A stretch of DNA of 64,000 bases from Kiritimatiellaceae bacterium. Lineage in GTDB: Bacteria; Verrucomicrobiota; Kiritimatiellia; Kiritimatiellales; Tichowtungiaceae. Shown here piece after piece: positions 1 through 64,000 of the stretch. The stretch lies in the NCBI GenBank assembly GCA_013141415.1, contig JABFQY010000001.1:62001-126000 (forward strand). Reading direction: 5' to 3'. The first letter of the stretch is position 1. The number at the start of each line of letters is the position of its first letter. A model generated the notes under the pieces. That model saw only the letters and a program-made list of their open reading frames with translations, had not been told where the DNA came from and did no database searches. The position numbers and the translations under genes are program-made.

Positions 1-469
1 TGTCCAGAATTTCCGCCGGGCCGATCGCAAAACTGAAAGTAGGAGCCTGAGCATCCCATGCGTCCATTACCTGAACGCTCCACGCGCCGGGGGTGGCAAA
101 ACTAATTGTTTCGCCGGCGACCGCTTCGCCCCAGGCAATGAACCCGCCAGCGCTTTCGCGTGAGGTTTGAAAGGAACTGGCTCCGTAAGAAGTTGCTTCC
201 ACGCAAATGGTATTGCTTCCGGGATGCAGGTGCGCGGCGATGTCGTAGGAATCATATTCGGGATGACCCGGCGCAAACCGAGCCGGCCCCGCACCGATGA
301 AGGCTCCGTTGACGATTAACCGGTAACGCGAGTCGGCAAAAAGATTCAGGGTGGCTGAGGTCGCCGGGGAACTCAATGTGAAGTTAAGCAGGAAGCGTCG
401 GAAAAGGTTGCGGCCGTTTCCAGTTGGCTCATCCCAGATAAACGAAGCCGGATGCGAAGCGCGATCCAT
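1..469 (-). CDS. Rhamnosidase-like glycoside hydrolase, N-terminal part (runs off left edge)
   Basis: An open frame runs on the minus strand from an ATG at 469 to the window edge without a stop, so only about 156 N-terminal residues are visible. The translation begins MDRASHPASFIWDE, followed by FRRFLLNF, then LFADSRYRLIVNG, GPARFAPGHPEYDSYDI and LHPGSNTICVEA. A first beta strand, then a sugar-binding RYRLxVNGxxxGxGPAR block and a YDxYDI block, is typical of the N-terminal beta-sandwich of alpha-L-rhamnosidases (GH78) and related GH enzymes. The catalytic domain lies outside the window, so the substrate is unknown. AAAGGGA about 5 nt upstream is a possible ribosome binding site. No signal peptide is seen at this start. 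Confidence 0.7.
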   Translation of the reverse strand, partial: MDRASHPASFIWDEPTGNGRNLFRRFLLNFTLSSPATSATLNLFADSRYRLIVNGAFIGAGPARFAPGHPEYDSYDIAAHLHPGSNTICVEATSYGASSFQTSRESAGGFIAWGEAVAGETISFATPGAWSVQVMDAWDAQAPTFSFAIGPAEILD

Positions 470-608
470 AAAATCCCTTTGGTTATGGCCCGAAATTTCT
501 GCGTCGGGAAGGTTCGTAAGGTGGCGGAACAGCCGGGCTTAATCAATATGTTTTTTCCGCGCGCCAGAACGGCTTTGCTCCGCCCTGCGAACTTATCCCA
601 GTTTGCGC

Positions 609-636
609 TTGAAATAAGAAGTTCGCCGACTATCCT
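609..636 (+). promoter_or_regulatory. sigma70-type promoter of tRNA-Asp
   Basis: TTGAAA (609-614), a 16-nt spacer and TATCCT (631-636). The predicted transcription start is about 10 nt before the mature tRNA 5' end. Confidence 0.55.
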
Positions 637-653
637 CCTTGTCTCTTTCTTGC

Positions 654-729
654 GGGGGCGTAGCTCAATGGTTAGAGTGCCAGCCTGTCACGCTGGATGT
701 TGCGGGTTCGAGTCCCGTCGCTCCCGCCA
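654..729 (+). tRNA. tRNA-Asp (anticodon GTC)
   Basis: The full cloverleaf can be drawn: a 7-bp acceptor stem GGGGGCG with CGCTCCC (one G-U), a 4-bp D stem, anticodon stem CCAGC/GCTGG with loop CTGTCAC giving anticodon GTC, and T arm GCGGG-TTCGAGT-CCCGT. Discriminator G and the CCA end (727-729) are encoded. A weak AACCG/CGGTTTTT hairpin at 735-762 could terminate the transcript. Confidence 0.97.
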
Positions 730-913
730 CTTCTAACCGATTCCAAATCTGAGAACGGTTTTTCAGAGGAAGTTTTTCGCGAATAAAATTTTGGCATTTC
801 AGGCGGGCTTTTTGTCGAATTCAAAAAACCTGCTCGTTTAGGAATAACTATTGCTTTATTTACCACAAATGCAGAAATTGTATCCGGAAAATTGAGCGGG
901 AGGCAAACGGACA

Positions 914-1177
914 GTGATTTCAATGGGAGACAGAGTTCCGATGTTCAAGTTGCGGCCGTATCGCGGACTGCTGATAGCGGCCGTGTTTGTATTGGTTGTC
1001 GGCGGGCTGCTTTCCGCTTATTTTTTTACGGAAGACGTCTATCGCGCTGGAGCCCATCGAGGACTCTTTACTCTGATTGTTACGCTGGTTCTTGCCCTTC
1101 TTCTGGTGATGGTATCCTTTTCGCGGTACGGTTTCCGCCACCTGTGGCACCATCGCCCCGGTTATAAACGCGGCTGA
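914..1177 (+). CDS. Small two-helix membrane protein, function unknown
   Basis: This is an 87-residue protein between the two tRNA genes. A GTG start at 914 is chosen because GGGAGG (898-903) lies 10 nt upstream; an internal ATG at 923 is the alternative. Two hydrophobic helices (about residues 19-37 and 50-68) are separated by a short polar loop, and the C-terminal tail is basic, rich in His, Arg and Lys. No domain is recognised. The -35 box of the following tRNA-Thr promoter begins right after its stop. It could be a spurious frame, but the hydrophobic pattern and the SD support a real gene. Confidence 0.5.
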   Translation: MISMGDRVPMFKLRPYRGLLIAAVFVLVVGGLLSAYFFTEDVYRAGAHRGLFTLIVTLVLALLLVMVSFSRYGFRHLWHHRPGYKRG

Positions 1178-1181
1178 GGGT

Positions 1182-1209
1182 TTGACTTCGCCGGAACTTT
1201 TCGCATAAT
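1182..1209 (+). promoter_or_regulatory. sigma70-type promoter of tRNA-Thr
   Basis: TTGACT (1182-1187), a 16-nt spacer and CATAAT (1204-1209), with the mature tRNA starting 17 nt after the -10 box. This is one of the closest matches to consensus in the window. Confidence 0.72.
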
Positions 1210-1225
1210 CCCGCCTCTTTTTGAT

Positions 1226-1300
1226 GCCGGCGTAGCTCAGTGGTAGAGCAGCTGATTTGTAATCAGCTGGTCGGGGGTTCAAATCCCTCCGCCGGCTCCA
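1226..1300 (+). tRNA. tRNA-Thr (anticodon TGT)
   Basis: Acceptor stem GCCGGCG/CGCCGGC, D arm GCTC...GAGC, anticodon stem GCTGA/TCAGC with loop TTTGTAA giving anticodon TGT, and T loop TTCAAAT. Discriminator T and the encoded CCA are at 1297-1300. The stop of the convergent PfkB-family gene lies only 3 nt beyond the end. Confidence 0.97.
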
Positions 1301-1303
1301 GTT

Positions 1304-2440
1304 CTAAAGTCCGGGCTCGGTTTTCCACCCTTTGGAAATCCGTTTCTGCAGCGCATCCCAGGTCGGAATTCCACTGATTGCATCTGCGGCCTCGACGTTG
1401 CACGCGCCGCTTCCAGTGGCGGAGTCCATGACGGCTTCGGGGTTTTGGCCGTAAAGCAGTCCGGCAAGAAAGCCCGCGATAGCGCAGTCCCCCGCGCCGG
1501 TTGTGCCGACTACTTGCTTCTCAAAGCAGGGATGATAAAGCTCGCGGTCAATCCATTGGGCCGGATTGGCTGGCGCGCCGTTTCCAAACTTTAACAACCG
1601 TGCGGAATTGGCGGAACTGCGAAGATAGAGACCGTATGCGCCGAGTTTCATAACGACCATTCCGGTGCCCATCGCAATCAGTTCGTCCGACAGAGCGCGC
1701 AGATCCGTTTGTCGGAGTCCGCCAAGCGGTTCACCGGCCTCGAGCGCGGCTTCAAATTTTGCAAAGCGCGGGCGGTCGAGCATATAGAGCAGTTCGTCCA
1801 CGCTGGGCAGGAAAATATCGACGTGCGGCAGAATATTGCGGAGCAGAGCGCGCCAGTCGACGCGGCCTGATTCCGCGCCGGAGTCCGGCCGGGCCATATC
1901 CAGAGAGGTTGTCAGACCGTTCGCCTTGGCGTTGCAAAACAGCTTTGCCGTTTCTGCACCGCAGTCTAAAAACATACGACGCATCAGCGGCGGATAGCCG
2001 AAATGGAAAAGTCTGCCGGTCCCGATCATTGGAAAATCAACATCGTCAGCGCAGAACGCATCATTGGCACCGGGGCAGTGCAGAAACATCCGGTCGATAC
2101 CGGGCGGATTGATGACGATGGTGTATGAGCTTGCTTCGCCCGGCGCAACGACGATGGATTGCGTCAGTCCCGGATCGCGAGCGCGGATGACGTCGAGAAT
2201 GGCGCGGCCGAAGGTGTCGTTGCCGATTTTCCCGACGAGCCGGGTGTTCAGCCCGTAGCGGTGCAGGGCGAGGCCGGTATTGGATACTGCGCCGCCGGTG
2301 GCGCAGACGGCTCCGCCGACATTAGTCAGACGACCCGGCGCGTGGAGATCGGACAGCGGACGCTTTTCAGCCGGGAACGCCGGAATAATGTCCAGGCAAA
2401 GATGTCCGGCGACGATCACATCGACTTCATTTTTTTTCAT
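1304..2440 (-). CDS. PfkB/ribokinase-family carbohydrate kinase
   Basis: A 378-residue sugar kinase expected to phosphorylate a sugar or nucleoside hydroxyl with ATP in the cytoplasm. Residues 6-12 (VDVIVAG) form the first Rossmann strand. A glycine-rich GGAVCATGGAVSNTG region (42-56) matches the substrate lid and PfkB signature 1. GTTGAGDCAIAGF (312-324) is signature 2, with D318 as catalytic base and the anion hole just before it. The start at 2440 is preferred over an in-frame ATG at 2482 because MKKNEVDVIVAG begins the fold directly; no strong SD is visible. The length is at the upper end for the family. The substrate cannot be told, and the neighbours (tRNA-Thr, mnmA) give no pathway clue. 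Confidence 0.88.
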   Translation of the reverse strand: MKKNEVDVIVAGHLCLDIIPAFPAEKRPLSDLHAPGRLTNVGGAVCATGGAVSNTGLALHRYGLNTRLVGKIGNDTFGRAILDVIRARDPGLTQSIVVAPGEASSYTIVINPPGIDRMFLHCPGANDAFCADDVDFPMIGTGRLFHFGYPPLMRRMFLDCGAETAKLFCNAKANGLTTSLDMARPDSGAESGRVDWRALLRNILPHVDIFLPSVDELLYMLDRPRFAKFEAALEAGEPLGGLRQTDLRALSDELIAMGTGMVVMKLGAYGLYLRSSANSARLLKFGNGAPANPAQWIDRELYHPCFEKQVVGTTGAGDCAIAGFLAGLLYGQNPEAVMDSATGSGACNVEAADAISGIPTWDALQKRISKGWKTEPGL

Positions 2441-2464
2441 ACGCACACCCAATCTGCCGCGTGG

Positions 2465-2489
2465 AGGTGAGGGGGTCCTCACCTTTTTT
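2465..2489 (+). terminator. Hairpin with T-tract in the pfkB/mnmA divergent region
   Basis: AGGTGAGG, loop GGGT, CCTCACCT, then six T. It has the form of an intrinsic terminator on the plus strand. It lies upstream of mnmA and downstream of tRNA-Thr on the same strand, so it may stop antisense read-through across the PfkB gene. Confidence 0.45.
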
Positions 2490-2626
2490 GTTAGCGAGAC
2501 CCAATTTCCTTTTATGATTCCGCGGAGTACAGCAACGGAATGGTGCGATGTCCAGCCGGAGTTTGCGCCGACTCGGCATTATAAACTCTGGCTTTTCCGG
2601 CCTGCATTCATTACAACCCGCAGGAT

Positions 2627-3700
2627 ATGAAGAAGCGCGCGGCAGTTGGAATGAGTGGCGGCACGGACAGTTCTGTGGCGGCGGCTCTGCTTGTCGAGCA
2701 GGGGTACGAAGTGATCGGCCTGACCGCCCACATGTGGAAAGACGGATCGCGCTGCTGTTCGCTCGAAGATGTCACCCGTGCTCAGAAAGTCTGCGCGGCG
2801 CTCGGCATCCGGCACTATGTCGTCAACGCGCAGGATCGCTTCGAAGAAAAAGTGGTCGCGCCGTTTGTCAGCGAATACGCGGCTGGCCGCACGCCGTCGC
2901 CGTGTATAGCCTGCAATCAATTCATCAAATTCGGTTTTCTGCTCGACCGCGCCGTCCAGCTCGACTGCGATGTGCTGGCGACCGGCCACTACGCCCGCCT
3001 CGAAGAACGCGACGGCGCGTTTCACCTGCTGCGCGCTGTGGACCGCACCAAAGACCAGTCCTACTTCCTGCACCGTCTCTCGCAGAAACAGCTCGCGCAT
3101 ACCGTTTTCCCGCTCGGCGGCTGGACGAAAGAGGAAGTGAAAAAATGGTCGGCCGACCATAATCTGCCGATTGTACCGCGCGGCGAAAGTCAGGATCTCT
3201 GCTTTGTCGAAGAGGGAATGTATCCGGAGTTTGTCGAAGCGCGTATGCCGGAAGTTAAGAAGAAGGGCCGCGTACTCGACGACCAAGGCAAACAGCTGGC
3301 GGAACACGACGGCGTCCACCGCTTTACCGTCGGACAGCGCGGCGGAACCGGCGTTGCTGTCGGCGAACGCGTTTACGTCAGCCGGATTGATGCGGATAAA
3401 AACGAAATCATCCTCTCGCCGCGCGAAGGAGCGATGCAGTCGGAATGTTTCGTTCGGGACGCGCACTGGATTTCCGGTGAATTTCCTCAATGTACCGCCG
3501 GCGTCTCGCCGGCCTTGTTTATTGTCCAGCCGCGCTACGGCCACCGCGGCGCACCGGCGACGCTCGAAAAAATCAGTGATACCGAATTTAAAGTTTGTTT
3601 TTCCGAACCGCAATTTGCGCTGACCCCCGGACAGGCCGCAGTCGTTTATGACGGCGACGAACTCCTCGGCGGCGGGTGGATTAAGAGAATAGCGGGGTGA
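2627..3700 (+). CDS. mnmA: tRNA-specific 2-thiouridylase MnmA
   Basis: MnmA thiolates U34 of tRNA-Lys, -Glu and -Gln using ATP and persulfide sulfur from the cysteine desulfurase relay. The 357-residue length is normal. The PP-loop is SGGTDSS (9-15; most homologues have SGGVDSS). The catalytic cysteines are C95 in CIACNQFIKF and C191 in SQDLCFV. TGHYARL (118-124) and the C-terminal beta-barrel ending in VVYDGDELLGGGWI are also typical. AGGA lies only 1-2 nt before the ATG, so the start is not certain. An in-frame palindrome (3497-3513) adds the peptide TAGVSPAL in the barrel. The last 45 nt (3641-3685) recur at 4288-4332. Confidence 0.95.
   Translation: MKKRAAVGMSGGTDSSVAAALLVEQGYEVIGLTAHMWKDGSRCCSLEDVTRAQKVCAALGIRHYVVNAQDRFEEKVVAPFVSEYAAGRTPSPCIACNQFIKFGFLLDRAVQLDCDVLATGHYARLEERDGAFHLLRAVDRTKDQSYFLHRLSQKQLAHTVFPLGGWTKEEVKKWSADHNLPIVPRGESQDLCFVEEGMYPEFVEARMPEVKKKGRVLDDQGKQLAEHDGVHRFTVGQRGGTGVAVGERVYVSRIDADKNEIILSPREGAMQSECFVRDAHWISGEFPQCTAGVSPALFIVQPRYGHRGAPATLEKISDTEFKVCFSEPQFALTPGQAAVVYDGDELLGGGWIKRIAG
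3497..3513 (+). repeat. GCCGGCG palindrome inside mnmA
   Basis: GCCGGCG-TCT-CGCCGGC, perfect 7-bp arms, read in frame as part of TAGVSPAL. Other MnmA proteins, as I recall them, have a plain short loop here, which suggests an inserted repeat. Confidence 0.5.
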
Positions 3701-3726
3701 TGATTTGCTAAACAGTTCTGTTTGTC

Positions 3727-4101
3727 TCACCAGGTTTGAGTCGCCGAGTCAATGGTAACGGCCAGGGTGGCGCGCAACCAGCTAAACGGCTCCTTCATTA
3801 CGTCAAAGTCGGGTCCGGATGTTATGAACTTTGCCTTTCCTTTGATCAGGAATCCGGCTCCCGGCCCGTGTAACCCCTGAACCTTACTGCTGGCCAATGT
3901 AATCAGCACATTCGGGTTATGGGTAATATTCGCTTCCGTTTTATGCATGTAGCCTGCGGGGATAAACAATCTGCCGTCTTGTGAGATTCGGAGGTAGCTG
4001 TTCCAGGTATTGACCATATGAGGCCCGTCTGCTCCCAAAGTCGCGATAGCCACAACGCCATCCTTCTGCATTATTTCCTGAAGTTTTTCGGGAATCACCA
4101 T
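3727..4101 (-). CDS. PNPOx-like split-barrel FMN-binding protein
   Basis: A 124-residue protein resembling the pyridoxamine 5'-phosphate oxidase-like split barrel: MVIPEKLQEIMQ, then VAIATLGADGPHMVNTW (about 16-32), DGRLFIPAGYMHKTEANI and a KGKAKFI strand near 87-93. Such proteins bind FMN, F420 or heme as homodimers, and many are of unknown function. The C-terminal pyridoxamine oxidase dimerisation motif is absent, so it is not PdxH. GGAGCACGCT before the ATG at 4101 supplies an SD. Base composition looks less GC-rich than in mnmA or lpxL. The gene is flanked by a 45-bp direct repeat of the mnmA 3' end, which hints at acquisition or rearrangement. Confidence 0.75.
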   Translation of the reverse strand: MVIPEKLQEIMQKDGVVAIATLGADGPHMVNTWNSYLRISQDGRLFIPAGYMHKTEANITHNPNVLITLASSKVQGLHGPGAGFLIKGKAKFITSGPDFDVMKEPFSWLRATLAVTIDSATQTW

Positions 4102-4194
4102 AGCGTGCTCCTTTTATTTGTTTTCACAACACGGTCATAACAGCAATCACCGCAAATGCCGAACAAGTTTAGCCGGAAACGGGAAGTTGATTTT

Positions 4195-4249
4195 GTAGCC
4201 GGGGTCGGCGACCCCGGTAATTCAGGGCGGGCTCAGCGAGCCCACCTAC
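4195..4249 (+). repeat. GTAGCC-type double-hairpin repeat
   Basis: GTAGCC at the left end and CCTAC at the right end enclose two hairpins, CCGGGGTCGGCGACCCCGG and GGGCTCAGCGAGCCC. The architecture resembles the elements at 34894-34953 and 63820-63894. It is intergenic, upstream of the PNPOx-like gene. Confidence 0.65.
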
Positions 4250-4278
4250 AGAAGAAGTCGCGTTGTTGCGCTTTCGTT

Positions 4279-4332
4279 CAAGCGGTGGTCGTCTATGACG
4301 GCGACGAACTCCTCGGCGGCGGGCGGATTAAG
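4279..4332 (+). pseudogene. Remnant copy of the mnmA 3' end
   Basis: Positions 4288-4332 match mnmA 3641-3685 with two mismatches in 45 nt. The frame reads VQAVVVYDGDELLGGGRIK against GQAAVVYDGDELLGGGWIK in MnmA. There is no start and no rest of the gene, and the match stops just before the GNAT stop codon at 4336. It is a duplicated or recombined fragment, not a gene. Confidence 0.75.
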
Positions 4333-4335
4333 CAA

Positions 4336-4749
4336 TCAGTTGGAGTTGTTCCCTGCGGCGGAAATCCAGGCGGAGTTGTGCGCCGTGAATCCGATTTTTG
4401 GATAATATTTTTCCGCTTTGGGCGCGGCCAGCAGGATGATTTTAGCATTCTTTCCCAGCCGTTTTTTCGTCAGCGCAATCAGTTCTTTGCCGATGCCTGC
4501 GTGCTGGTAGGCCTGATCGACGGCGAGATCCGACAGATAGCAGCAGTACTCAAAGTCGGTGACGGAGCGCGCGACGCCCACCAGCTTGTCGCCGTCCCAT
4601 GCAGTGCACAGGAGGTTTCCATGGCGCAGCATCGCGGTGATACACGCGAGATCGTCAACGGGACGCCGCTCGGCGAGTGTTGACCGAACCAGCAAATCCA
4701 CAAATTCTGCCGGAGTGATTTGGCGGGACGACTCGTAACGGATATTCAT
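4336..4749 (-). CDS. GNAT-family N-acetyltransferase
   Basis: A 137-residue GCN5-related acetyltransferase that should move an acetyl group from acetyl-CoA to an unknown amine. The core is visible: LLCTAWDGDKLVGVARSV (beta2-beta3), YLSDLAVDQAYQHAGIGKEL (about 71-90, beta4 plus the acetyl-CoA pyrophosphate loop Q/RxxGxG/A, here QHAGIG), then a helix, ILLAAPKAEKYYPKIGF (beta5, with the YYxxxGF signature). The start ATG overlaps the stop of the upstream lpxL gene by 4 nt (ATGA), so the two are translationally coupled and probably form one operon. The substrate is unknown. Confidence 0.9.
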   Translation of the reverse strand: MNIRYESSRQITPAEFVDLLVRSTLAERRPVDDLACITAMLRHGNLLCTAWDGDKLVGVARSVTDFEYCCYLSDLAVDQAYQHAGIGKELIALTKKRLGKNAKIILLAAPKAEKYYPKIGFTAHNSAWISAAGNNSN

Positions 4750-5654
4750 TTTGCACCCTTGTTCAGCGGATCCAGCACCCAGCGTTTGTTGAACCAGAAG
4801 TATTGTTCGGGGTGGGCGTGGATTTCGGCGTCAAAAATGGAAACGAGTTTTTGCATCATCCGCTGCCAGTCCTCTTTTTTGTCGAGCGACGGGTCGGGGA
4901 AGATCGGGTCGAACACTTTGTATTCGTGGTGCGTCCAGCCGCGGCGGAGCAACGCGACCGGATAAATCGGGCAGTGCGCCATTTGCGCGAAGAGCGCGGC
5001 GCCGGCGCCGAGGTTGGCTTGGCCGCCGAGGAAATCAATCGAGAGCGCTTCGGTGGCGGAACGTACGTCGGGAAGAATCGCCAGCACTTCACCGGCTTTC
5101 AGGCGGCGGACAACATTTTTCAGTACGGTGGAGTCGTTCAGCACGACGTCCATGCCGGTGGCGTTGCGCATCCGGTTGAGCAGGTCGTCGGTGAGCGGAT
5201 TTTTCTGCCGGCGCGCGATGGAAAAAACCGGTATGCCCGCCAGTTTGCAGGCGACGCCGCCGAGATCCCAGTTGCCCATGTGCGCTGTGGCGAAAATGAA
5301 TGCGCCGTTTTTCCGGTAAGTTTCCTGCATCGCGACGATGCCGGGATACAGCGCCGTTTTTTTCAGTTGCTCCATCGTCAGCTTTTTAAAACGTGCGGCT
5401 TCAACGGCGTTGAAGCTGATGTTGCGGAAGGAAAGCCACGCGATACGCCGCCGCTCTTTGGCGGTGAAGCGGTCGCCGAAGACCTGCTTCAGGCGCGACT
5501 CCGCTTTTTCGCGGCGAAAGCGCAGGACGTGAAAGAAGAACGCGGCGATCAGCCAGCCGACCGCCAGCGCCGCGCGCAGCGGCAGAATGTTCACGACGGC
5601 GAGCAGGCCGCGCAGCAGAATGTATTCGGCGATATGTTTCGGGCGGTGTTTCAT
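4746..5654 (-). CDS. lpxL: LpxL/HtrB-family lipid A acyltransferase
   Basis: A 302-residue inner-membrane acyltransferase that adds a secondary acyl chain to Kdo2-lipid A (or another acceptor). An N-terminal hydrophobic anchor covers about residues 12-45. The HX4D catalytic motif is HMGNWD (H125, D130). Further family blocks are ILPDVRS and the C-terminal PEQYFWFNKRW. The start at 5654 (MKHRPKHIAEYIL) is chosen over an open extension to 5990 because the family begins here. It implies an LPS-bearing outer membrane. It is coupled to the downstream GNAT gene by a 4-nt overlap. Whether it is the lauroyl or myristoyl type cannot be told. Confidence 0.9.
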   Translation of the reverse strand: MKHRPKHIAEYILLRGLLAVVNILPLRAALAVGWLIAAFFFHVLRFRREKAESRLKQVFGDRFTAKERRRIAWLSFRNISFNAVEAARFKKLTMEQLKKTALYPGIVAMQETYRKNGAFIFATAHMGNWDLGGVACKLAGIPVFSIARRQKNPLTDDLLNRMRNATGMDVVLNDSTVLKNVVRRLKAGEVLAILPDVRSATEALSIDFLGGQANLGAGAALFAQMAHCPIYPVALLRRGWTHHEYKVFDPIFPDPSLDKKEDWQRMMQKLVSIFDAEIHAHPEQYFWFNKRWVLDPLNKGAK

Positions 5655-5707
5655 TGGGCGGAAACTAACGGATTGCAACAGAATGGAAAAGCCCGAAACC
5701 GATATGG

Positions 5708-6559
5708 TCACGGCTGTCCGCCCTGCCGATAGGCGCGCGGAGTATCGTTTGTCTTTTCCTTGAATATGCGGCTGAAGGCTTGCGGCGAGCCGAAGCCTGC
5801 TTCGGCGGCGATGTCGGCGATCGAGAAGTCCGTCGTGCGCAGCAGAGCCATCGCGCGGTTGATCCGGTAATTCTGCATGTATTGCCCGAGCGGAATTCCA
5901 GCGGCCTCTTTGAACAGCACACGCAATCGCGACTCCGACAGGTTTAACGTCTGGGCCAGATCGGTTGTCGCAACGGTTCGTCCTCGCCACTCTGCCATTA
6001 AGCGATTAACGGTTCTCAGTAGATTGTCTTCCGGCTCAGGCGGCAGATCGCTGCCGGAGCGCTGACGGTCTTGTTTCAGCGAAAGCAGGAGATGAAGCAG
6101 GTCGGTTTGCAGTTTCCCGGCCTGTAGTTCCGAGGCCGGCCGGTGCCATTCTTCGAGCAGATTTTTCAGCGACTGCTGCGTCGGTTCGCCGGTATCCACC
6201 ACGCGGTTCCGCAGCGGCTCCAGAAAGGTGTGTGGTGTCAGTTCAAAGGTGCAGAAAAGCCATTTTAGTTTTGCGGAAGCCAGCAGGCTGAAGTGGTGGA
6301 ACTGGTAGGGCAGAATGAGCAGCGACTGTCCGGGTTTAACGTGCAGCTCCAGATGGTCGATGTGCACACGGCCTTCGGTCGCCAGATTAAAGATGAGCAC
6401 GAAGCGGTGGTGGGAGCGGCTCTGCAGAGCCTCCTCCTGGAGTTTGTTTTTTGTCGTCCGTACAAACAGCAGCACATTGGCGGGAACCGGGAGCGGATGG
6501 TGTCCGGCGCCTTTGAAATAATCGGCCGGATCCGGTATTTGCAGTAGCGCGTTGTTCAT
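5708..6559 (-). CDS. AraC-family transcriptional regulator
   Basis: A 283-residue regulator. The N-terminal half (about 40-110) looks like a cupin sensor domain: HHRFVLIFNLATEG, then VKPGQSLLILPYQFHHF. The C-terminal 100 residues hold two helix-turn-helix motifs, TVATTDLAQTLNLSESRLRVLF and FSIADIAAEAGFGSPQAFSRIFK, ending TPRAYR, as in XylS/AraC proteins. It is divergently transcribed from the ROK/PIG-L/nagB operon across a short AT-rich gap, so it most likely controls that operon in response to a sugar. A TTGACT (6589-6594 on the minus strand), 16 nt from a weak CAATCC that ends 7 nt before the ATG, may be its own promoter. Confidence 0.9.
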   Translation of the reverse strand: MNNALLQIPDPADYFKGAGHHPLPVPANVLLFVRTTKNKLQEEALQSRSHHRFVLIFNLATEGRVHIDHLELHVKPGQSLLILPYQFHHFSLLASAKLKWLFCTFELTPHTFLEPLRNRVVDTGEPTQQSLKNLLEEWHRPASELQAGKLQTDLLHLLLSLKQDRQRSGSDLPPEPEDNLLRTVNRLMAEWRGRTVATTDLAQTLNLSESRLRVLFKEAAGIPLGQYMQNYRINRAMALLRTTDFSIADIAAEAGFGSPQAFSRIFKEKTNDTPRAYRQGGQP

Positions 6560-6687
6560 TCCGGCAGGATTGCCGTCGCGGGCTGAAAAGTCAATATCGT
6601 TAAAAAACAGATGATATTGGTAAATTATTAATGTTTATGCTCTTTCGCCGGTGAGCCATCCTTACCGCGCCAATGAGGAAATCCCTA
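6560..6687. promoter_or_regulatory. Divergent control region between the AraC regulator and the amino-sugar operon
   Basis: This short gap holds the only notably AT-rich stretch nearby (about 6595-6640) and must carry both promoters and any AraC half-sites. GAGGAA at 6675-6680 is the SD for the ROK gene start at 6688. I could not assign a confident promoter for the rightward operon. Confidence 0.4.
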
Positions 6688-8085
6688 ATGAACGTTGATG
6701 TACCAGTTAAGCCGGAACTCGATCCCGATTTCGTCCCGGCGGTTTTATGGAACCGGGTCTATCAGGAGCGTGTGAATTTTTCGGTGGCGCCGGTTGAGGT
6801 GACGCTGGCGCTGGTTTGTCCCGATAAAACCTGTTCGGTATTCAACACCCGCATCCTGCCGCTTTCGGCGGAAAATGAATCTCTCACCCTGCGCTACCTC
6901 GAACGCATTTTAAAATTTCTGCTGTGGCAGCGCGGCGGCAGCCAAGTTCTGATTTCCGGCTGTCCGGCCATCGCCGGAAAACTCGCGGCTCTTTATTCGC
7001 CGAACGGCGCGCGGCATTTCGATTGCGAATTTTTCGGCGGGAAGGTCTATCTCCAGCCGCTGAAAATTCTGGCCTGCTCCGCGGATGAACTTCCGGAACC
7101 CAACGAACAGATGGCGGCGCTGGGGCGTCATTTCGACGGATGCCGCATCGGCTTCGACCTCGGCGGCTCCGACCGCAAGTGCGCCGCGCTGATCGACGGC
7201 AAGGTGGTTTTTTCCGAAGAGGTCGAATGGAATCCCTATTTCGAAAGCGACCCGGATTATCACATCGAAGGCATTAGCGACACGCTTCAGCGCGCCGCAT
7301 TGCACCTGCCGCGAGTTGATGCCATTGGCGGCAGTGCGGCGGGAGTGTATGTGAATAACGAAGTCCGCGCGGCTTCGCTGTTCCGCGGAATTTCATCGTC
7401 CGACTTCGAATCAAAAATCCGTCGCATATTTTTCGATCTCAAGGAACGCTGGGGCGGTATTCCGTTCGAGGTAGTCAACGACGGCGAAGTCACCGCGCTG
7501 GCCGGATCGATGGCGATGAACGAAAACGCAGTGCTCGGCATTTCAATGGGCACCAGTCTGGCGGCCGGTTATGTGACGCCGGACGGCGGCATCACCTCCT
7601 GGCTTAATGAACTCGCGTTCGCGCCGGTTGATTACCGCACCGATGCGCCCGCCGATGAGTGGTCGGGCGATCTCGGTTGCGGCGTGCAGTATTTTTCGCA
7701 GCAGGCCGTTGCCCGGCTCGCGCCGCGCGCCGGACTTTCTTTTCCCGCCGGGATGCCGTTTCCGGAACAGCTGGTCGAAGTGCAAAAGCTGATGGCGATG
7801 GGCGACGCGCGGGCGGAAAAAATTTACTCCACGATCGGCACCTGTCTTGGATACGCCATTGCGCACTACGCCGGGTTCTACGAAATCCGGAACGTGCTGC
7901 TGCTTGGCCGCGTCACCAGCGGCATTGGAGGCGGCATCATCATCGCCAAAGCCAACGAAGTGCTCTCCGCCGTCTTCAACGGATTGGATCAACGGATTGA
8001 AATTGTTACACCGAATGAAAAAGAGAAGCGGCACGGCCAGGCGGTCGCGGCCGCCAGTCTTCCAGAGATCGGAGGCCGGAAGTGA
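6688..8085 (+). CDS. ROK-family sugar kinase-like protein with N-terminal extension
   Basis: A 465-residue ROK-superfamily protein. The ATP-binding ASKHA fold starts only near residue 153 (CRIGFDLGGSDRKCAAL), preceded by about 150 residues without a recognised domain. Later blocks are VDAIGGSAAGVYV, the VVNDGEVTALAG acid region and LGISMGTSLAAGYV. The Cys-rich zinc motif usual in ROK kinases (GCGxxGCxE) is missing; only DLGCGVQYF is found near that place. The start at 6688 is chosen because GAGGAA lies 7 nt upstream; an ATG at 6673 has no SD. The gene overlaps the following PIG-L gene by 4 nt (GTGA). It is likely a kinase for an amino sugar, by context. Confidence 0.8.
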   Translation: MNVDVPVKPELDPDFVPAVLWNRVYQERVNFSVAPVEVTLALVCPDKTCSVFNTRILPLSAENESLTLRYLERILKFLLWQRGGSQVLISGCPAIAGKLAALYSPNGARHFDCEFFGGKVYLQPLKILACSADELPEPNEQMAALGRHFDGCRIGFDLGGSDRKCAALIDGKVVFSEEVEWNPYFESDPDYHIEGISDTLQRAALHLPRVDAIGGSAAGVYVNNEVRAASLFRGISSSDFESKIRRIFFDLKERWGGIPFEVVNDGEVTALAGSMAMNENAVLGISMGTSLAAGYVTPDGGITSWLNELAFAPVDYRTDAPADEWSGDLGCGVQYFSQQAVARLAPRAGLSFPAGMPFPEQLVEVQKLMAMGDARAEKIYSTIGTCLGYAIAHYAGFYEIRNVLLLGRVTSGIGGGIIIAKANEVLSAVFNGLDQRIEIVTPNEKEKRHGQAVAAASLPEIGGRK

Positions 8086-8927
8086 ATCCATATCTGCATT
8101 TTGTTGAGAGCATCAAAGCCGGTGTTGCCGATGCCAAACCGATTTCCGCGTCCGGCAAAACGGAACCGGTCAAATCGACGTCGAAGGTTCTGCTTTTTTC
8201 TCCGCACCCGGACGACGAGTGCATTACCGGTCTGCTTCCGCTGCGCCTGATGCGCGAAGCCGGAAAACAGATCATCAATATTCCGGTCACGTTCGGCAGC
8301 AAGGTCGAACGCCGCGCGGGCCGCGCCAAAGAGCTGACCGACGCCTGCGCCTATCTCGGCTGGACGGTTTTTCATGGAGCGGAAAATTTTCAGCCGCTGG
8401 GTGTCGTCGATGCGGTGCGCATTCTGAAAAAGTTCCGTCCGGAAATTATTTTTATGCCGCACGCCAAAGATCAGAACGTCCGGCACATTTCCACGCACGT
8501 TCTCGTGATGGATGCGCTCCGGCAGATGGAGGATGATTTTTCCTGCACGGTGGTGGAGACCGAATTCTGGAGCGCCATGGAACATCCGAATCTGATGGTG
8601 GAAGCGGACGCACAAACCGTCGCCGATCTGATCGCCGCCACCTCCTTCCATGCCGAGGAAGTGAAGCGTAATCCGTATCACCTGTCGCTTCCGGCGTGGA
8701 TGCAGGACAATGTGCGGCGCGGCAGCGAGCTGGTCGGCACACAGGGCGGCGATGCGCCGGAGTTTACGTTTGCGACGCTGTATCATGTGTCCAGATGGAC
8801 ACGTGGCGCGCAGAAAGATTTTTACGAAGGCGGGCGGAATCTGCCGTGCGGAGAAAATGTCGCCGAGGAATCCCGCGTAACCGGAAAGACGGTTATGATT
8901 AAGGATTTTTTGGCGAAGATCGGTTAG
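8082..8927 (+). CDS. PIG-L/LmbE-family deacetylase, probably acting on an N-acetyl amino sugar
   Basis: A 281-residue zinc deacetylase. The metal-binding HPDDE motif is at 42-46 in LLFSPHPDDE, and the second metal ligand region is RHISTH, H135 and H139. The GTG start overlaps the ROK stop by 4 nt, and nagB follows after 27 nt, so all three are co-transcribed. In Bacteroidetes a PIG-L domain is fused to the C-terminus of long NagB proteins, which links this family to glucosamine-6-phosphate metabolism. No NagA-type amidohydrolase is present in this operon, so this enzyme may supply the GlcNAc-6-phosphate (or GlcNAc) deacetylation step. The exact substrate is inference. Confidence 0.82.
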   Translation: MNPYLHFVESIKAGVADAKPISASGKTEPVKSTSKVLLFSPHPDDECITGLLPLRLMREAGKQIINIPVTFGSKVERRAGRAKELTDACAYLGWTVFHGAENFQPLGVVDAVRILKKFRPEIIFMPHAKDQNVRHISTHVLVMDALRQMEDDFSCTVVETEFWSAMEHPNLMVEADAQTVADLIAATSFHAEEVKRNPYHLSLPAWMQDNVRRGSELVGTQGGDAPEFTFATLYHVSRWTRGAQKDFYEGGRNLPCGENVAEESRVTGKTVMIKDFLAKIG

Positions 8928-8954
8928 CACATGTAACGCGTCGGAAAGGAACAT

Positions 8955-9737
8955 ATGGAAATCATTATTCAGAAAACGGCGGAAGAGGGCAGCGCGGTCG
9001 GCGGACGGATCGTGGCGAAGCTGGTGCGGTATAAACCGGCGGCTGTGCTTGGGCTGGCAACCGGCAGTACGCCGGTTCAGCTCTATCGTGAAATGATCCG
9101 GTGGCACAAAGAGCAAGGGCTCGATTTCAGCAAGGTCACGACGTTCAACCTCGATGAATATGTCGGACTTTCGGCTGATCACCACGCTTCATACCACCGC
9201 TTCATGAAGGGAAATCTGTTCGACGGAATCAACGTGCCGGAAACGAATATCCATATTCCCGACGGCCTGACAAAAAATCTCGCCGAATATTGTGCGGCGT
9301 ACGAAAAGTCGATCCGCGATGCGGGCGGAATCGATCTTCAGGTGCTGGGAATCGGCTCGGACGGTCACCTTGGCTTTAACGAGCCGACCTCGTCGTTCGC
9401 CTCGCACACCCGCATCAAGACGCTGGATGAGCAGACCGTGAAAGATAACCGGCGTTTCTTTAAGCCGGGCGAGGAAGTGCCGCGCCATGTCATCACGATG
9501 GGGCTCGGATCCATCATGGAAGCCCGCACCTGTCTGCTGCTGGCCTTTGGCGAAAACAAAGCCGACGCCGTGGCGGCGCTGGTGGAAGGGCCGGTGTCCG
9601 CGATGGTTCCGGCAACGATTCTTCAGTTTCATCGCGACGCGCGGATTATTCTCGACGAAGCCGCCGCATCCAAACTGAAGAAGGCCGACTACTATAAATG
9701 GGTGTACGGTAATAAACCGGAATGGCAGTGCTATTGA
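8955..9737 (+). CDS. nagB: Glucosamine-6-phosphate deaminase NagB
   Basis: A 260-residue enzyme converting glucosamine-6-phosphate to fructose-6-phosphate and ammonia. LATGSTP (34-40) is the phosphate loop. NLDEYVGL carries D67/E68, matching the catalytic Asp72 region of E. coli NagB. GIGSDGHLGFNEP carries D136 and H138, matching the Asp141/His143 pair. SFASHTR follows as usual. GGAAAGGAA sits 6 nt before the ATG. It is the last gene of the ROK/PIG-L/nagB operon, which would carry N-acetylglucosamine-type sugars into glycolysis. Confidence 0.96.
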   Translation: MEIIIQKTAEEGSAVGGRIVAKLVRYKPAAVLGLATGSTPVQLYREMIRWHKEQGLDFSKVTTFNLDEYVGLSADHHASYHRFMKGNLFDGINVPETNIHIPDGLTKNLAEYCAAYEKSIRDAGGIDLQVLGIGSDGHLGFNEPTSSFASHTRIKTLDEQTVKDNRRFFKPGEEVPRHVITMGLGSIMEARTCLLLAFGENKADAVAALVEGPVSAMVPATILQFHRDARIILDEAAASKLKKADYYKWVYGNKPEWQCY

Positions 9738-9754
9738 GGTGAGCCGGTTAGGAA

Positions 9755-12700
9755 TTATTTCTTCGGCCATCTGCGCCGGGGCGGTTCGCGCAGGAACGGC
9801 TGGGAGCGCGCGCCGACATAAACGGCGTCTTCGCCGAGCAGGTGTTCGAGATTCTGCACCAGTTCCGGCGAGGCGGTCACCTGTGAAGCACGGTCCGCTT
9901 TAATAAAAATCTTTTCGCCGGAATCGAGCAGTACGCAAATATTCAGCGGCGTTGGGCCGGGATGTGTCGCCGCGATTTTTTTGATGGCCTGAAGCTTTTC
10001 CTGACTCAGCGCCGTTTCCGGCAGATGCAGGCTGACCTTCTCGGCGAACAGCCCGGGCGCGGAGGCCAGCGGAAAAAGTTCCGACACCTGAATTTCCAAT
10101 TCATCGCGGAAGTCGCGGGTGATCTTTCCGGTCGCCATCAGCGGTGCGCCGTCTTCGAGCAGTTTTTCAAATTGCGGAAACTCGCTGGACCAGACGACGG
10201 CATTGACGGCGGCTTCGAGTCCTTCGAGCCGGAAGCGGGCGTACGGTTTCGGGCTGTCGTCCGGCGATTTCGGTTTGGTGAAAACTTTTTTGTATTTGTC
10301 CACCAGTCCGCCGACGCGCACGAATGCCTTTGGCTCATCGGTTCCGGCGGCGACCAGCACGTCGGCGAGTTCACCGATTTTCTGAAGCGCGAAGGTTTTC
10401 AGCGTCCATTCGTGCACAGAGAGCGGATGGCCGGAAATGTAAAAGCCGATCAGTTCTTTTTCCGCCGAAAGCATTTCGCTGTCGGGCCACGGCTCGATGG
10501 CAGGCAGATCGTCATCGCTGTCCTGTGCGGGGCCGCTGCCGCTGAACATATCAAAAAGCGAGCGCTGGCCGCTCAGCTTATCTTTCTGTGCGCTTTGCGC
10601 ACGGCCCATCGCCATTTCGATACCGGCGAACAGACGGCTGCGCGGCTTATGGCAAAAGTCGAAAGCTCCGCATTTGATCAAACTTTCCAGCGTCTTGCGG
10701 TTCACTTCGCGCGAATCCATGCGAGAACAGAAATTCATCAAACCAGTGTACGGGCCTTTGGTTTCACGTTCTTTCACCAGCGATTCAACCGCACCGGCGC
10801 CGACATTTTTCACGCCTGCCAGACCGAAGTGAACCGTCCCTTTTTCGGGACGGAACCGTGCCAGCCCTTCGTTGACGCTCGGTGCGCGGACGTTGAGTCC
10901 CATTTCGCGCGCCTCGGCCAGCAGGAAAGCCAGCTTGTCGGGCGTGCCCATTTCACTTGAAAGCAGGGCGGCCATGAATTCTTCGGGGTAGTTGGCCTTC
11001 AGCCACGCCGTCTGGTAGGAAATGATGCCGTATGCCGCGCTGTGCGATTTATTGAAACCGTACTCCGCGAACTTCTCGATCATGTCCCAGAGTTTTTCGC
11101 CCAGCTTGCGGTCAATATCGTTGGTCTTTTTACAGCCCGCGATAAAATTTTCGCGCTGGGTCGCCATGACGGCTTTATCTTTTTTCCCCATCGCGCGGCG
11201 CAGAATGTCGCCTTCGCCGAGCGAGAAGCCGGCCAGCTTGTTGGCCGCCTGCTGAATCTGTTCCTGATAGACGATAATGCCGTAGGTTTCTTTCAGCACC
11301 GGTTCGAGCAGCGGATGGTCATACTGAATTTTCACCTTGCCGTGCTTGCGGTTGATAAATTCGTCGATGAATTGCATCGGACCCGGACGGTAGAGCGCGA
11401 TCATGGCGATCAGGTCTTCGACGCGGTCGAGGCCGATCTTGCGCAGCGTGTCGCGCATCCCCGCACTTTCAACCTGAAATACACCGATCGTGTCGCCGCG
11501 GTTGAGCAGGTCGTAGGTTTTTCTGTCGTCGAGCGGAAGTTTGTTGATGTCCAGCGTGACGCCGTGGTTGGTGCGGATATATTCAACCGCCTCCTGAATA
11601 ACCGTCAGCGTTTTCAGCCCGAGAAAGTCCATCTTCAGCAGGCCGATGTCTTCCATCGGCTTCATTTCAAACTGGGTGATCACCTGTTTGTCTTTATCCC
11701 GCGAGAGCGGAAGAATATCGATCAGCGGCTTTTCGCCGATAACGACACCGGCGGCGTGCGTGCCGGTATGGCGCGGCAGGCCTTCCAGAATCAGCGCGTA
11801 CTTCATGATTTCCTGCGCTACCGGATCCTGCTTGGTCGCGCGTTTGAAATCGGGATTTTCCTCCAGCGCCTTGGCCAGTGTCGCGCCGGGCGTTTCCGGA
11901 ACCATCTTGGCGAGCTTGTCGCACTCCTGAAGCGGCAGAGCCAGTACGCGGCCGATGTCGCGGATGACGGTTTTGGCGCCGAGCGTTCCGAAGGTGATAA
12001 TCTGCGCGACGTTTTCGCGGCCGTACTTGTCTTTGACGTATTCGATCACCTCGCTGCGGCGCGCCTGACAGAAGTCGATATCAAAGTCCGGCGGCGAAAT
12101 ACGGTCGGGATTGAGGAAGCGCTCGAAAATCAGATTGTAGTGCAGCGGATCGAGCGCGGTGATGCCCAGCGCGTAGGCCAGCATACTGCCTGCGCCGGAA
12201 CCGCGGCCCGGCCCGACCGGAATGTTCTGACTTTTCGCGTAGGCAATGAAGTCCTGCACGACGAGGAAATAGTTGATGAAGCCGGTCTTCTCGATGATGC
12301 CGACTTCATAGTTGAACCGTTCGGATACCTGTTTTTCGATATCAGTTTTCGGATTGTCAAAGTCGTCGATCGGATAAAGCGTTTTCAATCCGGCTTTGCC
12401 GATGGCCATCAGGTAATCCTTCTGGCTCTTATATTCCGGCGGAACTGCGAACGTCGGAAAGTGGAGCGGCTTGTTTTTATCGACCAGCTCGACGTTGCAG
12501 CGGCGGGCGATTTCAACGGTATTGGCCAGTGCTTCCGGCTGGTTCGGGAAAAGCCGCTCCATCTCCGCGCCGCTCTTCATGTAAAACTCGCTGCCGGAAT
12601 AACTCATCCGGTTCGGATCGCTCACCAGATTGCCGTGCTGGAGACAGATCAGAACGTCGTGCGCGTCGCGGTGTTCCTTCTTGATGTAATGCACGTCGTT

Positions 12701-13312
12701 GGTCGCCACCAGCGGCAGGCCGGTGCGCTTTGCCACTTCGACGATATGCCGATTGGCCGTTTTCTGTTCCGGAATGCCGTGATCCTGAATTTCCAGAAAG
12801 AAATTGTTCGGCCCGAGAATTTCAGAATATTCCTTCGCCAGCGCCACGGCCTTATCAACGGCACCTTCGGCGCAGGCTTCTGCAATTTCGCCTTTTAGAC
12901 AGGCCGACAGACCGATCAGTCCTTTGCTGTACTGCCGCAGAAGTTTCTTATCGATGCGTGGCTTGTAATAAAATCCTTCCAGATGGCCGAACGAAACCAG
13001 ATGCATCAGATTGTTGTAGCCTTCGTTGTCCTCCGCCAGCAGAACGAGGTGCAGGTTGTCGGCTTGCGATGTCTTCTCGTCCATGCCGTTGCGGGCAATG
13101 TACACCTCGCAGCCGATGATCGGCTTAATGCCCGCCTTCTGCGCCTGCTTGTAGAAATCGATCACGCCGTAGAGTACGCCGTGGTCGGTAATCGCCAGAT
13201 GCTCCTGACCCAGCTCCTTGGCCGTCGCCACGGCATCCGCCACCTTGCACGAGCTGTCGAGCAGGCTGTATTCCGTGTGAAAATGAAGATGGCAGAACGG
13301 TATGGTTTTCAT
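9755..13312 (-). CDS. dnaE: DNA polymerase III alpha subunit
   Basis: The replicative polymerase catalytic subunit, 1185 residues, normal for DnaE1. The N-terminal PHP domain starts with FCHLHFHTEYSLLDS and contains ITDHGVLYG. The C-family polymerase core includes GPGRGSGAGS, SPPDFDIDF with two catalytic Asp, and YGRENVAQIITFGT. It continues through the thumb and fingers (FIDEFINRKHG, YGIIVYQEQ, GYGFNKSHSAAYG-like EYGFNKSHSAAY). A tandem helix-hairpin-helix and a C-terminal OB fold (FVRVGGLVDKYKKV onward) complete it. It is transcribed alone toward nagB, with 17 nt between the two convergent stops. No good SD precedes the ATG. Confidence 0.98.
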   Translation of the reverse strand: MKTIPFCHLHFHTEYSLLDSSCKVADAVATAKELGQEHLAITDHGVLYGVIDFYKQAQKAGIKPIIGCEVYIARNGMDEKTSQADNLHLVLLAEDNEGYNNLMHLVSFGHLEGFYYKPRIDKKLLRQYSKGLIGLSACLKGEIAEACAEGAVDKAVALAKEYSEILGPNNFFLEIQDHGIPEQKTANRHIVEVAKRTGLPLVATNDVHYIKKEHRDAHDVLICLQHGNLVSDPNRMSYSGSEFYMKSGAEMERLFPNQPEALANTVEIARRCNVELVDKNKPLHFPTFAVPPEYKSQKDYLMAIGKAGLKTLYPIDDFDNPKTDIEKQVSERFNYEVGIIEKTGFINYFLVVQDFIAYAKSQNIPVGPGRGSGAGSMLAYALGITALDPLHYNLIFERFLNPDRISPPDFDIDFCQARRSEVIEYVKDKYGRENVAQIITFGTLGAKTVIRDIGRVLALPLQECDKLAKMVPETPGATLAKALEENPDFKRATKQDPVAQEIMKYALILEGLPRHTGTHAAGVVIGEKPLIDILPLSRDKDKQVITQFEMKPMEDIGLLKMDFLGLKTLTVIQEAVEYIRTNHGVTLDINKLPLDDRKTYDLLNRGDTIGVFQVESAGMRDTLRKIGLDRVEDLIAMIALYRPGPMQFIDEFINRKHGKVKIQYDHPLLEPVLKETYGIIVYQEQIQQAANKLAGFSLGEGDILRRAMGKKDKAVMATQRENFIAGCKKTNDIDRKLGEKLWDMIEKFAEYGFNKSHSAAYGIISYQTAWLKANYPEEFMAALLSSEMGTPDKLAFLLAEAREMGLNVRAPSVNEGLARFRPEKGTVHFGLAGVKNVGAGAVESLVKERETKGPYTGLMNFCSRMDSREVNRKTLESLIKCGAFDFCHKPRSRLFAGIEMAMGRAQSAQKDKLSGQRSLFDMFSGSGPAQDSDDDLPAIEPWPDSEMLSAEKELIGFYISGHPLSVHEWTLKTFALQKIGELADVLVAAGTDEPKAFVRVGGLVDKYKKVFTKPKSPDDSPKPYARFRLEGLEAAVNAVVWSSEFPQFEKLLEDGAPLMATGKITRDFRDELEIQVSELFPLASAPGLFAEKVSLHLPETALSQEKLQAIKKIAATHPGPTPLNICVLLDSGEKIFIKADRASQVTASPELVQNLEHLLGEDAVYVGARSQPFLREPPRRRWPKK

Positions 13313-13426
13313 GGGTCAGGGCGCCCATATTACCGATCCCGCCCGCCGGAAAAAGACCGAAGTTTCCAACCGCCGGAACTTTTCCCTTAAACCCTTCCAA
13401 CCCTTGCAAAAACGACAGGAAAAATT

Positions 13427-13903
13427 TTACGGCATGGCGGGCGCCGAGCGGAATTCGGGATGGCGGATTTGTCCGCCCGCTTCGGCGGTCCAGACCAGCA
13501 GGGCGGTACAGACGATGCAGGCGACCAGCACCAGCGCCGCAACGTTGTACTGATGTTTCGGCGCAAACCGCATGGTCAGCAATCCAATTACTGCGAATGA
13601 CAAAGCGACGTAAACAGAAGCGGAGGCAACATCGGCCCGCTCTTCGTGTTCTTTCAGGAACGTCATCGAAACGCCGTCCAGCTGAACTCCGGCGTCGCCG
13701 GACATCAGCCGCGCTGTTGCTCCGTCGCCGGTTTCCATGACAACCGGAATGCTGAGTCCGTAAATCAGGACGATCAGCAAACCGGAAAGCAGTGCGCCGC
13801 GATCTTTGCGGAACAGGGCGATGGCCAGCGGAATGATAGCGACGGCCAGCCCGATCAGCGCGACGTGATTCAAGGCAACATGCAGATGTTCCGGTGTAAA
13901 CAT
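13427..13903 (-). CDS. Four-helix membrane protein with conserved His residues (DUF2231-like)
   Basis: A 158-residue integral membrane protein with four predicted helices (about 12-29, 38-54, 94-112, 122-140). Conserved-looking polar motifs sit at the membrane edge: HLHVALNHVALIG at the N-terminus, ETGDGATARLM and LKEHEERAD between helices 2 and 3, and AEAGGQIRHPE after helix 4. Paired His/Glu residues at helix ends resemble DUF2231-type or heme-binding membrane proteins, but I cannot assign a function. AGGAGGA lies 6 nt before the ATG, a very strong SD. It is divergent from folP. Confidence 0.75.
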   Translation of the reverse strand: MFTPEHLHVALNHVALIGLAVAIIPLAIALFRKDRGALLSGLLIVLIYGLSIPVVMETGDGATARLMSGDAGVQLDGVSMTFLKEHEERADVASASVYVALSFAVIGLLTMRFAPKHQYNVAALVLVACIVCTALLVWTAEAGGQIRHPEFRSAPAMP

Positions 13904-13968
13904 AAGATTCCTCCTGAGGTTATCCGACAGTAAGCCGGGGGCGCAGGTTTGTCAGGCGAATAAACGGG

Positions 13969-13997
13969 TTCCAATCAGCGGCAAAAAGGCCTACGAT
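13969..13997 (+). promoter_or_regulatory. folP promoter, predicted leaderless
   Basis: TTCCAA (13969-13974), a 17-nt spacer and TACGAT (13992-13997), then 7 nt to the folP ATG at 14005. No SD is present. Confidence 0.5.
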
Positions 13998-14004
13998 TTT
14001 TCCA

Positions 14005-14865
14005 ATGTCTGGAAACGGTAAAATCATATGGCGGTGTCGCGGACGGGAGGTCGTCTGCGGGCAGAGAACGCTGATTATGGGCATTCTGAACGCGACGCCG
14101 GATTCGTTTTCGGACGGCGGAAAGTTTCTGGCTTTAGAAAAGGCTGTGGTGCGCGGACTGCAAATGGTCGAAGAGGGCGCCGACATCATTGATATCGGCG
14201 GCGAATCGACCCGTCCGGGAGCCACGCCGGTTCAAGCGCTGGAAGAAATTGCGCGGACGGTTCCGGTGATTAAAAAACTGCGCGAGAAAACGGACGCGCT
14301 GATTTCGATCGATACGCGCAAAGCCGAAGTTGCCCGTGCGGCTGTCGCCGCCGGTGCCGACATTATCAACGATATTTCGGCGCTGTCCGATTCCGGTATG
14401 GCGGCTGTCGCGGCCGAGTCCGGCGCGGGGCTGGTTCTGATGCACATGCTCGGGACACCGGAAACGATGCAAAACGATCCGCGCTACGACGATGTAGTTT
14501 TCGATGTCCGGAACTTTCTCGAAGAACGGACGGCGTTCGCCGTTTCGCGGGGGATTGCACCGGAACAGATTGCGCTCGATCCGGGGATTGGCTTTGGGAA
14601 GACGGATGAGCATAATCTGGCGCTGCTGAACGGGATTCCGGCGCTGGCGGCTTCGGGCTGTCCGGTGCTGATCGGCGCGAGCCGCAAGGGGTTTATTGGA
14701 CGTTTGACCGGCAAAAATCCAGATGACCGGCTGGCCGGGTCGCTGGCGGTGGCGGGCTTTTCAATTTTGCACGGCGCGCATATTTTGCGGGTGCATGATG
14801 TAAAGGAATCTTGCGATGCCGCGAGGCTTATGGATAGACTGCGTGCTCAGGAAAAACGCAAATGA
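14005..14865 (+). CDS. folP: Dihydropteroate synthase
   Basis: FolP condenses para-aminobenzoate with dihydropterin pyrophosphate in folate synthesis. The 286-residue TIM barrel shows LIMGILNATPDSFSDGG (DHPP loop 1), DIIDIGGESTRPGA, DALISIDTRKAEVA, GADIINDISAL, GLVLMHMLGTPETMQ, LDPGIGFGKT and VLIGASRKGFIG, all typical. The last codons overlap the cdaA start by 4 nt (ATGA), so folP, cdaA and cdaR form one operon; a folP-linked or glmM-linked cdaA is common in bacteria. The likely promoter places the transcription start at or next to the ATG. Confidence 0.97.
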   Translation: MSGNGKIIWRCRGREVVCGQRTLIMGILNATPDSFSDGGKFLALEKAVVRGLQMVEEGADIIDIGGESTRPGATPVQALEEIARTVPVIKKLREKTDALISIDTRKAEVARAAVAAGADIINDISALSDSGMAAVAAESGAGLVLMHMLGTPETMQNDPRYDDVVFDVRNFLEERTAFAVSRGIAPEQIALDPGIGFGKTDEHNLALLNGIPALAASGCPVLIGASRKGFIGRLTGKNPDDRLAGSLAVAGFSILHGAHILRVHDVKESCDAARLMDRLRAQEKRK

Positions 14866-15683
14866 ACTGGCTGCACAGCATAGAAAATCCCGGGCTGACC
14901 GGAGTGGTCGAGATTCTGATTCTCGCAGCCGCTTTCTATTTTCTGGTGAAGTTTTTCCGCGGCACGCGCGGCGCCGCCATTCTGACCGGGCTGGCCATCA
15001 TTTTCGGCTTCCTGATGGTGATTACCAAATTCACCAATCTGCTGATTCTCAACTGGCTGCTGCAGAAGCTGATGGTTTATCTGGCGCTTGCGATGATCGT
15101 GATTTTCCAGCCGGAAATCCGCCGCGCTCTGGCACGGCTTGGGCGGCAGGGTAAGTTTATGGTCGGCAAGGCCCGCGGCGCGCTGGCCGATCCGGTAACG
15201 GACGCCGTCCTTCTGCTGGCTTCCCGAAGAACCGGCGCGCTGATTGCGATCGAACGCGAAGTAGAAACCAAGACGATTCAAAACACAGGCACCGCCATGA
15301 ACAGCGAGGTGAGTGTAGAGCTGCTGACTTCCATTTTTTATCCCGGAACATCACTGCACGACGGCGGCGTCATCATCAGCGAAGACCGCATTGCGGCGGC
15401 GGGCTGCGTTTTTCCGCTGACGCAGACCGATGATCTGACCAGCGATCTCGGCACGCGTCACCGCGCGGCCATCGGCCTGACGGAGGAAACCGACACGATG
15501 GTGATCGTGGTTTCGGAAGAGACCGGAATCATTTCGGTGGCGTATAACGGACGCCTTGAGCGCGGCTTCGACGGGCCGCGTCTGCGCCGGATGCTGACTT
15601 CGTTTCTTAGCCGCGAGGCCAACGGGTTCGGCGAAGACGGCGGGCAGGCTGGATTTATGTTCGAGGAGGCCTCGAATGATTAA
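14862..15683 (+). CDS. cdaA: Membrane diadenylate cyclase CdaA
   Basis: CdaA makes the second messenger cyclic di-AMP from two ATP. Of 273 residues, three N-terminal membrane helices span about 14-31, 38-56 and 60-83, followed by the DAC domain. The catalytic pair of motifs is LHDGGVII (D167-G168-G169) and TRHRAA (R199-H200-R201). Most family members have DGA in the first motif, so the Gly at 169 is a variant. It overlaps folP by 4 nt and cdaR by 8 nt. The nearby potassium transporter gene kup (46225-48105) is of a kind often controlled by c-di-AMP, though no direct link is visible. Confidence 0.95.
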   Translation: MNWLHSIENPGLTGVVEILILAAAFYFLVKFFRGTRGAAILTGLAIIFGFLMVITKFTNLLILNWLLQKLMVYLALAMIVIFQPEIRRALARLGRQGKFMVGKARGALADPVTDAVLLLASRRTGALIAIEREVETKTIQNTGTAMNSEVSVELLTSIFYPGTSLHDGGVIISEDRIAAAGCVFPLTQTDDLTSDLGTRHRAAIGLTEETDTMVIVVSEETGIISVAYNGRLERGFDGPRLRRMLTSFLSREANGFGEDGGQAGFMFEEASND

Positions 15684-16650
15684 GCAGGCCGCAAGAGGGT
15701 TGATTCATTCGTTCCGCCCGGCCCGCATCCGGCAGATGATGAGCCGCAACTGGCTGATGAAGCTGTTCTGTCTTTTGCTGGCGTTCGCGGTTTGGCAGGC
15801 TGTTCGCGAAAACACCAGTTTCGAGGTGATGGTGGCGAACGTTCCGATCACTGTCACGGCGGGGGAAGGCCGGGCGGTTTTTGATCAATCGGCCGATACA
15901 GTTAACATCCGGTTCCGCGGTTCGCGCGATGATATTCGTTTTATCAGCAGCGATCAGGTGGCGGTGAAAATCGATCTCTCAGGAGATACCGCCCGGTTGC
16001 GTCAAACCGTCAAAATTTCGCCGCGTTATGTGAAGGCGCCATCACGGGCGCATGCGGTTCAGTTTGATCCGCCTGACGTAACGGTTACCATTGACCGCGA
16101 AGCGGAACGGGTGCTGCCGGTGAAAGTTGTGCTGGAAGGCGACTTGCCGAAAGGCGTTCAAATGGAACAGGCGGTCTGTTCGCCTGCTTCGGTTAAGGTG
16201 CGCGGAGCCGAACGGCTGCTGAGAGATATGGATCAGGTGCGGACGGTTCCAGTCAGTCTCGACGGATGTCACGGCTCATTCAAAACACATGTGGAGATTG
16301 CCTCGAACGGTCAGCCGTGGACGGTTTATCCGGAGCGCGTTGCGGCGGAGGTGTCGCTGGTTGAACGGGTGGCGTCCCGGCGGATCGAGAACAGTCCTGT
16401 GCGCCCGATGCTGGCTTCGGATGATGCCCGGGCGGTGAAAATCCGGCCCGAAAAAGTGGCGGTGACGCTGCGCGGAAGCCCGCAACGGATTGCCGAGTTG
16501 AATGCGCGCGATGTTTATACATACATTGATTGTACGGAACTGACCGACCCGGCAAACTATGAAGTTCCGGTGAGGGTTGACCTGCCGTCCGATCTGCAGA
16601 TTGAAAAAATTGAACCGGCGACGGTGCAGGTGACCGTCAGGAAAATGTGA
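15676..16650 (+). CDS. cdaR: YbbR-domain protein, CdaA regulator CdaR
   Basis: A 324-residue membrane-anchored protein. One transmembrane helix near residues 29-41 (MKLFCLLLAFAVWQAV) is followed by a periplasmic part of repeated YbbR domains. Each has the pattern of a beta strand, VPITVT..., then PDVTVTI or PEKVAVTLRG. CdaR binds CdaA and tunes its activity. AGGAGG 8 nt before the ATG, inside the cdaA coding end, gives a strong start. The 8-nt overlap with cdaA supports coupled translation. Confidence 0.9.
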   Translation: MIKQAARGLIHSFRPARIRQMMSRNWLMKLFCLLLAFAVWQAVRENTSFEVMVANVPITVTAGEGRAVFDQSADTVNIRFRGSRDDIRFISSDQVAVKIDLSGDTARLRQTVKISPRYVKAPSRAHAVQFDPPDVTVTIDREAERVLPVKVVLEGDLPKGVQMEQAVCSPASVKVRGAERLLRDMDQVRTVPVSLDGCHGSFKTHVEIASNGQPWTVYPERVAAEVSLVERVASRRIENSPVRPMLASDDARAVKIRPEKVAVTLRGSPQRIAELNARDVYTYIDCTELTDPANYEVPVRVDLPSDLQIEKIEPATVQVTVRKM

Positions 16651-16657
16651 AAAACTT

Positions 16658-17530
16658 ATGCAACACCTTCTACTGATTTTAACGGCAATTCTACTGGCGG
16701 CTTCCGCAACGGCGCAAAACGCGCCGCAGGGGCCTTCACCATTGGCAATCCGCGTGTATGAAGCGAAAACTAACGCCGGGGTAAGCGCCGGGTCGGCGGC
16801 GGCAAAGGGCGTTCTGCAAGGGCCCACACCGCTGGCTGCCGATGCGTATGGAGAGGTTGCTTCCACGCAGGCCCAGCTGGCTGCGCCGGGTTCTGCGCAG
16901 AGTTCCGGCCCGCTGATCACCGGTGGATATACAGAGACAACGAATGCCGAGGTGCAGATCGCAACAGAACCTCAGACGGATCAGGTAAAAGCCTCCCGGG
17001 TTTCTTTTTTAATGGATGCCGGCGTACAATATGCCAGCGAGGGAGAATACAAACAGGCCGAGCAGGCCTATGTGCGCGCGCTGCAAACGGATCCCGGCAA
17101 TCCAGATCTTTTTTTCCGGCTGAGTATGCTTTATGTTCAGATGGAGCGCTATGAGGAGTCGGTTATGCTGTTAACGAGGCTGTCAAAAGCCTTTCCGGAT
17201 AATCCGATGCTCCATAATAACCTGTCCTGGATTTACGCCACTGGCGGCAAGATAAAAAACGGGAAGTTGGCGCTCCGCCACGCACGCGAAGCCATCCTGA
17301 TCGCTCCTTATTCCTCAGACTTGTGGAACACCCTTGCGGAAGCCTATTACGTGTCTGGCGAATACGACAAAGCCCTGCGGGCCTCTGAGTGCGCCATGGA
17401 GATTCTCCGATCGCAAAAGAGTGCGACAAAAGAAGAAATCAGCTCGTATGAAACACAGCGCGCCAAAATCCGACGTGCGGCAGAGTCGTATAAAATGCTT
17501 TTGAAGCTTGATCCGGATGCCCGGCCCTAA
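16658..17530 (+). CDS. Secreted tetratricopeptide-repeat protein
   Basis: A 290-residue protein with a signal peptide (MQHLLLILTAILLAASATAQ, probable cleavage after the ASA/TAQ region). A low-complexity Ala/Pro/Gly segment to about residue 110 is followed by TPR units: GVQYASEGEYKQAEQAYVRAL, DLFFRLSMLYVQMERYEESV, PMLHNNLSWIYATGGKI and DLWNTLAEAYYVSGEYDKAL. It probably acts as a protein-interaction scaffold in the periplasm. It starts 8 nt after cdaR, so it may be the last gene of the folP operon. Its TAA stop overlaps the convergent stop of the next gene by 4 nt. Confidence 0.8.
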   Translation: MQHLLLILTAILLAASATAQNAPQGPSPLAIRVYEAKTNAGVSAGSAAAKGVLQGPTPLAADAYGEVASTQAQLAAPGSAQSSGPLITGGYTETTNAEVQIATEPQTDQVKASRVSFLMDAGVQYASEGEYKQAEQAYVRALQTDPGNPDLFFRLSMLYVQMERYEESVMLLTRLSKAFPDNPMLHNNLSWIYATGGKIKNGKLALRHAREAILIAPYSSDLWNTLAEAYYVSGEYDKALRASECAMEILRSQKSATKEEISSYETQRAKIRRAAESYKMLLKLDPDARP

Positions 17531-18441
17531 TCCCAGATGCTGGTTTTAAGTTTCGGCATAGGATCGATCGCGAACGGATCTTGCCGATTGATCGGCGACG
17601 ACTTCTTGATCATTTGCAACGGAGTCAACGGCATCTCCGATTCGATCGGTCTGGATGAAACCCCGGGCGAAACACTGCGTGATGGCGAGCCGACCATCGG
17701 GCTGTTCAGCGGATTCCGGAGCGGGTTGAGCGGAGTTTGAGCCGCCGGCAGGGGAGCCTTCGCGGCTTGCGGAGAAAACAGCGGTGGCGGATTCTCCTTT
17801 TTCGGTGTCGGGCGGATTGCCGCCATCGGATCGGGCGTTCCGCTTTGCGGAAGCATGTATGAAGGACCTGCCGGCGTTGGCTCTTTGCCGGCATTAAACT
17901 TTTTCGGGTCAAGCTGGTATTGCTTCAGGCGCTCCAGTTCCGGCGTAGTGTTTTGCGGTCGCGACTGTGTTTTCTCGTGCAGAAGCTTCTGAACCAGCGC
18001 ATCTTCTTTCGCTGTGTCATCCTTGGTTTTTTGGCGAGCCGCTTCCCGGGCGATCCAGTCGTCGTCTGTTGACTCGGCTTGCGAAACGAACGAAGTGCTG
18101 TCACCCATTACCGCCGTAGCCAGCCAGTTTTTATCTTTGACGGAACGAACCGGTGCGGGGGCCGTACGGTGAGGTGAGTCCGGATTTGGCAAAGAGACTG
18201 CAACGTTCGCCTTATCCTCCATTTCCTTCAGCTTTTTATCGAGCTGCCGATCCTCTTCCGTCTCAGTTTTCGGTACAGAGAGATTGTGATCCTCCACCAG
18301 CGCGCTGTCCGAATAAACCCGTCTCTGCGCCTTTTTTTTCTGTGCCGCAAGCGCCGCGTCCAGATCTTCCGCCGCAACCGGGATACCGGCTCCGGCCAGC
18401 ACGAGCACCAAAGCTAAAAGTTTGTAAATCAGAGGCTTCAT
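17527..18441 (-). CDS. Secreted Pro/Lys-rich protein, function unknown
   Basis: About 304 residues. A signal peptide MKPLIYKLLALVLVLAGAG...AAEDL is clear. The rest is low-complexity: charged, Lys/Glu-rich stretches with coiled-coil tendency (DRQLDKKLKEMEDKA), then a Pro/Ser/Thr-rich C-terminal half. No enzymatic domain is seen. The start is ambiguous between 18447 (MVMKPL) and 18441 (MKPL); the shorter form gives a normal signal peptide. It is convergent with the TPR gene, and its TAG overlaps that gene's stop. A cell-envelope linker role is possible but not shown. Confidence 0.6.
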   Translation of the reverse strand: MKPLIYKLLALVLVLAGAGIPVAAEDLDAALAAQKKKAQRRVYSDSALVEDHNLSVPKTETEEDRQLDKKLKEMEDKANVAVSLPNPDSPHRTAPAPVRSVKDKNWLATAVMGDSTSFVSQAESTDDDWIAREAARQKTKDDTAKEDALVQKLLHEKTQSRPQNTTPELERLKQYQLDPKKFNAGKEPTPAGPSYMLPQSGTPDPMAAIRPTPKKENPPPLFSPQAAKAPLPAAQTPLNPLRNPLNSPMVGSPSRSVSPGVSSRPIESEMPLTPLQMIKKSSPINRQDPFAIDPMPKLKTSIWD

Positions 18442-18499
18442 AACCATTAAATAATACGCCTCATTGCCCGTCTCGTCAACCGCACCACCGGCGAGCCGA

Positions 18500-18528
18500 T
18501 TGCCATCCTGCCGCGTTCCTGCTACCTT
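18500..18528 (+). promoter_or_regulatory. Subtilase promoter, predicted leaderless
   Basis: TTGCCA (18500-18505), a 17-nt spacer and TACCTT (18523-18528), then 7 nt to the ATG at 18536. Confidence 0.5.
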
Positions 18529-18535
18529 GCCGTTC

Positions 18536-19939
18536 ATGCGTACTGTTCTGCCGATGGTTCTGTTAACCTTTTTGATCTGCACGCTTTGTCCAAAGGCCGC
18601 AGTTCTGGAATTCCGGCTCGACCAGAACCGTCTTTGGCTCACCGCTCAGGATGAGCCGCTCCCGCAACTTCTCGAACGGTTCGCCGTTGCGGGTATCGAC
18701 GTACAGATTGACCCTGCGGCACAGAAAAACATTTCCGGTTCCTGCCGCGCCGCCGACATCGAAATCGTTCTTGGCGAACTCCTTTCGCCGTATGATTACT
18801 TGCTGGATTGGCGGCGCGAATCCGGCCCGCTCGGCGACCAGACCCGTCTTACCGGCATCCGCGTATTCCGCAAAGGGTTCGCCGGATCGGTGCAGCCGCT
18901 GCGCGGTCAGCGGCGGATCGAAACTTCTTTTGACGGGAAATTCCGCTTCATGGCCCGCGAAATTCTGGTTGGGTTTGGTGCGGGCGCTTCCATCGAAAAT
19001 CTGCGCGCCTTTCTTGCCCGCACCGGCGGCACGGTTATCTCCGCCAATACAGACTTAGGCATCTACCGCATTCTTTTGCCCGAAGGGGCCAATGTCCTTG
19101 ATCTCGTCGCTCAGCTTGGCAACGAACCAACTATCGCGCTTGCCGAACCTAACTATGTTTATGACCTGCCCAAACTTCTGCCCGCAGAAGGCGGGGCGCC
19201 GGGCATTCCGGCGCAGTGGAACGCGCCTTCCGGCGGCGGCCCGATTGCCGTTGCGGTTCTCGACTCCGGCCTTGCGCCCGACGACAACCTGAACCGCGCC
19301 GTCATCAGCGCTTTCGACGCAACCCGACCCGATTTGAAACTCATCACGGATGCCGTCGGCCACGGCACACTCATGGCGCGGCTCGCCGCCGGACTGCTTG
19401 ATCCATACAACACTCCGGTCGGCGAAGGCGTTTCTGTTGTCGCAGTCAAAGCCTTTGCCGACGACGGTCTGGCTGACTCCTTCACCCTGATGAACGCCAT
19501 GACCTACGCCGTAAAAAACAGCTCCGGCCCGATCAGTCTCAGCTGGGGTTCTGAAACGCCGAGCCGGTTTGTTGAATCCGCCGTGGAGTACGCGATCTCG
19601 CAAGGCCATCCGGTGTTTGCCGCCGTCGGCAATGAAAACACCGGCCGGCCAATGTATCCGGCGGCCTATCCCGGTGTCACCGGTGTCGCCGCGTCGAACG
19701 GCGACAAACTCGCCGACTATTCCAACCGCGGCGACTTTGTTGATTTGATTGCGCCCGGATCGGCCGGCGGATCGCAAGGAACCTCCGTCGCCACCGCCTG
19801 CGTTTCACACATTGCCGCGCTCTACATGAAAAATCATCCCGGCGTCTCCGCCGTCGATACCGTCGCCGCGCTTAAAAAAGCCGCCGGGCCGACCGGCTTG
19901 CTCACCGAATCCGCCGTTAAACAGCTCCTCGCCAAATAA
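18536..19939 (+). CDS. Secreted S8 (subtilisin-like) serine protease
   Basis: A 467-residue exported protease. The signal peptide is MRTVLPMVLLTFLICTLCPKAA. A region of about 190 residues follows, including KFRFMAREILVGF and EPTIALAEPNYVYDLP, which looks like a fervidolysin-type or inhibitor I9-like propeptide. The catalytic domain (about 230-467) has the full triad: D243 in AVLDSG, H276 in GHGTLMA and S417 in GTSVATA; AAVGNEN is the oxyanion region. The start at 18536 rather than an open extension to 18464 is chosen because it begins the signal peptide and lies 7 nt behind a -10 box. It is released to the periplasm or outside. Confidence 0.9.
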   Translation: MRTVLPMVLLTFLICTLCPKAAVLEFRLDQNRLWLTAQDEPLPQLLERFAVAGIDVQIDPAAQKNISGSCRAADIEIVLGELLSPYDYLLDWRRESGPLGDQTRLTGIRVFRKGFAGSVQPLRGQRRIETSFDGKFRFMAREILVGFGAGASIENLRAFLARTGGTVISANTDLGIYRILLPEGANVLDLVAQLGNEPTIALAEPNYVYDLPKLLPAEGGAPGIPAQWNAPSGGGPIAVAVLDSGLAPDDNLNRAVISAFDATRPDLKLITDAVGHGTLMARLAAGLLDPYNTPVGEGVSVVAVKAFADDGLADSFTLMNAMTYAVKNSSGPISLSWGSETPSRFVESAVEYAISQGHPVFAAVGNENTGRPMYPAAYPGVTGVAASNGDKLADYSNRGDFVDLIAPGSAGGSQGTSVATACVSHIAALYMKNHPGVSAVDTVAALKKAAGPTGLLTESAVKQLLAK

Positions 19940-19958
19940 GTTTCCAAACTTTGGAAAC
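19940..19958 (+). repeat. Perfect 19-nt palindrome of the TTCCAA/TTGGAA type
   Basis: GTTTCCAAACTTTGGAAAC, 9-bp arms around one central C, starting directly after the subtilase stop codon. Its left half overlaps the predicted mutL -35 box. Confidence 0.75.
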
Positions 19959-19969
19959 GCAGTTAATGT
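19941..19969 (+). promoter_or_regulatory. mutL promoter, predicted leaderless
   Basis: TTTCCA (19941-19946), a 17-nt spacer and TAATGT (19964-19969), then 7 nt to the ATG at 19977. The -35 lies in the palindrome. Confidence 0.42.
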
Positions 19970-19976
19970 TCTGTCG

Positions 19977-21746
19977 ATGAATCAGCACATCCAGATGCTT
20001 CCGGATCATGTGATCAATAAGATCGCGGCGGGAGAGGTGATCGAGCGGCCCGCTTCGGTGATGAAGGAGCTGGTCGAAAATGCGATCGATGCCGGTGCGA
20101 CGCAGGTGGATGTAGAGGTCGTACAGGGCGGAAGTCAGCTGATTGCCGTTTCCGATAACGGCTCCGGCATGAACCGCGACGACGCGTTGCTTTCCATTGA
20201 GCGCCACGCGACCAGTAAAATCCGCACCGCCGAAGAAGTGGAAGCGGTTTCAACTCTTGGGTTCCGCGGCGAGGCGCTTTCGTCCATCGCCGCCGTGTCA
20301 CGCTTTACGCTGATTACGCGGCCCGCCGCAGAACTCAGCGGTACACAAATCCTGATCAGCGGCGGAAAGCTTCAGGACGTGCTCGATGCCGGCTGTCCGC
20401 CCGGCACACGGTTTGAGATCCGTAATCTTTTTTTCAACGTCCCGGCGCGGCGCAAATTTCTGCGCACCGAAGCGACCGAGCTGGCGCAAATCCGCCAGCT
20501 TTTTGCGGTCTATGCGCTGGCGCATCCGGAAACCGGACTCACGTTCAATTCCGACGGGCGCGAAGTCTATAATCTGCCCGGCGGCTCATCGTTGGCCGAC
20601 CGCATCACCGCGCTATACAGCTCGTCGTTTCTAAGCCATCTGCGCCAGCTCGATTTCGCGACGGATGAGGTGAAAATTTCCGGCTTTGCCGGACTGCCGC
20701 AGACCGGAAGATCGGATCGTTCCGATCAGTATGTCTTCATCAATGGCCGCCCGGCTTCCGCGCCGGTGATTTATCATGCGCTGAACGAAGCCTATCACGC
20801 TGTGCTGGCACGCGGACGGTATCCATCGGCGTTTATTTTTATCACCGTGCCGCCTGCGCTGGTGGACGTAAATGTGCATCCGGCAAAAAAGGAAGTGCGC
20901 TTCCGGCATCCTGCTGTGGTACGCGATGCAGTGATCGCGGCGGTGCAGAAAGCGCTGGCACTGGAAGCGCCGGAAGCCGAACGGCGCGAACCGGCATTCA
21001 AGTTTGAGGCCCCGCGCCCCGCGCCGGCAGTTCATAAGCAGCATGAACTGGATATTAAAAATCAGAGGACAGAAGACAGAGAACAGAAGACGGAGAATCC
21101 AAGCAGGAATACCAACCCTCTGTCCTCCGTCGTCCGTCCTCCGTCCTCAAGCTCCTCTTCCCCCTGGAAATGGTGCCGCGTGCTGGGGCAGGCAGGAGGA
21201 ATGTATGCCGTGCTCGAAACGGAAGAGGGCATTGTGCTGATGGATCCGCAGGCGGCGCATGAGCGGGTGCTGTTTGAAAAATTCATGCACGATCTCACCG
21301 CCGGAAAGCCGCTGCGGCAGGGACTGCTGACACCGGAGGCAATTGAACTGATGCCAGCGGATGCCGAAGCACTGCGCCGTCATTTGCCGGTTCTCGACGA
21401 AATGGGATTCGGAATTTCGGACTTCGGACAGGATACCTTTATCGTCGATGCGCTTCCGGTTCACCTGCAGAGCGGCTCGCCGATTGTGATTCTCAGCGGT
21501 ATTGCGCGGGCGATGGAAAAAACCGGTGCGACATCGCGGGCGACGCGCGAGGCTTTGCGCGAAACGGTGGCACAGGCCGCCTGCCGTACGTCGGTTAAAG
21601 CGAAAGACCCGCTTTCGACTGCGGCGATTGAACGGCTGGTGGAAGATTTGGCGAAAACGGAAATGCCGTACACCTGTCCGCATGGACGTCCAACGTTGAT
21701 TTTCACCAGCTTCACCGAACTCAACCGCAAGTTCGGACGGTCTTAA
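19977..21746 (+). CDS. mutL: DNA mismatch repair protein MutL
   Basis: A 589-residue mismatch-repair ATPase that links MutS to strand removal. GHKL ATPase motifs are ELVENAIDAGA, DNGSGM, RHATSKI and GFRGEALSSI, and the transducer domain runs to about 330. The C-terminal dimerisation/endonuclease domain has ACRTSVKAKDPLS and CPHGRP, typical of endonuclease MutL. The DQHA(X)2E(X)4E motif appears as DPQAAHERVLFE: Asp and both Glu are kept, but Gln-His is Pro-Gln. The interdomain linker contains a low-complexity stretch encoded by an imperfect inverted repeat (21063-21148). The stop overlaps the convergent gene's stop by 4 nt. Confidence 0.96.
   Translation: MNQHIQMLPDHVINKIAAGEVIERPASVMKELVENAIDAGATQVDVEVVQGGSQLIAVSDNGSGMNRDDALLSIERHATSKIRTAEEVEAVSTLGFRGEALSSIAAVSRFTLITRPAAELSGTQILISGGKLQDVLDAGCPPGTRFEIRNLFFNVPARRKFLRTEATELAQIRQLFAVYALAHPETGLTFNSDGREVYNLPGGSSLADRITALYSSSFLSHLRQLDFATDEVKISGFAGLPQTGRSDRSDQYVFINGRPASAPVIYHALNEAYHAVLARGRYPSAFIFITVPPALVDVNVHPAKKEVRFRHPAVVRDAVIAAVQKALALEAPEAERREPAFKFEAPRPAPAVHKQHELDIKNQRTEDREQKTENPSRNTNPLSSVVRPPSSSSSSPWKWCRVLGQAGGMYAVLETEEGIVLMDPQAAHERVLFEKFMHDLTAGKPLRQGLLTPEAIELMPADAEALRRHLPVLDEMGFGISDFGQDTFIVDALPVHLQSGSPIVILSGIARAMEKTGATSRATREALRETVAQAACRTSVKAKDPLSTAAIERLVEDLAKTEMPYTCPHGRPTLIFTSFTELNRKFGRS
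21063..21148 (+). repeat. Purine/pyrimidine inverted repeat in the mutL linker
   Basis: A left arm of GAGGACAGAAGACAGAG-like purine repeats (21063-21095) and a right arm of CTCTGTCCTCCGTCGTCCG-like pyrimidine repeats (21118-21148) are imperfectly complementary. It is translated in frame as a Glu/Asp/Arg/Gln then Pro/Ser linker. Confidence 0.55.
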
Positions 21747-22303
21747 TCCGGAAACTCGGCGGCTTTTTCCGCCTCGCCGTCGGCCTGTTCGTCGAAATGG
21801 CGGTACGCTTTTTCGTAACGGGCTTTATCAATGACGGTCATTTTTGCAAGGCTGGTCTGCTGAAGTTCCCGAAACGGTTTTTCCGCCTGCTGCAGAATCA
21901 GAAGCAGACCTTTAAGAATGTGCGCTGCACAGCGGCGGTAGTGTCCGCTCATTTTTGCGCCGGTATCGCCGGAGTTCAGGAACTGATCAAGCGGATTGTC
22001 GGCGGCATTCACGCCGATCTGGCGGCGGAGCATGCGGCCAATGGACTGGGTATTATCAACCACGGTGTCCATAAAACCCACAAACAGCCGGCTTTGTACG
22101 GATGTTTTTTCCGAGCGGTTCGCCGCTTCGGCATGGCGGCGGGCTTCGCGGAGCAGATAAAGCGCCTGTTCGGCGGTTTGACTCTGCTCGGCAGGCAGTT
22201 TCTGTAATGAAAGCCTCCGGACGCGCTCAACGGCTTTTCCATAAAACACATCGCGGCGGGCGAGGTGAACGGGCCGGTTAAGATGGAACGGGTCGGCGCT
22301 CAT
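21743..22303 (-). CDS. Conserved-looking hypothetical protein, mostly alpha-helical
   Basis: A 186-residue soluble protein rich in Ala, Arg, Gln and Glu, predicted to be almost all helix. No signal peptide, metal site or known motif is recognised. MSADPFHLNRPVHLARRDVFYGKAVERVRRL begins with a short His/Arg region; the C-terminus (RHFDEQADGEAEKAAEFPD) is acidic. The coding frame is supported by neighbour-like base use and by the tight convergent overlap with mutL (stops share 4 nt). The product is unknown. Confidence 0.6.
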   Translation of the reverse strand: MSADPFHLNRPVHLARRDVFYGKAVERVRRLSLQKLPAEQSQTAEQALYLLREARRHAEAANRSEKTSVQSRLFVGFMDTVVDNTQSIGRMLRRQIGVNAADNPLDQFLNSGDTGAKMSGHYRRCAAHILKGLLLILQQAEKPFRELQQTSLAKMTVIDKARYEKAYRHFDEQADGEAEKAAEFPD

Positions 22304-22433
22304 GCGCGTAAGATAACAGGCTGGCTTTACTGCGGCAATCCCTGAAAAACCCGCAGTTTAGGGTGGCAATCGGAGGCTCCTTCGTTACAATGCGCCCTCA
22401 ATTTAACCGGAACATACCAACGAGGAGAAACCA

Positions 22434-23384
22434 ATGATCGTAACGACAAAAGAACTGTTCAAGCATGCCTATGGCAAATACGCCATCGGCGCTTATAACA
22501 TCAACAACGCCGAACAGGTAATGGGTCTGTTCCGCGGCTGTATGGAAAGCAAAGCTCCGTTTATCGTGCAGCTTTCCAAAGGCGCCCGTTCCTACACCGA
22601 CAAACGCATGCTCGAAGCCATGCTGCGCGCGGCGGATGAAATTTTCCCGGATGCCATCTTCGCGGTGCATCTCGACCACGGCGACGAAAAAACCTGTATG
22701 GACTGTATCGAAAGCGGTTTCTACAGCTCCGTCATGATTGACGCCAGCCATGAGTCGTTCGACGAAAACATCGCCATCTGCAAGCGCGTCGCAGATGCCG
22801 CTCACGCTAAAGGCCTTGTGGTTGAAGCCGAACTCGGCCAGCTCGGCGGCGTCGAAGAACACGTTTCCGTCAGCGAAGCCGACGCCAAACTGACCAATCC
22901 TGAACAGGCGAAAGAATTTGTTCAGCGCTCCGGCGTTGACTCGCTGGCCTGCGCCATCGGCACCTCGCACGGCGCGTTCAAATTCAGCGGCTCGCAGGGT
23001 CTGCACTTTGACGTTCTCGAAGAAATTCAGAAACGTCTGCCGGGCTTCCCGCTCGTCATGCACGGTTCCAGCTCGGTTCCGCAGGACGAAGTCGCCCGCA
23101 TCAACGCCGCTGGCGGCAAGATGGCTGGTGCTAAAGGCGTCGACGAAAAGCAATTCCTACCTGCCGCAAAACTCGGCGTAACCAAGATCAACATCGACAC
23201 CGATGGTCGCTTGGTCTGGTGCCGCGTTCACCGTGAAGAGTTCATGAAGAATCCTGAAAACTTCGACCTGCGTCCCCCGGGTAAAGTGTTCATGGCCGAA
23301 TACGCCAAGTACATCGCCCACAAGAACACCGTTCTTGGCAGCGCCGGACAGCTCGACAGCATTCGCGCCAGCCTCAAAAAATAA
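22434..23384 (+). CDS. fba: Class II fructose-bisphosphate aldolase
   Basis: A zinc-dependent aldolase of glycolysis and gluconeogenesis, cleaving fructose-1,6-bisphosphate. The 316 residues include AIGAYNINNAEQV at the N-terminus, VHLDHGDEKT with the catalytic Asp/zinc His, EAELGQLGG, AIGTSHGAFKF (zinc His and phosphate loop), PLVMHGSSSVP (zinc His) and INIDTDGRLVW. GAGGAGAAACC gives the SD. A TACAAT (22386-22391) may be the -10 box. A strong intrinsic terminator follows, so it is probably a single-gene transcript. Codon use looks highly biased, as expected for an abundant enzyme. Confidence 0.97.
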   Translation: MIVTTKELFKHAYGKYAIGAYNINNAEQVMGLFRGCMESKAPFIVQLSKGARSYTDKRMLEAMLRAADEIFPDAIFAVHLDHGDEKTCMDCIESGFYSSVMIDASHESFDENIAICKRVADAAHAKGLVVEAELGQLGGVEEHVSVSEADAKLTNPEQAKEFVQRSGVDSLACAIGTSHGAFKFSGSQGLHFDVLEEIQKRLPGFPLVMHGSSSVPQDEVARINAAGGKMAGAKGVDEKQFLPAAKLGVTKINIDTDGRLVWCRVHREEFMKNPENFDLRPPGKVFMAEYAKYIAHKNTVLGSAGQLDSIRASLKK

Positions 23385-23404
23385 ACAGTCTCATGACTGT
23401 TGCG

Positions 23405-23440
23405 AAAACGCCCCGGAATTTCCGGGGCGTTTTTTGTTTT
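23405..23440 (+). terminator. Intrinsic terminator of fba
   Basis: ACGCCCCGGAA / TTCCGGGGCGT, a perfect GC-rich stem followed by TTTTTTGTTTT. Confidence 0.92.
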
Positions 23441-23496
23441 CAGGAATGAACGGGATCGGGCAAACTGCCCGCCGTTTAACTTTTGGGAGAATCCGG

Positions 23497-24042
23497 ATGT
23501 CTGAACTTTCTATCGCCGCCTTATTGATCGGTCTGCTGGCTCTGACCGGCGGAACAATTTCTCTGCTGTCGCCGGCACGAATCCGCGCTGGCGTGGCGGC
23601 TTTCCCGCGCAGCGTATGGCCGGGGCGCATTCTGGCTGCCATCGATCTGATCTGGGCCGCTTATGAACTTTCGCTGATGCACCTCGGCATGTTCGATGCC
23701 TGGAAAGTTCACCTCTACTGGATGACGCCGATTGCGATTTTCCTGTGCGTCAAATATCTCGACGAGCTGCTTTCTCCTCGTGCCCTCGGCGGATTTCTGC
23801 TGCTGGTCGCCGGGCCGGTGCTGGATGCCGCGCGCTGGCATCCGTCGGACTGGCGGCTGATTGTCACGACCTTTGCCTATCTCTGGATTCTGCTCGGACT
23901 TACCTTCCTGCTTTCGCCGTGGTGGTTCCGCCGGATTGCCGTCAAGCTTACCGGCTCCGGCGATAACGCGGTACGGATCACCGGCGCGATTAAAGCGGCG
24001 GTCGGCCTCGGACTGATCGCTTTGGCTCTGCTGGTTTACTGA
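23497..24042 (+). CDS. Integral membrane protein, function unknown
   Basis: A 181-residue protein with about six hydrophobic helices separated by very short loops. ARIRAGVAAFPRSVWPGRILAA and DELLSPRALGGFLLL carry the main charged positions. No transporter or enzyme motif is recognised. The ATG at 23497 has GGGAGA 6 nt upstream, and the frame upstream of it is not coding. The HD-domain gene begins 5 nt after its stop, so the two are probably translated from one mRNA. Confidence 0.7.
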   Translation: MSELSIAALLIGLLALTGGTISLLSPARIRAGVAAFPRSVWPGRILAAIDLIWAAYELSLMHLGMFDAWKVHLYWMTPIAIFLCVKYLDELLSPRALGGFLLLVAGPVLDAARWHPSDWRLIVTTFAYLWILLGLTFLLSPWWFRRIAVKLTGSGDNAVRITGAIKAAVGLGLIALALLVY

Positions 24043-24047
24043 ACGCT

Positions 24048-24824
24048 ATGACTCCGGAACTTCTCAGCCAGCTGACCGGCCGTTTTAGAATCTACGTTGA
24101 CCGTTACCGCACGGATGGCCAGCTCCATCCGATGCATCAACTCAAACTGGAACATACCATTCGCGTCGCCGCCGATGCCCGCACCATCGCCACCGGCATG
24201 AACTGGCCGGAAGAAGAAGTTTGTTTGGCGGAAGCGGTTGGACTTTTTCACGACGTCGCGCGCTTTCCGCAGTTTAAACAGTACCGCTCATTTTCCGACG
24301 CCGACACCGTGGATCATGGCGAGCTGGGCGTCCAGACCTTGGGAAAAGAAAACCTGCTCGAAGGCGTTGCCGCCGAACCTCGAGCCCTGATTTTACATTC
24401 CGTGCAGTACCACAACAAAAAGGATTTGCCGTCTTCGCTGACTGCGCACGAGGAAAAACATTTGCGGCTGATCCGCGACGCCGACCGGCTCGATATCTTT
24501 TTTATCTGCTGGGATTCCATTAAAACCGGACATATCCACGATCATCCGGAAATCATCATGAATATTGATTTCAACAGCCCGCCGACCCCGGCGGTACTGG
24601 AGCAGTTCGAGCGCGGAGAAAAAATCGATTACCGCTGTATGAAAAGCATGTCCGACCGTTTTGTTCTTCAGCTCAGCTGGATCCACGACCTGAGCTACGC
24701 GTCAACCAAACGGCTGGTTCGCGAGCGCGGCATTCTCGACAAGTTCATTGATGTGATGCCGGTCAAAAACGACCGCTTATTGCGCTGCTTTGACAAAACC
24801 TCTGAATTTCTCGGCAAGGTTTGA
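24048..24824 (+). CDS. HD-domain metal-dependent phosphohydrolase
   Basis: A 258-residue hydrolase of the HD superfamily. The metal-binding set is LEHTIRVA (first His near 34), LFHDVARFPQF (the HD pair near 69-70) and IRDADRLD (distal Asp near 147). Such proteins cleave phosphate esters of nucleotides or nucleic acids; this small stand-alone type is close to uncharacterised HD proteins, and the substrate is unknown. It starts 5 nt after the membrane protein gene without its own SD, consistent with coupling. It is convergent with trxA, with 4 nt between the stops. Confidence 0.85.
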   Translation: MTPELLSQLTGRFRIYVDRYRTDGQLHPMHQLKLEHTIRVAADARTIATGMNWPEEEVCLAEAVGLFHDVARFPQFKQYRSFSDADTVDHGELGVQTLGKENLLEGVAAEPRALILHSVQYHNKKDLPSSLTAHEEKHLRLIRDADRLDIFFICWDSIKTGHIHDHPEIIMNIDFNSPPTPAVLEQFERGEKIDYRCMKSMSDRFVLQLSWIHDLSYASTKRLVRERGILDKFIDVMPVKNDRLLRCFDKTSEFLGKV

Positions 24825-24828
24825 CGCT

Positions 24829-25143
24829 TTACGCCGTCAGGATTTCGACGAGCGCGGCTTCCTGCTGGACGCCGATGAAGTCGCGGACTTTCTGTCCGTT
24901 TTTGAAAAGGATCAGCGTCGGAATGGAGCGTACGCCGAACTGTGCGGCCAGCGCCGGACTTTCATCCACATTCACTTTGGCAATGACGGCTTTGTCGCCG
25001 ACTTTGGCAGAAACTTTATCGAGAATCGGGGCCTGCATTTTGCATGGGCCGCACCACGGAGCCCAGAAATCGACCAGTACGGTTCCGGAAGCAACGGTGT
25101 TTGTGAAATTAGCGGCGTTAAGTTCTTTTACCTGATCAGACAT
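24829..25143 (-). CDS. trxA: Thioredoxin
   Basis: A 104-residue classic thioredoxin. The active site is WAPWCGPCKMQAPIL with the redox pair WCGPC. The NVDESPALAAQFGVRSIPT block contains the cis-Pro. It reduces disulfides in cytoplasmic proteins and should be recharged by the thioredoxin reductase encoded at 38076-38996. AAGGAGAA lies 7 nt before the ATG, and a good promoter sits 26 nt upstream. Confidence 0.97.
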   Translation of the reverse strand: MSDQVKELNAANFTNTVASGTVLVDFWAPWCGPCKMQAPILDKVSAKVGDKAVIAKVNVDESPALAAQFGVRSIPTLILFKNGQKVRDFIGVQQEAALVEILTA

Positions 25144-25169
25144 GGGAGTTCTCCTTTTTTACAATTCCG

Positions 25170-25198
25170 ACTATACAGGTTGGGTATCGCCGGAACAA
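25170..25198 (-). promoter_or_regulatory. trxA promoter
   Basis: On the minus strand TTGTTC (25198-25193), a 17-nt spacer and TATAGT (25175-25170). It gives a leader of about 20 nt with an SD, the ordinary leadered type. Confidence 0.68.
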
Positions 25199-25206
25199 GT
25201 GGGGAG

Positions 25207-26307
25207 TTAGACATTGAAGAGGAATTCGATGACGTCGCCGTCCTGCACGACGTAATCTTTGCCTTCGGTGCGCATCAGCCCCTTTTCGCGGCAGCCGGTT
25301 TCGCCGCCGTAGGTGATGTAGTCGTTATAGGAAATCACCTGCGCGCGAATGAAGCCGCGCTCAAAGTCAGTATGAATCACGCCTGCCGACGCCGGGGCTT
25401 TCCAGCCGCGGTGAATCGTCCACGCATGAACTTCCTTCGGCCCGGCGGTGAGGTAGCTGATGAGTCCGAGCGTGTGGTAACCGGTACGGGCAATCTGGTC
25501 GAGGCCGCTTTCGGTTACGTTGTACTCCTTGAGAAATTCCGCCGCTTCGGCTTCGTCCATGCCGATCAAATCCTCTTCCATCTTCGCGCAGATTTTCACG
25601 GTGTCGGCGCCCTTGGAGTCGGCGTAGGCGCGGACGGCTTTCACCCACTCGTTGTCTTCGGCCATACCGGCCTCGTCCACGTTGGCGCAGTAGATGATTT
25701 TCTTATCGGTCAGCAACGGCGACTCTTTCAGAAACGCCTTGATGTCATCGGTATCATGCTCCGGAAAACTGACCGCCGGTTTGCCTTCGCCGAGATGGGC
25801 CATCAGGCGTTTTACTGCCGCCAGTTGCTCTGCCAGCTTCTTATCGTTGCGGGCCAGTTTTTCCATCCGCTGGACGCGGGCCTCCACGGTTTGGTAATCG
25901 GACAGAATCAGCTCGGTTTCGATCACTTCGATATCGCGCAGCGGATCGACAGAACCGTCCACATGCACCACATTTTCATCTTCAAAGCAGCGGATGACAT
26001 GGAGCAGGGCGTCGGTCTCGCGGACGTTGGCCAGAAATTTATTGCCGAGACCTTCGCCGCGGCTCGCGCCTTTCACCAGACCGGCGATATCGACGAAATC
26101 GACCGTGGCATAAACCACCTTTTTCGGGTTGGCCAGCGTTGCCAGTTTATTTACGCGCGGATCGGGAACCGGAACAATCGCCTTGTTCGGCTCAATCGTG
26201 CAGAAAGGATAGTTGGCGGCCTCCGCGTTTTGCGCGCGCGTCAGCGCGTTGAAAATTGTCGACTTTCCGACGTTCGGCAGACCCAGAATACCAATGCTCA
26301 AACTCAT
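25207..26307 (-). CDS. ychF: Ribosome-associated ATPase YchF
   Basis: A 366-residue Obg-family P-loop protein that prefers ATP and binds ribosomes; it is linked to stress responses and translation. [17 protein letters not shown] is the P-loop, [23 protein letters not shown] the G3 and switch II region, and [12 protein letters not shown] follows. A coiled coil covers about 130-200 ([18 protein letters not shown]). The C-terminal TGS-like domain ends [34 protein letters not shown] 7 nt before the ATG is the SD. Confidence 0.97.
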
Positions 26308-26375
26308 AGATTTACTCCGTAAAAGCCGTGGAAGTTAGCCGCAAAAGCACGCCATGACCACAAAAAACAGAGCGT

Positions 26376-27338
26376 TTATTGCGCGGAAACGTAGGCCGTG
26401 GCAGCGCGAACAGCTTCGAGAACTTTTTCGCGCAGTTCGGTGACGCGCGGAGCATCCGAAGCGAAGGCGGCGAGGACTTCCTGTTCGCTGATCTCTTTCG
26501 GCTCTTTGATGGCCAGCGCTTCGAGCTGTTTGGTGACTGCCGGTTTTTCCATTCCAAGAAAACGGACTTCCTGAGGAATGCGTTCGATCAGATCGCGGTA
26601 GCCCGCGATAACGGGACTCCAGACTTCGGAATCCTCGAAGCGGTTGAACACCTTGCTCGATTCTTCCCAGTAAGGGTTCTTTTTTCCGGCCAGCAGCGCG
26701 AAGAAGGAGGCGGCCAGTTTTTGCTTAATGCCTTCGTCACCGCCGATTGGCCGTTTCGGGAAGAGGAGCTTTTCGTGTTTTTCGATCAGCGCATGCAGTA
26801 TCGCCTCGAAGTGATAGACCGTTTCGGTTTTCGGCGGTTTGCCGCCAAGCAGGCCGACGACCGCTTCCTGCACCTTTTCGATTTCGGCAAGTTTCAGTTC
26901 AGGATCAACAACCAGAAATGTTTCGCCGGTCGTCTTGTGTTCGTAAACGCGAACCTTGGTTTGGTCGGCGCGAACCTGAACATCCTTTTCGATCAGAATC
27001 TTTTTGCGCTCAAGCATGACGGCGAGAATGTAGATGGCGTTGGTGTCATCGGCGTCTTCCTTGGCGACCATGTTGCGCAGAAGCGTTTCCGCGTTCTCTT
27101 TTTTCATTACTTCAGTCGGCGGCGGCGGAATGCGGAAAATGCTTTTCCACGCGCTGAGGCCGTGGTCGGGTTGGGTTTCATTCCACCAGGCGAGGCGGTA
27201 GTCTTCGCGGACGTATTCGCCGTCCTGAAAAAGCAGACGGGTCATGATCTCTTCTTTATCGGAAAACGGCTCATGGGTTCCGGCGCAGAGGTCGGAACGT
27301 CGTTTGATCTGCCAGCTTTCTTCGCGTACGGATGACAT
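26376..27338 (-). CDS. Uncharacterised protein with N-terminal Cys-containing motif
   Basis: A 320-residue soluble protein, not recognised as a named enzyme. The first 60 residues have a compact motif, WQIKRRSDLCAGTHEPFSD then REDYRLAWW, that looks like a conserved binding or zinc-ribbon-like block with a single Cys. The rest is helical and charged, with DADDTNAIYILAVMLERK, VYEHKTTGETFLVVDPEL and helices to the C-terminus. No signal peptide or membrane helix. It lies between ychF and pgsA on the same strand with gaps of 68 and 38 nt. Confidence 0.65.
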   Translation of the reverse strand: MSSVREESWQIKRRSDLCAGTHEPFSDKEEIMTRLLFQDGEYVREDYRLAWWNETQPDHGLSAWKSIFRIPPPPTEVMKKENAETLLRNMVAKEDADDTNAIYILAVMLERKKILIEKDVQVRADQTKVRVYEHKTTGETFLVVDPELKLAEIEKVQEAVVGLLGGKPPKTETVYHFEAILHALIEKHEKLLFPKRPIGGDEGIKQKLAASFFALLAGKKNPYWEESSKVFNRFEDSEVWSPVIAGYRDLIERIPQEVRFLGMEKPAVTKQLEALAIKEPKEISEQEVLAAFASDAPRVTELREKVLEAVRAATAYVSAQ

Positions 27339-27376
27339 AGGGTGGAGAGGTTACAGGGCTGGTTCGCTTTTTCAAT

Positions 27377-27940
27377 TCAATTACTGAAGAGCGACCGGTT
27401 TTCGCGGAAGTAAACAATGCCGCTCCAGACGGTCAGCGCAGTGACCACTCCGGCCATCCACAGCATGATCAGCTGGAATGAATCGCTTTCCAGAAAACTC
27501 CACGAAACAATCGAGTTGGCGGCAAGAGCCAGCAGCACGGTGCTGATATAAACCATTTGCCAAATGGTTTTCTGTTTTCCCCAGACGCTGGCGGCGAGGA
27601 CGAGGCCTTTATCGATGGCCAGCAGGCGCAGGCCGGTCACCATCATTTCGCGGGAAAGGATGAGCGTGACCATCCATGCCGGCATAATTCCGAGCTCAAC
27701 GAAGCCGATGAAGGCGGCGGCGGTGAGGACTTTGTCGGCCAGCGGATCCATCAGCGTCCCGAAGGCGGAGCAGCCGTACACTTTGCGGGCGAGGTGCCCG
27801 TCGAGTGCGTCGGTGAGTGCAGCAATGCCGAAAAAGAACACGGCGGCAATCGGCGCGCCGGGGAAAGAGGCGCTTAGACACACCATAAAAACGGCGGCCA
27901 GAACAAAACGGCTGGTGGTGAGGATGTTGGGCAGTTTCAT
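27377..27940 (-). CDS. pgsA: CDP-diacylglycerol-glycerol-3-phosphate 3-phosphatidyltransferase
   Basis: A 187-residue membrane enzyme that makes phosphatidylglycerol-phosphate, the committed step to phosphatidylglycerol. The CDP-alcohol phosphotransferase motif D-x2-D-G-x2-A-R-x8-G-x3-D-x3-D is complete in DALDGHLARKVYG, FGTLMDPLADK (about 43-70). Five to six hydrophobic helices and the SREMMVTGLRLLA block are typical. The start overlaps the stop of the upstream RodZ-like gene by 4 nt, so ftsK, the RodZ-like gene and pgsA run as one operon. Confidence 0.95.
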   Translation of the reverse strand: MKLPNILTTSRFVLAAVFMVCLSASFPGAPIAAVFFFGIAALTDALDGHLARKVYGCSAFGTLMDPLADKVLTAAAFIGFVELGIMPAWMVTLILSREMMVTGLRLLAIDKGLVLAASVWGKQKTIWQMVYISTVLLALAANSIVSWSFLESDSFQLIMLWMAGVVTALTVWSGIVYFRENRSLFSN

Positions 27941-28542
27941 CGTGAACTTTCAATTTTACCGGGCTCGACAAGGTAAAGATCGGGCAGGGGTTCATCGAGG
28001 AGTTTGCGGGCCGCTTTAGTTTGTACAACGGGCACGGCGGGCTTTGCCGCAAGATGGCGGCGTACACAGCTGGAGACGCTGACGATCAGAATAATCAATA
28101 TGATCAGCCCCGCAATTCCGATGGCGAGTGCGCGGATATCTTTTGCCACATAAGGCTTCAGGCCCGGCAAAAACTTTTTGAAGGGGGCGCTTAGCCACAC
28201 CAGCGGATTGAGTTTTGCGGGAAGCCATTTGAGTTTGAACGAAAATGCAGAAGAGCGTTGTCTGTTTTTTTCGAGCTGGCTTTCTTCATCAATCAGCGGC
28301 TTCGGTTTTGGGGCATGCCGTGTGATGTATTCTTCAATGAGCGGATCCGGGTTCAGTCCGAGATATCCGGCGTAAATCCGGATAAACCCCTTGGCATAAG
28401 TCGGCGCGGCCATGAGAGAGAAGTCGTCGGCCTCCATGGCGGCAATCATCTTGGTTAGGATCTTCGTCGCGATGCCGGCATCGTGTTCACTGACACCTTT
28501 TGCCTCGCGCGCGGCCTTTAACTTTTGTCCGAGTGTTGCCAT
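27937..28542 (-). CDS. RodZ-like membrane protein with N-terminal helix-turn-helix
   Basis: 201 residues. The N-terminal 75 form an Xre-type HTH_25 domain (LGQKLKAAREAKGVSEHDAGIATKI, then TYAKGFIRIYAGYLGLNPD), as in RodZ/YmfM. A basic linker precedes a single membrane helix at about 142-160 (LAIGIAGLIILIILIVSVSS), and a short periplasmic tail of about 40 residues follows. RodZ links MreB to the wall machinery. This protein lacks the larger beta-domain of E. coli RodZ and is better called RodZ-like. It sits 5 nt after ftsK and overlaps pgsA. Confidence 0.82.
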   Translation of the reverse strand: MATLGQKLKAAREAKGVSEHDAGIATKILTKMIAAMEADDFSLMAAPTYAKGFIRIYAGYLGLNPDPLIEEYITRHAPKPKPLIDEESQLEKNRQRSSAFSFKLKWLPAKLNPLVWLSAPFKKFLPGLKPYVAKDIRALAIGIAGLIILIILIVSVSSCVRRHLAAKPAVPVVQTKAARKLLDEPLPDLYLVEPGKIESSR

Positions 28543-28547
28543 GGCGG

Positions 28548-30950
28548 TTATTCCTCCGGTTTATGCTCCTCGTCGTCACCGTTAAATTCCTGAGAAGCTT
28601 CCGCTTCGGAAAGAGGTTCGCCATGACCGCTGTGTTCGGGGATTTCGCCATCGAGGTCGATCAAAATATCGCGCGGGCCGGTTTCCGTCGGCGGACCGAT
28701 GACACCTTTTTCTTCAAGCATATCCATCAGGCTTGCGGCGCGGTTATAGCCGATTTTCAGGCGGCGCTGGAGTGAGGAGGTTGAAGCGCGCTTGGTGCTG
28801 CGGAGTACTTCCATGGCGGCTTCGAGAAGGTCATCGCTTTCGTTCATCTCCGGAAGTTCCGGCCGGGTACTTTCGATCTTCTGCTTGATCTCCGTGATGA
28901 ACTCCGGCGAGCCTTGAGTGCGGATAAAGTCGGTGACGCGGTGCATTTCACCGTCGCTGGTCCAGGTCCCCTGCAGGCGAACCGGTTTATTTTTGCCCGG
29001 CGGCAGGTAGAGCATATCGCCTTTGCCGAGCAGTTTTTCTGCGCCGACGGTATCAAGAATCGTGCGGCTGTCGTTGCCTTGTGCGACCTGAAAAGCGATA
29101 CGGCCCGGAATGTTGGCCTTAATCGTGCCGGTGATGACGTTGACGGACGGACGCTGTGTGGCGAGAATCATATGAATGCCGGCGGCGCGGGAAAGCTGAG
29201 CGAGACGCACGATGCACGGCTCGATTTCCTGCTGGGCGACGCTCATCAATTCGGCCAGTTCGTCCACCACGATTACGATATAGGGCAGCTTGGCCGGAAC
29301 CAGATCTTTCGGCTGGTCGGGATCTTCTTCAATGGCGGCACCGAACAGGTCGGTCTGTTTTTCGATCGGTCGGGTGTTGAAGCCTTTGATATCGCGCACC
29401 TTCACTTTTTTGAAGAGGGCGTAGCGCTTTTCCATTTCCTTAATAGCCCAGCGCAGACCGAGCGTCACCTTTTTGGCGTCGGTGATAATCGGTACGACGA
29501 GGTGCTTGAGGTTTTCATAAGCCTGAAATTCAAACGTCTTCGGGTCGATCAGAATCAACCGGAGCTGTTCCGGCGTGCGTGACAGGAGCAGGCCGGTCAG
29601 CAGTGAATTCATACAGACCGTTTTGCCTGCGCCGGTGGCCCCGGCGATCAGCATATGCGGCATGGCGGAAAGGTCGCCGACGACCATACGGCCGCTGACG
29701 TCTTTGCCGAGTGCGAGCGGCAATGCGATTTCCGGGTTATGGAAAGCGGGGCTTTCGACCAGCTCGCGGAGATAAACCGACGTGCCTTTCGTGTTTGGCA
29801 CTTCGATGCCGACAGCGCCTTTTCCGGGAATCGGCGCCTGAATGCGGATGCTTTGAGCGCGGAGCGCCAGCGCAATATTTTTTTCAAGGCCGGCGATGGC
29901 TTCAACCCGCACGCCGGGAGCCGGAGTGATTTCGTAGGACGTAACCGTCGGGCCGGTTTCGACGTGCGTGACGGTTCCATCCACGCGGAATTCCTCGAGA
30001 GTCGCCTGAAGAATCTTAGCCTTTTCCTCTGTGTTTTCGGTGGACGTGCGAGCCTCCAGCGAAGGCAGCTCGTCGAGAATGGTAAGCGGCGGGAGTTGAT
30101 AGCCCGATTCGTCGCGGCCCGGCGCGATATTCACAGAAACATTAGCCAGCTCGTCGGCAGGTGGCGGAGCGACCGGTTTCGCTTTGGCAGGTTTCGGCGG
30201 ATCTGCTTTATCCGGCTTGGCTTCCGCTTTCGGTGCCGGGGCGGCAGGCGGCGTAAACAGTTCGCTGGCGTCTGGCGCGGGCTTCAGTTTCAGAAGAGGT
30301 TTCTTCTCTTTTTCCTCCGCAGGTTTTGCCTCGCGGCTGAATCTTGGTTTCGGTGTGGCGGCGCGCGCCTCTTTGCGGCGGGCGCGGAGTTCTTTAATTT
30401 TTCCCCAAAGGAAAATGAACGGAGTGAAAGGATGCATGCCGGTCAGCTGAAGAATTGCGAGAATGAAAACCGTGATGAAAATAATTCCGGCACCGGTGTG
30501 GTTGATCAGCCGACCCAGTGTACGGATTGCCAGAAGCTGTCCGACCAGCCCGCCGGGACTGCCCACGTTGAGAAGCTCCTTCAGTCCTTTCCAAAGAACG
30601 GGCTGATATTCAAAGAAGCTCGAAAGAGAAACCAGTCCGGCAGTTAGCCAGGCCCAGACCGGCCATCCGCGTTCGTAGGAGCGGAATGTCATCATCAGTC
30701 CGCCCGTCAGAAGAACGAACGGCACCAGATAGCCGCCGACGCCGAAAAGCAGAAATCCGATGAACGCAAACCACGCGCCCAGCGGGCCGACCAGATTGTG
30801 CGGCGGTGATGCCGGCGGGTCATGCAGGAAGCCGATATCCTCGGCGTTGAATGAAAACACACAAAGGAAGCTGAGCAGACAGAGCGCCAGAAGAATGACA
30901 CCGATCGCTTCGCGCTTCGGAGAACGGACTGTTTCAGATTGTTTTGCCAT
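28548..30950 (-). CDS. ftsK: DNA translocase FtsK/SpoIIIE
   Basis: An 800-residue septal DNA pump that clears chromosome ends at division. Four N-terminal membrane helices cover about 15-170. A Pro/Ala/Lys-rich linker of about 100 residues follows, then the alpha domain (VTHVETGPTVTSYEITPAPGV) and the RecA-like motor with Walker A GATGAGKTVCMNSLL and Walker B YIVIVVDELAELM. IHMILATQRPSVNVITGTIKANI is also diagnostic. The C-terminal gamma winged helix is STSSLQRRLKIGYNRAASLMDMLE. It has no SD; the -10 box ends 7 nt before the ATG, suggesting a leaderless mRNA. Confidence 0.97.
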   Translation of the reverse strand: MAKQSETVRSPKREAIGVILLALCLLSFLCVFSFNAEDIGFLHDPPASPPHNLVGPLGAWFAFIGFLLFGVGGYLVPFVLLTGGLMMTFRSYERGWPVWAWLTAGLVSLSSFFEYQPVLWKGLKELLNVGSPGGLVGQLLAIRTLGRLINHTGAGIIFITVFILAILQLTGMHPFTPFIFLWGKIKELRARRKEARAATPKPRFSREAKPAEEKEKKPLLKLKPAPDASELFTPPAAPAPKAEAKPDKADPPKPAKAKPVAPPPADELANVSVNIAPGRDESGYQLPPLTILDELPSLEARTSTENTEEKAKILQATLEEFRVDGTVTHVETGPTVTSYEITPAPGVRVEAIAGLEKNIALALRAQSIRIQAPIPGKGAVGIEVPNTKGTSVYLRELVESPAFHNPEIALPLALGKDVSGRMVVGDLSAMPHMLIAGATGAGKTVCMNSLLTGLLLSRTPEQLRLILIDPKTFEFQAYENLKHLVVPIITDAKKVTLGLRWAIKEMEKRYALFKKVKVRDIKGFNTRPIEKQTDLFGAAIEEDPDQPKDLVPAKLPYIVIVVDELAELMSVAQQEIEPCIVRLAQLSRAAGIHMILATQRPSVNVITGTIKANIPGRIAFQVAQGNDSRTILDTVGAEKLLGKGDMLYLPPGKNKPVRLQGTWTSDGEMHRVTDFIRTQGSPEFITEIKQKIESTRPELPEMNESDDLLEAAMEVLRSTKRASTSSLQRRLKIGYNRAASLMDMLEEKGVIGPPTETGPRDILIDLDGEIPEHSGHGEPLSEAEASQEFNGDDEEHKPEE

Positions 30951-30957
30951 TTCGGCG

Positions 30958-30985
30958 AGTATAGCCGCAGAAATTTGATTTTGAA
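30958..30985 (-). promoter_or_regulatory. ftsK promoter, predicted leaderless
   Basis: Minus strand: TTCAAA (30985-30980), a 16-nt spacer and TATACT (30963-30958), then 7 nt to the ATG at 30950. Confidence 0.55.
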
Positions 30986-31019
30986 TACCGAAATTATATT
31001 TATCTGAGGCTTATATATG

Positions 31020-31049
31020 AAAAAACCCCGCCGGGAAGGCGGGGCTTTT
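31020..31049 (-). terminator. Intrinsic terminator of the first EF-hand gene
   Basis: Stem CCCCGCC/GGCGGGG with a 5-nt loop, flanked by A-runs on the left. Read on the minus strand it ends in a U-run. Closely similar in layout to the terminator at 35185-35217. Confidence 0.85.
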
Positions 31050-31073
31050 GAGGCAACCAAATCAACGTTTGGT

Positions 31074-31313
31074 TTATTTTGCGTCTTTTTTCGGTGCTGC
31101 CGGCTTCGGCTTCAGTTCTTCAGCGGACAGAACGCCGTCCTTGTTTATATCTTTTTTGTCAAAGGCTGCTGCTGCCGTTTTTTCATTGAAAGGTTTGCCA
31201 GCCTTTTCGACGGCGGCTTTTCTCTCGGCAAGGAATTGTTCTTTAGTCTGGTCGGCCGCGCTTGCGACAACACCGATCATAGCGATTGCGATAAACAGAA
31301 GTAATTTCTTCAT
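31074..31313 (-). CDS. Small secreted EF-hand protein
   Basis: 79 residues: a signal peptide MKKLLLFIAIAMIGVVASA, a short helical charged region, and one calcium-binding-type loop DINKDGVLSAEE (about 55-66), then a Pro/Lys-rich tail. The loop has Asp/Asn/Asp at positions 1, 3 and 5 and Glu at 12, a canonical EF-hand. A paralogue of the same plan is encoded at 35243-35491. It probably binds calcium in the periplasm; the role is unknown. GGGGAGAG before the ATG is the SD, and a strong terminator follows the stop. Confidence 0.85.
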   Translation of the reverse strand: MKKLLLFIAIAMIGVVASAADQTKEQFLAERKAAVEKAGKPFNEKTAAAAFDKKDINKDGVLSAEELKPKPAAPKKDAK

Positions 31314-31412
31314 TTTGCTCTCCCCTTGATATATTTGACCCTAAACAAGAACCCCTCCATCGGAGCCCATCATGCGGGACAAAGATGACGCGAATTCAGC
31401 CTAAAGTCAAAA

Positions 31413-32213
31413 CTATAAGAGGGAGCACTTCGTAATCAGCACTACGGGAACGCGGGCCAGCTGAGGGTAAAGCGCGCGCCAGTCGTCGCTTTCATACGGA
31501 ACTTTCGCACGGATTTCAGCCTCGCTCATTTCTGAAATCGGCATCGGCGCAGGTTCCAGCAACCGGTCAATGGTCAGTCCGGCGGCGTGAAGCCATTCGG
31601 TGACGGTTGAAACCGGCCAGTAGCGGGCGGCGCTCATCGTTTGATCGTCGAGTGACATGCGGACATCCGGTTCGGGGTGGAAATAGTCCGGCAGAAAAAC
31701 GCCGTCTTCGCCGTCGCCGATGTCGAGCCACTCGCCGGCGTACAGCGGATGACCGGTTATCAGCAGAAACGTTCCGCCGGGCTTAAGCATCGCGGCGGCG
31801 TCGGCAATTACTTTTTGCGGATCGGCGGAGAACGGAAGGGCGTAAGTCGAGTGGATTAGATCAAATCGGCCCAAATCACCCATCGCGTCCATTGAAACGC
31901 ACCGGAAATCGACGGCGACCTTTTCCTTGGCGGCGAGTTTGCGCCCGCATGCCAGTTGTTTTTCCGAAATATCGATGGCAAGACAGTCGGCACCTTGTTT
32001 GGCCAGAAAGATGGAATTCTGTCCTGCACCGCAACCTATCTCGAGAGACCGCAGGCTGCGGACATCAGGTAAAAGGCGGAGAACGGAGTCGCCCGGCAAG
32101 AGCGGACCGTAATGAAAATCGTCTGTCGAGATGCGTGTCTCTTTTTGGTAGAGCGCCGCGAGGTCGTCCCAGTAGCGCGCGCTGCTTTGATCACTGTTGC
32201 CGTTAAATTGCAT
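31413..32213 (-). CDS. Class I SAM-dependent methyltransferase
   Basis: 266 residues with a Rossmann methyltransferase core: motif I SLEIGCGAGQNSIFLA (about 53-68), acidic motif II CLAIDISEKQL, DFRCVSMDAM (motif III) and FDLIHSTYALPF (motif IV). The C-terminal part has a HPLYAGEWLDIGDG segment and a long acceptor-specific region. It groups with generic Methyltransf_11/25 proteins; the substrate is unknown. It lies 11 nt downstream of the sulfatase gene on the same strand, so the two could be co-transcribed, although no functional link is evident. Confidence 0.88.
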   Translation of the reverse strand: MQFNGNSDQSSARYWDDLAALYQKETRISTDDFHYGPLLPGDSVLRLLPDVRSLRSLEIGCGAGQNSIFLAKQGADCLAIDISEKQLACGRKLAAKEKVAVDFRCVSMDAMGDLGRFDLIHSTYALPFSADPQKVIADAAAMLKPGGTFLLITGHPLYAGEWLDIGDGEDGVFLPDYFHPEPDVRMSLDDQTMSAARYWPVSTVTEWLHAAGLTIDRLLEPAPMPISEMSEAEIRAKVPYESDDWRALYPQLARVPVVLITKCSLL

Positions 32214-32224
32214 TCGCCCGCTTT

Positions 32225-33682
32225 TTAATAGTCCTGCTTCTTCCAGGTGCCGTTGACGTAATTTTTCCAGGAGTGTGTTGTGCCACCGGTGTACTCGTAG
32301 GTCTCGAAAATGTCGCCTTCACCGGAAATGCGCGGGTCGCCGGTTTCTTTCAGTTTGGCCTGCAGATCATTCCAGAGTTCGGCTTTTGTTGCGGCGAACG
32401 CCGGGTCGGCGGCCAGATTTTTCATGCAGTAGGGATCGTTGGGAATATCATACAACTCTTCCGCCGGACGTTTCGCGAAGGAGGGGTTGTAGTAAAAATC
32501 TTTCCCGTGTTCATGCTGTTCAAGAATGCAGTCTTTCACCGGCGAGCTGTCGTAGTCGGTGAAACCGGTTTCCGGATTGCCTGCCGGCCAGCGGTCGGGC
32601 GCAAAATTCCGTATGTAGAGATATTGCGAAGTACGGACGCAGCGTACCGGATAACCGACATCGTTTTCGCGGCCCATGTCGTGGCGTTCGCGGCCCATGT
32701 AAGCGCGGTTGCGTTCAGCGGTCACCGTGCCGTCGGCCTTGCTGTAGAAAATATCGGTCAGAGATTTGCCCGGCAGTTTGGGCGGAACAGCAATTCCAGC
32801 CAGTTCCAGAAACGTCGGGGCCAGATCAATGAAGCTGGCCAGATCGTTCACGGTGCGTCCGGCGGCAATCGTTCCCGGCCACATGGCGGCGAAAGGCATG
32901 CGGAAATCGTCATCGTACATTTGCCCTTTGACGCGCGGGAAAGGACAGCCGTTGTCGGACGTAACGATCACCAGCGTGTTCTCGAGTTCGCCGCGATCTT
33001 CGAGGATTTTCAGCATGGTTCCCAGATGTTTATCAAACCATTCGGTTTCGAAGGCGTAGTCGAGCATGTCCTTCCGGACAACGTCTTCGTCGGGCCAGTA
33101 CGGCGGAACCGTGTCAACCTCTTCCATCTTTTTCCCATGACGCATTCCTTCGCCCGGATTGTAGTGCCGGTGCGGTTCTCTTCCGCCGTACCAGAAACAG
33201 AACGGCTGACCGTCGGTGCGTTTATCCAGAAAATCCTGGAAGTTGGCTGTATAGTCGCAGTTGGCAATCAGGGAGCCTTCCGGCGGAGTCAGGGTGCGTT
33301 CATTATATTCCGTTCCAGCCGGATTCCGCGGGCGGCCTCTGCGCTTCCAGTCGCCCGGCCCCCAGCCTTTACCGGTGAAGCCGACGAGATATCCGGCTTC
33401 TTCCAGCAGATCCGGATAGACCGCGAACTCTTCGGCACCCGGGAAAACGCACCAGTGTGTGCAGGCCTCTTTGAGCTGCCAGGTGTGCATGCCGGTGAGC
33501 ATTGAGGCCCGCGACGGCGCGCTTTTCGGATTGGTGGTGAACATGCCGGTTAAAAGAACGCCTTCTTTTGCGACTCGGTCGAAGTGCGGCGTTTTGACAA
33601 AGCGATGGCCATAGACGCTGAAGTGCGACGCATCATCCGCGAGGGCAAACAGAATATTCGGGCGTGTTTTCTTTGCTGTCAT
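32225..33682 (-). CDS. Ser-type sulfatase without signal peptide
   Basis: A 485-residue arylsulfatase-superfamily enzyme. The start RPNILFALADDASHFSVYG has the metal-binding Asp16-Asp17. The modification motif is KSAPSRASMLTG, where S54 (S-x-P-x-R) would become formylglycine. A Ser, not Cys, at this place means maturation by a radical SAM enzyme (anSME), which works without oxygen. VTSDNGCPFP carries the second metal pair. No signal peptide is seen, so the enzyme seems cytoplasmic, unlike most polysaccharide sulfatases. The substrate is likely a sulfated sugar taken up by the cell (inference). It is divergent from hisC. Confidence 0.92.
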   Translation of the reverse strand: MTAKKTRPNILFALADDASHFSVYGHRFVKTPHFDRVAKEGVLLTGMFTTNPKSAPSRASMLTGMHTWQLKEACTHWCVFPGAEEFAVYPDLLEEAGYLVGFTGKGWGPGDWKRRGRPRNPAGTEYNERTLTPPEGSLIANCDYTANFQDFLDKRTDGQPFCFWYGGREPHRHYNPGEGMRHGKKMEEVDTVPPYWPDEDVVRKDMLDYAFETEWFDKHLGTMLKILEDRGELENTLVIVTSDNGCPFPRVKGQMYDDDFRMPFAAMWPGTIAAGRTVNDLASFIDLAPTFLELAGIAVPPKLPGKSLTDIFYSKADGTVTAERNRAYMGRERHDMGRENDVGYPVRCVRTSQYLYIRNFAPDRWPAGNPETGFTDYDSSPVKDCILEQHEHGKDFYYNPSFAKRPAEELYDIPNDPYCMKNLAADPAFAATKAELWNDLQAKLKETGDPRISGEGDIFETYEYTGGTTHSWKNYVNGTWKKQDY

Positions 33683-33758
33683 AATTAATCACCGGTTTCG
33701 GGGATGGAGCGTACGATTTTCCATCGGCAGTTCAATTTTATTTCGAGCCCGGCTTCCT

Positions 33759-33773
33759 GCCGCCTGCGGCGGC
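33759..33773 (+). repeat. GC-rich palindrome in the sulfatase/hisC divergent region
   Basis: GCCGCC-TGC-GGCGGC, 6-bp arms; intergenic. Confidence 0.4.
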
Positions 33774-33849
33774 CGCCCATCCGGACGTTGACTTTGCGCA
33801 CGAAATGCGTTGCACTGCCCGCCTGAAAATTCCAGACACCGGAAGCGAT

Positions 33850-34896
33850 ATGAAAAATTTGATTCGAAAATCTGTAGAAGCGATGAGCGGCTATGTTCCG
33901 GGGGAACAGCCGAAGGGCGAGGGCGTTATCAAGCTGAACACGAACGAAAATCCGTGGCTCTGCTCGCCGGAAGTCCGCGACATCCTCAACGAGATCGACG
34001 TTGTTGAGCTGGCGAAATATCCCGATCCGCTTTGTGCCGAAGTTCGTAAAGTGATTGCCGAAAAGCACGAAGTCGGCCTTGCGAATACCTTTGCCGGAAA
34101 CGGATCGGACGAAATTCTGGCCCTTTGCATCCGCGCATTCTGCGAGCGCGACGGCTCAGTCGGCTATTTTGATCCGTCCTATTCGCTTTATCCGGTGCTG
34201 GCGCAGATTGAAGAAATTGCCGTGAAGCCGGTGGCGCTGGACGAAAACTTTGAGTGGAAGATGCCGAAAGGCTACGAAGCGTCGGTTTTCTTTTTGACCA
34301 ACCCCAACGCGCCGACCGGCATGCTGTTTCCGAAAGCCAAGGTTGAGGCGTTCATCAAAAATTTCCCCGGCGTGGTGGTGATCGACGAAGCCTACGTGGA
34401 CTTCGCCCGCGAAAGTTGCATGGAGTTTGCGACGAAATACGACAACGTGATCGTGGCGCGGACGCTTTCTAAATCCTACGCGCTGGCTGGCATCCGCTTC
34501 GGCTATTGCGTCGGCGCGAAACCGCTGATCGACGCGTTGCACAAAATCAAAGATTCCTACAACGTCAGCCGCCTGACTCAGGAGCTGGCGCGCGTTGCGC
34601 TGCTCGACGAAGAAACCATGGCGGCGATTACCGCCGCCGTCAAAGGAACGCGCGGACTCCTCACCGACGAACTGAAGGCGCTGGGCTTTAAGGTTTATCC
34701 GTCGGAAACCAACTTTGTCTGGGCGAAGCCGCCAAACCTTCCCGCGAAGAAAATTTTCGAAGAATTGCGCAACCGCAACATCTTTGTCCGCTGGTTTGAC
34801 GGCCCGCGCACCAAAGACTGCCTGCGCATTACGGTCGGCACGAACGAGCAGATCATGACCCTGATTGAAAATCTGGAAGAAATTCTCGGTAAGTAG
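33850..34896 (+). CDS. hisC: Histidinol-phosphate aminotransferase
   Basis: A 348-residue PLP-dependent aminotransferase for a late step in histidine synthesis; such enzymes may also act on aromatic amino acids. It has IKLNTNENPW near the N-terminus, AGNGSDEILALCIRAF (PLP phosphate loop), NPNAPTGMLFP, VVIDEAYVDFA (PLP Asp) and ARTLSKSYALAGIRFGYCV with the Schiff-base Lys in SKSYA. The start at 33850 is chosen because MKNLIRKSVEAM begins the family alignment and GGAAG precedes it. Its stop TAG is the first three bases of the inverted repeat at 34894. Confidence 0.95.
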   Translation: MKNLIRKSVEAMSGYVPGEQPKGEGVIKLNTNENPWLCSPEVRDILNEIDVVELAKYPDPLCAEVRKVIAEKHEVGLANTFAGNGSDEILALCIRAFCERDGSVGYFDPSYSLYPVLAQIEEIAVKPVALDENFEWKMPKGYEASVFFLTNPNAPTGMLFPKAKVEAFIKNFPGVVVIDEAYVDFARESCMEFATKYDNVIVARTLSKSYALAGIRFGYCVGAKPLIDALHKIKDSYNVSRLTQELARVALLDEETMAAITAAVKGTRGLLTDELKALGFKVYPSETNFVWAKPPNLPAKKIFEELRNRNIFVRWFDGPRTKDCLRITVGTNEQIMTLIENLEEILGK

Positions 34897-34953
34897 TCCG
34901 CGACCTCGGGTCGCGGCTACAACGCTGTAGCCGCCCGCCGTGAGGGCGGACTA
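34894..34953 (+). repeat. GTAGCC-type double-hairpin repeat after hisC
   Basis: Outer ends TAGTCCGC and GCGGACTA, inner arms GGCTAC and GTAGCC around AACGCT. Each half also folds alone (CCGCGACC/GGTCGCGG and CCGCC/GGCGG types). It provides the hisC stop codon and ends 2 nt before the next SD. Confidence 0.75.
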
Positions 34954-34965
34954 AAGGAGTTGAAA

Positions 34966-35154
34966 ATGACCTGTCCGAACAAAGAAAAGAATCTGGCGGA
35001 CTGCACCTGCACTGCCGGTTGCGCGAAAAAGGGACTTTGCTGCGAATGCGTGGCGCATCACCGTGCCAAAGGACAGATTCCCGGCTGTTTCTTTTCGAAA
35101 AATGGCGAAGCTCTTTACGACCGTTCCGCCGCCGCGTTTTGCCGCGACTGCTGA
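34966..35154 (+). CDS. Small Cys-rich protein, DUF6485-like
   Basis: A 62-residue soluble protein with nine cysteines: MTCPNKEKNLADCTCTAGC, then GLCCECVAHHRAKGQIPGCFF and AAAFCRDC. The CxCxxxC...GxCCxCVxxHR...PGCFF arrangement fits small uncharacterised Cys-rich proteins (DUF6485) and suggests zinc or iron-sulfur binding. The start at 34966 has AGGAG 6 nt upstream; a TTG at 34960 is too close to it. It follows hisC across a palindromic repeat. Confidence 0.8.
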   Translation: MTCPNKEKNLADCTCTAGCAKKGLCCECVAHHRAKGQIPGCFFSKNGEALYDRSAAAFCRDC

Positions 35155-35184
35155 AGGTTTAAAATCCGGGTTCTTTATTTATAT

Positions 35185-35217
35185 GAAAAAACCCCCGCCA
35201 TGACGGCGGAGGTTTTT
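35185..35217 (-). terminator. Intrinsic terminator of the second EF-hand gene
   Basis: CCCCCGCC/GGCGGAGG stem (one mismatch), 5-nt loop, with a run of A on the plus strand giving a U-tail on the minus strand. The preceding plus-strand bases TATATGAAAAAACC match those at the other EF-hand terminator. Confidence 0.8.
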
Positions 35218-35242
35218 GTAATAACCGGCAATTAAGCCGGAC

Positions 35243-35491
35243 TTATTTTTTCTCGGCGGGGGGTGGTACGGTTGACTGGGGCCTCAGCTCTTCGATGGTC
35301 ATGATGCCGTCTTTATTTACATCTCGTCGTTCAAACCCTGCGGCATACATCGCTTCATTGTAGGGTTTGCCAGCTTTTTCACACTCGTCTTTTTTGTGGG
35401 CGAGCCATGCTTCTTTAGTCCAGCTGTTGTTGCCAGCGCTCGCGGCAATGCCGGTCATAGCGACCACGATAAACAGAAGTATTTTTTTCAT
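35243..35491 (-). CDS. Small secreted EF-hand protein, paralogue
   Basis: 82 residues: signal peptide MKKILLFIVVAMTGIAASA, then WTKEAWLAHKKDECEKAGKPYNEAMYAAGFERRDVNKDGIMTIEELRP in outline, with one EF-hand loop DVNKDGIMTIEE. The plan is the same as the 79-residue protein at 31074-31313: AGKP(F/Y)NE, then an aromatic/Asp-rich turn, then the loop. Compared with its partner it gained one Cys and Trp residues. Its promoter is not evident. It lies 14 nt downstream of the LPP20-like lipoprotein gene, so the two may be co-transcribed. Confidence 0.82.
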   Translation of the reverse strand: MKKILLFIVVAMTGIAASAGNNSWTKEAWLAHKKDECEKAGKPYNEAMYAAGFERRDVNKDGIMTIEELRPQSTVPPPAEKK

Positions 35492-35505
35492 ATAGATATC
35501 TTTAG

Positions 35506-36126
35506 TTATTTCTGTGCGGCTTTGAGAGCGGCGAAGGATTTGATCTCTTTATCCAGCGCGCCGAAGGCTTGGGTGGTCTGGAGGCGGGTATAGAGGTCTT
35601 TTTCTTTGGAGAGCTGGTCGGCGATTACTTTAGGGTCGATGACCATGATGGCGTAGGCGGTGAAGGTGTCGCCGGTGGTTTCATATTTCAGCGTCTGCGC
35701 CACGCTGCCGGCGATCTGCTGGCCGATGATCGCTTTTTCGGCGGTGTTGAATCCGGACAGGATCAACGATTCGAACGGTATGTTGGTTTCTGCGGAGAAG
35801 GCTTTCTCAAGTACGTCGAAACGGGCGGTCAGCATCCGGGCCAGTTCTCTGCGCCCGCTCACCTTGGCTTTATTGAGCGCCAGTTCGAGGCTCTTGGATT
35901 CGCCGATTCCGACCGCCGCCAGTCCTCCGGCTTCAACCATTCCGACTGCCAGCGTTTGCATTTCGCCGGGAAGCGGAGATTGAACGGATGGCGCATTGGT
36001 TTGTTCCGGTAGCGCGGATGTCACGACCGGTTCAGGTGCCGGAGTGCGGGCGGGTTTGGTGGTGGAGCAGCCGGTCAGGAGAACGGTTGCGCCGGTGAAG
36101 ACGGTGAAAAACAGTATTTTTTTCAT
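35506..36126 (-). CDS. Lipoprotein, LPP20-like
   Basis: 206 residues. Lipoprotein signal MKKILFFTVFTGATVLLTGC with lipobox LTGC, so Cys20 should be lipidated. A Pro/Thr-rich spacer runs to about residue 55. The remainder, MVEAGGLAAVGIGESKSLELALNKAKVSGRRELARML, then a helical and beta-rich part (FTAYAIMVIDPKVIADQLS), fits the LPP20/FlgP-like lipoprotein fold in which a small alpha/beta domain follows an Ala-rich helix. It is probably anchored in the outer or inner membrane and facing the periplasm. The function is not known. Confidence 0.75.
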   Translation of the reverse strand: MKKILFFTVFTGATVLLTGCSTTKPARTPAPEPVVTSALPEQTNAPSVQSPLPGEMQTLAVGMVEAGGLAAVGIGESKSLELALNKAKVSGRRELARMLTARFDVLEKAFSAETNIPFESLILSGFNTAEKAIIGQQIAGSVAQTLKYETTGDTFTAYAIMVIDPKVIADQLSKEKDLYTRLQTTQAFGALDKEIKSFAALKAAQK

Positions 36127-36218
36127 AGTGTAACTTTTCCAGCGGTTCCAGATATTCAGGAGCCGTCAAAATAAAGCATTCGCGGAAGGGCGGCAACCGA
36201 TAAATCGGGTGTTTCGGC

Positions 36219-36247
36219 TTGAGATAGCGGGGCTGTATCCTTATAAC
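36219..36247 (+). promoter_or_regulatory. Promoter of the etf operon
   Basis: TTGAGA (36219-36224), a 17-nt spacer and TATAAC (36242-36247). A leader of about 27 nt with GGAAAGG leads to etfB. Confidence 0.65.
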
Positions 36248-36280
36248 CGATGCCTATTTTTCCCACGGAAAGGAATGGCT

Positions 36281-37066
36281 ATGCATATTGTGGTTTGTAT
36301 CAAGCAGGTGCCGGACTCGGATAAGGTCACAATCGACCGCGAGACGAACCGTCTCAACCGCGCCGGAGTGCCGAGCATCATTAATCCCTTTGACGAAAAC
36401 GCGCTGGAAATGGCGCTTCAGCTCAAGGACAAGCACGGCGGGAAAATCACCGTCATTTCCATGGGTCCGCCGCAGGCTGAAGAAGCGTTGCGCACGGCGC
36501 TTTCGCACGGCGCGGACGAAGCGATTCTGATTTCCGACCGCAAGTTCGGCGGTGCCGACACCTGGGCCACCTCCTATACAATCACGCTGGCGCTCAAGAA
36601 GCTGACCGAGCCGGTTGATCTGATTCTCTTCGGCAAGCAGGCGATCGATGGCGATACCGCGCAGGTCGGTCCCGGCGTGGCGCACTTCTACGGCGTACCG
36701 ATGATCACCTACGCCAAATCCTGCGAAGTGATCGACAACGGCTTCCGCGTTCAGCAAGTGACCGACCACGGTTACAACGTCTGGGATGTTGAAAAACCGG
36801 CCGCGCTGACGGTCGTTAAAGAAGCCAATTCGCTGCGAATGCCGTCGCTGAAGAAAAAGATGGCTGCCAAAAAAGCCGAGATTCCGGTTTGGGGCGTTGA
36901 ACAGCTTCAGCCCGAAGAAGGCAAAATCGGTCTGGCCGGTTCGCCGACCAAGGTGAATAAGGTTTTTGCGCCGCCGGTGAAGCTCAATAAGGAAATCCTT
37001 TCCGGCGAGCCTGCGGACATGGTCAAAGAACTCATTTTCAAATTGCGGGAGAAGAAAGTCCTATGA
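36281..37066 (+). CDS. etfB: Electron transfer flavoprotein beta subunit
   Basis: 261 residues, with MHIVVCIKQVPDSDKVTID and NPFDENALEMALQLKDKHGG, then VISMGPPQAEEALRTALSHGADEAILI, LILFGKQAIDGDTAQVGPGVA and ALTVVKEANSLRMPSL, all EtfB blocks. It binds AMP or FAD and works as a dimer with EtfA, taking electrons from acyl-CoA dehydrogenases. In anaerobes the same group can take part in flavin-based electron bifurcation with butyryl-CoA dehydrogenase. The ATG at 36281 is preferred over 36275 because GGAAAGG is spaced 7 nt away. It overlaps etfA by 4 nt. Confidence 0.95.
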   Translation: MHIVVCIKQVPDSDKVTIDRETNRLNRAGVPSIINPFDENALEMALQLKDKHGGKITVISMGPPQAEEALRTALSHGADEAILISDRKFGGADTWATSYTITLALKKLTEPVDLILFGKQAIDGDTAQVGPGVAHFYGVPMITYAKSCEVIDNGFRVQQVTDHGYNVWDVEKPAALTVVKEANSLRMPSLKKKMAAKKAEIPVWGVEQLQPEEGKIGLAGSPTKVNKVFAPPVKLNKEILSGEPADMVKELIFKLREKKVL

Positions 37067-38061
37067 GCACCAACAAGGAAATCTGGGTTTACGCGGAACA
37101 GGAAAACGGCAAGCTGGCTGGCGTGGTTTTCGAACTGCTCTCCGAAGGGCGCAAGCTGGCGGCCAAATCGGGCTTCACCCTTTGCGCGGTGCTCGCCTCC
37201 GCCAACGGCAAGCCGATGCAGCAGGAGCTGTTCAACTACGGCGCGAAGAAAATCTACAACGTCGAAGACCCCAGACTGGAAACCTACCAGAACGACTATT
37301 TCTCCAAAGTCATGGCCGACCTGATCAAGGCGCAGAATCCGGAGATCGTTCTCTACGGCGCCAGCACCATCGGACGCAGTCTCGCCCCGACCGTCGCCGT
37401 TATGGGCTGGGCCGGACTCACTGCCGACTGCACCGAGCTCGACTTTGACACCGAACGCCAGTGCCTGCTTCAGACGCGCCCGGCTTTCGGCGGCAACATT
37501 ATGGCCACCATCATCTGCCCGGATCACCGCCCGCAGATGTCCACCGTCCGTTCCAACGTGTTCAAAAAAGAGCGCGTCAGCGAAAATGAAACCGGCGAAA
37601 TCGTCGCTGTGAAAATCGATCTTTCCGGCGTCAAAGAGCGCATGAAGCGTATCGAGAGCGTTGTGGAAGAAGTGAACACCGTTGACCTCAAAGCCGCCGA
37701 ATATATCGTTTCCGGCGGACGCGGCGTCGGCTCGCCCGAAAACTTTAAGGTAATCGAAGGACTGGCGAACGCTCTCGGCGGCGCAGTCGGCGCTTCGCGC
37801 GCGACCGTCGATGCCGGCTGGATTTCCCACCATCATCAGGTCGGCCAGACCGGTAAAACGGTTTGCCCGCTGGTTTACATCGCCTGCGGTATTTCCGGTG
37901 CCATTCAGCATCTGGCCGGTATGCAGAGCGCGGATTTGATTATCGCCATCAATAAAGACCCGGACGCGCCGATTTTCGACGTGGCCGACTTCGGCCTGGT
38001 CGGCGACCTGCACAAAATCGTGCCGGAATTTACCAGGCAGATTAACGCGCTGAGAAGCTAG
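37063..38061 (+). CDS. etfA: Electron transfer flavoprotein alpha subunit
   Basis: 332 residues. The N-terminal domain has IWVYAEQENGKLAGVVFELLSEGRKLA. The C-terminal FAD domain has IVSGGRGVGSPENF, ASRATVDAGWI, HQVGQTGKTVCPLVYIACGISGAIQHL and AINKDPDAPIFDVADFGLVGD, the standard EtfA FAD-binding set. It is coupled to etfB by a 4-nt overlap and lies 14 nt before trxB. With the acyl-CoA dehydrogenase two genes on it forms a short-chain acyl-CoA redox module. Confidence 0.96.
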   Translation: MSTNKEIWVYAEQENGKLAGVVFELLSEGRKLAAKSGFTLCAVLASANGKPMQQELFNYGAKKIYNVEDPRLETYQNDYFSKVMADLIKAQNPEIVLYGASTIGRSLAPTVAVMGWAGLTADCTELDFDTERQCLLQTRPAFGGNIMATIICPDHRPQMSTVRSNVFKKERVSENETGEIVAVKIDLSGVKERMKRIESVVEEVNTVDLKAAEYIVSGGRGVGSPENFKVIEGLANALGGAVGASRATVDAGWISHHHQVGQTGKTVCPLVYIACGISGAIQHLAGMQSADLIIAINKDPDAPIFDVADFGLVGDLHKIVPEFTRQINALRS

Positions 38062-38075
38062 GAAGGTTCCAGACT

Positions 38076-38996
38076 TTGGAAAATATCGTCATCATCGGAA
38101 CGGGGCCTGCCGGTTATACCGCCGCGATTTACACGGCGCGCGCCAACCTAAATCCGCTGGTGATCGAAGGCTTTCAGCCCGGCGGTCAGCTCACGACGAC
38201 GACCGAGATTGAAAACTATCCCGGCTTTCCGGAAGGGATTTCCGGTTCGGAACTGATGGATCTCACCCGCAAGCAGGCTGAGCGTTTCGGCGCGCGGTTT
38301 AAACCCGGCGAAGTGGTTTCTTCCTGTCTGACCTGCCTGCCCCATACAATTACGCTGAGTGACGGCGAAAAGATTGAAGCCAAAACCATTATCATCGCCA
38401 CCGGCGCGAGCGCGCAGTATCTCGGCATCGAGTCTGAACAAAAGCTGATGGGCCGCGGCGTTTCCGGTTGCGCCGTCTGCGATGGCGCATTTTACCGCAA
38501 CGTACCGGTCGCCGTGGTCGGCGGCGGCGACACCGCCATGGAAGACGCGCTATTCCTGACTCACTTCGCATCGAAGGTTACCGTCATTCACCGTCGCGAC
38601 CAGTTCCGCGCTTCTAAAATTATGGTCGACCGTCTGCTTGCGCATCCGAAAATCGAAGTGGTTTGGGATTCCGTGGTCGAAGAGGTGCTCGATGTTTCCA
38701 AAAACGAAGTAACCGGATTGAAAATCCGTAACGTCAAAACCGGCGCGCTTTCCGAACTGTCCGTCACCGGATTGTTTGTTGCCATCGGTCATAAGCCGAA
38801 CACGAAAGCGTTCGCCGGACAGCTCGATATGGATCATGCCGGTTATCTGATCACAAAAAACACCCGCACCAACATCGACGGTGTATTTGCGGCGGGCGAC
38901 GTGCAGGATCCGGTTTATCGTCAGGCGGTTTCCGCGGCCGGTTCGGGCTGTATGTCTGCGCTGGAAGCAGAGCGTTATTTAGGAAGCATGGAATAA
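38076..38996 (+). CDS. trxB: Thioredoxin reductase
   Basis: A 306-residue NADPH-dependent flavoenzyme that reduces thioredoxin. It has FAD motif IIGTGPAGYTAAIY, redox pair CAVCDG (two Cys within 136-142), NADPH motif VVGGGDTAMEDALFL and the final FAD motif GVFAAGDVQDPVYRQAV. The start codon is TTG (38076), with AGGAAGG about 9 nt upstream. The TTG is itself part of a TTCCAGACTTTGGAA palindrome. Placement inside the etf/acyl-CoA dehydrogenase cluster is unusual. Electrons would reach trxA at 24829-25143. Confidence 0.95.
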   Translation: MENIVIIGTGPAGYTAAIYTARANLNPLVIEGFQPGGQLTTTTEIENYPGFPEGISGSELMDLTRKQAERFGARFKPGEVVSSCLTCLPHTITLSDGEKIEAKTIIIATGASAQYLGIESEQKLMGRGVSGCAVCDGAFYRNVPVAVVGGGDTAMEDALFLTHFASKVTVIHRRDQFRASKIMVDRLLAHPKIEVVWDSVVEEVLDVSKNEVTGLKIRNVKTGALSELSVTGLFVAIGHKPNTKAFAGQLDMDHAGYLITKNTRTNIDGVFAAGDVQDPVYRQAVSAAGSGCMSALEAERYLGSME

Positions 38997-39017
38997 GAAT
39001 CAACCAAGGAGAACAGT

Positions 39018-40187
39018 ATGGGCGAAATCAATTATGGACTGACCGAAGAGCAGCTTGAAATCCGGGCCATGCTCGACGAATTCGGTAAAGAACGCATCGT
39101 GCCGGTACGCGCCGAGCTCGACGAAAAAGGCATTTTCCCCACCGACCTGCTCAAAGAGCTGGCGCAGATGGACATGATGGGCCTTTACATCGACGAAGCA
39201 TACGGAGGCATGGGCGTCGGCCACCTCGGTTTCTGCGTCGCCGTCGAAACCCTCAGCAAATATTGCATCGGCGTTTCCGTTTCCTACGCCGCCAACGCCC
39301 TCGGCGCCGACCCGATCATCATCGGCGGTTCCGAAGAGCAGAAGAAAAAATATCTTTCCCCGCTCGCCAGCGGCGAAAAATGGGCCGCCTTCGGTTTGAC
39401 TGAACCGAACGCCGGTTCCGACGCAGGTGGTATCGCCACCACGGCTGTCAAGAAGGGTGACAAATATATCCTCAACGGCACCAAGCAGTGGATCACCAAC
39501 GGCGGCGAAGCCGACACCTACACCATTCTGGCTGTCACCAATAAAGCCAAAGGCGCCCGCGGCGTTTCCTGCTTTATTGTTGAAAAAGGCACGCCCGGTT
39601 TCACCTTCGGTAAAAAAGAAGACAAGCTCGGCATCCGCGCTTCCGCCACCCGCGAGCTGATCTTCCAGGACTGCGAAGTCCCGGCGGAAAATCTCATCGC
39701 CAAAGAAGGCATGGGCTTCCTGCTCGCCATGAAGACGTTCGACATTTCCCGGCCCGGCATTGCCGCACAGGGTGTCGGTCTGGCTCAGGGTGCGCTCGAC
39801 ATGGCCGTTGACTACGCCCGCGTCCGTCATCAGTTCGGCAAACCGATCATCGCCAACCAGGGCTTGCAGTGGATGCTCGCCGACATGGCCATGAAAGTTG
39901 AAACCGCCCGCGCCATCACCTACGTCGCCTGTAACACCATTGACGGCGGAGAAAAGGATGTCTCGAAAATCTCCGCCATGTGCAAATGCTACGCCGGCGA
40001 TGTCGCCATGTCCGTCACCACCGACGCCTTGCAGGTTCTCGGCGGCTACGGCTTCATGAAGGAATATCCGGCTGAAAAGATGATGCGCGACGCCAAGATC
40101 CTCCAGATCTACGAAGGCACCAACCAGATTCAGCGCGACGTCATCGGCGCGGCACTCATCAAAGAGTACGCCTCCAGAGCCCGCTAA
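39018..40187 (+). CDS. Acyl-CoA dehydrogenase (short-chain, butyryl-CoA-type)
   Basis: 389 residues with all three acyl-CoA dehydrogenase domains. Signature 1 is AAFGLTEPNAGSDAGG, the middle beta domain has YILNGTKQWITNGGEAD, and signature 2 is QVLGGYGFMKEYPAEKMMRDAKI. The catalytic base is the Glu in IYEGTNQIQR (short-chain type position). FAD is bound as usual. AAGGAG 7 nt before the ATG is the SD. Neighbouring etfB and etfA give its redox partner. In a fermentative anaerobe this could be a crotonyl-CoA reducing, possibly bifurcating, enzyme; oxidation of acyl-CoA is the alternative. Ends in a terminator. Confidence 0.93.
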   Translation: MGEINYGLTEEQLEIRAMLDEFGKERIVPVRAELDEKGIFPTDLLKELAQMDMMGLYIDEAYGGMGVGHLGFCVAVETLSKYCIGVSVSYAANALGADPIIIGGSEEQKKKYLSPLASGEKWAAFGLTEPNAGSDAGGIATTAVKKGDKYILNGTKQWITNGGEADTYTILAVTNKAKGARGVSCFIVEKGTPGFTFGKKEDKLGIRASATRELIFQDCEVPAENLIAKEGMGFLLAMKTFDISRPGIAAQGVGLAQGALDMAVDYARVRHQFGKPIIANQGLQWMLADMAMKVETARAITYVACNTIDGGEKDVSKISAMCKCYAGDVAMSVTTDALQVLGGYGFMKEYPAEKMMRDAKILQIYEGTNQIQRDVIGAALIKEYASRAR

Positions 40188-40213
40188 AAGCTTCCAAATA
40201 TTAGAAACGAAAA

Positions 40214-40246
40214 CCGCCTCGGAAACGGGGCGGCTTTTTTGTTTTT
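40214..40246 (+). terminator. Intrinsic terminator of the etf/acyl-CoA dehydrogenase operon
   Basis: CCGCCTCG, loop GAAA, CGGGGCGG (one G-U pair), then CTTTTTTGTTTTT. Confidence 0.9.
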
Positions 40247-40276
40247 GTGGCGGGCGTTTCCGATTAGAGTGCCCGC

Positions 40277-40711
40277 ATGAAACGGCGGATCATTTACTGG
40301 GCGACAGGCATCCTGATTCTGCTGATGCTGGTGAACTGTCATTGGGTTTTTCCGCCGCTACGGAAACCGGATGCGGTCATTACCGTCAAGACCACCGGCT
40401 ACTGTGCCTGCATGAAATGCAGCGGATGGCGCTTCAACTGGTTCGGACTTCCTTCGCGGAACGGGAAAGTGAAGATTGTCGGACAGAACGCTTCCGGCGG
40501 GATGGTTCGGCCGGGAGCTGTCGCAGTGGATCCGAAAGTTTTTCCGCCCGGCACGAAATTTTATATTCCCGGGTACGGCTGGGGAATCGCCGAAGATGTC
40601 GGCGGCGGCATCAATCGGCGAGAACTCGATCTCTACTTCCGTCAGCATCGCTGCGCCGACAACTGGGGCGCGCAGACGAAAAAAGTCAAAGTCTGGTATC
40701 CGCGCGACTGA
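40277..40711 (+). CDS. 3D-domain (DPBB) cell-wall protein
   Basis: 144 residues. An N-terminal membrane helix (about 7-24) anchors a periplasmic 3D domain: VKTTGYCACMKCSG, GQNASGGMVRPGAVAVDPKVFPPGTKFYIPGYGWGIAEDVGGGI, then LDLYF. The three conserved Asp of the 3D domain are in AVDP, AEDV and LDLY, as in MltA and YabE-type peptidoglycan lytic enzymes. It probably cleaves or binds peptidoglycan. TAGAGT ending 6 nt before the ATG might be a -10 box of a leaderless promoter, but no good -35 is seen. Confidence 0.85.
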   Translation: MKRRIIYWATGILILLMLVNCHWVFPPLRKPDAVITVKTTGYCACMKCSGWRFNWFGLPSRNGKVKIVGQNASGGMVRPGAVAVDPKVFPPGTKFYIPGYGWGIAEDVGGGINRRELDLYFRQHRCADNWGAQTKKVKVWYPRD

Positions 40712-40722
40712 TGACACCGCGT

Positions 40723-41364
40723 CTACATTAACTCATTCAGCTTTTCGAGCGTGAGGCTTTCGAGCGAAGCGACGACGGCGTCGGCCATCGTGAGGGCTTC
40801 CGCCGGATAGCTGTTGGTGACGGCGAGAACTTTCAGTCCGGCACCGTTGGCGGAGGAGATTCCGGCCGGTGTGTCTTCAATTGCCAGCCCGCTTGTTACG
40901 CCGAGTTTTTTCATCGCCAGTTTATACGGCGCAGGATCGGGCTTACTGATGTGTGTATCGTCGGCCGTGACGATGATGTCGAACGCATTTTCAATTCCGA
41001 GGCTCCCGAGGATTGGGATAATGTCGGCGCGGAGCGCGCCGGAGCAGATTGCCAGCGGAATATTTCCCGACAGGTGTTTAATCAGATCGACCGAGCCGGG
41101 CAGGGCGGCCGCGCCATCGCTTTCCAGTAGGTCCTGAAACGCGGCGGCTTTTTTGGAAATCAATTGGCCCAGCTCGGGTTTGCCAAGTCCAGGGAACGCG
41201 TGGCGGAAGGTATCGCGGTCATCAAAGCCGATATAGGTTTTGAAGTAGTCGGGCCAAGAAATCGTTTTACCGAGCGGTGCCAGTACCTTGTCGAACGCCG
41301 CCCAGTGAAGCCGCTCGGAATCCACGATGATGCCGTCGAAATCAAAAATTATTGCTGAAATCAT
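40723..41364 (-). CDS. HAD-superfamily phosphatase (beta-phosphoglucomutase-like)
   Basis: 213 residues of the HAD subfamily I hydrolases. Motif I is IIFDFDGIIVDSE with nucleophile Asp8 and acid Asp10, then motif II AICSGAL, motif III KPDPAPYKLAMKKLG with Lys, and motif IV AIEDTPAGISSANGAG with the acidic metal ligand. The cap domain is helical, as in beta-phosphoglucomutases and phosphatases such as YqaB. The substrate is likely a sugar phosphate, but unproven. The mRNA is predicted leaderless: the -10 box ends 6 nt from the ATG. Confidence 0.9.
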   Translation of the reverse strand: MISAIIFDFDGIIVDSERLHWAAFDKVLAPLGKTISWPDYFKTYIGFDDRDTFRHAFPGLGKPELGQLISKKAAAFQDLLESDGAAALPGSVDLIKHLSGNIPLAICSGALRADIIPILGSLGIENAFDIIVTADDTHISKPDPAPYKLAMKKLGVTSGLAIEDTPAGISSANGAGLKVLAVTNSYPAEALTMADAVVASLESLTLEKLNELM

Positions 41365-41370
41365 GGGAAG

Positions 41371-41399
41371 ACTATAGCCGGTCGAAAGTCTAAGGTCAA
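41371..41399 (-). promoter_or_regulatory. HAD gene promoter, predicted leaderless, with repeat-borne -35
   Basis: Minus strand: TTGACC (41399-41394), a 17-nt spacer and TATAGT (41376-41371), then 6 nt to the ATG at 41364. The -35 and most of the spacer lie in the tandem repeat at 41385-41416. Confidence 0.6.
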
Positions 41400-41416
41400 A
41401 AGTCTAAGGTCTAAGG
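41385..41416 (+). repeat. Tandem AAAGTCTAAGGTC repeat
   Basis: AAAGTCTAAGGTC occurs at 41385-41397 and 41399-41411, followed by a partial TAAGG. It overlaps both the stop codon of the 67-residue gene and the HAD promoter. Confidence 0.75.
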
Positions 41417-41607
41417 ACTTCTTTTTGTTGTGTTGGTATCGCCGGTTCCGGCGGCTTCTGGTTTTTCAGGTAGAAGTAGCGTGCGGCCAGTCCGACCCAG
41501 CAAATGACGAGGATCATTAGGATCCACGTCTTTTCCTCGTCAGTCAGCGTGAACCGTCCGCGCAGCCAGATGATCAGTTCTTCGAGAATCAGTGGTTTCT
41601 TTCTCAT
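41404..41607 (-). CDS. Small single-helix membrane protein
   Basis: 67 residues: a basic N-terminus, ELIIWLRGRFTLTDEEKTWILMILVICWVGLAARYFYLKNQ in outline with one transmembrane helix (about 27-46), then a Pro/Gln/Lys tail. The LTxEEKxWIL entry and the ARYxYLK exit look like a designed topology, not random frame noise. The stop lies in the tandem repeat at 41385-41416, and its start is 16 nt from the palindrome at 41624. The function is unknown; moderately sure it is real. Confidence 0.5.
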   Translation of the reverse strand: MRKKPLILEELIIWLRGRFTLTDEEKTWILMILVICWVGLAARYFYLKNQKPPEPAIPTQQKEVLRP

Positions 41608-41623
41608 AGCGGCGAAGTCTAGC

Positions 41624-41685
41624 GTAGACGCGACGCCCTCGTCGCGTTTTATTTTGTTAGAATGCGACGAGGGCGTCGCATCTAC
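41624..41685 (+). repeat. GTAGACGCGACG-type palindrome, intergenic copy
   Basis: A 62-nt inverted repeat. The left arm (41624-41646) starts GTAGACGCGACGCCC and the right arm ends GGGCGTCGCATCTAC with one change. The AT-rich loop is about 17 nt. The same arms occur twice inside tilS (62450-62513, 62918-62979). It ends 2 nt before the stop codon of the SGNH gene, where it could also act as a transcription or RNA-stability hairpin. Confidence 0.88.
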
Positions 41686-41687
41686 GC

Positions 41688-42362
41688 TCAGTTTCCCGGC
41701 GGCGGATTAATCGCGGTGAAGACCGCCTCGGCCATCAGCCGCGCCCCTTCGGCGTTCGGATGCACCGTATCCGGGAAAAGTTCAGCTTTGCCGCTCAGCG
41801 GACGGTACAGATCAATAATCTTTGCGCCGGTTTGCCGTGCGATCTCGTTAATCATCGGAATGATCTCATTGACGACAATCGGGTCGGTGAAGTCGTACGG
41901 GCCGGGATACGTTGGCGCCGGATAGCAGATCCAGATGGTTTTGCATCCGTTGGTCTGGAAGCTCCGGATCAGCTCCGTGTAGTCTTTCACAAATTCATAT
42001 TTATAAATCCAGTTGTACGGCGACGCATCGTTGGCACCGAGATTGATCACCACAATCTCCGGCTTGAAAGCCAGCGCCGCCGTGAAGGCGCGCGTCTGCC
42101 AGTACGGAATATCACCGTGCTTCAAAAGTGTCGCGCCATTCACGCCGAAATTCCGTACGGAATAATTGGTTCCCAGCATCACGCCTAACTGCGCCGGATA
42201 GCACTTTGCCTCGCGGTTTGAAATCCGCGCGCCATAGGTAATGCTGTCGCCGACACACGCCACGCGGATTGCTGAAGCCGATGCCGCTGGCGGAGTCTTC
42301 AATATCCGGTAATAAAAAAACAGCGCCAGTGCCGCGAACAGGATGAGCAATAACAGTTTCAT
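41688..42362 (-). CDS. SGNH/GDSL-family hydrolase, membrane-anchored or secreted
   Basis: About 224 residues. An N-terminal hydrophobic helix (MKLLLLILFAALALFFYYR) acts as anchor or signal. The SGNH blocks are block I VACVGDSITYGARIS (Ser nucleophile in GDS), block II Gly in NFGVNGATLL, block III INLGANDASPYN (Gly-x-Asn-Asp) and block V DTVHPNAEGARLMAE (Asp-x-x-His). Such enzymes act as esterases on sugar acetyl groups or lipids. The start at 42362 fits the signal helix; ATGs at 42371 and 42404 are alternatives. TTGACA-18-TATGAA lies just upstream. Confidence 0.9.
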   Translation of the reverse strand: MKLLLLILFAALALFFYYRILKTPPAASASAIRVACVGDSITYGARISNREAKCYPAQLGVMLGTNYSVRNFGVNGATLLKHGDIPYWQTRAFTAALAFKPEIVVINLGANDASPYNWIYKYEFVKDYTELIRSFQTNGCKTIWICYPAPTYPGPYDFTDPIVVNEIIPMINEIARQTGAKIIDLYRPLSGKAELFPDTVHPNAEGARLMAEAVFTAINPPPGN

Positions 42363-42371
42363 GACCGGCAT

Positions 42372-42401
42372 TTCATAGTTTGAATGCCGAACCGGTGTCA
42401 A
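42372..42401 (-). promoter_or_regulatory. SGNH hydrolase promoter
   Basis: Minus strand: consensus TTGACA (42401-42396), an 18-nt spacer and TATGAA (42377-42372), 9 nt before the ATG at 42362. Confidence 0.5.
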
Positions 42402-42425
42402 CACTAGCCGCGGGCGAACATTTGC

Positions 42426-42454
42426 TTGGCGGCAATTTTTAAATCTGATAAAGA
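42426..42454 (+). promoter_or_regulatory. RAYT transposase promoter, predicted leaderless
   Basis: TTGGCG (42426-42431), a 17-nt AT-rich spacer and TAAAGA (42449-42454), then 6 nt to the ATG at 42461. Confidence 0.45.
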
Positions 42455-42460
42455 ATTTTC

Positions 42461-43339
42461 ATGGCAGGGAATTTTGATCCGGCAAAGCATCATCGGCGGT
42501 CAATCCGGTTAAAAGGGCATGATTATGCCGGCGGCGGTCTGTATTTCGTCACGTTGTGCGCGCATCGGGATGCGGGAAATATTTTCGCCGCGGAAATAAT
42601 CCGGGAAATGGTCGCGCGGGAATGGGAATCGGCCGCCGGGAGCACCCACGAGGGGTGCCCGTACGCCATCATGCCCGATCATTTTCATGCATTGATTCGC
42701 ATTCCCGCAGGGGCTGGCCCCGTGCCTGCCCGCTCCCTTGGCGATGTGATTGGCGCATTTAAATCGCGGGTGGTGCATGAAATGATTCAATTGGTGCGCG
42801 CGGGATTATACCCGCCGTTTCCGGGAAAAATCTGGCACCGGAACTATTATGAACGAATCGTCCGCACGCCCGAAGCCGCCGAAAATATCCGGCGATATAT
42901 CCGCATGAATCCGTGGAAGTGCATTCAGAACTTCGGCAACGGATTACGCGGTATGGGTAATCCAGCGCTTTGGAACGCGGAGAAGATCGGCGTTCTTTGC
43001 TCACGCAATGCGCCGCCTGTCGCACACATTCCCGAGGCAGAAGTTTATCTGGGCGGATTCCACTCGCCGCCGGAACAGAAAATTTTAGAAGCGCTGCTCA
43101 TGCGCCGTGCCAGAATCATCTATTGTCCTGCATGGGGGCTGGATGGCGCGATGCATCCTGACGTATTGGCCGCATTGGAAGAGAATCGAATGCTGATTCT
43201 CGAAATGACGGATCGTTCCGGCGATTTGATTGCCGCTGAACAGCGCAACCGCTTTGTCATTCAGAACGCGGATAAACTTTGGACGCCGTATGTCACCAAC
43301 GGCGGTATGCTCGACCGGCTGTTGAAGGAAATGAACTAA
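42461..43339 (+). CDS. REP-associated tyrosine transposase (RAYT, Y1 type) with extra C-terminal domain
   Basis: 292 residues. The N-terminal 165 form an IS200-like HUH nuclease: HHRRSIRLKGHDYAGGGLYFVTLCAHR, the HUH pair in MPDHFHALIR (H74, H76), and WHRNYYERIVR with catalytic Tyr130 (or 129). This class (TnpA_REP) nicks REP-type palindromes. Residues from about 175 on are not part of the usual RAYT: IGVLCSRNAPP, LGGFHSPPEQKILEALL, ARIIYCPAWGL, ENRMLIL, RNRFVI and NGGML. The pattern resembles a Rossmann DprA/LOG-type nucleotide-binding domain. No flanking terminal inverted repeats or target duplication were found, so it looks like a domesticated single-copy gene rather than an IS. Confidence 0.85.
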   Translation: MAGNFDPAKHHRRSIRLKGHDYAGGGLYFVTLCAHRDAGNIFAAEIIREMVAREWESAAGSTHEGCPYAIMPDHFHALIRIPAGAGPVPARSLGDVIGAFKSRVVHEMIQLVRAGLYPPFPGKIWHRNYYERIVRTPEAAENIRRYIRMNPWKCIQNFGNGLRGMGNPALWNAEKIGVLCSRNAPPVAHIPEAEVYLGGFHSPPEQKILEALLMRRARIIYCPAWGLDGAMHPDVLAALEENRMLILEMTDRSGDLIAAEQRNRFVIQNADKLWTPYVTNGGMLDRLLKEMN

Positions 43340-43354
43340 AGCTTTCTCCCTCTC

Positions 43355-46162
43355 CTAATGCGCCTCAAGCCAGTTGTTGCCGGTGCCGCAGTCGACGACG
43401 ACGGGGACGGATAACGGCAAAGCGGAACTCATCAGCTCGCGGATTTCTTCGATGAGGGCGTGTTCGTCTTTGTGCAGTTCAAAGACGAGTTCGTCGTGCA
43501 CCTGGAGCAGGAGTTTGGTCTTGGCGTTCTTTTGTTTCAGCAGGTCGTGGATGCGGATCATGGCGATTTTAATCATGTCGGCGGCGGAGCCTTGGATCGG
43601 CGCGTTGATGGCGTAGCGCTCGGCGGCGGCACGGACGGTGCCGTTGGCAGTGTTGATGTCGCGGATGTGGCGACGCCGTCCGGCGATGGTTTCGACGTAG
43701 CCTTTGTTGCGCGCGGTTTCGATGATGCCGTCCATGCAGGCTTTGACCGCCGGATATTGTTTGAAATAGCTTTCGATAATGTCCGCCGCCTCTTTGCGCG
43801 GAATGCGCAGCCGCTGGGCGAGGCCGAAGGCGGAGATACCGTAGATGATGCCAAAGTTGACCATCTTGGCTTTGCGGCGCATGTCGGACGTAACGTCGGC
43901 GAGCGCAACGCCGAAGACGCGCGCGGCGGTGGCGGTGTGAATATCTTCGCCGCTGACAAAAGCGGCTTTCATGTGCTGGTCGCCGCTGAGGTGCGCCATG
44001 ATGCGCAGTTCGATCTGTGAATAGTCGGCGGCGAGCAAAGTGAAATCTTTCGAACCGGCCACAAAAGCGCGGCGGATTTCCTGTCCCTGTTCGGTGCGGA
44101 CAGGAATGTTCTGAATGTTCGGGTCGCTCGATGCCAGCCGTCCAGTGGTGGTGACGGCCTGACTGAACGAGGTGTGAATGCGGCCGGTTTTTTTGGAAAT
44201 GAATTCCGGCAGCGCATCGACGTAGGTGCTTTTGAGTTTGGTCGCTTCGCGGTAGTCGAGCAGGACGCGGGCGATTTCATGTTCGGTCGCCAGCTGGTCG
44301 AGCACTTCTTCGTTGGTGGTGTATTGCCCGGTTTTGGTTTTCTTAGGTTTGTCGGCCAGTTTCAGTTCGTCGAAGAGCACTTCGCCGAGCTGCTTCGGCG
44401 AGTTGAGATTAAACTCGTGACCGGCCAGTTCGTAAACCTTCTTTTCATAACCGGCGATTTCGCCGGCGAGCCGTCCGGAAATTTCTTTGAGCGCGGCGGT
44501 ATCGAGCGCGATGCCGTTGGCTTCCATTTCAACCAGCACCGGAATCAGCGGACACTCAATGGCGTCAAAGACGTTGGTGAGTTTCCGTTTCTCAAGCTGC
44601 GGTTCGAGAATCTGGCGGAGCTGGATGGTGACGTCGGCGTCTTCGCAGGCGTAGTCAACGATCTTTTCGACCGCTACGTCGGCCATGGAAATCTGCTCAC
44701 TCTTTTTTTCGCCGATCAGCGCGGTGATCGGAACCGGCGCGTAGCCGAGGTGAGTTCCGGCCAGCTTGTCGAGCGCGTGGCGTTGGTCGGGATCGAGCAG
44801 GTAATGCGCGAGCATCGTATCAAAAAGTTTTCCGCGCACTTCGATTCCGGCGGCACGTAGCATGGCGATATCGAACTTTAGATTGTGGCCGGTCTTTTCA
44901 ATGGCCTCGTCTTCGAAAAGCGGCTTGAAGGGCACCAGTGCCCGGGTTAGTTCTTCATCGCTCGGGGGCAGGACAACAAACCACGCTTCATGCGGTTTAA
45001 CGGAAAAGGAAATTCCGACGAGCCGCGCTTCACGCGGATCAAGTCCGGTGGTTTCGGTGTCGAAGCAGAAGCGTGTCGCTTCACCCAGCTTGGCAACCAG
45101 CGCCTTGCGCTCTTCCAGAGTTTGGACGGCGTGGTAGGTGTGCTTCACGTCGTCGATGGTTTTATAAGCCGGCGCGGCTTCTTCAGCCGGAGCCGCTGGC
45201 GCTTTGGCCGCCGCAAAAGAAAATAGATCGCCTTGTCCGCCTTTGGGCGGCGGCGGGGCATAGGAGGCGACGGGTGCAACCGGTGCGGCGGGTTTCCCAA
45301 AGAGCCGTTTGGAGAAAGAGGAGAATTCAAATTCGGAAAAAAGCGCGGCGAGCTTTTCCTCGTCGAGTTTGCCGCGGATAAGTTGATCGGGTGAATAGTC
45401 GAGCGGCGAATCAGTTTTGATGGTGACGAGCCATTTGCAGAGTAGGGCGCGCTCCTTGTTGGCTTCGAGGTTTTCCTTTAACTTGCCCTTCAGCTCTTCT
45501 GTGTGCTTGAGCAAATTCTCGATAGAGCCGTACTGCGCGATCAATTTCTGCGCGGTCTTCGGGCCGACGCCCGGCACGCCGGGAATATTGTCGGCGGCGT
45601 CGCCCGCGAGGCCGAGAATATCGGTGACCTGATCGATGCGTTCGATCTCCCAATATTTGAGCACTTCGGGAACGCCCATGATTTCCGGCGGCAGTCCGCT
45701 TTTGGCGGGCTTGTAAACGAAAGTATGCGCGTCGACGAGCTGGGTGAAATCTTTGTCCGGCGTGACCATGTAAGTATCGAAGCCTTCCTTTTCGGCAAGC
45801 CGGGCGAGCGTGCCGATCAGATCGTCGGCTTCAAATCCTTGCGCGGTGACGATCGGAATGTTGAACGCTTTGAGAAATTCCTGAATGCAGGGAACGGCGG
45901 CGCGGATTTCTTCCGGCGTTTCCTCGCGCTGCGCTTTGTATTCGGGAAACTTATCGTGTCGGAACGTCGGGCCGGAGACATCGAAGGCGACGGCGATGTG
46001 CGTCGGGCTCTGCTTTTCGATCAGTTCGAGCAGCGTGTTCAGGAAACCGAAGACGGCGGAAACATTACGGCCCTTCGAATTGATCATCGGGTTGCGCATG
46101 AAGGCGAAGTAGGACCGGTAAACCAGCGCCATGCCGTCGAGGAGAAATAACTTTTTGCTCAT
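43355..46162 (-). CDS. polA: DNA polymerase I
   Basis: A 935-residue repair and Okazaki-processing polymerase with all three activities. The 5'-3' exonuclease is about 1-290 (LLDGMALVYRSYFAF, FDVSGPTFRHD, DKDFTQLV, GVPGVGPKTAQKLI). The 3'-5' exonuclease is about 335-530 with Exo I DTETTGLDPREARLVGIS and DYACEDADVT, so proofreading residues appear kept. The family A polymerase has motif A LLAADYSQIELRIMAHLSGD, motif B RRKAKMVNFGIIYG and motif C LLQVHDELVFEL. The start follows a predicted -10 box by 6 nt without an SD. It is convergent with the RAYT gene (15 nt apart). Confidence 0.98.
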   Translation of the reverse strand: MSKKLFLLDGMALVYRSYFAFMRNPMINSKGRNVSAVFGFLNTLLELIEKQSPTHIAVAFDVSGPTFRHDKFPEYKAQREETPEEIRAAVPCIQEFLKAFNIPIVTAQGFEADDLIGTLARLAEKEGFDTYMVTPDKDFTQLVDAHTFVYKPAKSGLPPEIMGVPEVLKYWEIERIDQVTDILGLAGDAADNIPGVPGVGPKTAQKLIAQYGSIENLLKHTEELKGKLKENLEANKERALLCKWLVTIKTDSPLDYSPDQLIRGKLDEEKLAALFSEFEFSSFSKRLFGKPAAPVAPVASYAPPPPKGGQGDLFSFAAAKAPAAPAEEAAPAYKTIDDVKHTYHAVQTLEERKALVAKLGEATRFCFDTETTGLDPREARLVGISFSVKPHEAWFVVLPPSDEELTRALVPFKPLFEDEAIEKTGHNLKFDIAMLRAAGIEVRGKLFDTMLAHYLLDPDQRHALDKLAGTHLGYAPVPITALIGEKKSEQISMADVAVEKIVDYACEDADVTIQLRQILEPQLEKRKLTNVFDAIECPLIPVLVEMEANGIALDTAALKEISGRLAGEIAGYEKKVYELAGHEFNLNSPKQLGEVLFDELKLADKPKKTKTGQYTTNEEVLDQLATEHEIARVLLDYREATKLKSTYVDALPEFISKKTGRIHTSFSQAVTTTGRLASSDPNIQNIPVRTEQGQEIRRAFVAGSKDFTLLAADYSQIELRIMAHLSGDQHMKAAFVSGEDIHTATAARVFGVALADVTSDMRRKAKMVNFGIIYGISAFGLAQRLRIPRKEAADIIESYFKQYPAVKACMDGIIETARNKGYVETIAGRRRHIRDINTANGTVRAAAERYAINAPIQGSAADMIKIAMIRIHDLLKQKNAKTKLLLQVHDELVFELHKDEHALIEEIRELMSSALPLSVPVVVDCGTGNNWLEAH

Positions 46163-46168
46163 GCGGGG

Positions 46169-46196
46169 AGTGTAGTCAATTTCTCAGAGGTTGGAA
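46169..46196 (-). promoter_or_regulatory. polA promoter, predicted leaderless
   Basis: Minus strand: TTCCAA (46196-46191), a 16-nt spacer and TACACT (46174-46169), then 6 nt to the ATG at 46162. Confidence 0.45.
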
Positions 46197-46224
46197 GAAT
46201 TTAACCAACCATTGGGAGCCGGAC

Positions 46225-48105
46225 TCACAGTTCGATCTGCATGCCCATTTCGACGACGCGGTTGGCGGGCAGGCCGAAGAAAGCGGTTGCCGACTGAGCG
46301 TTACGGGACATGAGGGAGAGAAGGCGCTTTCTCCACTGGGCCATTCCTTTGGCCGATGTGACGACCAGTGTTTCGCGGCTGAGGACGAAGGTGCAGGCGT
46401 TGGGATGGAGGTCGAGACCCAGGTCGCGGCAGCAGGCGAAGATTTCGTTAATGGCGGCCTTTTCCATGAACCCGTAGCGGGCGGTTGCGCGGTGGAACCC
46501 GTTGGTGAGCGTTTCAACCTGTACGCGTTCGGCGGGATTCACGAACGGTTCTTCGGCGACGAGGATGGTGAGCAGGACGACGCGTTCATGCACCGAGCGG
46601 TTGAGTTTAAAGTTGTGGAGCAGGGCCAGCGGCGTGCCGAGGACATTGCCGGACATATAAACGGCCGTGCCGGGGACGCGTACGGCGTGGCCGAGGCTTA
46701 AGTCATCAAGGAAGCTTTCCAGCGGAAGCAGCCGTTCTTTCATGTGACGGCTGAGAATGCGGCGGCCTGTCCGCCAGGTGGTCATGACGGCCATAAAGCC
46801 GGCAGCGACCACCAGCGGGAGCCATCCGCCGCGCCAGATTTTCAGCGCGTTGGCGGCAAAGAATAAAATCTCAATCGTGAGCAGACCGGCACAGAGCGTA
46901 CCTGCGGCCAGAACATTCCAGCCCCAGCGTTTCCGGGCGACGATGAAGAACAGGACGGTGGTGGCGATCATGGTCAGGGTGACGGCAATGCCGTAGGCCG
47001 AGGCCAGATTGCTGGACGAACGGAAGCCGAGCACCAGTGCGAGGCAGCAGATGAGAAGGAAGTTGTTGATTGTCGGCAGGTAAACCTGTCCGCGCTGTTC
47101 ATATGAGGTGTGGCGGATTTCCATGCGGGGCAGATAGCCCATCTGGATCGCCTGCATCGTGAGAGAGAACGCGCCGGAAATAAGAGCCTGCGAGGCGATG
47201 ACGGAAGCGGCGGCGGCCAGTGCGACGAGCGGATAAAGAGCCCAGCCCGGAGCGAGCATGTAGAATGGATTCGCCAGAGCTTCCGGCTGTTTCAGGATCA
47301 GCGCGCCTTGTCCGAAGTAGTTCAGAACCAGCGCCGGGAATGCGACGAAGAACCAGCCCAGCCGGATGGGGCGCGGGCCGAAGTGGCCGAGGTCGGCGTA
47401 GAGCGCTTCCGCGCCGGTTACAGTCAGGAATACCGCGCCCATCACGATGAAGCCGATTTTGCCGCTGTGCAGAAGAAAGGTGATGCCGTGCCACGGCGAG
47501 AGCGCGGCCAGAACTTCAGGTGCCATTATAATGCCGCGCAACCCGAGCAGGGCGATGGCGACGAACCAGACCAGCATGACCGGGCCGAAGACTCCGCCGA
47601 CTTTTCCGGTCCCTGCGCGTTGAACGGCAAATATGGCGAACAGAATGACTAAGCTTAGAGGAACAATCCACGGTTCGAAAAACGGCGTGGCAACATTCAG
47701 ACCTTCCACCGCGCCCAGCACGGTGATGCAGGGGGTGATGATGCCGTCGCCGTAGAGCAGGCTGGCGCCCAGAAGTCCGGTCATGACCAGAATGGTGCGG
47801 CGTTTTCCGCGATTGGCTTCGTCGGCGCGGGTGAGAGCGAACAGTGCCAGAATACCGCCTTCGCCGTGGTTGTCGGCCCGCAGGACGAAGGTTACATACT
47901 TCAGACAGACGATCAGAATCAGGGTCCAAATGACGAGAGAGAGGACACCGAGGATATTCGGCGCGGTGGGAGCCAGCCCGTGGGTGCCATGGAAACATTC
48001 GCGCAAGGCGTACAACGGGCTGGTGCCGATGTCTCCGAACACGACGCCCAGAGCACACACGATCAGGCTGGCACTTTTCCGGCGGCTCATTTCGACTGTT
48101 TGCAT
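46225..48105 (-). CDS. kup: Kup-family potassium transporter
   Basis: A 626-residue K+/H+ symporter of the inner membrane, normal length. It begins LIVCALGVVFGDIGTSPLYALRECF, the Kup signature. GEGGILALFAL, LYGDGIITPCITVLGAVEGL and the 12-helix core to about residue 450 follow. The hydrophilic C-terminal domain (VPGTAVYMSG, HNFKLNRSVHERVVLLTI, RETLVV) ends the protein. K+ uptake is commonly regulated by c-di-AMP, which CdaA (14862-15683) would make. I looked for a ydaO-type riboswitch in the 170-nt upstream gap and did not find one. Confidence 0.96.
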   Translation of the reverse strand: MQTVEMSRRKSASLIVCALGVVFGDIGTSPLYALRECFHGTHGLAPTAPNILGVLSLVIWTLILIVCLKYVTFVLRADNHGEGGILALFALTRADEANRGKRRTILVMTGLLGASLLYGDGIITPCITVLGAVEGLNVATPFFEPWIVPLSLVILFAIFAVQRAGTGKVGGVFGPVMLVWFVAIALLGLRGIIMAPEVLAALSPWHGITFLLHSGKIGFIVMGAVFLTVTGAEALYADLGHFGPRPIRLGWFFVAFPALVLNYFGQGALILKQPEALANPFYMLAPGWALYPLVALAAAASVIASQALISGAFSLTMQAIQMGYLPRMEIRHTSYEQRGQVYLPTINNFLLICCLALVLGFRSSSNLASAYGIAVTLTMIATTVLFFIVARKRWGWNVLAAGTLCAGLLTIEILFFAANALKIWRGGWLPLVVAAGFMAVMTTWRTGRRILSRHMKERLLPLESFLDDLSLGHAVRVPGTAVYMSGNVLGTPLALLHNFKLNRSVHERVVLLTILVAEEPFVNPAERVQVETLTNGFHRATARYGFMEKAAINEIFACCRDLGLDLHPNACTFVLSRETLVVTSAKGMAQWRKRLLSLMSRNAQSATAFFGLPANRVVEMGMQIEL

Positions 48106-48278
48106 GGTTTTGCTTTTCTGAATAGCGGATAAAAGAAAGCCTGTGTATCAAAAGCCGGTGTGCAAGGGAATGTAAATTTCATGACAGCCGACCGCGCCTG
48201 AGGCGTTTCGTCTTGATCCGGCGAGATTCCGGAGAGGCAGAACGCTCCTCCGTTTCATGGTTGTTGACGGCAGGTTTT

Positions 48279-48725
48279 TTAAACCGTCAGCACGTCGAGG
48301 ATTTCGTCAGCGGAGGCCGCGTTCAAAAGGTTTCCGCGCAATTCGGGACGGCTTAACCGTCTGCTGATTTCTGCGAGAAACTGAATATGCGGTCCGGCGC
48401 GGTTTTCGGGAGACAGCGTCAGGATGAAAATACGAGAAGGTTTGCCGTCCATGGCAGCAAAGCTGACGCCCGTCCGGTGAATTCCAATGGCGGCGACCAG
48501 CTGATCGACCGCATCTGTTTTGCCGTGAGGAATGGCTATCCCGTTCTGCATGCCGGTGGACATTTTTTCTTCGCGGGCCAGAACGGCTTTTACCGCCTCG
48601 GTGTGGTTAGTGATTTTTCCTGCCGCGACCATGAAGCCGACCATCTCTTCGACGATGCCCCGCTTGGTATCAGCCTTTAGCTCCGGCAGGACTGAATCGT
48701 TTGTAAAAATCTTTTTTAGATCCAT
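48279..48725 (-). CDS. PTS EIIA-type (PtsN-like) domain protein
   Basis: 148 residues forming one PTS EIIA type-2 (fructose/mannitol, Ntr) domain. The phospho-acceptor His is in GIAIPHGKTD (about residue 66); REEKMSTGMQNG precedes it and LSPENRAGPHIQFLAEISR follows. The start at 48725 is chosen (MDLKKIF) over 48746. No permease or EIIB gene is nearby, which favours a regulatory PtsN-like role over sugar transport. It is divergent from a paralogue at 48980-49444. Confidence 0.88.
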   Translation of the reverse strand: MDLKKIFTNDSVLPELKADTKRGIVEEMVGFMVAAGKITNHTEAVKAVLAREEKMSTGMQNGIAIPHGKTDAVDQLVAAIGIHRTGVSFAAMDGKPSRIFILTLSPENRAGPHIQFLAEISRRLSRPELRGNLLNAASADEILDVLTV

Positions 48726-48859
48726 GTTTAGAGTTCTCCGATGCAAAGATGCGATTCATTCTGCTCTCCAGCCGCAGACGGTCAATGAAAAATCAGGATA
48801 AAAGCGGCAGGGTTTTGAATGGAACGTAAAATCATGGCCCACTTATAATTAGAAACCAA

Positions 48860-48886
48860 TTGACGCGCAATAGCTGTTGGTATAAA
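48860..48886 (+). promoter_or_regulatory. Likely promoter of the EIIA-ATP synthase operon
   Basis: TTGACG (48860-48865), a 15-nt spacer and TATAAA (48881-48886). A leader of about 87 nt follows with a small hairpin GAGCC/GGCTC (48920-48936) and a final AGGACAG as SD. The short spacer is a weakness. Confidence 0.5.
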
Positions 48887-48979
48887 CCCACCGTGATTTT
48901 TTATTTTTTCGAGAGGATGGAGCCAGCGAAAGGCTCATGAATTCGCCGTGTACACCGTGCTTTTTCCGACAGGACAGCT

Positions 48980-49444
48980 ATGGCAAACGAAATTTTAAAG
49001 AGCGGACTGGATCCCGCCTGCATCCGGGTGGAGTTAAATGCGACCGGCCGGGATGAGGCCATTCGCGAACTGGTCGGACTGATTCACGCAAAGCATCGTC
49101 TGCGCAATATGGAAGATGTTGTGCAGGTCGTGATGGACCGCGAACAAAAGATGAGCACCAGCCTGGAAAACGGCATCGCTGTTCCTCACGGGAAATCCGC
49201 CTCGATTGACAAGCTGCTGGTGGCGGTCGGAATAAAGCAGAAGGGCATTGATTTCAAAAGTGCCGACGGCCAGCCTTCAAAAATCATCATACTGATTCTT
49301 TCCTCGGTGACACAGGCCGGTCCTCATGTTCGCTGTCTGGCGGAAATCGGACGACTGTTGCAGTCGGAAACCAACCGTAAAAAAATTCTAACGGCAAAGG
49401 ATGCGGAGACCATCTTCAGGATCATGACGGACACGGGCATTTGA
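48980..49444 (+). CDS. PTS EIIA-type (PtsN-like) protein in the ATP synthase operon
   Basis: 154 residues, a paralogue of the protein encoded at 48279-48725. The phospho-His is in GIAVPHGKSAS (about residue 70). DREQKMSTSLENG and LSSVTQAGPHVRCLAEIGR align block by block with the partner. AGGACAG supplies the SD. Only 3 nt separate its stop from the atpB start, so it must be co-transcribed with the F-type ATPase genes. It occupies the place where atpI is found in many bacteria. A regulatory input from PEP-dependent phosphorylation to the ATP synthase locus is possible but speculative. Confidence 0.88.
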   Translation: MANEILKSGLDPACIRVELNATGRDEAIRELVGLIHAKHRLRNMEDVVQVVMDREQKMSTSLENGIAVPHGKSASIDKLLVAVGIKQKGIDFKSADGQPSKIIILILSSVTQAGPHVRCLAEIGRLLQSETNRKKILTAKDAETIFRIMTDTGI

Positions 49445-49447
49445 ACC

Positions 49448-50446
49448 ATGCAAAACAGATTATCCATTCGGCCTCTTCGTAACGGGTTAACCCCGGCGGG
49501 CCGCTGGATGTGTGCGCTCCTCATTACATTTCTGTTTGGAATTACCGATTTGTCTGTCGCAAGCGTACCGGAAGCCGCCGCGGAGCATCCGGTTTCTGCG
49601 GACGTACCGACCGAAGAACATCTGCCCGCCAGCGCGCCGGTAGTTTTCACTGTCGCCAGTGTGCCGGTTACCAACTCGATGCTTACCGGCTGGCTGGCCG
49701 CGTTTATTTTGATCGGTGTCTCCCTGAGGTTTCGTCAACAGGTACGGGTCGGACACCAAACCATGTTTACCGGCGCGGTCGAATCGCTGGTGATTTTCCT
49801 GCACGGATTTCTGGCGGACATTATGGGGGAAAAGCTGGCGCGGAAAACCTTCTGGCTGCTGGGCTCCTTTTTCATTTTTATTCTCTGCTCCAACTGGCTG
49901 GGATTGTTTCCAGGCATTGGAAGCATCGGCTGGGGACACGCGACGGAGCATATGTTCAAGGTGACTCAACCGCTGTTTCGCGGAGTTAACGCCGATCTCA
50001 ACACGACGCTGGCACTGGGCGCATTGTTTTTCCTGTTCTGGTTTATCTGGGCGTGGAAAGAAAACGGGCCGGTCGGCATCTTAAAACACATTTTTGCGCC
50101 CAAGGGCGGGCTGAAGGGCATCATGTACTTTGTCATGGCGATTGTGTTTCTGGCGGTCGGATTTCTGGAAGTGTTTTCTATTATTATCCGTCCGTTTTCA
50201 CTGGCGCTTCGGTTGTACGGCAATATTTTTGCCGGAGAAGTCATGCTGGAAACCATGCTACATAAAATTCCTGCGCTCGGCTGGTTGCTGCCGGTTCCGT
50301 TTTATCTGATGGAAGTGCTGGTCGGGCTGATTCAGGCCTTTGTTTTCACCCTTCTTTGTGCTGTTTTTGTTATGTTAATTTGCAGTCACGAGGGCGAAGA
50401 GAATCATCCGGAGCAGGAGATTGTTTCGGATGCACAACAACAGTAA
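49448..50446 (+). CDS. atpB: F-type ATP synthase subunit a
   Basis: 332 residues, longer than the usual 240-270 because of about 75 residues before the first core helix. This extension starts with a signal-like segment (ALLITFLFGITDLSVAS) and a Pro/Ala/Glu-rich periplasmic stretch. The core has LLGSFFIFILCSNWLGLFPG and the essential Arg in PFSLALRLYGNIFAGE, followed by the last helices (PFYLMEVLVGLIQAFVFTLLCAVFV). It forms the stator half-channels for ions. First of eight consecutive atp genes in standard order. Confidence 0.96.
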   Translation: MQNRLSIRPLRNGLTPAGRWMCALLITFLFGITDLSVASVPEAAAEHPVSADVPTEEHLPASAPVVFTVASVPVTNSMLTGWLAAFILIGVSLRFRQQVRVGHQTMFTGAVESLVIFLHGFLADIMGEKLARKTFWLLGSFFIFILCSNWLGLFPGIGSIGWGHATEHMFKVTQPLFRGVNADLNTTLALGALFFLFWFIWAWKENGPVGILKHIFAPKGGLKGIMYFVMAIVFLAVGFLEVFSIIIRPFSLALRLYGNIFAGEVMLETMLHKIPALGWLLPVPFYLMEVLVGLIQAFVFTLLCAVFVMLICSHEGEENHPEQEIVSDAQQQ

Positions 50447-50462
50447 GAAAAGGAGATAAAAT

Positions 50463-50648
50463 ATGGACCCATCAATGCATATCGGTATTGCGGCAGCTGG
50501 TGCCGCGTTGGCTGTAGGGTGGATCGGTTATGGCGCGGTCTCTGCGGTCGGTCGGAACCCCGGAGCGAGCACGAAAGTTATGGTACAGGCGATTCTGGCG
50601 ATTGCCTTTGCCGAAGCCTGCGTGTTTTACGCAATTTTCCTGAAGTAG
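50463..50648 (+). CDS. atpE: F-type ATP synthase subunit c
   Basis: Only 61 residues, among the shortest c subunits. It is a hairpin of two helices with loop SAVGRNPGAS and the ion-carrying Glu in the second helix, AIAFAEACVFYAI. The Na+ signature is missing: the helix-1 position equivalent to Gln32 of Ilyobacter is a hydrophobic residue, and the Glu is followed by Ala rather than Ser or Thr. A proton-type rotor is therefore more likely. AAGGAGATAAAAT is the SD. Confidence 0.94.
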   Translation: MDPSMHIGIAAAGAALAVGWIGYGAVSAVGRNPGASTKVMVQAILAIAFAEACVFYAIFLK

Positions 50649-50670
50649 GCCGCAGGGCAGACGGAGCATC

Positions 50671-51210
50671 ATGAGTACATTGTTGATACTGGCTGTCATC
50701 GAAAACCCCCTTCTGAAATTCGGCGTCAACTGGTATGACTTCATCTCTCAGGCCGTCGCGTTTCTGATCATCGCATGGATTTTGAATAAGTTTGTATTCA
50801 AGACCGTGATGAAAACGGTGGCGGATCGGCAGAGAGAGGCCGATGAGGCGGTCGCCAACAATGAGCGGGCGCGGCGCGAACTTCAGGCCGTCGAGGAGGC
50901 GCGTAAAGAGGTGCTGCACAAAGCGCAGGAACATGCCGAAAAAGTTGTGTCCGAAGCCAAAGCCAACGTGGCCGAACTGCTGAGTCAGGAAAAAATCCGC
51001 TGCGAACTGCTCGGTAATGAGATGCTGGCGAAAGCGCGCGAGGATGCTCAGCTTGATCAGGCGCGCCTGAAAACAGAACTCAAAGCCGAAATCGCAACGA
51101 TGGTTGTGAATCTGACCGCGAAGCTGGCGCAAATGAATTTGACCGCCGCCGATCAGGATCGGCTGGTGCAGTCGGCGATTCATGAGATTGCCGCGTCTTC
51201 GCAGGAATAA
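50671..51210 (+). CDS. atpF: F-type ATP synthase subunit b
   Basis: 179 residues. One N-terminal membrane helix (about 20-42, DFISQAVAFLIIAWILNKFVF) is followed by a long, charged, Ala-rich coiled coil (RQREADEAVANNERARRELQ onward) and the C-terminal delta-binding part (NLTAKLAQMNLTAADQDRLV). It forms the peripheral stalk joining a to delta/alpha. The start at 50671 has GGAGCATC, a usable SD. It lies 22 nt after atpE and 1 nt before atpH. Confidence 0.95.
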   Translation: MSTLLILAVIENPLLKFGVNWYDFISQAVAFLIIAWILNKFVFKTVMKTVADRQREADEAVANNERARRELQAVEEARKEVLHKAQEHAEKVVSEAKANVAELLSQEKIRCELLGNEMLAKAREDAQLDQARLKTELKAEIATMVVNLTAKLAQMNLTAADQDRLVQSAIHEIAASSQE

Positions 51211-51211
51211 T

Positions 51212-51613
51212 ATGAAGCTCACCCGTCAGAACCGCCGAAACGCCCGCCTTCTGTGGCAATCCGTTTCCGTCAACGGCACTCCCGATGCGAACCGTATCCG
51301 GGAGGCGGTTCAGGCTGTGAAGCAGCGCGACGGGCGCGACGCCGAAGCCGTTTTGAGGTGCTTCGTGCAACGGCTGGAAGTTTACATCCGTACGAACCGA
51401 GTCGGCATCACCAGTGCGGCCCGGCTTTCGACTCCGCAGCAGGAACAGCTTTCAGGGATGTTTCGCAAAACAGAATCGGTGAAAGCCGGGGTCAGTTTTT
51501 CGGTTGATCCTGCCGTCATCGGCGGGTTGAGAGTTGAGCAAGGATATCAGGTAACGGATCTGACCATTGCGCGGCAATTGGAAATATTGCAGGACAAGTT
51601 ATTGGGAAAATGA
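51212..51613 (+). CDS. atpH: F-type ATP synthase subunit delta (short form)
   Basis: 133 residues against about 175-180 in most bacteria. The N-terminal helical domain is reduced to about 70 residues (NRRNARLLWQSVSVNG, REAVQAVKQRDGRDAEAVLRCFVQRLEVY), whereas the C-terminal part is typical: VGITSAARLSTPQQEQL, FSVDPAVIGGLRVEQG and LEILQDKL. GCAGGAA 5 nt upstream sets the start at 51212. It should cap the alpha subunits and hold the b stalk. The shortening is worth noting because helices 1-3 of delta normally contact alpha. Confidence 0.88.
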   Translation: MKLTRQNRRNARLLWQSVSVNGTPDANRIREAVQAVKQRDGRDAEAVLRCFVQRLEVYIRTNRVGITSAARLSTPQQEQLSGMFRKTESVKAGVSFSVDPAVIGGLRVEQGYQVTDLTIARQLEILQDKLLGK

Positions 51614-51645
51614 ATTTTTCGGACGGAAAGGCTGGTTAACGCACT

Positions 51646-53175
51646 ATGCAATCTATCGTGGCGGACATTGAACAGACTCTCGCACAATTTCACCCGGAGG
51701 CGCAGAGCGAGGAAACGGGCAAGGTCATGGAAGTTGGCGATGGCGTGGCCCGGATCGAAGGGTTGCGTAATATCCGGCTGAACGAAATGATCGACTTCGG
51801 TAACGGGGTGACCGGTCTGGCATTGAATCTTGAAGAAAACAGCGTGGGCGCTGTGGTTCTGAGCGGCGCTGAAACCGTCCGCGAAGGACAGACCGTCCGT
51901 TCGACCGGCCGGTTGCTCGAAATTCCCTGCGGTCGCGCCATGCTTGGCCGCGTGGTGGATCCTCTCGGACATCCGCTCGACGGCAAAGGCCCGATTGATG
52001 CTGCGGGGATGAATCCGGTGGAGCGTTCGGCGCCTGGCATTATCGGCCGGCAGTCGGTTTCCGTGCCGTTGCAAACCGGCATTCTCGCCATTGACGCGGT
52101 GATTCCGATCGGACGAGGCCAGCGCGAACTGATCATCGGCGACCGTTCGACCGGCAAGACGACCATCGCGGTGGATGCCATTATTAATCAGGCGCGCCTG
52201 AACCATGAAGCTGAAGTCGCCGGGGACACCAATGTTCATCCGGTGTTTTCGGTTTATGTGGCGATCGGACAGCGGCAATCGAGCGTGGCGCAGGTTGTGC
52301 GCGTACTGGAAGAGCACGGCGCGCTGAAGTACACGGTGGTGGTGGTGGCTACGGCGGCTGATTCGGCGGCCATGCAATATCTGGCTCCGTTCAGCGGCAC
52401 GGCGATCGGCGAGTGGTTTATGGATCACGGCATGGATGCGCTGGTGGTGTACGACGATCTTTCTAAACACGCGGTGGCCTACCGGCAGATGTCGCTGGTT
52501 TTGCGCCGGCCTTCCGGACGCGAAGCGTATCCGGGCGATATTTTTTATCTGCACAGCCGCCTGCTGGAGCGCTCGGCCTGTATGTCGAAAGCGCACGGCG
52601 GCGGAACGCTCACCTCGCTTCCAATCATTGAAACTCAAATCGGCGACGTATCCGCCTATATTCCGACTAATGTCATTTCCATCACCGACGGGCAGATTTA
52701 TCTGGAAAGCGATCTGTTCTATCAAGGGATCCGGCCCGCGATGTCGATCGGGATTTCCGTGTCGCGCGTCGGTTCCGCCGCGCAGACCAAAGCGATGAAA
52801 GAGGTGGCCGGAAAAGTGAAGCTGGAATTGGCGCAGTATTATGAAATGAAAGAGTTCGCCCAGTTCGGTTCCGATCTGGATGCCAAGACTGTCGCGCTGA
52901 TCGAACACGGACGGCGCATTACCGAGCTGTTTAAACAGACTCAATACAATCCCTTTCCGATGGAAGAAGAGGTCATTCAGCTGTGGGCGGCCCAGCAGGG
53001 CTTTTTCAACAGCACGCCGGTTGAGAAAACGCGCGAAGTCAGCGCTAAACTTCTCGAATTCATCCGGATGCGGCGGAAGAACCTGCTGAAAGATATTGCG
53101 CAGCAGAAACGGCTGACGCCGGAAATTAAGAAGGGCCTCGAAGAAGTAATGGCTGAATATCAAAGTTTGGCCTGA
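51646..53175 (+). CDS. atpA: F-type ATP synthase subunit alpha
   Basis: 509 residues, normal. It has the beta-barrel start MEVGDGVARIEGLRNIRLNE, Walker A GDRSTGKTTIAVD (about 170-180), VSVYVAIGQRQSSVAQV-like SVYVAIGQRQSS, DHGMDALVVYDDLSKHAVAYRQ, RPSGREAYPGDIFYLHSRLLER and the Arg finger block SIGISVSRVGSAAQ. It forms the non-catalytic sites of the F1 hexamer. SD GGACGGAAAGG lies before it, and atpG follows after 9 nt. Confidence 0.98.
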   Translation: MQSIVADIEQTLAQFHPEAQSEETGKVMEVGDGVARIEGLRNIRLNEMIDFGNGVTGLALNLEENSVGAVVLSGAETVREGQTVRSTGRLLEIPCGRAMLGRVVDPLGHPLDGKGPIDAAGMNPVERSAPGIIGRQSVSVPLQTGILAIDAVIPIGRGQRELIIGDRSTGKTTIAVDAIINQARLNHEAEVAGDTNVHPVFSVYVAIGQRQSSVAQVVRVLEEHGALKYTVVVVATAADSAAMQYLAPFSGTAIGEWFMDHGMDALVVYDDLSKHAVAYRQMSLVLRRPSGREAYPGDIFYLHSRLLERSACMSKAHGGGTLTSLPIIETQIGDVSAYIPTNVISITDGQIYLESDLFYQGIRPAMSIGISVSRVGSAAQTKAMKEVAGKVKLELAQYYEMKEFAQFGSDLDAKTVALIEHGRRITELFKQTQYNPFPMEEEVIQLWAAQQGFFNSTPVEKTREVSAKLLEFIRMRRKNLLKDIAQQKRLTPEIKKGLEEVMAEYQSLA

Positions 53176-53184
53176 CGGACAGCT

Positions 53185-54081
53185 ATGGCAAATTTACGCG
53201 ACATCCGACGGCGCATCAAATCGATCCGCTCCATGGCCAAAATCACCAAGGCCATGCAGATGGTGTCGATTTCAAAAATGAAGCGCGCCCAGCAGGCGGC
53301 GTTGTACGGAATTCCCTACGCCGACATGCTGAACGACATCCTCACTCAGGTGACGCAATATATCGGCACCTATCAGCACGGGCTGATGGAGCAGCGGAAC
53401 GGCGAGCGGAAATTAATTATTCTGGTCGGCACGGATCGCGGATTGTGCGGCTCACTGAATACCAATATTTTCCGTGAGGTCGTTAAGTATGACCGCGACA
53501 ACACGCTGTTTGTAACCATCGGAGCCAAGGCGGCCCAGTTCGTGCAAAAAACCGGACGGCTGCTGATTGTGGATTTCGACTATAGCGATCAACCGAAACT
53601 TTCCGAAGCCCGGATGGTCTGCCGGTTCGTGGCGCAGCTTTTTATGGATGATGAAATCGACAGCGCGGATATTGTTTTCAGCGACTATGTCTCCACCTTT
53701 AAACAGGTGCCGCTGACATGGCGCTTCCTGCCGGCAGGACAGTCGCAGGAATTTTTCGACCTGATGCCGGAAACGCTGAGACGCACCAAAATGGAGCAGG
53801 CGCAGCAGGGTCTGAAAAACATCGTAGAATTCAGTTTTGAACCGAATGCCAACACCGTCTATGAATCACTTCTATTGCGCAGTCTGGATTATCAGCTGCT
53901 GCAAATCATGCGCGAAGTCCGTGCCAGCGAACACAGCGCCCGCATGGTGTCGATGAAGCAGGCGACGGATAATGCCAGAGACATGAACAACAGCCTGCAG
54001 CTGGTTCATAACAACCTTCGGCAGGCGTCTATCACGAAAGAACTTTTGGAAATTGGCAGCGCCGCCGGAATCGATGGATAA
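53185..54081 (+). CDS. atpG: F-type ATP synthase subunit gamma
   Basis: 298 residues, the central shaft. The N-terminal helix has NLRDIRRRIKSIRSMAKITKAMQMVSISKM (read in two parts), the Rossmann-like middle has LIILVGTDRGLCGSLNTNIF, and the C-terminal helix has LLRSLDYQLLQIMREVRASEHSARMVSMKQATDNA in outline. The 16 bases around its start (53177-53192) are identical to those around the start of the EIIA gene at 48980. Confidence 0.97.
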   Translation: MANLRDIRRRIKSIRSMAKITKAMQMVSISKMKRAQQAALYGIPYADMLNDILTQVTQYIGTYQHGLMEQRNGERKLIILVGTDRGLCGSLNTNIFREVVKYDRDNTLFVTIGAKAAQFVQKTGRLLIVDFDYSDQPKLSEARMVCRFVAQLFMDDEIDSADIVFSDYVSTFKQVPLTWRFLPAGQSQEFFDLMPETLRRTKMEQAQQGLKNIVEFSFEPNANTVYESLLLRSLDYQLLQIMREVRASEHSARMVSMKQATDNARDMNNSLQLVHNNLRQASITKELLEIGSAAGIDG

Positions 54082-54129
54082 CGGGCGGCAGAATTTTAAC
54101 GAAGCAATGTTCAGGAAACGAGGCGGTAA

Positions 54130-55545
<1,416 letters not shown>

Positions 55546-55547
55546 TC

Positions 55548-55826
55548 ATGGCCGCAATGCTCAGAGTAAAAATTATTACGCCGAAAGAAGTCGCCTACGA
55601 TGGAACGGCTCTGGCTGTGACAATACCGGCAGAGCAGGGCGAAATGCAGGTATATCAAGGACACATTCCGGTGCTGGCGCGTGTTATAAAAGGAATCGTT
55701 CGCATCGAAAGCCCCGGCGCAGATCCGGCCTGTTTTGCGGTGGACGAAGGCTTTTTCCGGGTGACGCAGGATGAAGTCAGTCTGCTCATCGACACGCTGC
55801 ATGCGGTGAAAACGGTCGGCGTGTAA
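55548..55826 (+). CDS. atpC: F-type ATP synthase subunit epsilon (N-terminal domain only)
   Basis: 92 residues instead of the common 130-140. The N-terminal beta-sandwich is complete (LRVKIITPKEVAYDGTALAV, PAEQGEMQVYQGHIPVLARV, FAVDEGFFRVTQDEVSLLID), but the protein stops after it. The C-terminal helical hairpin that inhibits ATP hydrolysis in E. coli and Bacillus is missing. The stop at 55826 is clear and no frameshifted continuation follows. Last gene of the atp operon; no obvious terminator is seen in the 150 nt to the HU gene. Confidence 0.93.
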   Translation: MAAMLRVKIITPKEVAYDGTALAVTIPAEQGEMQVYQGHIPVLARVIKGIVRIESPGADPACFAVDEGFFRVTQDEVSLLIDTLHAVKTVGV

Positions 55827-55976
55827 TTGCGCCGATCTTCACGAACCATCGGCTATACTTAATTATTATCGCATTTCGCCTTGCGCGCTTTCTGTGTTTG
55901 CAGTAAGAATTCCCCAACAAAAAGGGGCCGATCAAAGGCCGGAAACAGAAACCATAGTGTAACAGGAGAATCCGCA

Positions 55977-56258
55977 ATGGCAAAAGCAGCAACCAAGTCT
56001 CAGATCATCGCCAAGATCGCCGAAGACGCCGGCATCAGCAAAGTTCAGGCAAAATCAGCCCTCGAATCCATCATCGCTCAGGCCTATAAAGGTGCCGCCG
56101 CCGGCTTCACCGTTCCGGGTCTCGGCAAACTGGTTAAAGTAAAACGCAAAGCCCGCATGGGTCGTAATCCTGCCACCGGCGCGACAATCAAGATTGCCGC
56201 CAAGACGGTTCTCAAATTCCGCATCGCCAAAGCCGCCAAGGACGCTGTCCTCGGCTAA
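55977..56258 (+). CDS. hup: HU/IHF-family DNA-binding protein
   Basis: 93 residues, a histone-like nucleoid protein. SQIIAKIAEDAGISKVQAKSALESI is the helical dimer body. The DNA-binding arm is in VPGLGKLVKVKRKARMGRNPATGATIKIAAKTVLKFR; RNPATG carries the tip Pro that kinks DNA. AGGAGAA 7 nt before the ATG is the SD, so the longer frame to 55881 is not used. TATACT at 55854 may be its -10 box. A strong terminator follows. Confidence 0.94.
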   Translation: MAKAATKSQIIAKIAEDAGISKVQAKSALESIIAQAYKGAAAGFTVPGLGKLVKVKRKARMGRNPATGATIKIAAKTVLKFRIAKAAKDAVLG

Positions 56259-56278
56259 GCGTTCAGCTGGAACGAACA

Positions 56279-56309
56279 CAGCCGCCCCGCAACGGGCGGC
56301 TGTTTTTTT
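56279..56309 (+). terminator. Intrinsic terminator of hup
   Basis: CAGCCGCCC, loop CGCAAC, GGGCGGCTG, then TTTTTTT. Confidence 0.92.
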
Positions 56310-56312
56310 GAC

Positions 56313-56341
56313 TTGCTGAATTCCGTTTATCCGGATAAACA
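56313..56341 (+). promoter_or_regulatory. metF promoter, predicted leaderless
   Basis: TTGCTG (56313-56318), a 17-nt spacer and TAAACA (56336-56341), then 7 nt to the metF ATG at 56349. Confidence 0.5.
56325..56340 (+). promoter_or_regulatory. Candidate operator: perfect 16-bp palindrome over the metF -10 box
   Basis: GTTTATCCGGATAAAC is a perfect dyad lying in the spacer and covering five bases of the predicted -10 hexamer, a place where a bound repressor would block transcription. Confidence 0.5.
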
Positions 56342-56348
56342 GATTCAC

Positions 56349-57236
56349 ATGACCGTTACTCAAAAATTAAAAACAACCGGATACCCGCTGATTTCCGTGG
56401 AGTTTTTTCCGCCGAAAACCGAAGCGGCTCAAACCGCTTTCCATAAAGGGGCCGTCGAACTGACCGGCTTGAAGCCGGACTTTGTTTCAGTAACCTGCGG
56501 CGCGGGCGGTTCTGCCGCAGGCCCCACACTTGAAATTTCAAAGCAGCTGTGCGGACTCGGCTATGATGCGGTTATGCCGCACTGCACCTGCGTCGGCATG
56601 TCTCGCAGCGAATTGGCGAGCTCAACCGAGGCGCTGGTCGAACAGGGGTTTCAAAACGTTATGGCGTTGCGCGGCGATCCGCCGCGCGGAGAAAAATTTT
56701 TCAAACCGGCGGACGGTGGATTCCGCTATGCCGCCGAACTGGTTGGGTTCCTGCGAGATCGTCATCCGCAACTTTGCATCGGCGTGGCCGGTTATCCGGA
56801 AAAACATCCGGAGGCATCCAGCCTTGAAACAGATATTCGCCGGCTGAAAGAAAAAGTAGATGCCGGCGCCGACTTCATTACGACGCAGCTCTTTCTTCAC
56901 AACCATGTCTATTTTGAGTTTGTCGAAGCGTGTCGCGCAGTCGGCATCACCGTGCCGATTATTCCGGGGCTGCTGCCGGTGATTTCACTCGAACAGATCA
57001 CCCGAATGCGCACTTTCTGTGAATTCCATGTGCCGGATGAATTTCTGAGGAATCTTGAAGCGGCGAAGAATGATCCGCTCAAAATGGAACGCATCGGACT
57101 GTACTGGGCGATTGAACAGATTTCGGAACTTGTTGAAGGCGGCGCACCGGGCATTCACCTCTATCTGCTCAATCGCGCCAGAACGGCGCTCTATCCGGAA
57201 CTCTTTGCCTGTCTCTCGCGTGTTCGCGGCGGGTAG
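56349..57236 (+). CDS. metF: 5,10-methylenetetrahydrofolate reductase
   Basis: A 295-residue FAD enzyme that makes 5-methyl-THF for methionine synthesis (or for the methyl branch of C1 metabolism). It has ISVEFFPPKTEAA with the catalytic-region Glu, FVSVTCGAGGSAAG, VMPHCTCVGMSRSEL, NVMALRGDPPRG, GVAGYPEKHPEA, GADFITTQLFLHNHVYFEFVEACRAVG and IIPGLLPV, all MetF signatures. The start at 56349 is chosen over 56313 because it lies 7 nt behind a -10 box. A palindrome overlaps the promoter. It uses the folate pool supplied by FolP. Confidence 0.95.
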   Translation: MTVTQKLKTTGYPLISVEFFPPKTEAAQTAFHKGAVELTGLKPDFVSVTCGAGGSAAGPTLEISKQLCGLGYDAVMPHCTCVGMSRSELASSTEALVEQGFQNVMALRGDPPRGEKFFKPADGGFRYAAELVGFLRDRHPQLCIGVAGYPEKHPEASSLETDIRRLKEKVDAGADFITTQLFLHNHVYFEFVEACRAVGITVPIIPGLLPVISLEQITRMRTFCEFHVPDEFLRNLEAAKNDPLKMERIGLYWAIEQISELVEGGAPGIHLYLLNRARTALYPELFACLSRVRGG

Positions 57237-57240
57237 GTCT

Positions 57241-57273
57241 GGATGTTTTGGAAAAAAAGGTTCCAAAATATCC
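57241..57273 (+). repeat. TTTTGGAA/TTCCAAAA inverted repeat
   Basis: GGATGTTTTGGAA and TTCCAAAATATCC, 13-bp arms with one mismatch and a 7-nt loop. The right arm contains the predicted -35 box of the following lipoprotein gene. Confidence 0.75.
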
Positions 57274-57289
57274 GGGAAAAGGGCATATG
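57261..57289 (+). promoter_or_regulatory. Promoter of the small lipoprotein gene, predicted leaderless
   Basis: TTCCAA (57261-57266), a 17-nt spacer and CATATG (57284-57289), then 8 nt to the ATG at 57298. Confidence 0.42.
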
Positions 57290-57297
57290 GTTTCCCT

Positions 57298-57465
57298 ATG
57301 ACTGGAAAACTTACAGCCTTGGCCCTTCTCTTCATCGTACTCACAGGGTGCTCAACGCCCAAATATGAGGACGGTACAAAGCGCGAATATTCCGACATGC
57401 CTTGGAATACGCCTGCCCGCTGGGAAGGTTCGATGAACATTCCCGGTATGGGCGGATACGAGTAA
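57298..57465 (+). CDS. Small lipoprotein
   Basis: 55 residues. MTGKLTALALLFIVLTGCSTP has lipobox LTGC, so Cys18 should be lipidated. The mature part is only about 38 residues, with a compact motif SDMPWNTPARWEG and ending NIPGMGGYE. This is too short for a domain; the Trp/Pro-rich DMPWNTP motif looks conserved rather than random. The function is unknown. No SD; the promoter arrangement suggests a leaderless mRNA. It is convergent with asd (5 nt apart). Confidence 0.72.
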   Translation: MTGKLTALALLFIVLTGCSTPKYEDGTKREYSDMPWNTPARWEGSMNIPGMGGYE

Positions 57466-57470
57466 CGGTC

Positions 57471-58577
57471 TTATCCCTGCAGGATGCGCAGCATCCGGCG
57501 CAGCGGTTCGGCCGCGCCCCAGAGCAGCTGGTCGCCGCAGGTGAAGGCAGCCAGATATTCCGGCCCCATTTTCATTTTGTGAATGCGTCCGACAGGAACT
57601 GTCAGCGTGCCGGAAATTGCTGCGGGCGTCAGTCTGGCGAGCGTTTCCGCTTTAGTGTTGCCGACCACATCCACCCACTCGTTGTCGTTGCGGATGATTT
57701 CGATGATTTCTTCGACCGGAATATTTTTCTTCAGCTTAATGGTCAGACCCTGGCTGTGGCAGCGCATGGCGCCGATCCGTACGCAAAGGCCGTCAATTGC
57801 GATGGGAGTTTTGGTTCCCAGAATTTTGTTGGTTTCCGCAAAACCCTTCCACTCTTCTTTGGTCTGGCCGTCCTCGACTGCTTTGTCGATCCACGGAATC
57901 AGTGAACCTGCCAGCGGGGCGCCGAAATATTCGGTCGGCATTTCCTGACTGCGCAGACTGGCCGTCACTTTGCGGTCGATGTCGAGAATCGCGGAGGATG
58001 GCGTTTTCAAGTCAGCGGAAGCGGTCTGATGCAGCGTGCCCATCTGACTGAGCAGTTCGCGCATATTCTGTGCGCCAGCACCGGAGGCGGCCTGATAGGT
58101 CATGGATGAAAGCCACTCAACTAGGCCGGCTTTGAAGAGTCCTCCGATAGCCATCAGCATCAGGCTGACCGTGCAGTTTCCGCCGATAAAATCTTTTTTC
58201 CCGTCGGCGAGAGCGTTGTCGATGACCGGGCGGTTGATCGGGTCGAGGATAATGACGGCATCTTTGCTCATGCGCAGAGTCGAGGCGGCATCAATCCAGT
58301 ATCCATTCCACCCGGCGGCACGCAGTTTGCCGTGAACAGCCGTTGTATAATCGCCGCCTTGGCAGGTGATGATGGTATCCATGGCACCGAGCGCATCAAT
58401 GTTTGAGGCGTCGAGGAGGATGGAACTGCCGTTCCCGACATTCGGAGCGGGTTGTCCCGCCTGCGATGTGGTGAAAAACACGGGATCGATCGTTGCGAAA
58501 TCATTTTCCGCAAGCATACGTTCCATCAGCACCGAGCCGACCATGCCGCGCCATCCAACCAGACCTGTTTTCATCAT
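57471..58577 (-). CDS. asd: Aspartate-semialdehyde dehydrogenase
   Basis: A 368-residue NADPH enzyme making aspartate semialdehyde for lysine/diaminopimelate, threonine and methionine. [18 protein letters not shown] is the dinucleotide loop, [16 protein letters not shown] carries the catalytic Cys, and [13 protein letters not shown] and [20 protein letters not shown] (with the catalytic His) follow. [10 protein letters not shown] and overall length place it with the long, enterobacterial-type Asd rather than the short Gram-positive type. GGTGGAGAAA before the ATG is the SD. Confidence 0.96.
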
Positions 58578-58655
58578 GTATTTTCTCCACCCTTAAAAAG
58601 GCGGCCACGGTATTTGATTTAAAAACTGAACGCAAGCCGCTATTGTCCGCTGACC

Positions 58656-59543
58656 ATGACCTTTTCCTTGTTGTTAGCTGAAATACTGCCGTCGGCCAAA
58701 CCGTTCTGGGAATACAGTAGCCCGCCTCCGGGCACGGTTGCCTCCGGCCTTTTTTTTCTGTTGCTGATCTGTCTCGGCATTACTGCGGAGATCGGACTGG
58801 TATTGCATTGGATGAAGCGGCCCGTTCCTCTGCCGGAGCTGTCCGGAAGGCTTTCCGCGCGCGCTCTTCCGTGGCAGTTGGTGATGATTTTTTTCGGCGG
58901 CGTAATCGGATTCTACCTGCTTACATCGTGGCTCTATCTGCTCATGTTCCCGCAAGGAGAGGTCGAGCCGCATACCGTTATTTTTCAGACCCTGTTGTTT
59001 CACCTGCCGGGGCTGGGCCTTCTCGGCCTGCTGTTTCATATTGCCGGAGTTCGGGCGTGCGAATTGTTCGGACTGCACTGGAAAAAAGCTCCGGCCTGGC
59101 TGGGCCTTTCGGTGATTTTTTATCTGGCGGCGCTTCCATTGCTCTGGCTGTGCAGCGCGCTCTATCAGATTTTTCTTCAGCACTTCGGTCGTGAAATGCT
59201 CCTGCAGGATATTGCACAAGTGCTGACCGTGTCCGCACCGTGGCCGGTTCGTACATTACTTTTCTTTATCGTGATCATCGTTGCCCCGGTCTTCGAAGAG
59301 ATTGTTTTCCGCGGCGTGCTGCTTCCGTTCATGGTTCGCCGCACCGGCTTCTGGCCGGGGATCGTGCTGGTCTCCATGGTTTTCGGCGGAATGCATTTCC
59401 ATCTGCCGTCGTTTCTCCCGCTTTTTCTGCTTTCGGTGATGTTCAGTCTGGCCTATGCCCGCACGCAGTCGCTACTGGTTCCGATTGGAATGCACGTCTT
59501 GTTTAACGGGGTGACAGTCGTCCTGCTTCTGCTCATGGGCTGA
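58656..59543 (+). CDS. CPBP-family intramembrane metalloprotease
   Basis: A 295-residue membrane protein with about eight helices. The ABI/CAAX-protease motifs are motif 1 EEIVFRGVLLPFMVRR (EExxxR), motif 2 VFGGMHFHLP (FxxxH) and motif 3 GMHVLFNG (HxxxN), which line the glutamate/zinc-type active site of the Rce1-like family. The bacterial members process peptides or act in immunity-like or regulatory roles; the substrate here is unknown. TATTGT 9 nt before the ATG may be the -10 box. It stands alone between asd and the glucokinase gene. Confidence 0.9.
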   Translation: MTFSLLLAEILPSAKPFWEYSSPPPGTVASGLFFLLLICLGITAEIGLVLHWMKRPVPLPELSGRLSARALPWQLVMIFFGGVIGFYLLTSWLYLLMFPQGEVEPHTVIFQTLLFHLPGLGLLGLLFHIAGVRACELFGLHWKKAPAWLGLSVIFYLAALPLLWLCSALYQIFLQHFGREMLLQDIAQVLTVSAPWPVRTLLFFIVIIVAPVFEEIVFRGVLLPFMVRRTGFWPGIVLVSMVFGGMHFHLPSFLPLFLLSVMFSLAYARTQSLLVPIGMHVLFNGVTVVLLLLMG

Positions 59544-59614
59544 TAAACCTATATTTTGATTGCATGCATCGGGAGGATGGGTAAAAAGCAAGACCTCCAG
59601 AGGAAAAGGAACCC

Positions 59615-60583
59615 ATGAATTTTTTAGGCATTGATATTGGCGGAACCAAAATTGCAGTTTCCATCGGCGACGAACAGGGAAAGATTATTGCCGACCGTCG
59701 GTTTCCGACCAATCCGGAAAGCGTGCAGGACACTATGCAGCAGGCCGCACAGGTCGCCGAAGAACTGATTGCGGCGGCAGGACTGAAAGGCGGCCAGATC
59801 GCCGCGATCGGGATCACGTCTCCGGCGCCGATGTGTTCGAAGCGCCGTATGATCCTAAAGACTCCGAATTTGCGCGGCTGGGAGCCCTTTGCGGTTGGCG
59901 ATTTCTTTGAAGAAAAATTCAAACGTCCGACCTTTATGCAGAACGATGCCAACGGCGCCGGACTGGCAGAGTTTTGGTTCGGAGCCTGCAAAGGACTGGA
60001 CTTGATCTATCTCACAATGAGCACCGGTATCGGTGCCGGCATTATTTGTAACGGACAGCTGGTTGCAGGAACTAACGATCTGGCCGGCGAAGTGGGGCAT
60101 ATCACACTGGATCTCAACGGCCCGCGTTGTGGTTGCGGGAAGACTGGTTGCTGGGAAGCCTACTGCGGCGGCAAAAATTTTGCCGATCAGGTGCGTGCCG
60201 ACATCGCCAAAGGCGCGCAAACATCAATCCTTAAAGAAGCGGGCGGCGATCCGGCGAAGATCAGCATGCAGGAAATCCGCGCCGCCATTCGCGCCGGGGA
60301 TCCTTACGCCTGCAAAAAGTGGGAAGGGTTCATTGAAAAAATGGCGCATGCCGTCAGCATCCTGTTACAGACGCTCAATCCTCAGGCCATCGTCATGGGC
60401 ACACTGGCCATTCACGGCGGCGACACCTTCATCCCTCAGATGATGGAGCGACTTCCGAAGTATGCATGGAAAGGTGTGTTGGAGACTTGCAGCCGGATTG
60501 AGGCCAGCGTACTCACCAATATTGGCGAACTGGCTGCCATCGCCGTTGCCATCGACGGTACCCGCCAATTGAATAAAGGATAA
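59615..60583 (+). CDS. glk: ROK-family glucokinase
   Basis: A 322-residue sugar kinase. It has FLGIDIGGTKIAVSI (phosphate 1), QNDANGAGLAEFW with the catalytic Asp, LIYLTMSTGIGAGIICNG, GEVGHITLDL with a zinc/substrate His, and the zinc motif CGCGKTGCWEAYCGG, a full CxCGxxGCxE set. This is the canonical ROK kinase of the window, in contrast to the zinc-less one at 6688-8085. Glucose or a related hexose is the probable substrate. GAGGAAAAGGAA is the SD. serS begins 5 nt after its stop, so the two are co-transcribed. Confidence 0.9.
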   Translation: MNFLGIDIGGTKIAVSIGDEQGKIIADRRFPTNPESVQDTMQQAAQVAEELIAAAGLKGGQIAAIGITSPAPMCSKRRMILKTPNLRGWEPFAVGDFFEEKFKRPTFMQNDANGAGLAEFWFGACKGLDLIYLTMSTGIGAGIICNGQLVAGTNDLAGEVGHITLDLNGPRCGCGKTGCWEAYCGGKNFADQVRADIAKGAQTSILKEAGGDPAKISMQEIRAAIRAGDPYACKKWEGFIEKMAHAVSILLQTLNPQAIVMGTLAIHGGDTFIPQMMERLPKYAWKGVLETCSRIEASVLTNIGELAAIAVAIDGTRQLNKG

Positions 60584-60588
60584 CTGCC

Positions 60589-61860
60589 ATGCTCGACATC
60601 AAATTCATCCGCGAAAATCCAGACGTCATCAAAAAGGCACTCGTCCATCGCAAGGCCGAGGCCGATATCGACGGACTGCTCGGCCTCGATGCCGCCCGCC
60701 GCGCCGCCATCACCGAAGCGGAAGAACTGAAAAGTATGCGGAACGCCGCTTCGAAAAAAATCGGCGGACTTATGAAGGACGGTAAAAAGTCCGAGGCCGA
60801 AGCGGCCAAGGAAGAAGTCCGCGTCATTGGCGACCGCATTACTGCGCTCGACGAAAAGGTGCGCGAACTTGACGAAAAAATTCTGAACACGCTTCTTTTT
60901 ATTCCCAACCTGCCGCTTCCTGCCGTTCCGGTTGGTAAAGACGAAACCGATAACGTCGTTGTCCGCACCTGGGGTGAACAGAAAAAATTCGATTTTGAAA
61001 TCAAGCCGCATTGGGACATCTGCGAGGCGCTCAAGCTCGTCGATTTCGAGCGCGGCACGAAGATTGCCGGCTCCGGCTTTCCGGTTTACACGGGGCAGGG
61101 GGCAAAGCTTCAGCGTGCGCTCATCCAGTTTATGCTCGACCTGCACACGACCGAACACGGCTACACCGAGGTCGAACCGCCGTTTGTCTGCAACGCCGCT
61201 GCCATGACCGGTACCGGACAGTTGCCGAAATTTTCCGAAGACATGTATTACATCAGCACCGACGAACTTTACCCGGTACCGACCGCCGAAGTACCTGTTA
61301 CAAATCTTTACGCCGACGAAATCATCGACGTCGAAAAACCGCTCAAGCTGACGGCTTACACGCCGTGCTTCCGCCGCGAAGCTGGCGCCGCCGGACGCGA
61401 CACCCGCGGACTGCTTCGCCTGCACCAGTTCGATAAAGTCGAAATGGTTAACTTTGTGAAGCCGGAAGCTTCTGAAAAACAGCACGAAATCCTCGTCCGC
61501 GAAGCCGAAGCCGTTCTGCAAAAACTCGGTCTGCACTACCGCGTTATCGAACTCTGTACCGCCGACATCGGCTTCAGCGCCGCCAAATGCTACGACATTG
61601 AACTGTGGGCGCCCGGCGTCGAAAAGTGGCTCGAAGTTTCTTCCGTCAGCAACTTCTGGGATTATCAGGCGCGCCGTGCCCGCATCCGCTGTCGCGACGA
61701 ACACGGTAAACCGCAATTCTTGCATACGCTCAACGGCTCCGGCGTCGCTCTGCCGCGCCTTGTCGTTGCGCTGATCGAAAACAACCAGAACGGCTCCGGT
61801 ACGGTCACCATTCCCGAAGCCCTGCGCCCCTACATGGGTGGACTGACGAAACTCGGCTGA
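60589..61860 (+). CDS. serS: Seryl-tRNA synthetase
   Basis: A 423-residue class II synthetase. The N-terminal long coiled-coil arm (about 25-100) binds tRNA-Ser. The catalytic domain shows GSGFPVYTGQGAKLQRALIQF, motif 2 TPCFRREAGAAGRDTRGLLRLHQFDKVE (in two parts), the ELWAPG and EVSSVSNFWDYQARRA substrate block, and motif 3 LNGSGVALPRLVVALIENNQ. AAAGGAT before the ATG is the SD. The last base of its TGA belongs to a long inverted repeat (61860-61943). Confidence 0.97.
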   Translation: MLDIKFIRENPDVIKKALVHRKAEADIDGLLGLDAARRAAITEAEELKSMRNAASKKIGGLMKDGKKSEAEAAKEEVRVIGDRITALDEKVRELDEKILNTLLFIPNLPLPAVPVGKDETDNVVVRTWGEQKKFDFEIKPHWDICEALKLVDFERGTKIAGSGFPVYTGQGAKLQRALIQFMLDLHTTEHGYTEVEPPFVCNAAAMTGTGQLPKFSEDMYYISTDELYPVPTAEVPVTNLYADEIIDVEKPLKLTAYTPCFRREAGAAGRDTRGLLRLHQFDKVEMVNFVKPEASEKQHEILVREAEAVLQKLGLHYRVIELCTADIGFSAAKCYDIELWAPGVEKWLEVSSVSNFWDYQARRARIRCRDEHGKPQFLHTLNGSGVALPRLVVALIENNQNGSGTVTIPEALRPYMGGLTKLG

Positions 61861-61943
61861 ATTTCTGGAGTGTCTGGCAAACGAAGTGCGACGGAGTTTT
61901 AAAAGCGGCCTCGCGCTGCGCTTGCGTCCGCACTCCAGAAATT
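61860..61943 (+). repeat. 84-nt inverted repeat after serS
   Basis: Terminal arms AATTTCTGGAGTG and CACTCCAGAAATT, a perfect 13 bp, enclose about 58 nt with further internal pairing (GCGCTGCGC type). It starts on the last base of the serS stop codon. It looks like a fourth dispersed palindrome family and might also end serS transcription. Confidence 0.75.
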
Positions 61944-61951
61944 TTGCGCGC

Positions 61952-61980
61952 TTGTCTATTCAACCTCATTGGCGTTAATT
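61952..61980 (+). promoter_or_regulatory. tilS promoter, predicted leaderless
   Basis: TTGTCT (61952-61957), a 17-nt spacer and TTAATT (61975-61980), then 7 nt to the GTG start at 61988. Confidence 0.5.
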
Positions 61981-61987
61981 AGCGGCT

Positions 61988-63310
61988 GTGAACCTGATCG
62001 AAAAAGTCAAAGCAGTGATTGAGCGGGAAAATCTGATTCCTGCCGACACGCATGTTGTCGTCGGGGTTTCCGGCGGTGCGGATTCTGTCGCGTTGCTCCA
62101 CATTTTGCACCGGTTCGGATATCGGCTGACCGCCGCACACCTGAACCATTCCATTCGCGGCGCGGAAGCCGATGGCGACGAAGCATTCGTCAAAGCGCTT
62201 TGCAAAAAACTCGGGATCAAGTGTGTTGCCGCCAAGACCGATGTTCCGGCGCTCGCCAAAGAAAAAGGAATCTCGCTCGAAATGGCCGCCCGAGAAGCCC
62301 GCCACGAATTCTTTCGCACTTTTGCACCGGCGCGCATCGCACTGGCACATCACGCCGACGACCAACTCGAAACCTTCTTCCTGCGCGCCGCACGCGGCAC
62401 CGGGCCAAGCGGACTCAGCGGAATGCGCTCTTTCCAATGTTTGGAAAACGTAGACGCGACGCCCTCGTCGCGTTTCTCAGACACTGCGGACGCGACGGGT
62501 GCGTCGCGTCTACGATCCCGAACACTAACGCTCATTCGTCCAATGCTTGGAATCCGGCGGACAGAAATTATCCAGTGGCTGGAAACAGAAAAAATCGAAT
62601 GGTGCGAAGACGCCACCAACACCGATGAAACCATTTCGCGCAATTTTATCCGCCGTCAGCTTCTTCCAATGTTTGGAAAACTCAATGAGCGCGCCGCCGA
62701 AAATATTCTCCGCACCATGGAAATTCTGCGTGACGAAGAAGATCATCCTGAAAAAGCGGCCCGGCGGCGCGAAATCCGTGACTGGCTGATTGAGCAAGGC
62801 GTAACACCAACCTTTGATGCGGTCGAACAGGTTGTTTCATTTTCCGAAAAAACAAGCGGAACGCAGTTCCTCGACCTGGAAGGACTACGATTGGTTAATG
62901 AGTATGGGAAGTTGAGCGTAGACGCGACGCCCTCGTCGCGTTACATGCACGAAGAACGCGACGAGGGCGTCGCGTCTACGTTGTTCATCAAGACGGAAGA
63001 AGGCGTCGGAATTCTGCGCGGATCGTGGTGCGCCTCCGTTTCGCTCGCCAAAGTCGCAGGCAGGGAAGTCGCCGTTCGTGCCGCGCGGCCCGGCGACCGG
63101 ATGGAACCGTACGGCATGGAAGGTTCCAAAAAACTTCAGGATATTTTCACCGACCTGAAAATTCCGAAGGCTCAGCGCGAACAATGGCCCATCGTCGAAT
63201 GCGGCGGAGAAATTGTCTGGCTCCCCGGCTACCGCATTGCCCGTGGCTGGGAACTGTCATCGGATTCCGAACCAGCCCTGCATTTGTTTGTGAATGAAGA
63301 TTGGGCTTAA
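61988..63310 (+). CDS. tilS: tRNA(Ile)-lysidine synthetase TilS with in-frame palindrome insertions
   Basis: TilS changes C34 of tRNA-Ile(CAU) to lysidine. It is 440 residues with a GTG start. The PP-loop VVGVSGGADSVALL (S28-S33), ALAHHADDQLETFFLRAARGTG and LIRPMLGIRRTEI form the N-terminal catalytic domain. The substrate-binding and C-terminal domains follow (RPGDRMEPYGMEGSKKLQDIFTDLKIP). Two GTAGACGCGACG palindromes are read in frame. The first adds VDATPSSR...GASRLRS near residues 155-176, between the PP-loop core and LIRPML. The second adds VDATPSSR...DEGVAST near 311-331. Both appear to lie in linker or surface positions, so the enzyme is probably active; it is an essential gene. Confidence 0.95.
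   Translation: MNLIEKVKAVIERENLIPADTHVVVGVSGGADSVALLHILHRFGYRLTAAHLNHSIRGAEADGDEAFVKALCKKLGIKCVAAKTDVPALAKEKGISLEMAAREARHEFFRTFAPARIALAHHADDQLETFFLRAARGTGPSGLSGMRSFQCLENVDATPSSRFSDTADATGASRLRSRTLTLIRPMLGIRRTEIIQWLETEKIEWCEDATNTDETISRNFIRRQLLPMFGKLNERAAENILRTMEILRDEEDHPEKAARRREIRDWLIEQGVTPTFDAVEQVVSFSEKTSGTQFLDLEGLRLVNEYGKLSVDATPSSRYMHEERDEGVASTLFIKTEEGVGILRGSWCASVSLAKVAGREVAVRAARPGDRMEPYGMEGSKKLQDIFTDLKIPKAQREQWPIVECGGEIVWLPGYRIARGWELSSDSEPALHLFVNEDWA
62432..62446 (+). repeat. TTCCAATGTTTGGAA palindrome in tilS
   Basis: Perfect 6-bp arms around TGT, 3 nt before the first GTAGACG element. The same 15 bases occur again at about 62665-62682 in tilS, and a variant near 62540. Confidence 0.7.
62450..62513 (+). 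repeat. GTAGACGCGACG-type palindrome inside tilS, copy 1
   Basis: The left arm starts GTAGACGCGACGCCC and the right end is GCGTCGCGTCTAC. The right half has diverged (CGACGGGTGCG in place of CGACGAGGGCG). In frame as VDATPSSRFSD... Confidence 0.88.
62918..62979 (+). repeat. GTAGACGCGACG-type palindrome inside tilS, copy 2
   Basis: Perfect 23-bp arms (62918-62940 and 62957-62979) around a 16-nt loop. In frame as VDATPSSRYMH... and RDEGVAST. The left arm is identical to the intergenic copy at 41624. Confidence 0.93.
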
Positions 63311-63344
63311 TGGTTACAAGAGCACATCGGCGTTAGCCGTAAAC

Positions 63345-63677
63345 TCAACCCGTGGTGGGCTGGTTACGTTTCAACTGCTTTATTATGAGCCAAACTATCA
63401 GGCACGACCAAATCACCGCACTTGCAATCGAGGACAGGGAATACCAGTAGTCATGCAATCTAACAATATTCCCATCTAAATACCCTACCGCGGGCATCAA
63501 GGGATTTAAGATGAAAAATATGACATGAAATGGTGCCGTAACCCAAATTGACGGGGGAGCCCCGCTGTAACCCCAAGCTACAAAAAGATCAATTAACCGA
63601 TATTGAATGAAACAGTGAGCCGTGGAGATAATCGGAACTCCGATAACCCATCCGAAGATTTTTTTGTTTTGATTCAT
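63345..63677 (-). CDS. Small membrane protein, function unknown
   Basis: A 110-residue protein with three hydrophobic segments (about 8-20, 46-60, 81-100), rich in Ile, Trp and Tyr. The N-terminus is basic (MNQNKKIFGW) and the tail is KQLKRNQPTTG. AAGAGA just before the ATG may serve as SD. Base composition is clearly lower in GC than its neighbours, and codon use includes many A/T-ending codons, so it could be recently acquired. No family is recognised. Confidence 0.6.
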   Translation of the reverse strand: MNQNKKIFGWVIGVPIISTAHCFIQYRLIDLFVAWGYSGAPPSIWVTAPFHVIFFILNPLMPAVGYLDGNIVRLHDYWYSLSSIASAVIWSCLIVWLIIKQLKRNQPTTG

Positions 63678-64000
63678 TCTCTTACCGTATCCGACAGGGT
63701 GTGTTATTGGGCAAACTCAAGGTTGCTGTTTTAGAAATGGCTCTTTCTTCTGAGTCGGCAGACTAGCCGCCGTCTGAAAGGCACACAATCTAAAATAACG
63801 ACTTCATAAGGCGATGGGATTGTAGCCGCGATCCGCGATCGCGGTCCGAGGGCACCCTTCGACGTTGCTCAGGCCGGGCGGCCCTCGGCTACAAGAAGGA
63901 ATCGGATTTCCCATGCCTTTTTGGTGTCTTTTCGCGGGTTCGGCGGCTATTCTCCCGCCCTTCAAGTTGATTTGGGCGGGGTCCGGTGTTAGGGTCTTCG
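63678..64000. other. Intergenic region without a recognised gene
   Basis: Besides the repeat at 63820-63894, I see only a possible stem CCCGCCC (63954-63960) / GGGCGGG (63974-63980) after TATTCT (63949-63954), which could belong to a gene starting beyond the window. No tRNA or clear ORF. Confidence 0.5.
63820..63894 (+). repeat. GTAGCC-type inverted repeat at the right end
   Basis: Terminal TTGTAGCCG and CGGCTACAA, with internal GCGATCCGCGATCGC and the pair CCGAGGGC/GCCCTCGG. Same GTAG...CTAC frame as the elements at 4195 and 34894. Confidence 0.75.

Follow-up and report, generated by a model that had tools for sequence, protein, structure and literature searches.

A RAYT nuclease fused to a DprA-type domain, with palindromes inside the genes of its family

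In a 64-kb stretch of Kiritimatiellaceae DNA, called here the window and meaning the whole stretch that was analysed, we found an intact open reading frame that joins a RAYT-type HUH nuclease and a DprA-type Rossmann domain in one chain of two domains (Table 1). RAYTs are bacterial enzymes that cut single-stranded DNA at small hairpins, and DprA is a protein of DNA uptake. We hold this architecture and its fold to be close to certain, and an accident of assembly or reading frame is excluded as the source of the join because many independent relatives have the same two-domain layout. The fusion appears to be real and also undescribed, within the incomplete literature coverage of a full-text search in which no paper contained both "RAYT" and "DprA"; the tail domains described in a 2018 survey of the nuclease family are different ones (PMC6006769). 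Regarding its function, we propose with a probability of about 0.5 for the mechanism as a whole that the HUH half would nick and rejoin hairpins of single-stranded DNA (ssDNA), with the DprA half gripping the ssDNA. The protein touches the question of how RAYTs move REPs and with which host factors, and a DprA-type domain in a RAYT chain points to a concrete partner pathway, namely ssDNA capture and RecA mediation.

Table 1. Features of the RAYT-DprA gene and its surroundings (positions are those of the window)
Feature	Position	Strand	Basis
Inverted pair of GTAGACG palindromes	41624..41685	.	Same family as the repeats around the PriA-nested RAYT
RAYT-DprA fusion gene, 292 aa	42461..43339	+	ORF; full-length relatives; dN/dS 0.10-0.36
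RAYT / TnpA-REP HUH nuclease domain, residues 22-153	42524..42919	+	NF047646; fold matches
HUH-core segment differing from the syntenic counterpart G003/L014	42570..42829	+	Flanks of about 80% DNA identity
Decayed GTAG-type palindrome in the gene, GTACGGGCACCCCTCGTGGGTGCTC, read in frame immediately ahead of the HUH strand	42640..42664	-	DNA hairpin; intact GTAGGGGC forms there in relatives
HUH motif DHFH, residues 73-76	42677..42688	+	Conserved in all aligned relatives except one truncated member
Second decayed palindrome in the gene, GCAGGGGCTGGCCCCGTGCCTGCCC, immediately following the HUH motif	42707..42731	+	Hairpin weak, z -1.0
Catalytic Tyr motif YIRMNP, residues 146-151 (Y146)	42896..42913	+	Y146, N150, P151 invariant; class-2 rule Y---NP (PMC6006769)
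DprA-type Rossmann domain, residues 154-292	42920..43336	+	AF2 model; fold matches; L070 profile match
Arg182, equivalent of the Arg in the DprA G-S-R motif (part of the ssDNA pocket)	43004..43006	+	Alignment to SpDprA 3uqz; pocket residues from PMC4489622
GFHSPPE block, residues 199-205, domain-family signature	43055..43075	+	G199, H201, S202, E205 invariant; also in L070
RNR block, residues 262-264, equivalent of the DprA RNR motif	43244..43252	+	R262, N263 invariant; alignment to SpDprA

The two halves of the protein

The first-pass annotation had read the N-terminus as a RAYT-type Y1 HUH nuclease, and this was borne out by the NCBIfam model NF047646 (REP_Tyr_transpos), which matches residues 21-153 at E 2.3e-14 with 53.5 bits, below its curated cut-off of 80, and by the PDB fold matches of residues 23-139 to IS200/RAYT transposases (2vju, Z 11.5; TnpA-REP 4er8, Z 11.2), with which Foldseek agrees; the Pfam Y1_Tnp match is borderline. 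Of the catalytic residues named in that annotation, H74 and H76 stand, but Y130 has to be replaced: the nucleophile according to the class-2 RAYT rule "Y---NP" (PMC6006769) is Y146, and Y130 is part of the strand that follows the conserved W. The YxxxNP residues are invariant in the 15 sequences of our alignment of RAYT-DprA relatives (A1), where invariant positions extend through the C-terminal half as well. The protein belongs to RAYT class 2 by its HUH and Y---NP motifs, its Y1 transposase/TnpA-REP fold and its low copy number, which is not that of an IS: the genome holds one copy, the flanks of which were checked for GTAG hairpins only as possible ends. The gene is flanked by polA and by an SGNH-type hydrolase gene. 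The dN/dS ratios, 0.18-0.36 for the RAYT half and 0.10-0.25 for the DprA half, imprecise as several dS values exceed 1, indicate that both halves are under purifying selection.

For the C-terminus a separate Rossmann domain described as "DprA/LOG-like" had been suggested, with structure prediction and a fold search as the way to check it. The AF2 model, built on the family alignment, is confident for the greater part of residues 165-292, and the best PDB match of residues 154-292 is ShosA (8zva, Z 15.3 over 138 residues, 2.3 A), besides SpDprA of S. pneumoniae (3uqz, Z 12.6) and HpDprA of H. pylori (4ljr, Z 12.5); weaker matches are a molybdenum-cofactor-binding protein (Z 9.1), YpsA (7.5) and LOG (5zbk, 6.3), and Foldseek agrees with this search. 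The separate domain and its DprA character were thus confirmed, but not the LOG part of the description, given the weaker fold match and the absence from the sequence of PGGxGTxxE, the motif of the LOG family. A normal RAYT tail, which the first-pass annotation had named as an outcome that would refute its reading, and an HTH tail were also considered and are ruled out by the fold search together with the published subclass table (PMC6006769). NucS_C and DNA_processg_A gave sub-threshold matches only as families for the tail, PDB profile matches to designed TIM barrels and a dipeptidase were taken as chance, and the viral fold library gave no match at E <= 0.001.

The sequence link to DprA is an indirect one. 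No NCBIfam or Pfam dprA model matches the window protein over its cut-off; the profile of the C-terminal domain finds L070, a DprA-like protein that stands alone, at E 7.4e-21, and this protein in turn matches TIGR00732 dprA at 1.6e-9, so that, as judged by profile comparison, the domain is kin to DprA through a stand-alone intermediate. The fold and this link through L070 together identify the C-terminal part as a domain of the DprA superfamily fused to a RAYT, and not as DprA proper. The host genome also encodes an ordinary DprA of 372 aa, to which hhalign aligned the fused domain over 12 columns only, a result that we do not count against the kinship because a single sequence is a poor template. 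Regarding the ssDNA pocket, which in HpDprA is formed by R52, K137 and R143 (PMC4489622), R182 and R262 of the fusion align with two of the positions and the Lys position is not basic, in an alignment that is remote (E 0.12).

Since the nearest solved fold is that of ShosA, the C-terminal domain could instead be a sensing or regulatory module, as in ShosA and PsyrA, which holds the HUH nuclease inactive in the absence of a nucleotide or DNA signal. This agrees with the PADLOC models, in which L070 has a stronger match to PsyrA (7.9e-15) than to ShosA (4.7e-5) and the divergent fusion L068 also has a PsyrA match (7e-4). However, PADLOC gave no match for the window protein, neither of its two neighbours is a toxin gene, and fold likeness alone shows no function, and we consider this reading unlikely.

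The fusion is spread in a patchy way, the domain profile having matches in 69 of the 388 genomes of the phylum and strong ones (E below 1e-40) in 22, and in the genus of the window four genomes carry RAYT-DprA and two do not. Nearly all the relatives that matched both halves in the contig scan come from Kiritimatiellota/Verrucomicrobiota metagenome-assembled genomes, plus three Pontiellaceae assemblies, and the translated matches include close relatives, divergent RAYT-DprA fusions (L068, L072, L075 and L077) and stand-alone DprA-like proteins. The latter (L069:1243-2079 and L070:1090-2058) have the GFHSP block and a PsyrA match, and are a possible source of the fused domain. A tree of the RAYT cores places the fusions apart from the RAYT-only proteins with 2 changes, its bootstrap being not settled and the L016 core being shortened at a false motif, and a single origin of the fusion would also be compatible with it.

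Palindromes inside the gene and palindromes of other RAYTs

In the relatives, the RAYT-DprA genes carry GTAGGGGC-type palindromes in frame, located on either side of the HUH motif, ahead of the conserved W and within the DprA half. Depending on the orientation, they encode VGAGLVPAP or, the other way round, GTHEGCPY or GRHKACPY. The same loops hold different palindromes in different genomes. The density of perfect GTAG hairpins is 0.42 per kb within 32 genes vs 0.046 per kb in their flanks, an approximately nine-fold difference in which the in-gene figure comes from only 13 perfect hairpins, with some loci being perhaps the same gene from two collections; codon-shuffled genes contained no perfect GTAG hairpin. 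RAYT subclass 2.4 is already known for REP sequences inside the RAYT gene (PMC6006769), a feature found here in the relatives, the window gene having two decayed palindromes only. These in-gene palindromes provide a natural archive of sequences that may be recognised by the enzyme, and GTAGGGGC is plausibly the palindrome family that RAYT-DprA uses. A divergent fusion (L068:784-1950) has other in-frame repeats, with GRRDGQPIQ and GRCASPHI units, which suggests other palindrome families inside such genes.

In the genome of the window a pattern search found 0 perfect GTAGGGGC palindromes, and the present-day substrate is therefore not seen there. The better of the two palindromes left in the gene, GTACGGGCACCCCTCGTGGGTGCTC, folds on its own strand into a DNA hairpin of -7.1 kcal/mol (z -2.5), and we infer that the cognate palindromes of this genome have decayed to these two relics. 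Matches to GTAGGGGC have a median of 3.5 in 22 genomes with the gene vs 1 in 20 without it, with reversed-pattern controls giving similar numbers in many genomes; this difference is weak and confounded by kinship, and for this reason we claim no link between the gene and GTAGGGGC abundance.

The scarcity of GTAGGGGC palindromes outside the gene in most genomes, down to no perfect copy in this one, is what would be expected of a selfish RAYT lineage in which the DprA domain serves for dimerisation or stability only and the in-gene palindromes are tolerated as passive insertions in loops. DprA Rossmann domains do dimerise (PMC4489622), and REPs are tolerated inside unrelated genes (PMC3733652). 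On the other hand, strong conservation of the DprA signature residues and a dN/dS well under 1 speak against it, and the in-gene excess of palindromes suggests more than passive landing, which makes this explanation unlikely in our view.

The recognition core of the gene may have a history of its own. Its counterpart in another genome (L014, that is, G003:C7) has the same SGNH-type hydrolase and polA neighbours and a DNA identity of about 82% on the left side, ending at 42569, and of about 80% on the right side, beginning at 42830; the 260 bp between, which contain the HUH core, are unalignable to it apart from 26 bp; the HUH core of L014 resembles that of G079 (L057) instead. In these three sequences this looks like an exchange of the recognition core, likely by recombination. 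It is conceivable, and we rate it below both the sensing and the selfish explanations, that the protein cuts an ssDNA hairpin and its DprA half recruits or loads RecA beside the cut, with GTAG palindromes, those of its own gene included, being moved or exchanged by recombination, and that the gene would thereby diversify its own DNA-recognition core.

Other palindromes of the window belong elsewhere. The window holds 10 GTAG-tagged hairpins in two main families, GTAGACG and GTAGCC, of which the genome has 47 and 20 perfect copies, respectively, and 0 of the reversed control pattern, these counts being lower bounds as they come from pattern searches for perfect matches. Both families are real repeats far above chance, and the at least four families of the first-pass annotation reduce to two main ones. 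A lone hairpin resembling the GTAGCC family, GTAGCCGCGACCCGAGGTCGCGG, lies at 34898-34920 of the window.

It had also been proposed that the protein and the palindromes of the window form one REPtron-like system, which the GTAGACG pair of Table 1, about 780 bp upstream of the RAYT-DprA gene, might seem to favour. Nevertheless, another gene lies between them, no GTAG hairpin is found within about 770 bp on either side of RAYT-DprA, and GTAGACG repeats flank another RAYT of the same genome (G000:C3:506357-507072), situated inside priA, and do so likewise in G029 and G124, so that the pair is not the partner of RAYT-DprA. GTAGACG numbers do not track the presence of the gene either, with few copies (0-6) in the other RAYT-DprA genomes tested and 3 in G029, of the same genus and without RAYT-DprA, two of them around its own PriA-nested RAYT. 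The GTAGCC family has a copy directly 5' of a third RAYT (L007). The hairpin repeats of these two families in the window belong to other RAYT genes, RAYT-DprA shows neither the flanking REPs nor the abundant cognate REPs of a REPtron, and the proposed pairing is very improbable. An abundance of palindromes independent of the gene was also the outcome that the first-pass annotation had set against its own proposal, and it holds for the palindromes named there.

RAYTs nested in host genes

The GTAGACG-flanked RAYT lies in frame in the linker of PriA (L078:939-3833, minus strand, in G000:C3), and the priA start codon opens one chain of 965 aa with PriA 3'BD, Y1_Tnp, helicase and PriA_C domains, for which the AF2 model was poor (pLDDT 64) and was left unused. 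Complete PriA-RAYT chains of 949-1002 aa are present in at least ten further genomes of the order (L095-L101, L103-L105). The PriA of G079 has 741 aa, the linker of G003 is without an insert, and in G157 the same priA site holds an inverted REP pair only, with a left boundary (CTGAAT^GTAGACG) identical to that of the filled site; empty or REP-only priA sites are found in L109, L112 and L117. Filled, REP-only and empty in different relatives, this site presents before-and-after states of REP/RAYT insertion at one place.

A second RAYT of this genome, with flanking GTAGGACAGGC palindromes, is in frame inside xseA, the gene of the exonuclease VII large subunit (L079:2018-3937, G000:C3), and a third nested one is in frame inside a B12-binding radical SAM ORF (DUF4080; L080:3787-5934, minus strand, G000:C7). 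RAYT matches in open frames of 1370-1504 aa in three other genomes (G112:C208, G204:C131 and G240:C46) are perhaps further RAYTs nested in other genes, going by these matches. Intragenic REPs in replication and repair genes are already known (PMC3733652). A brief literature search found no report of a whole RAYT nested in frame in a gene, and the priA case is possibly more surprising than the RAYT-DprA finding itself.

Proposed mechanism and comparison with known systems

In the mechanism that we propose for RAYT-DprA, the HUH half would recognise GTAG-tagged hairpins where DNA is single-stranded, as at replication forks, and would nick and rejoin them via Y146. The DprA half would hold the flanking ssDNA without sequence preference, in a pocket keeping Arg182 and Arg262, and may add dimerisation or a contact with RecA. 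The nick/rejoin step is taken from the RAYT family, and the holding step from the DprA fold and the two retained residues. With such palindromes inside it, the RAYT-DprA gene would itself be acted on by its product, and this would account for its length-variable loops. The mechanism is consistent with the RAYT fold and motifs, the DprA fold and L070 link, two of the three pocket positions, the purifying selection, the in-gene palindrome density and the different palindromes at the same loops; against it stand the third pocket position, which is Lys in HpDprA and not basic in RAYT-DprA, the lack of a perfect GTAGGGGC copy in this genome, and the weakness of the gene-to-palindrome link across genomes.

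Among the known systems, RAYT subclass 2.4 of Quentin, equal to Bertels group 4, shares with RAYT-DprA the HUH/Y1 core with Y---NP and the REP palindromes inside the RAYT gene (PMC6006769), and the RRSIRLKGYDY start and the KIWHRNYYE block are also present in RAYT-only matches from Pedobacter (L029-L031, 193-205 aa). In contrast, the published subclass motifs are NH[IFV]H and YIxNNP, vs DHFH and YIRMNP in RAYT-DprA, this family has palindromes ahead of the HUH strand, ahead of the W and within the tail as well, and no tail domain is listed for subclass 2.4 (PMC6006769).

With HpDprA and SpDprA the fusion shares the Rossmann fold over residues 154-292 (Z 12-13), the GN..L start and the GSR-like and RNR blocks, but GFHSPPE replaces the SGxAxGID block of DprA, the domain is fused to a HUH nuclease, and the AF2 model has no SAM or winged-helix (DML1) domain, so that the protein differs from DprA proper in lacking these extra domains as well as in staying below the family-model cut-off. 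ShosA and PsyrA, DprA-like proteins of phage-defence toxin-antitoxin systems, are similar in having the closest fold, in the case of ShosA, and in the PsyrA match of the stand-alone L070, and different in that RAYT-DprA has no partner toxin beside it and is not matched by PADLOC. Finally, intragenic REPs and Rickettsia palindromic elements are likewise translated in frame inside genes, often those of DNA replication and repair (PMC3733652), whereas here the palindromes are concentrated in the RAYT gene itself and, in the priA case, a whole RAYT sits between two REPs inside priA.
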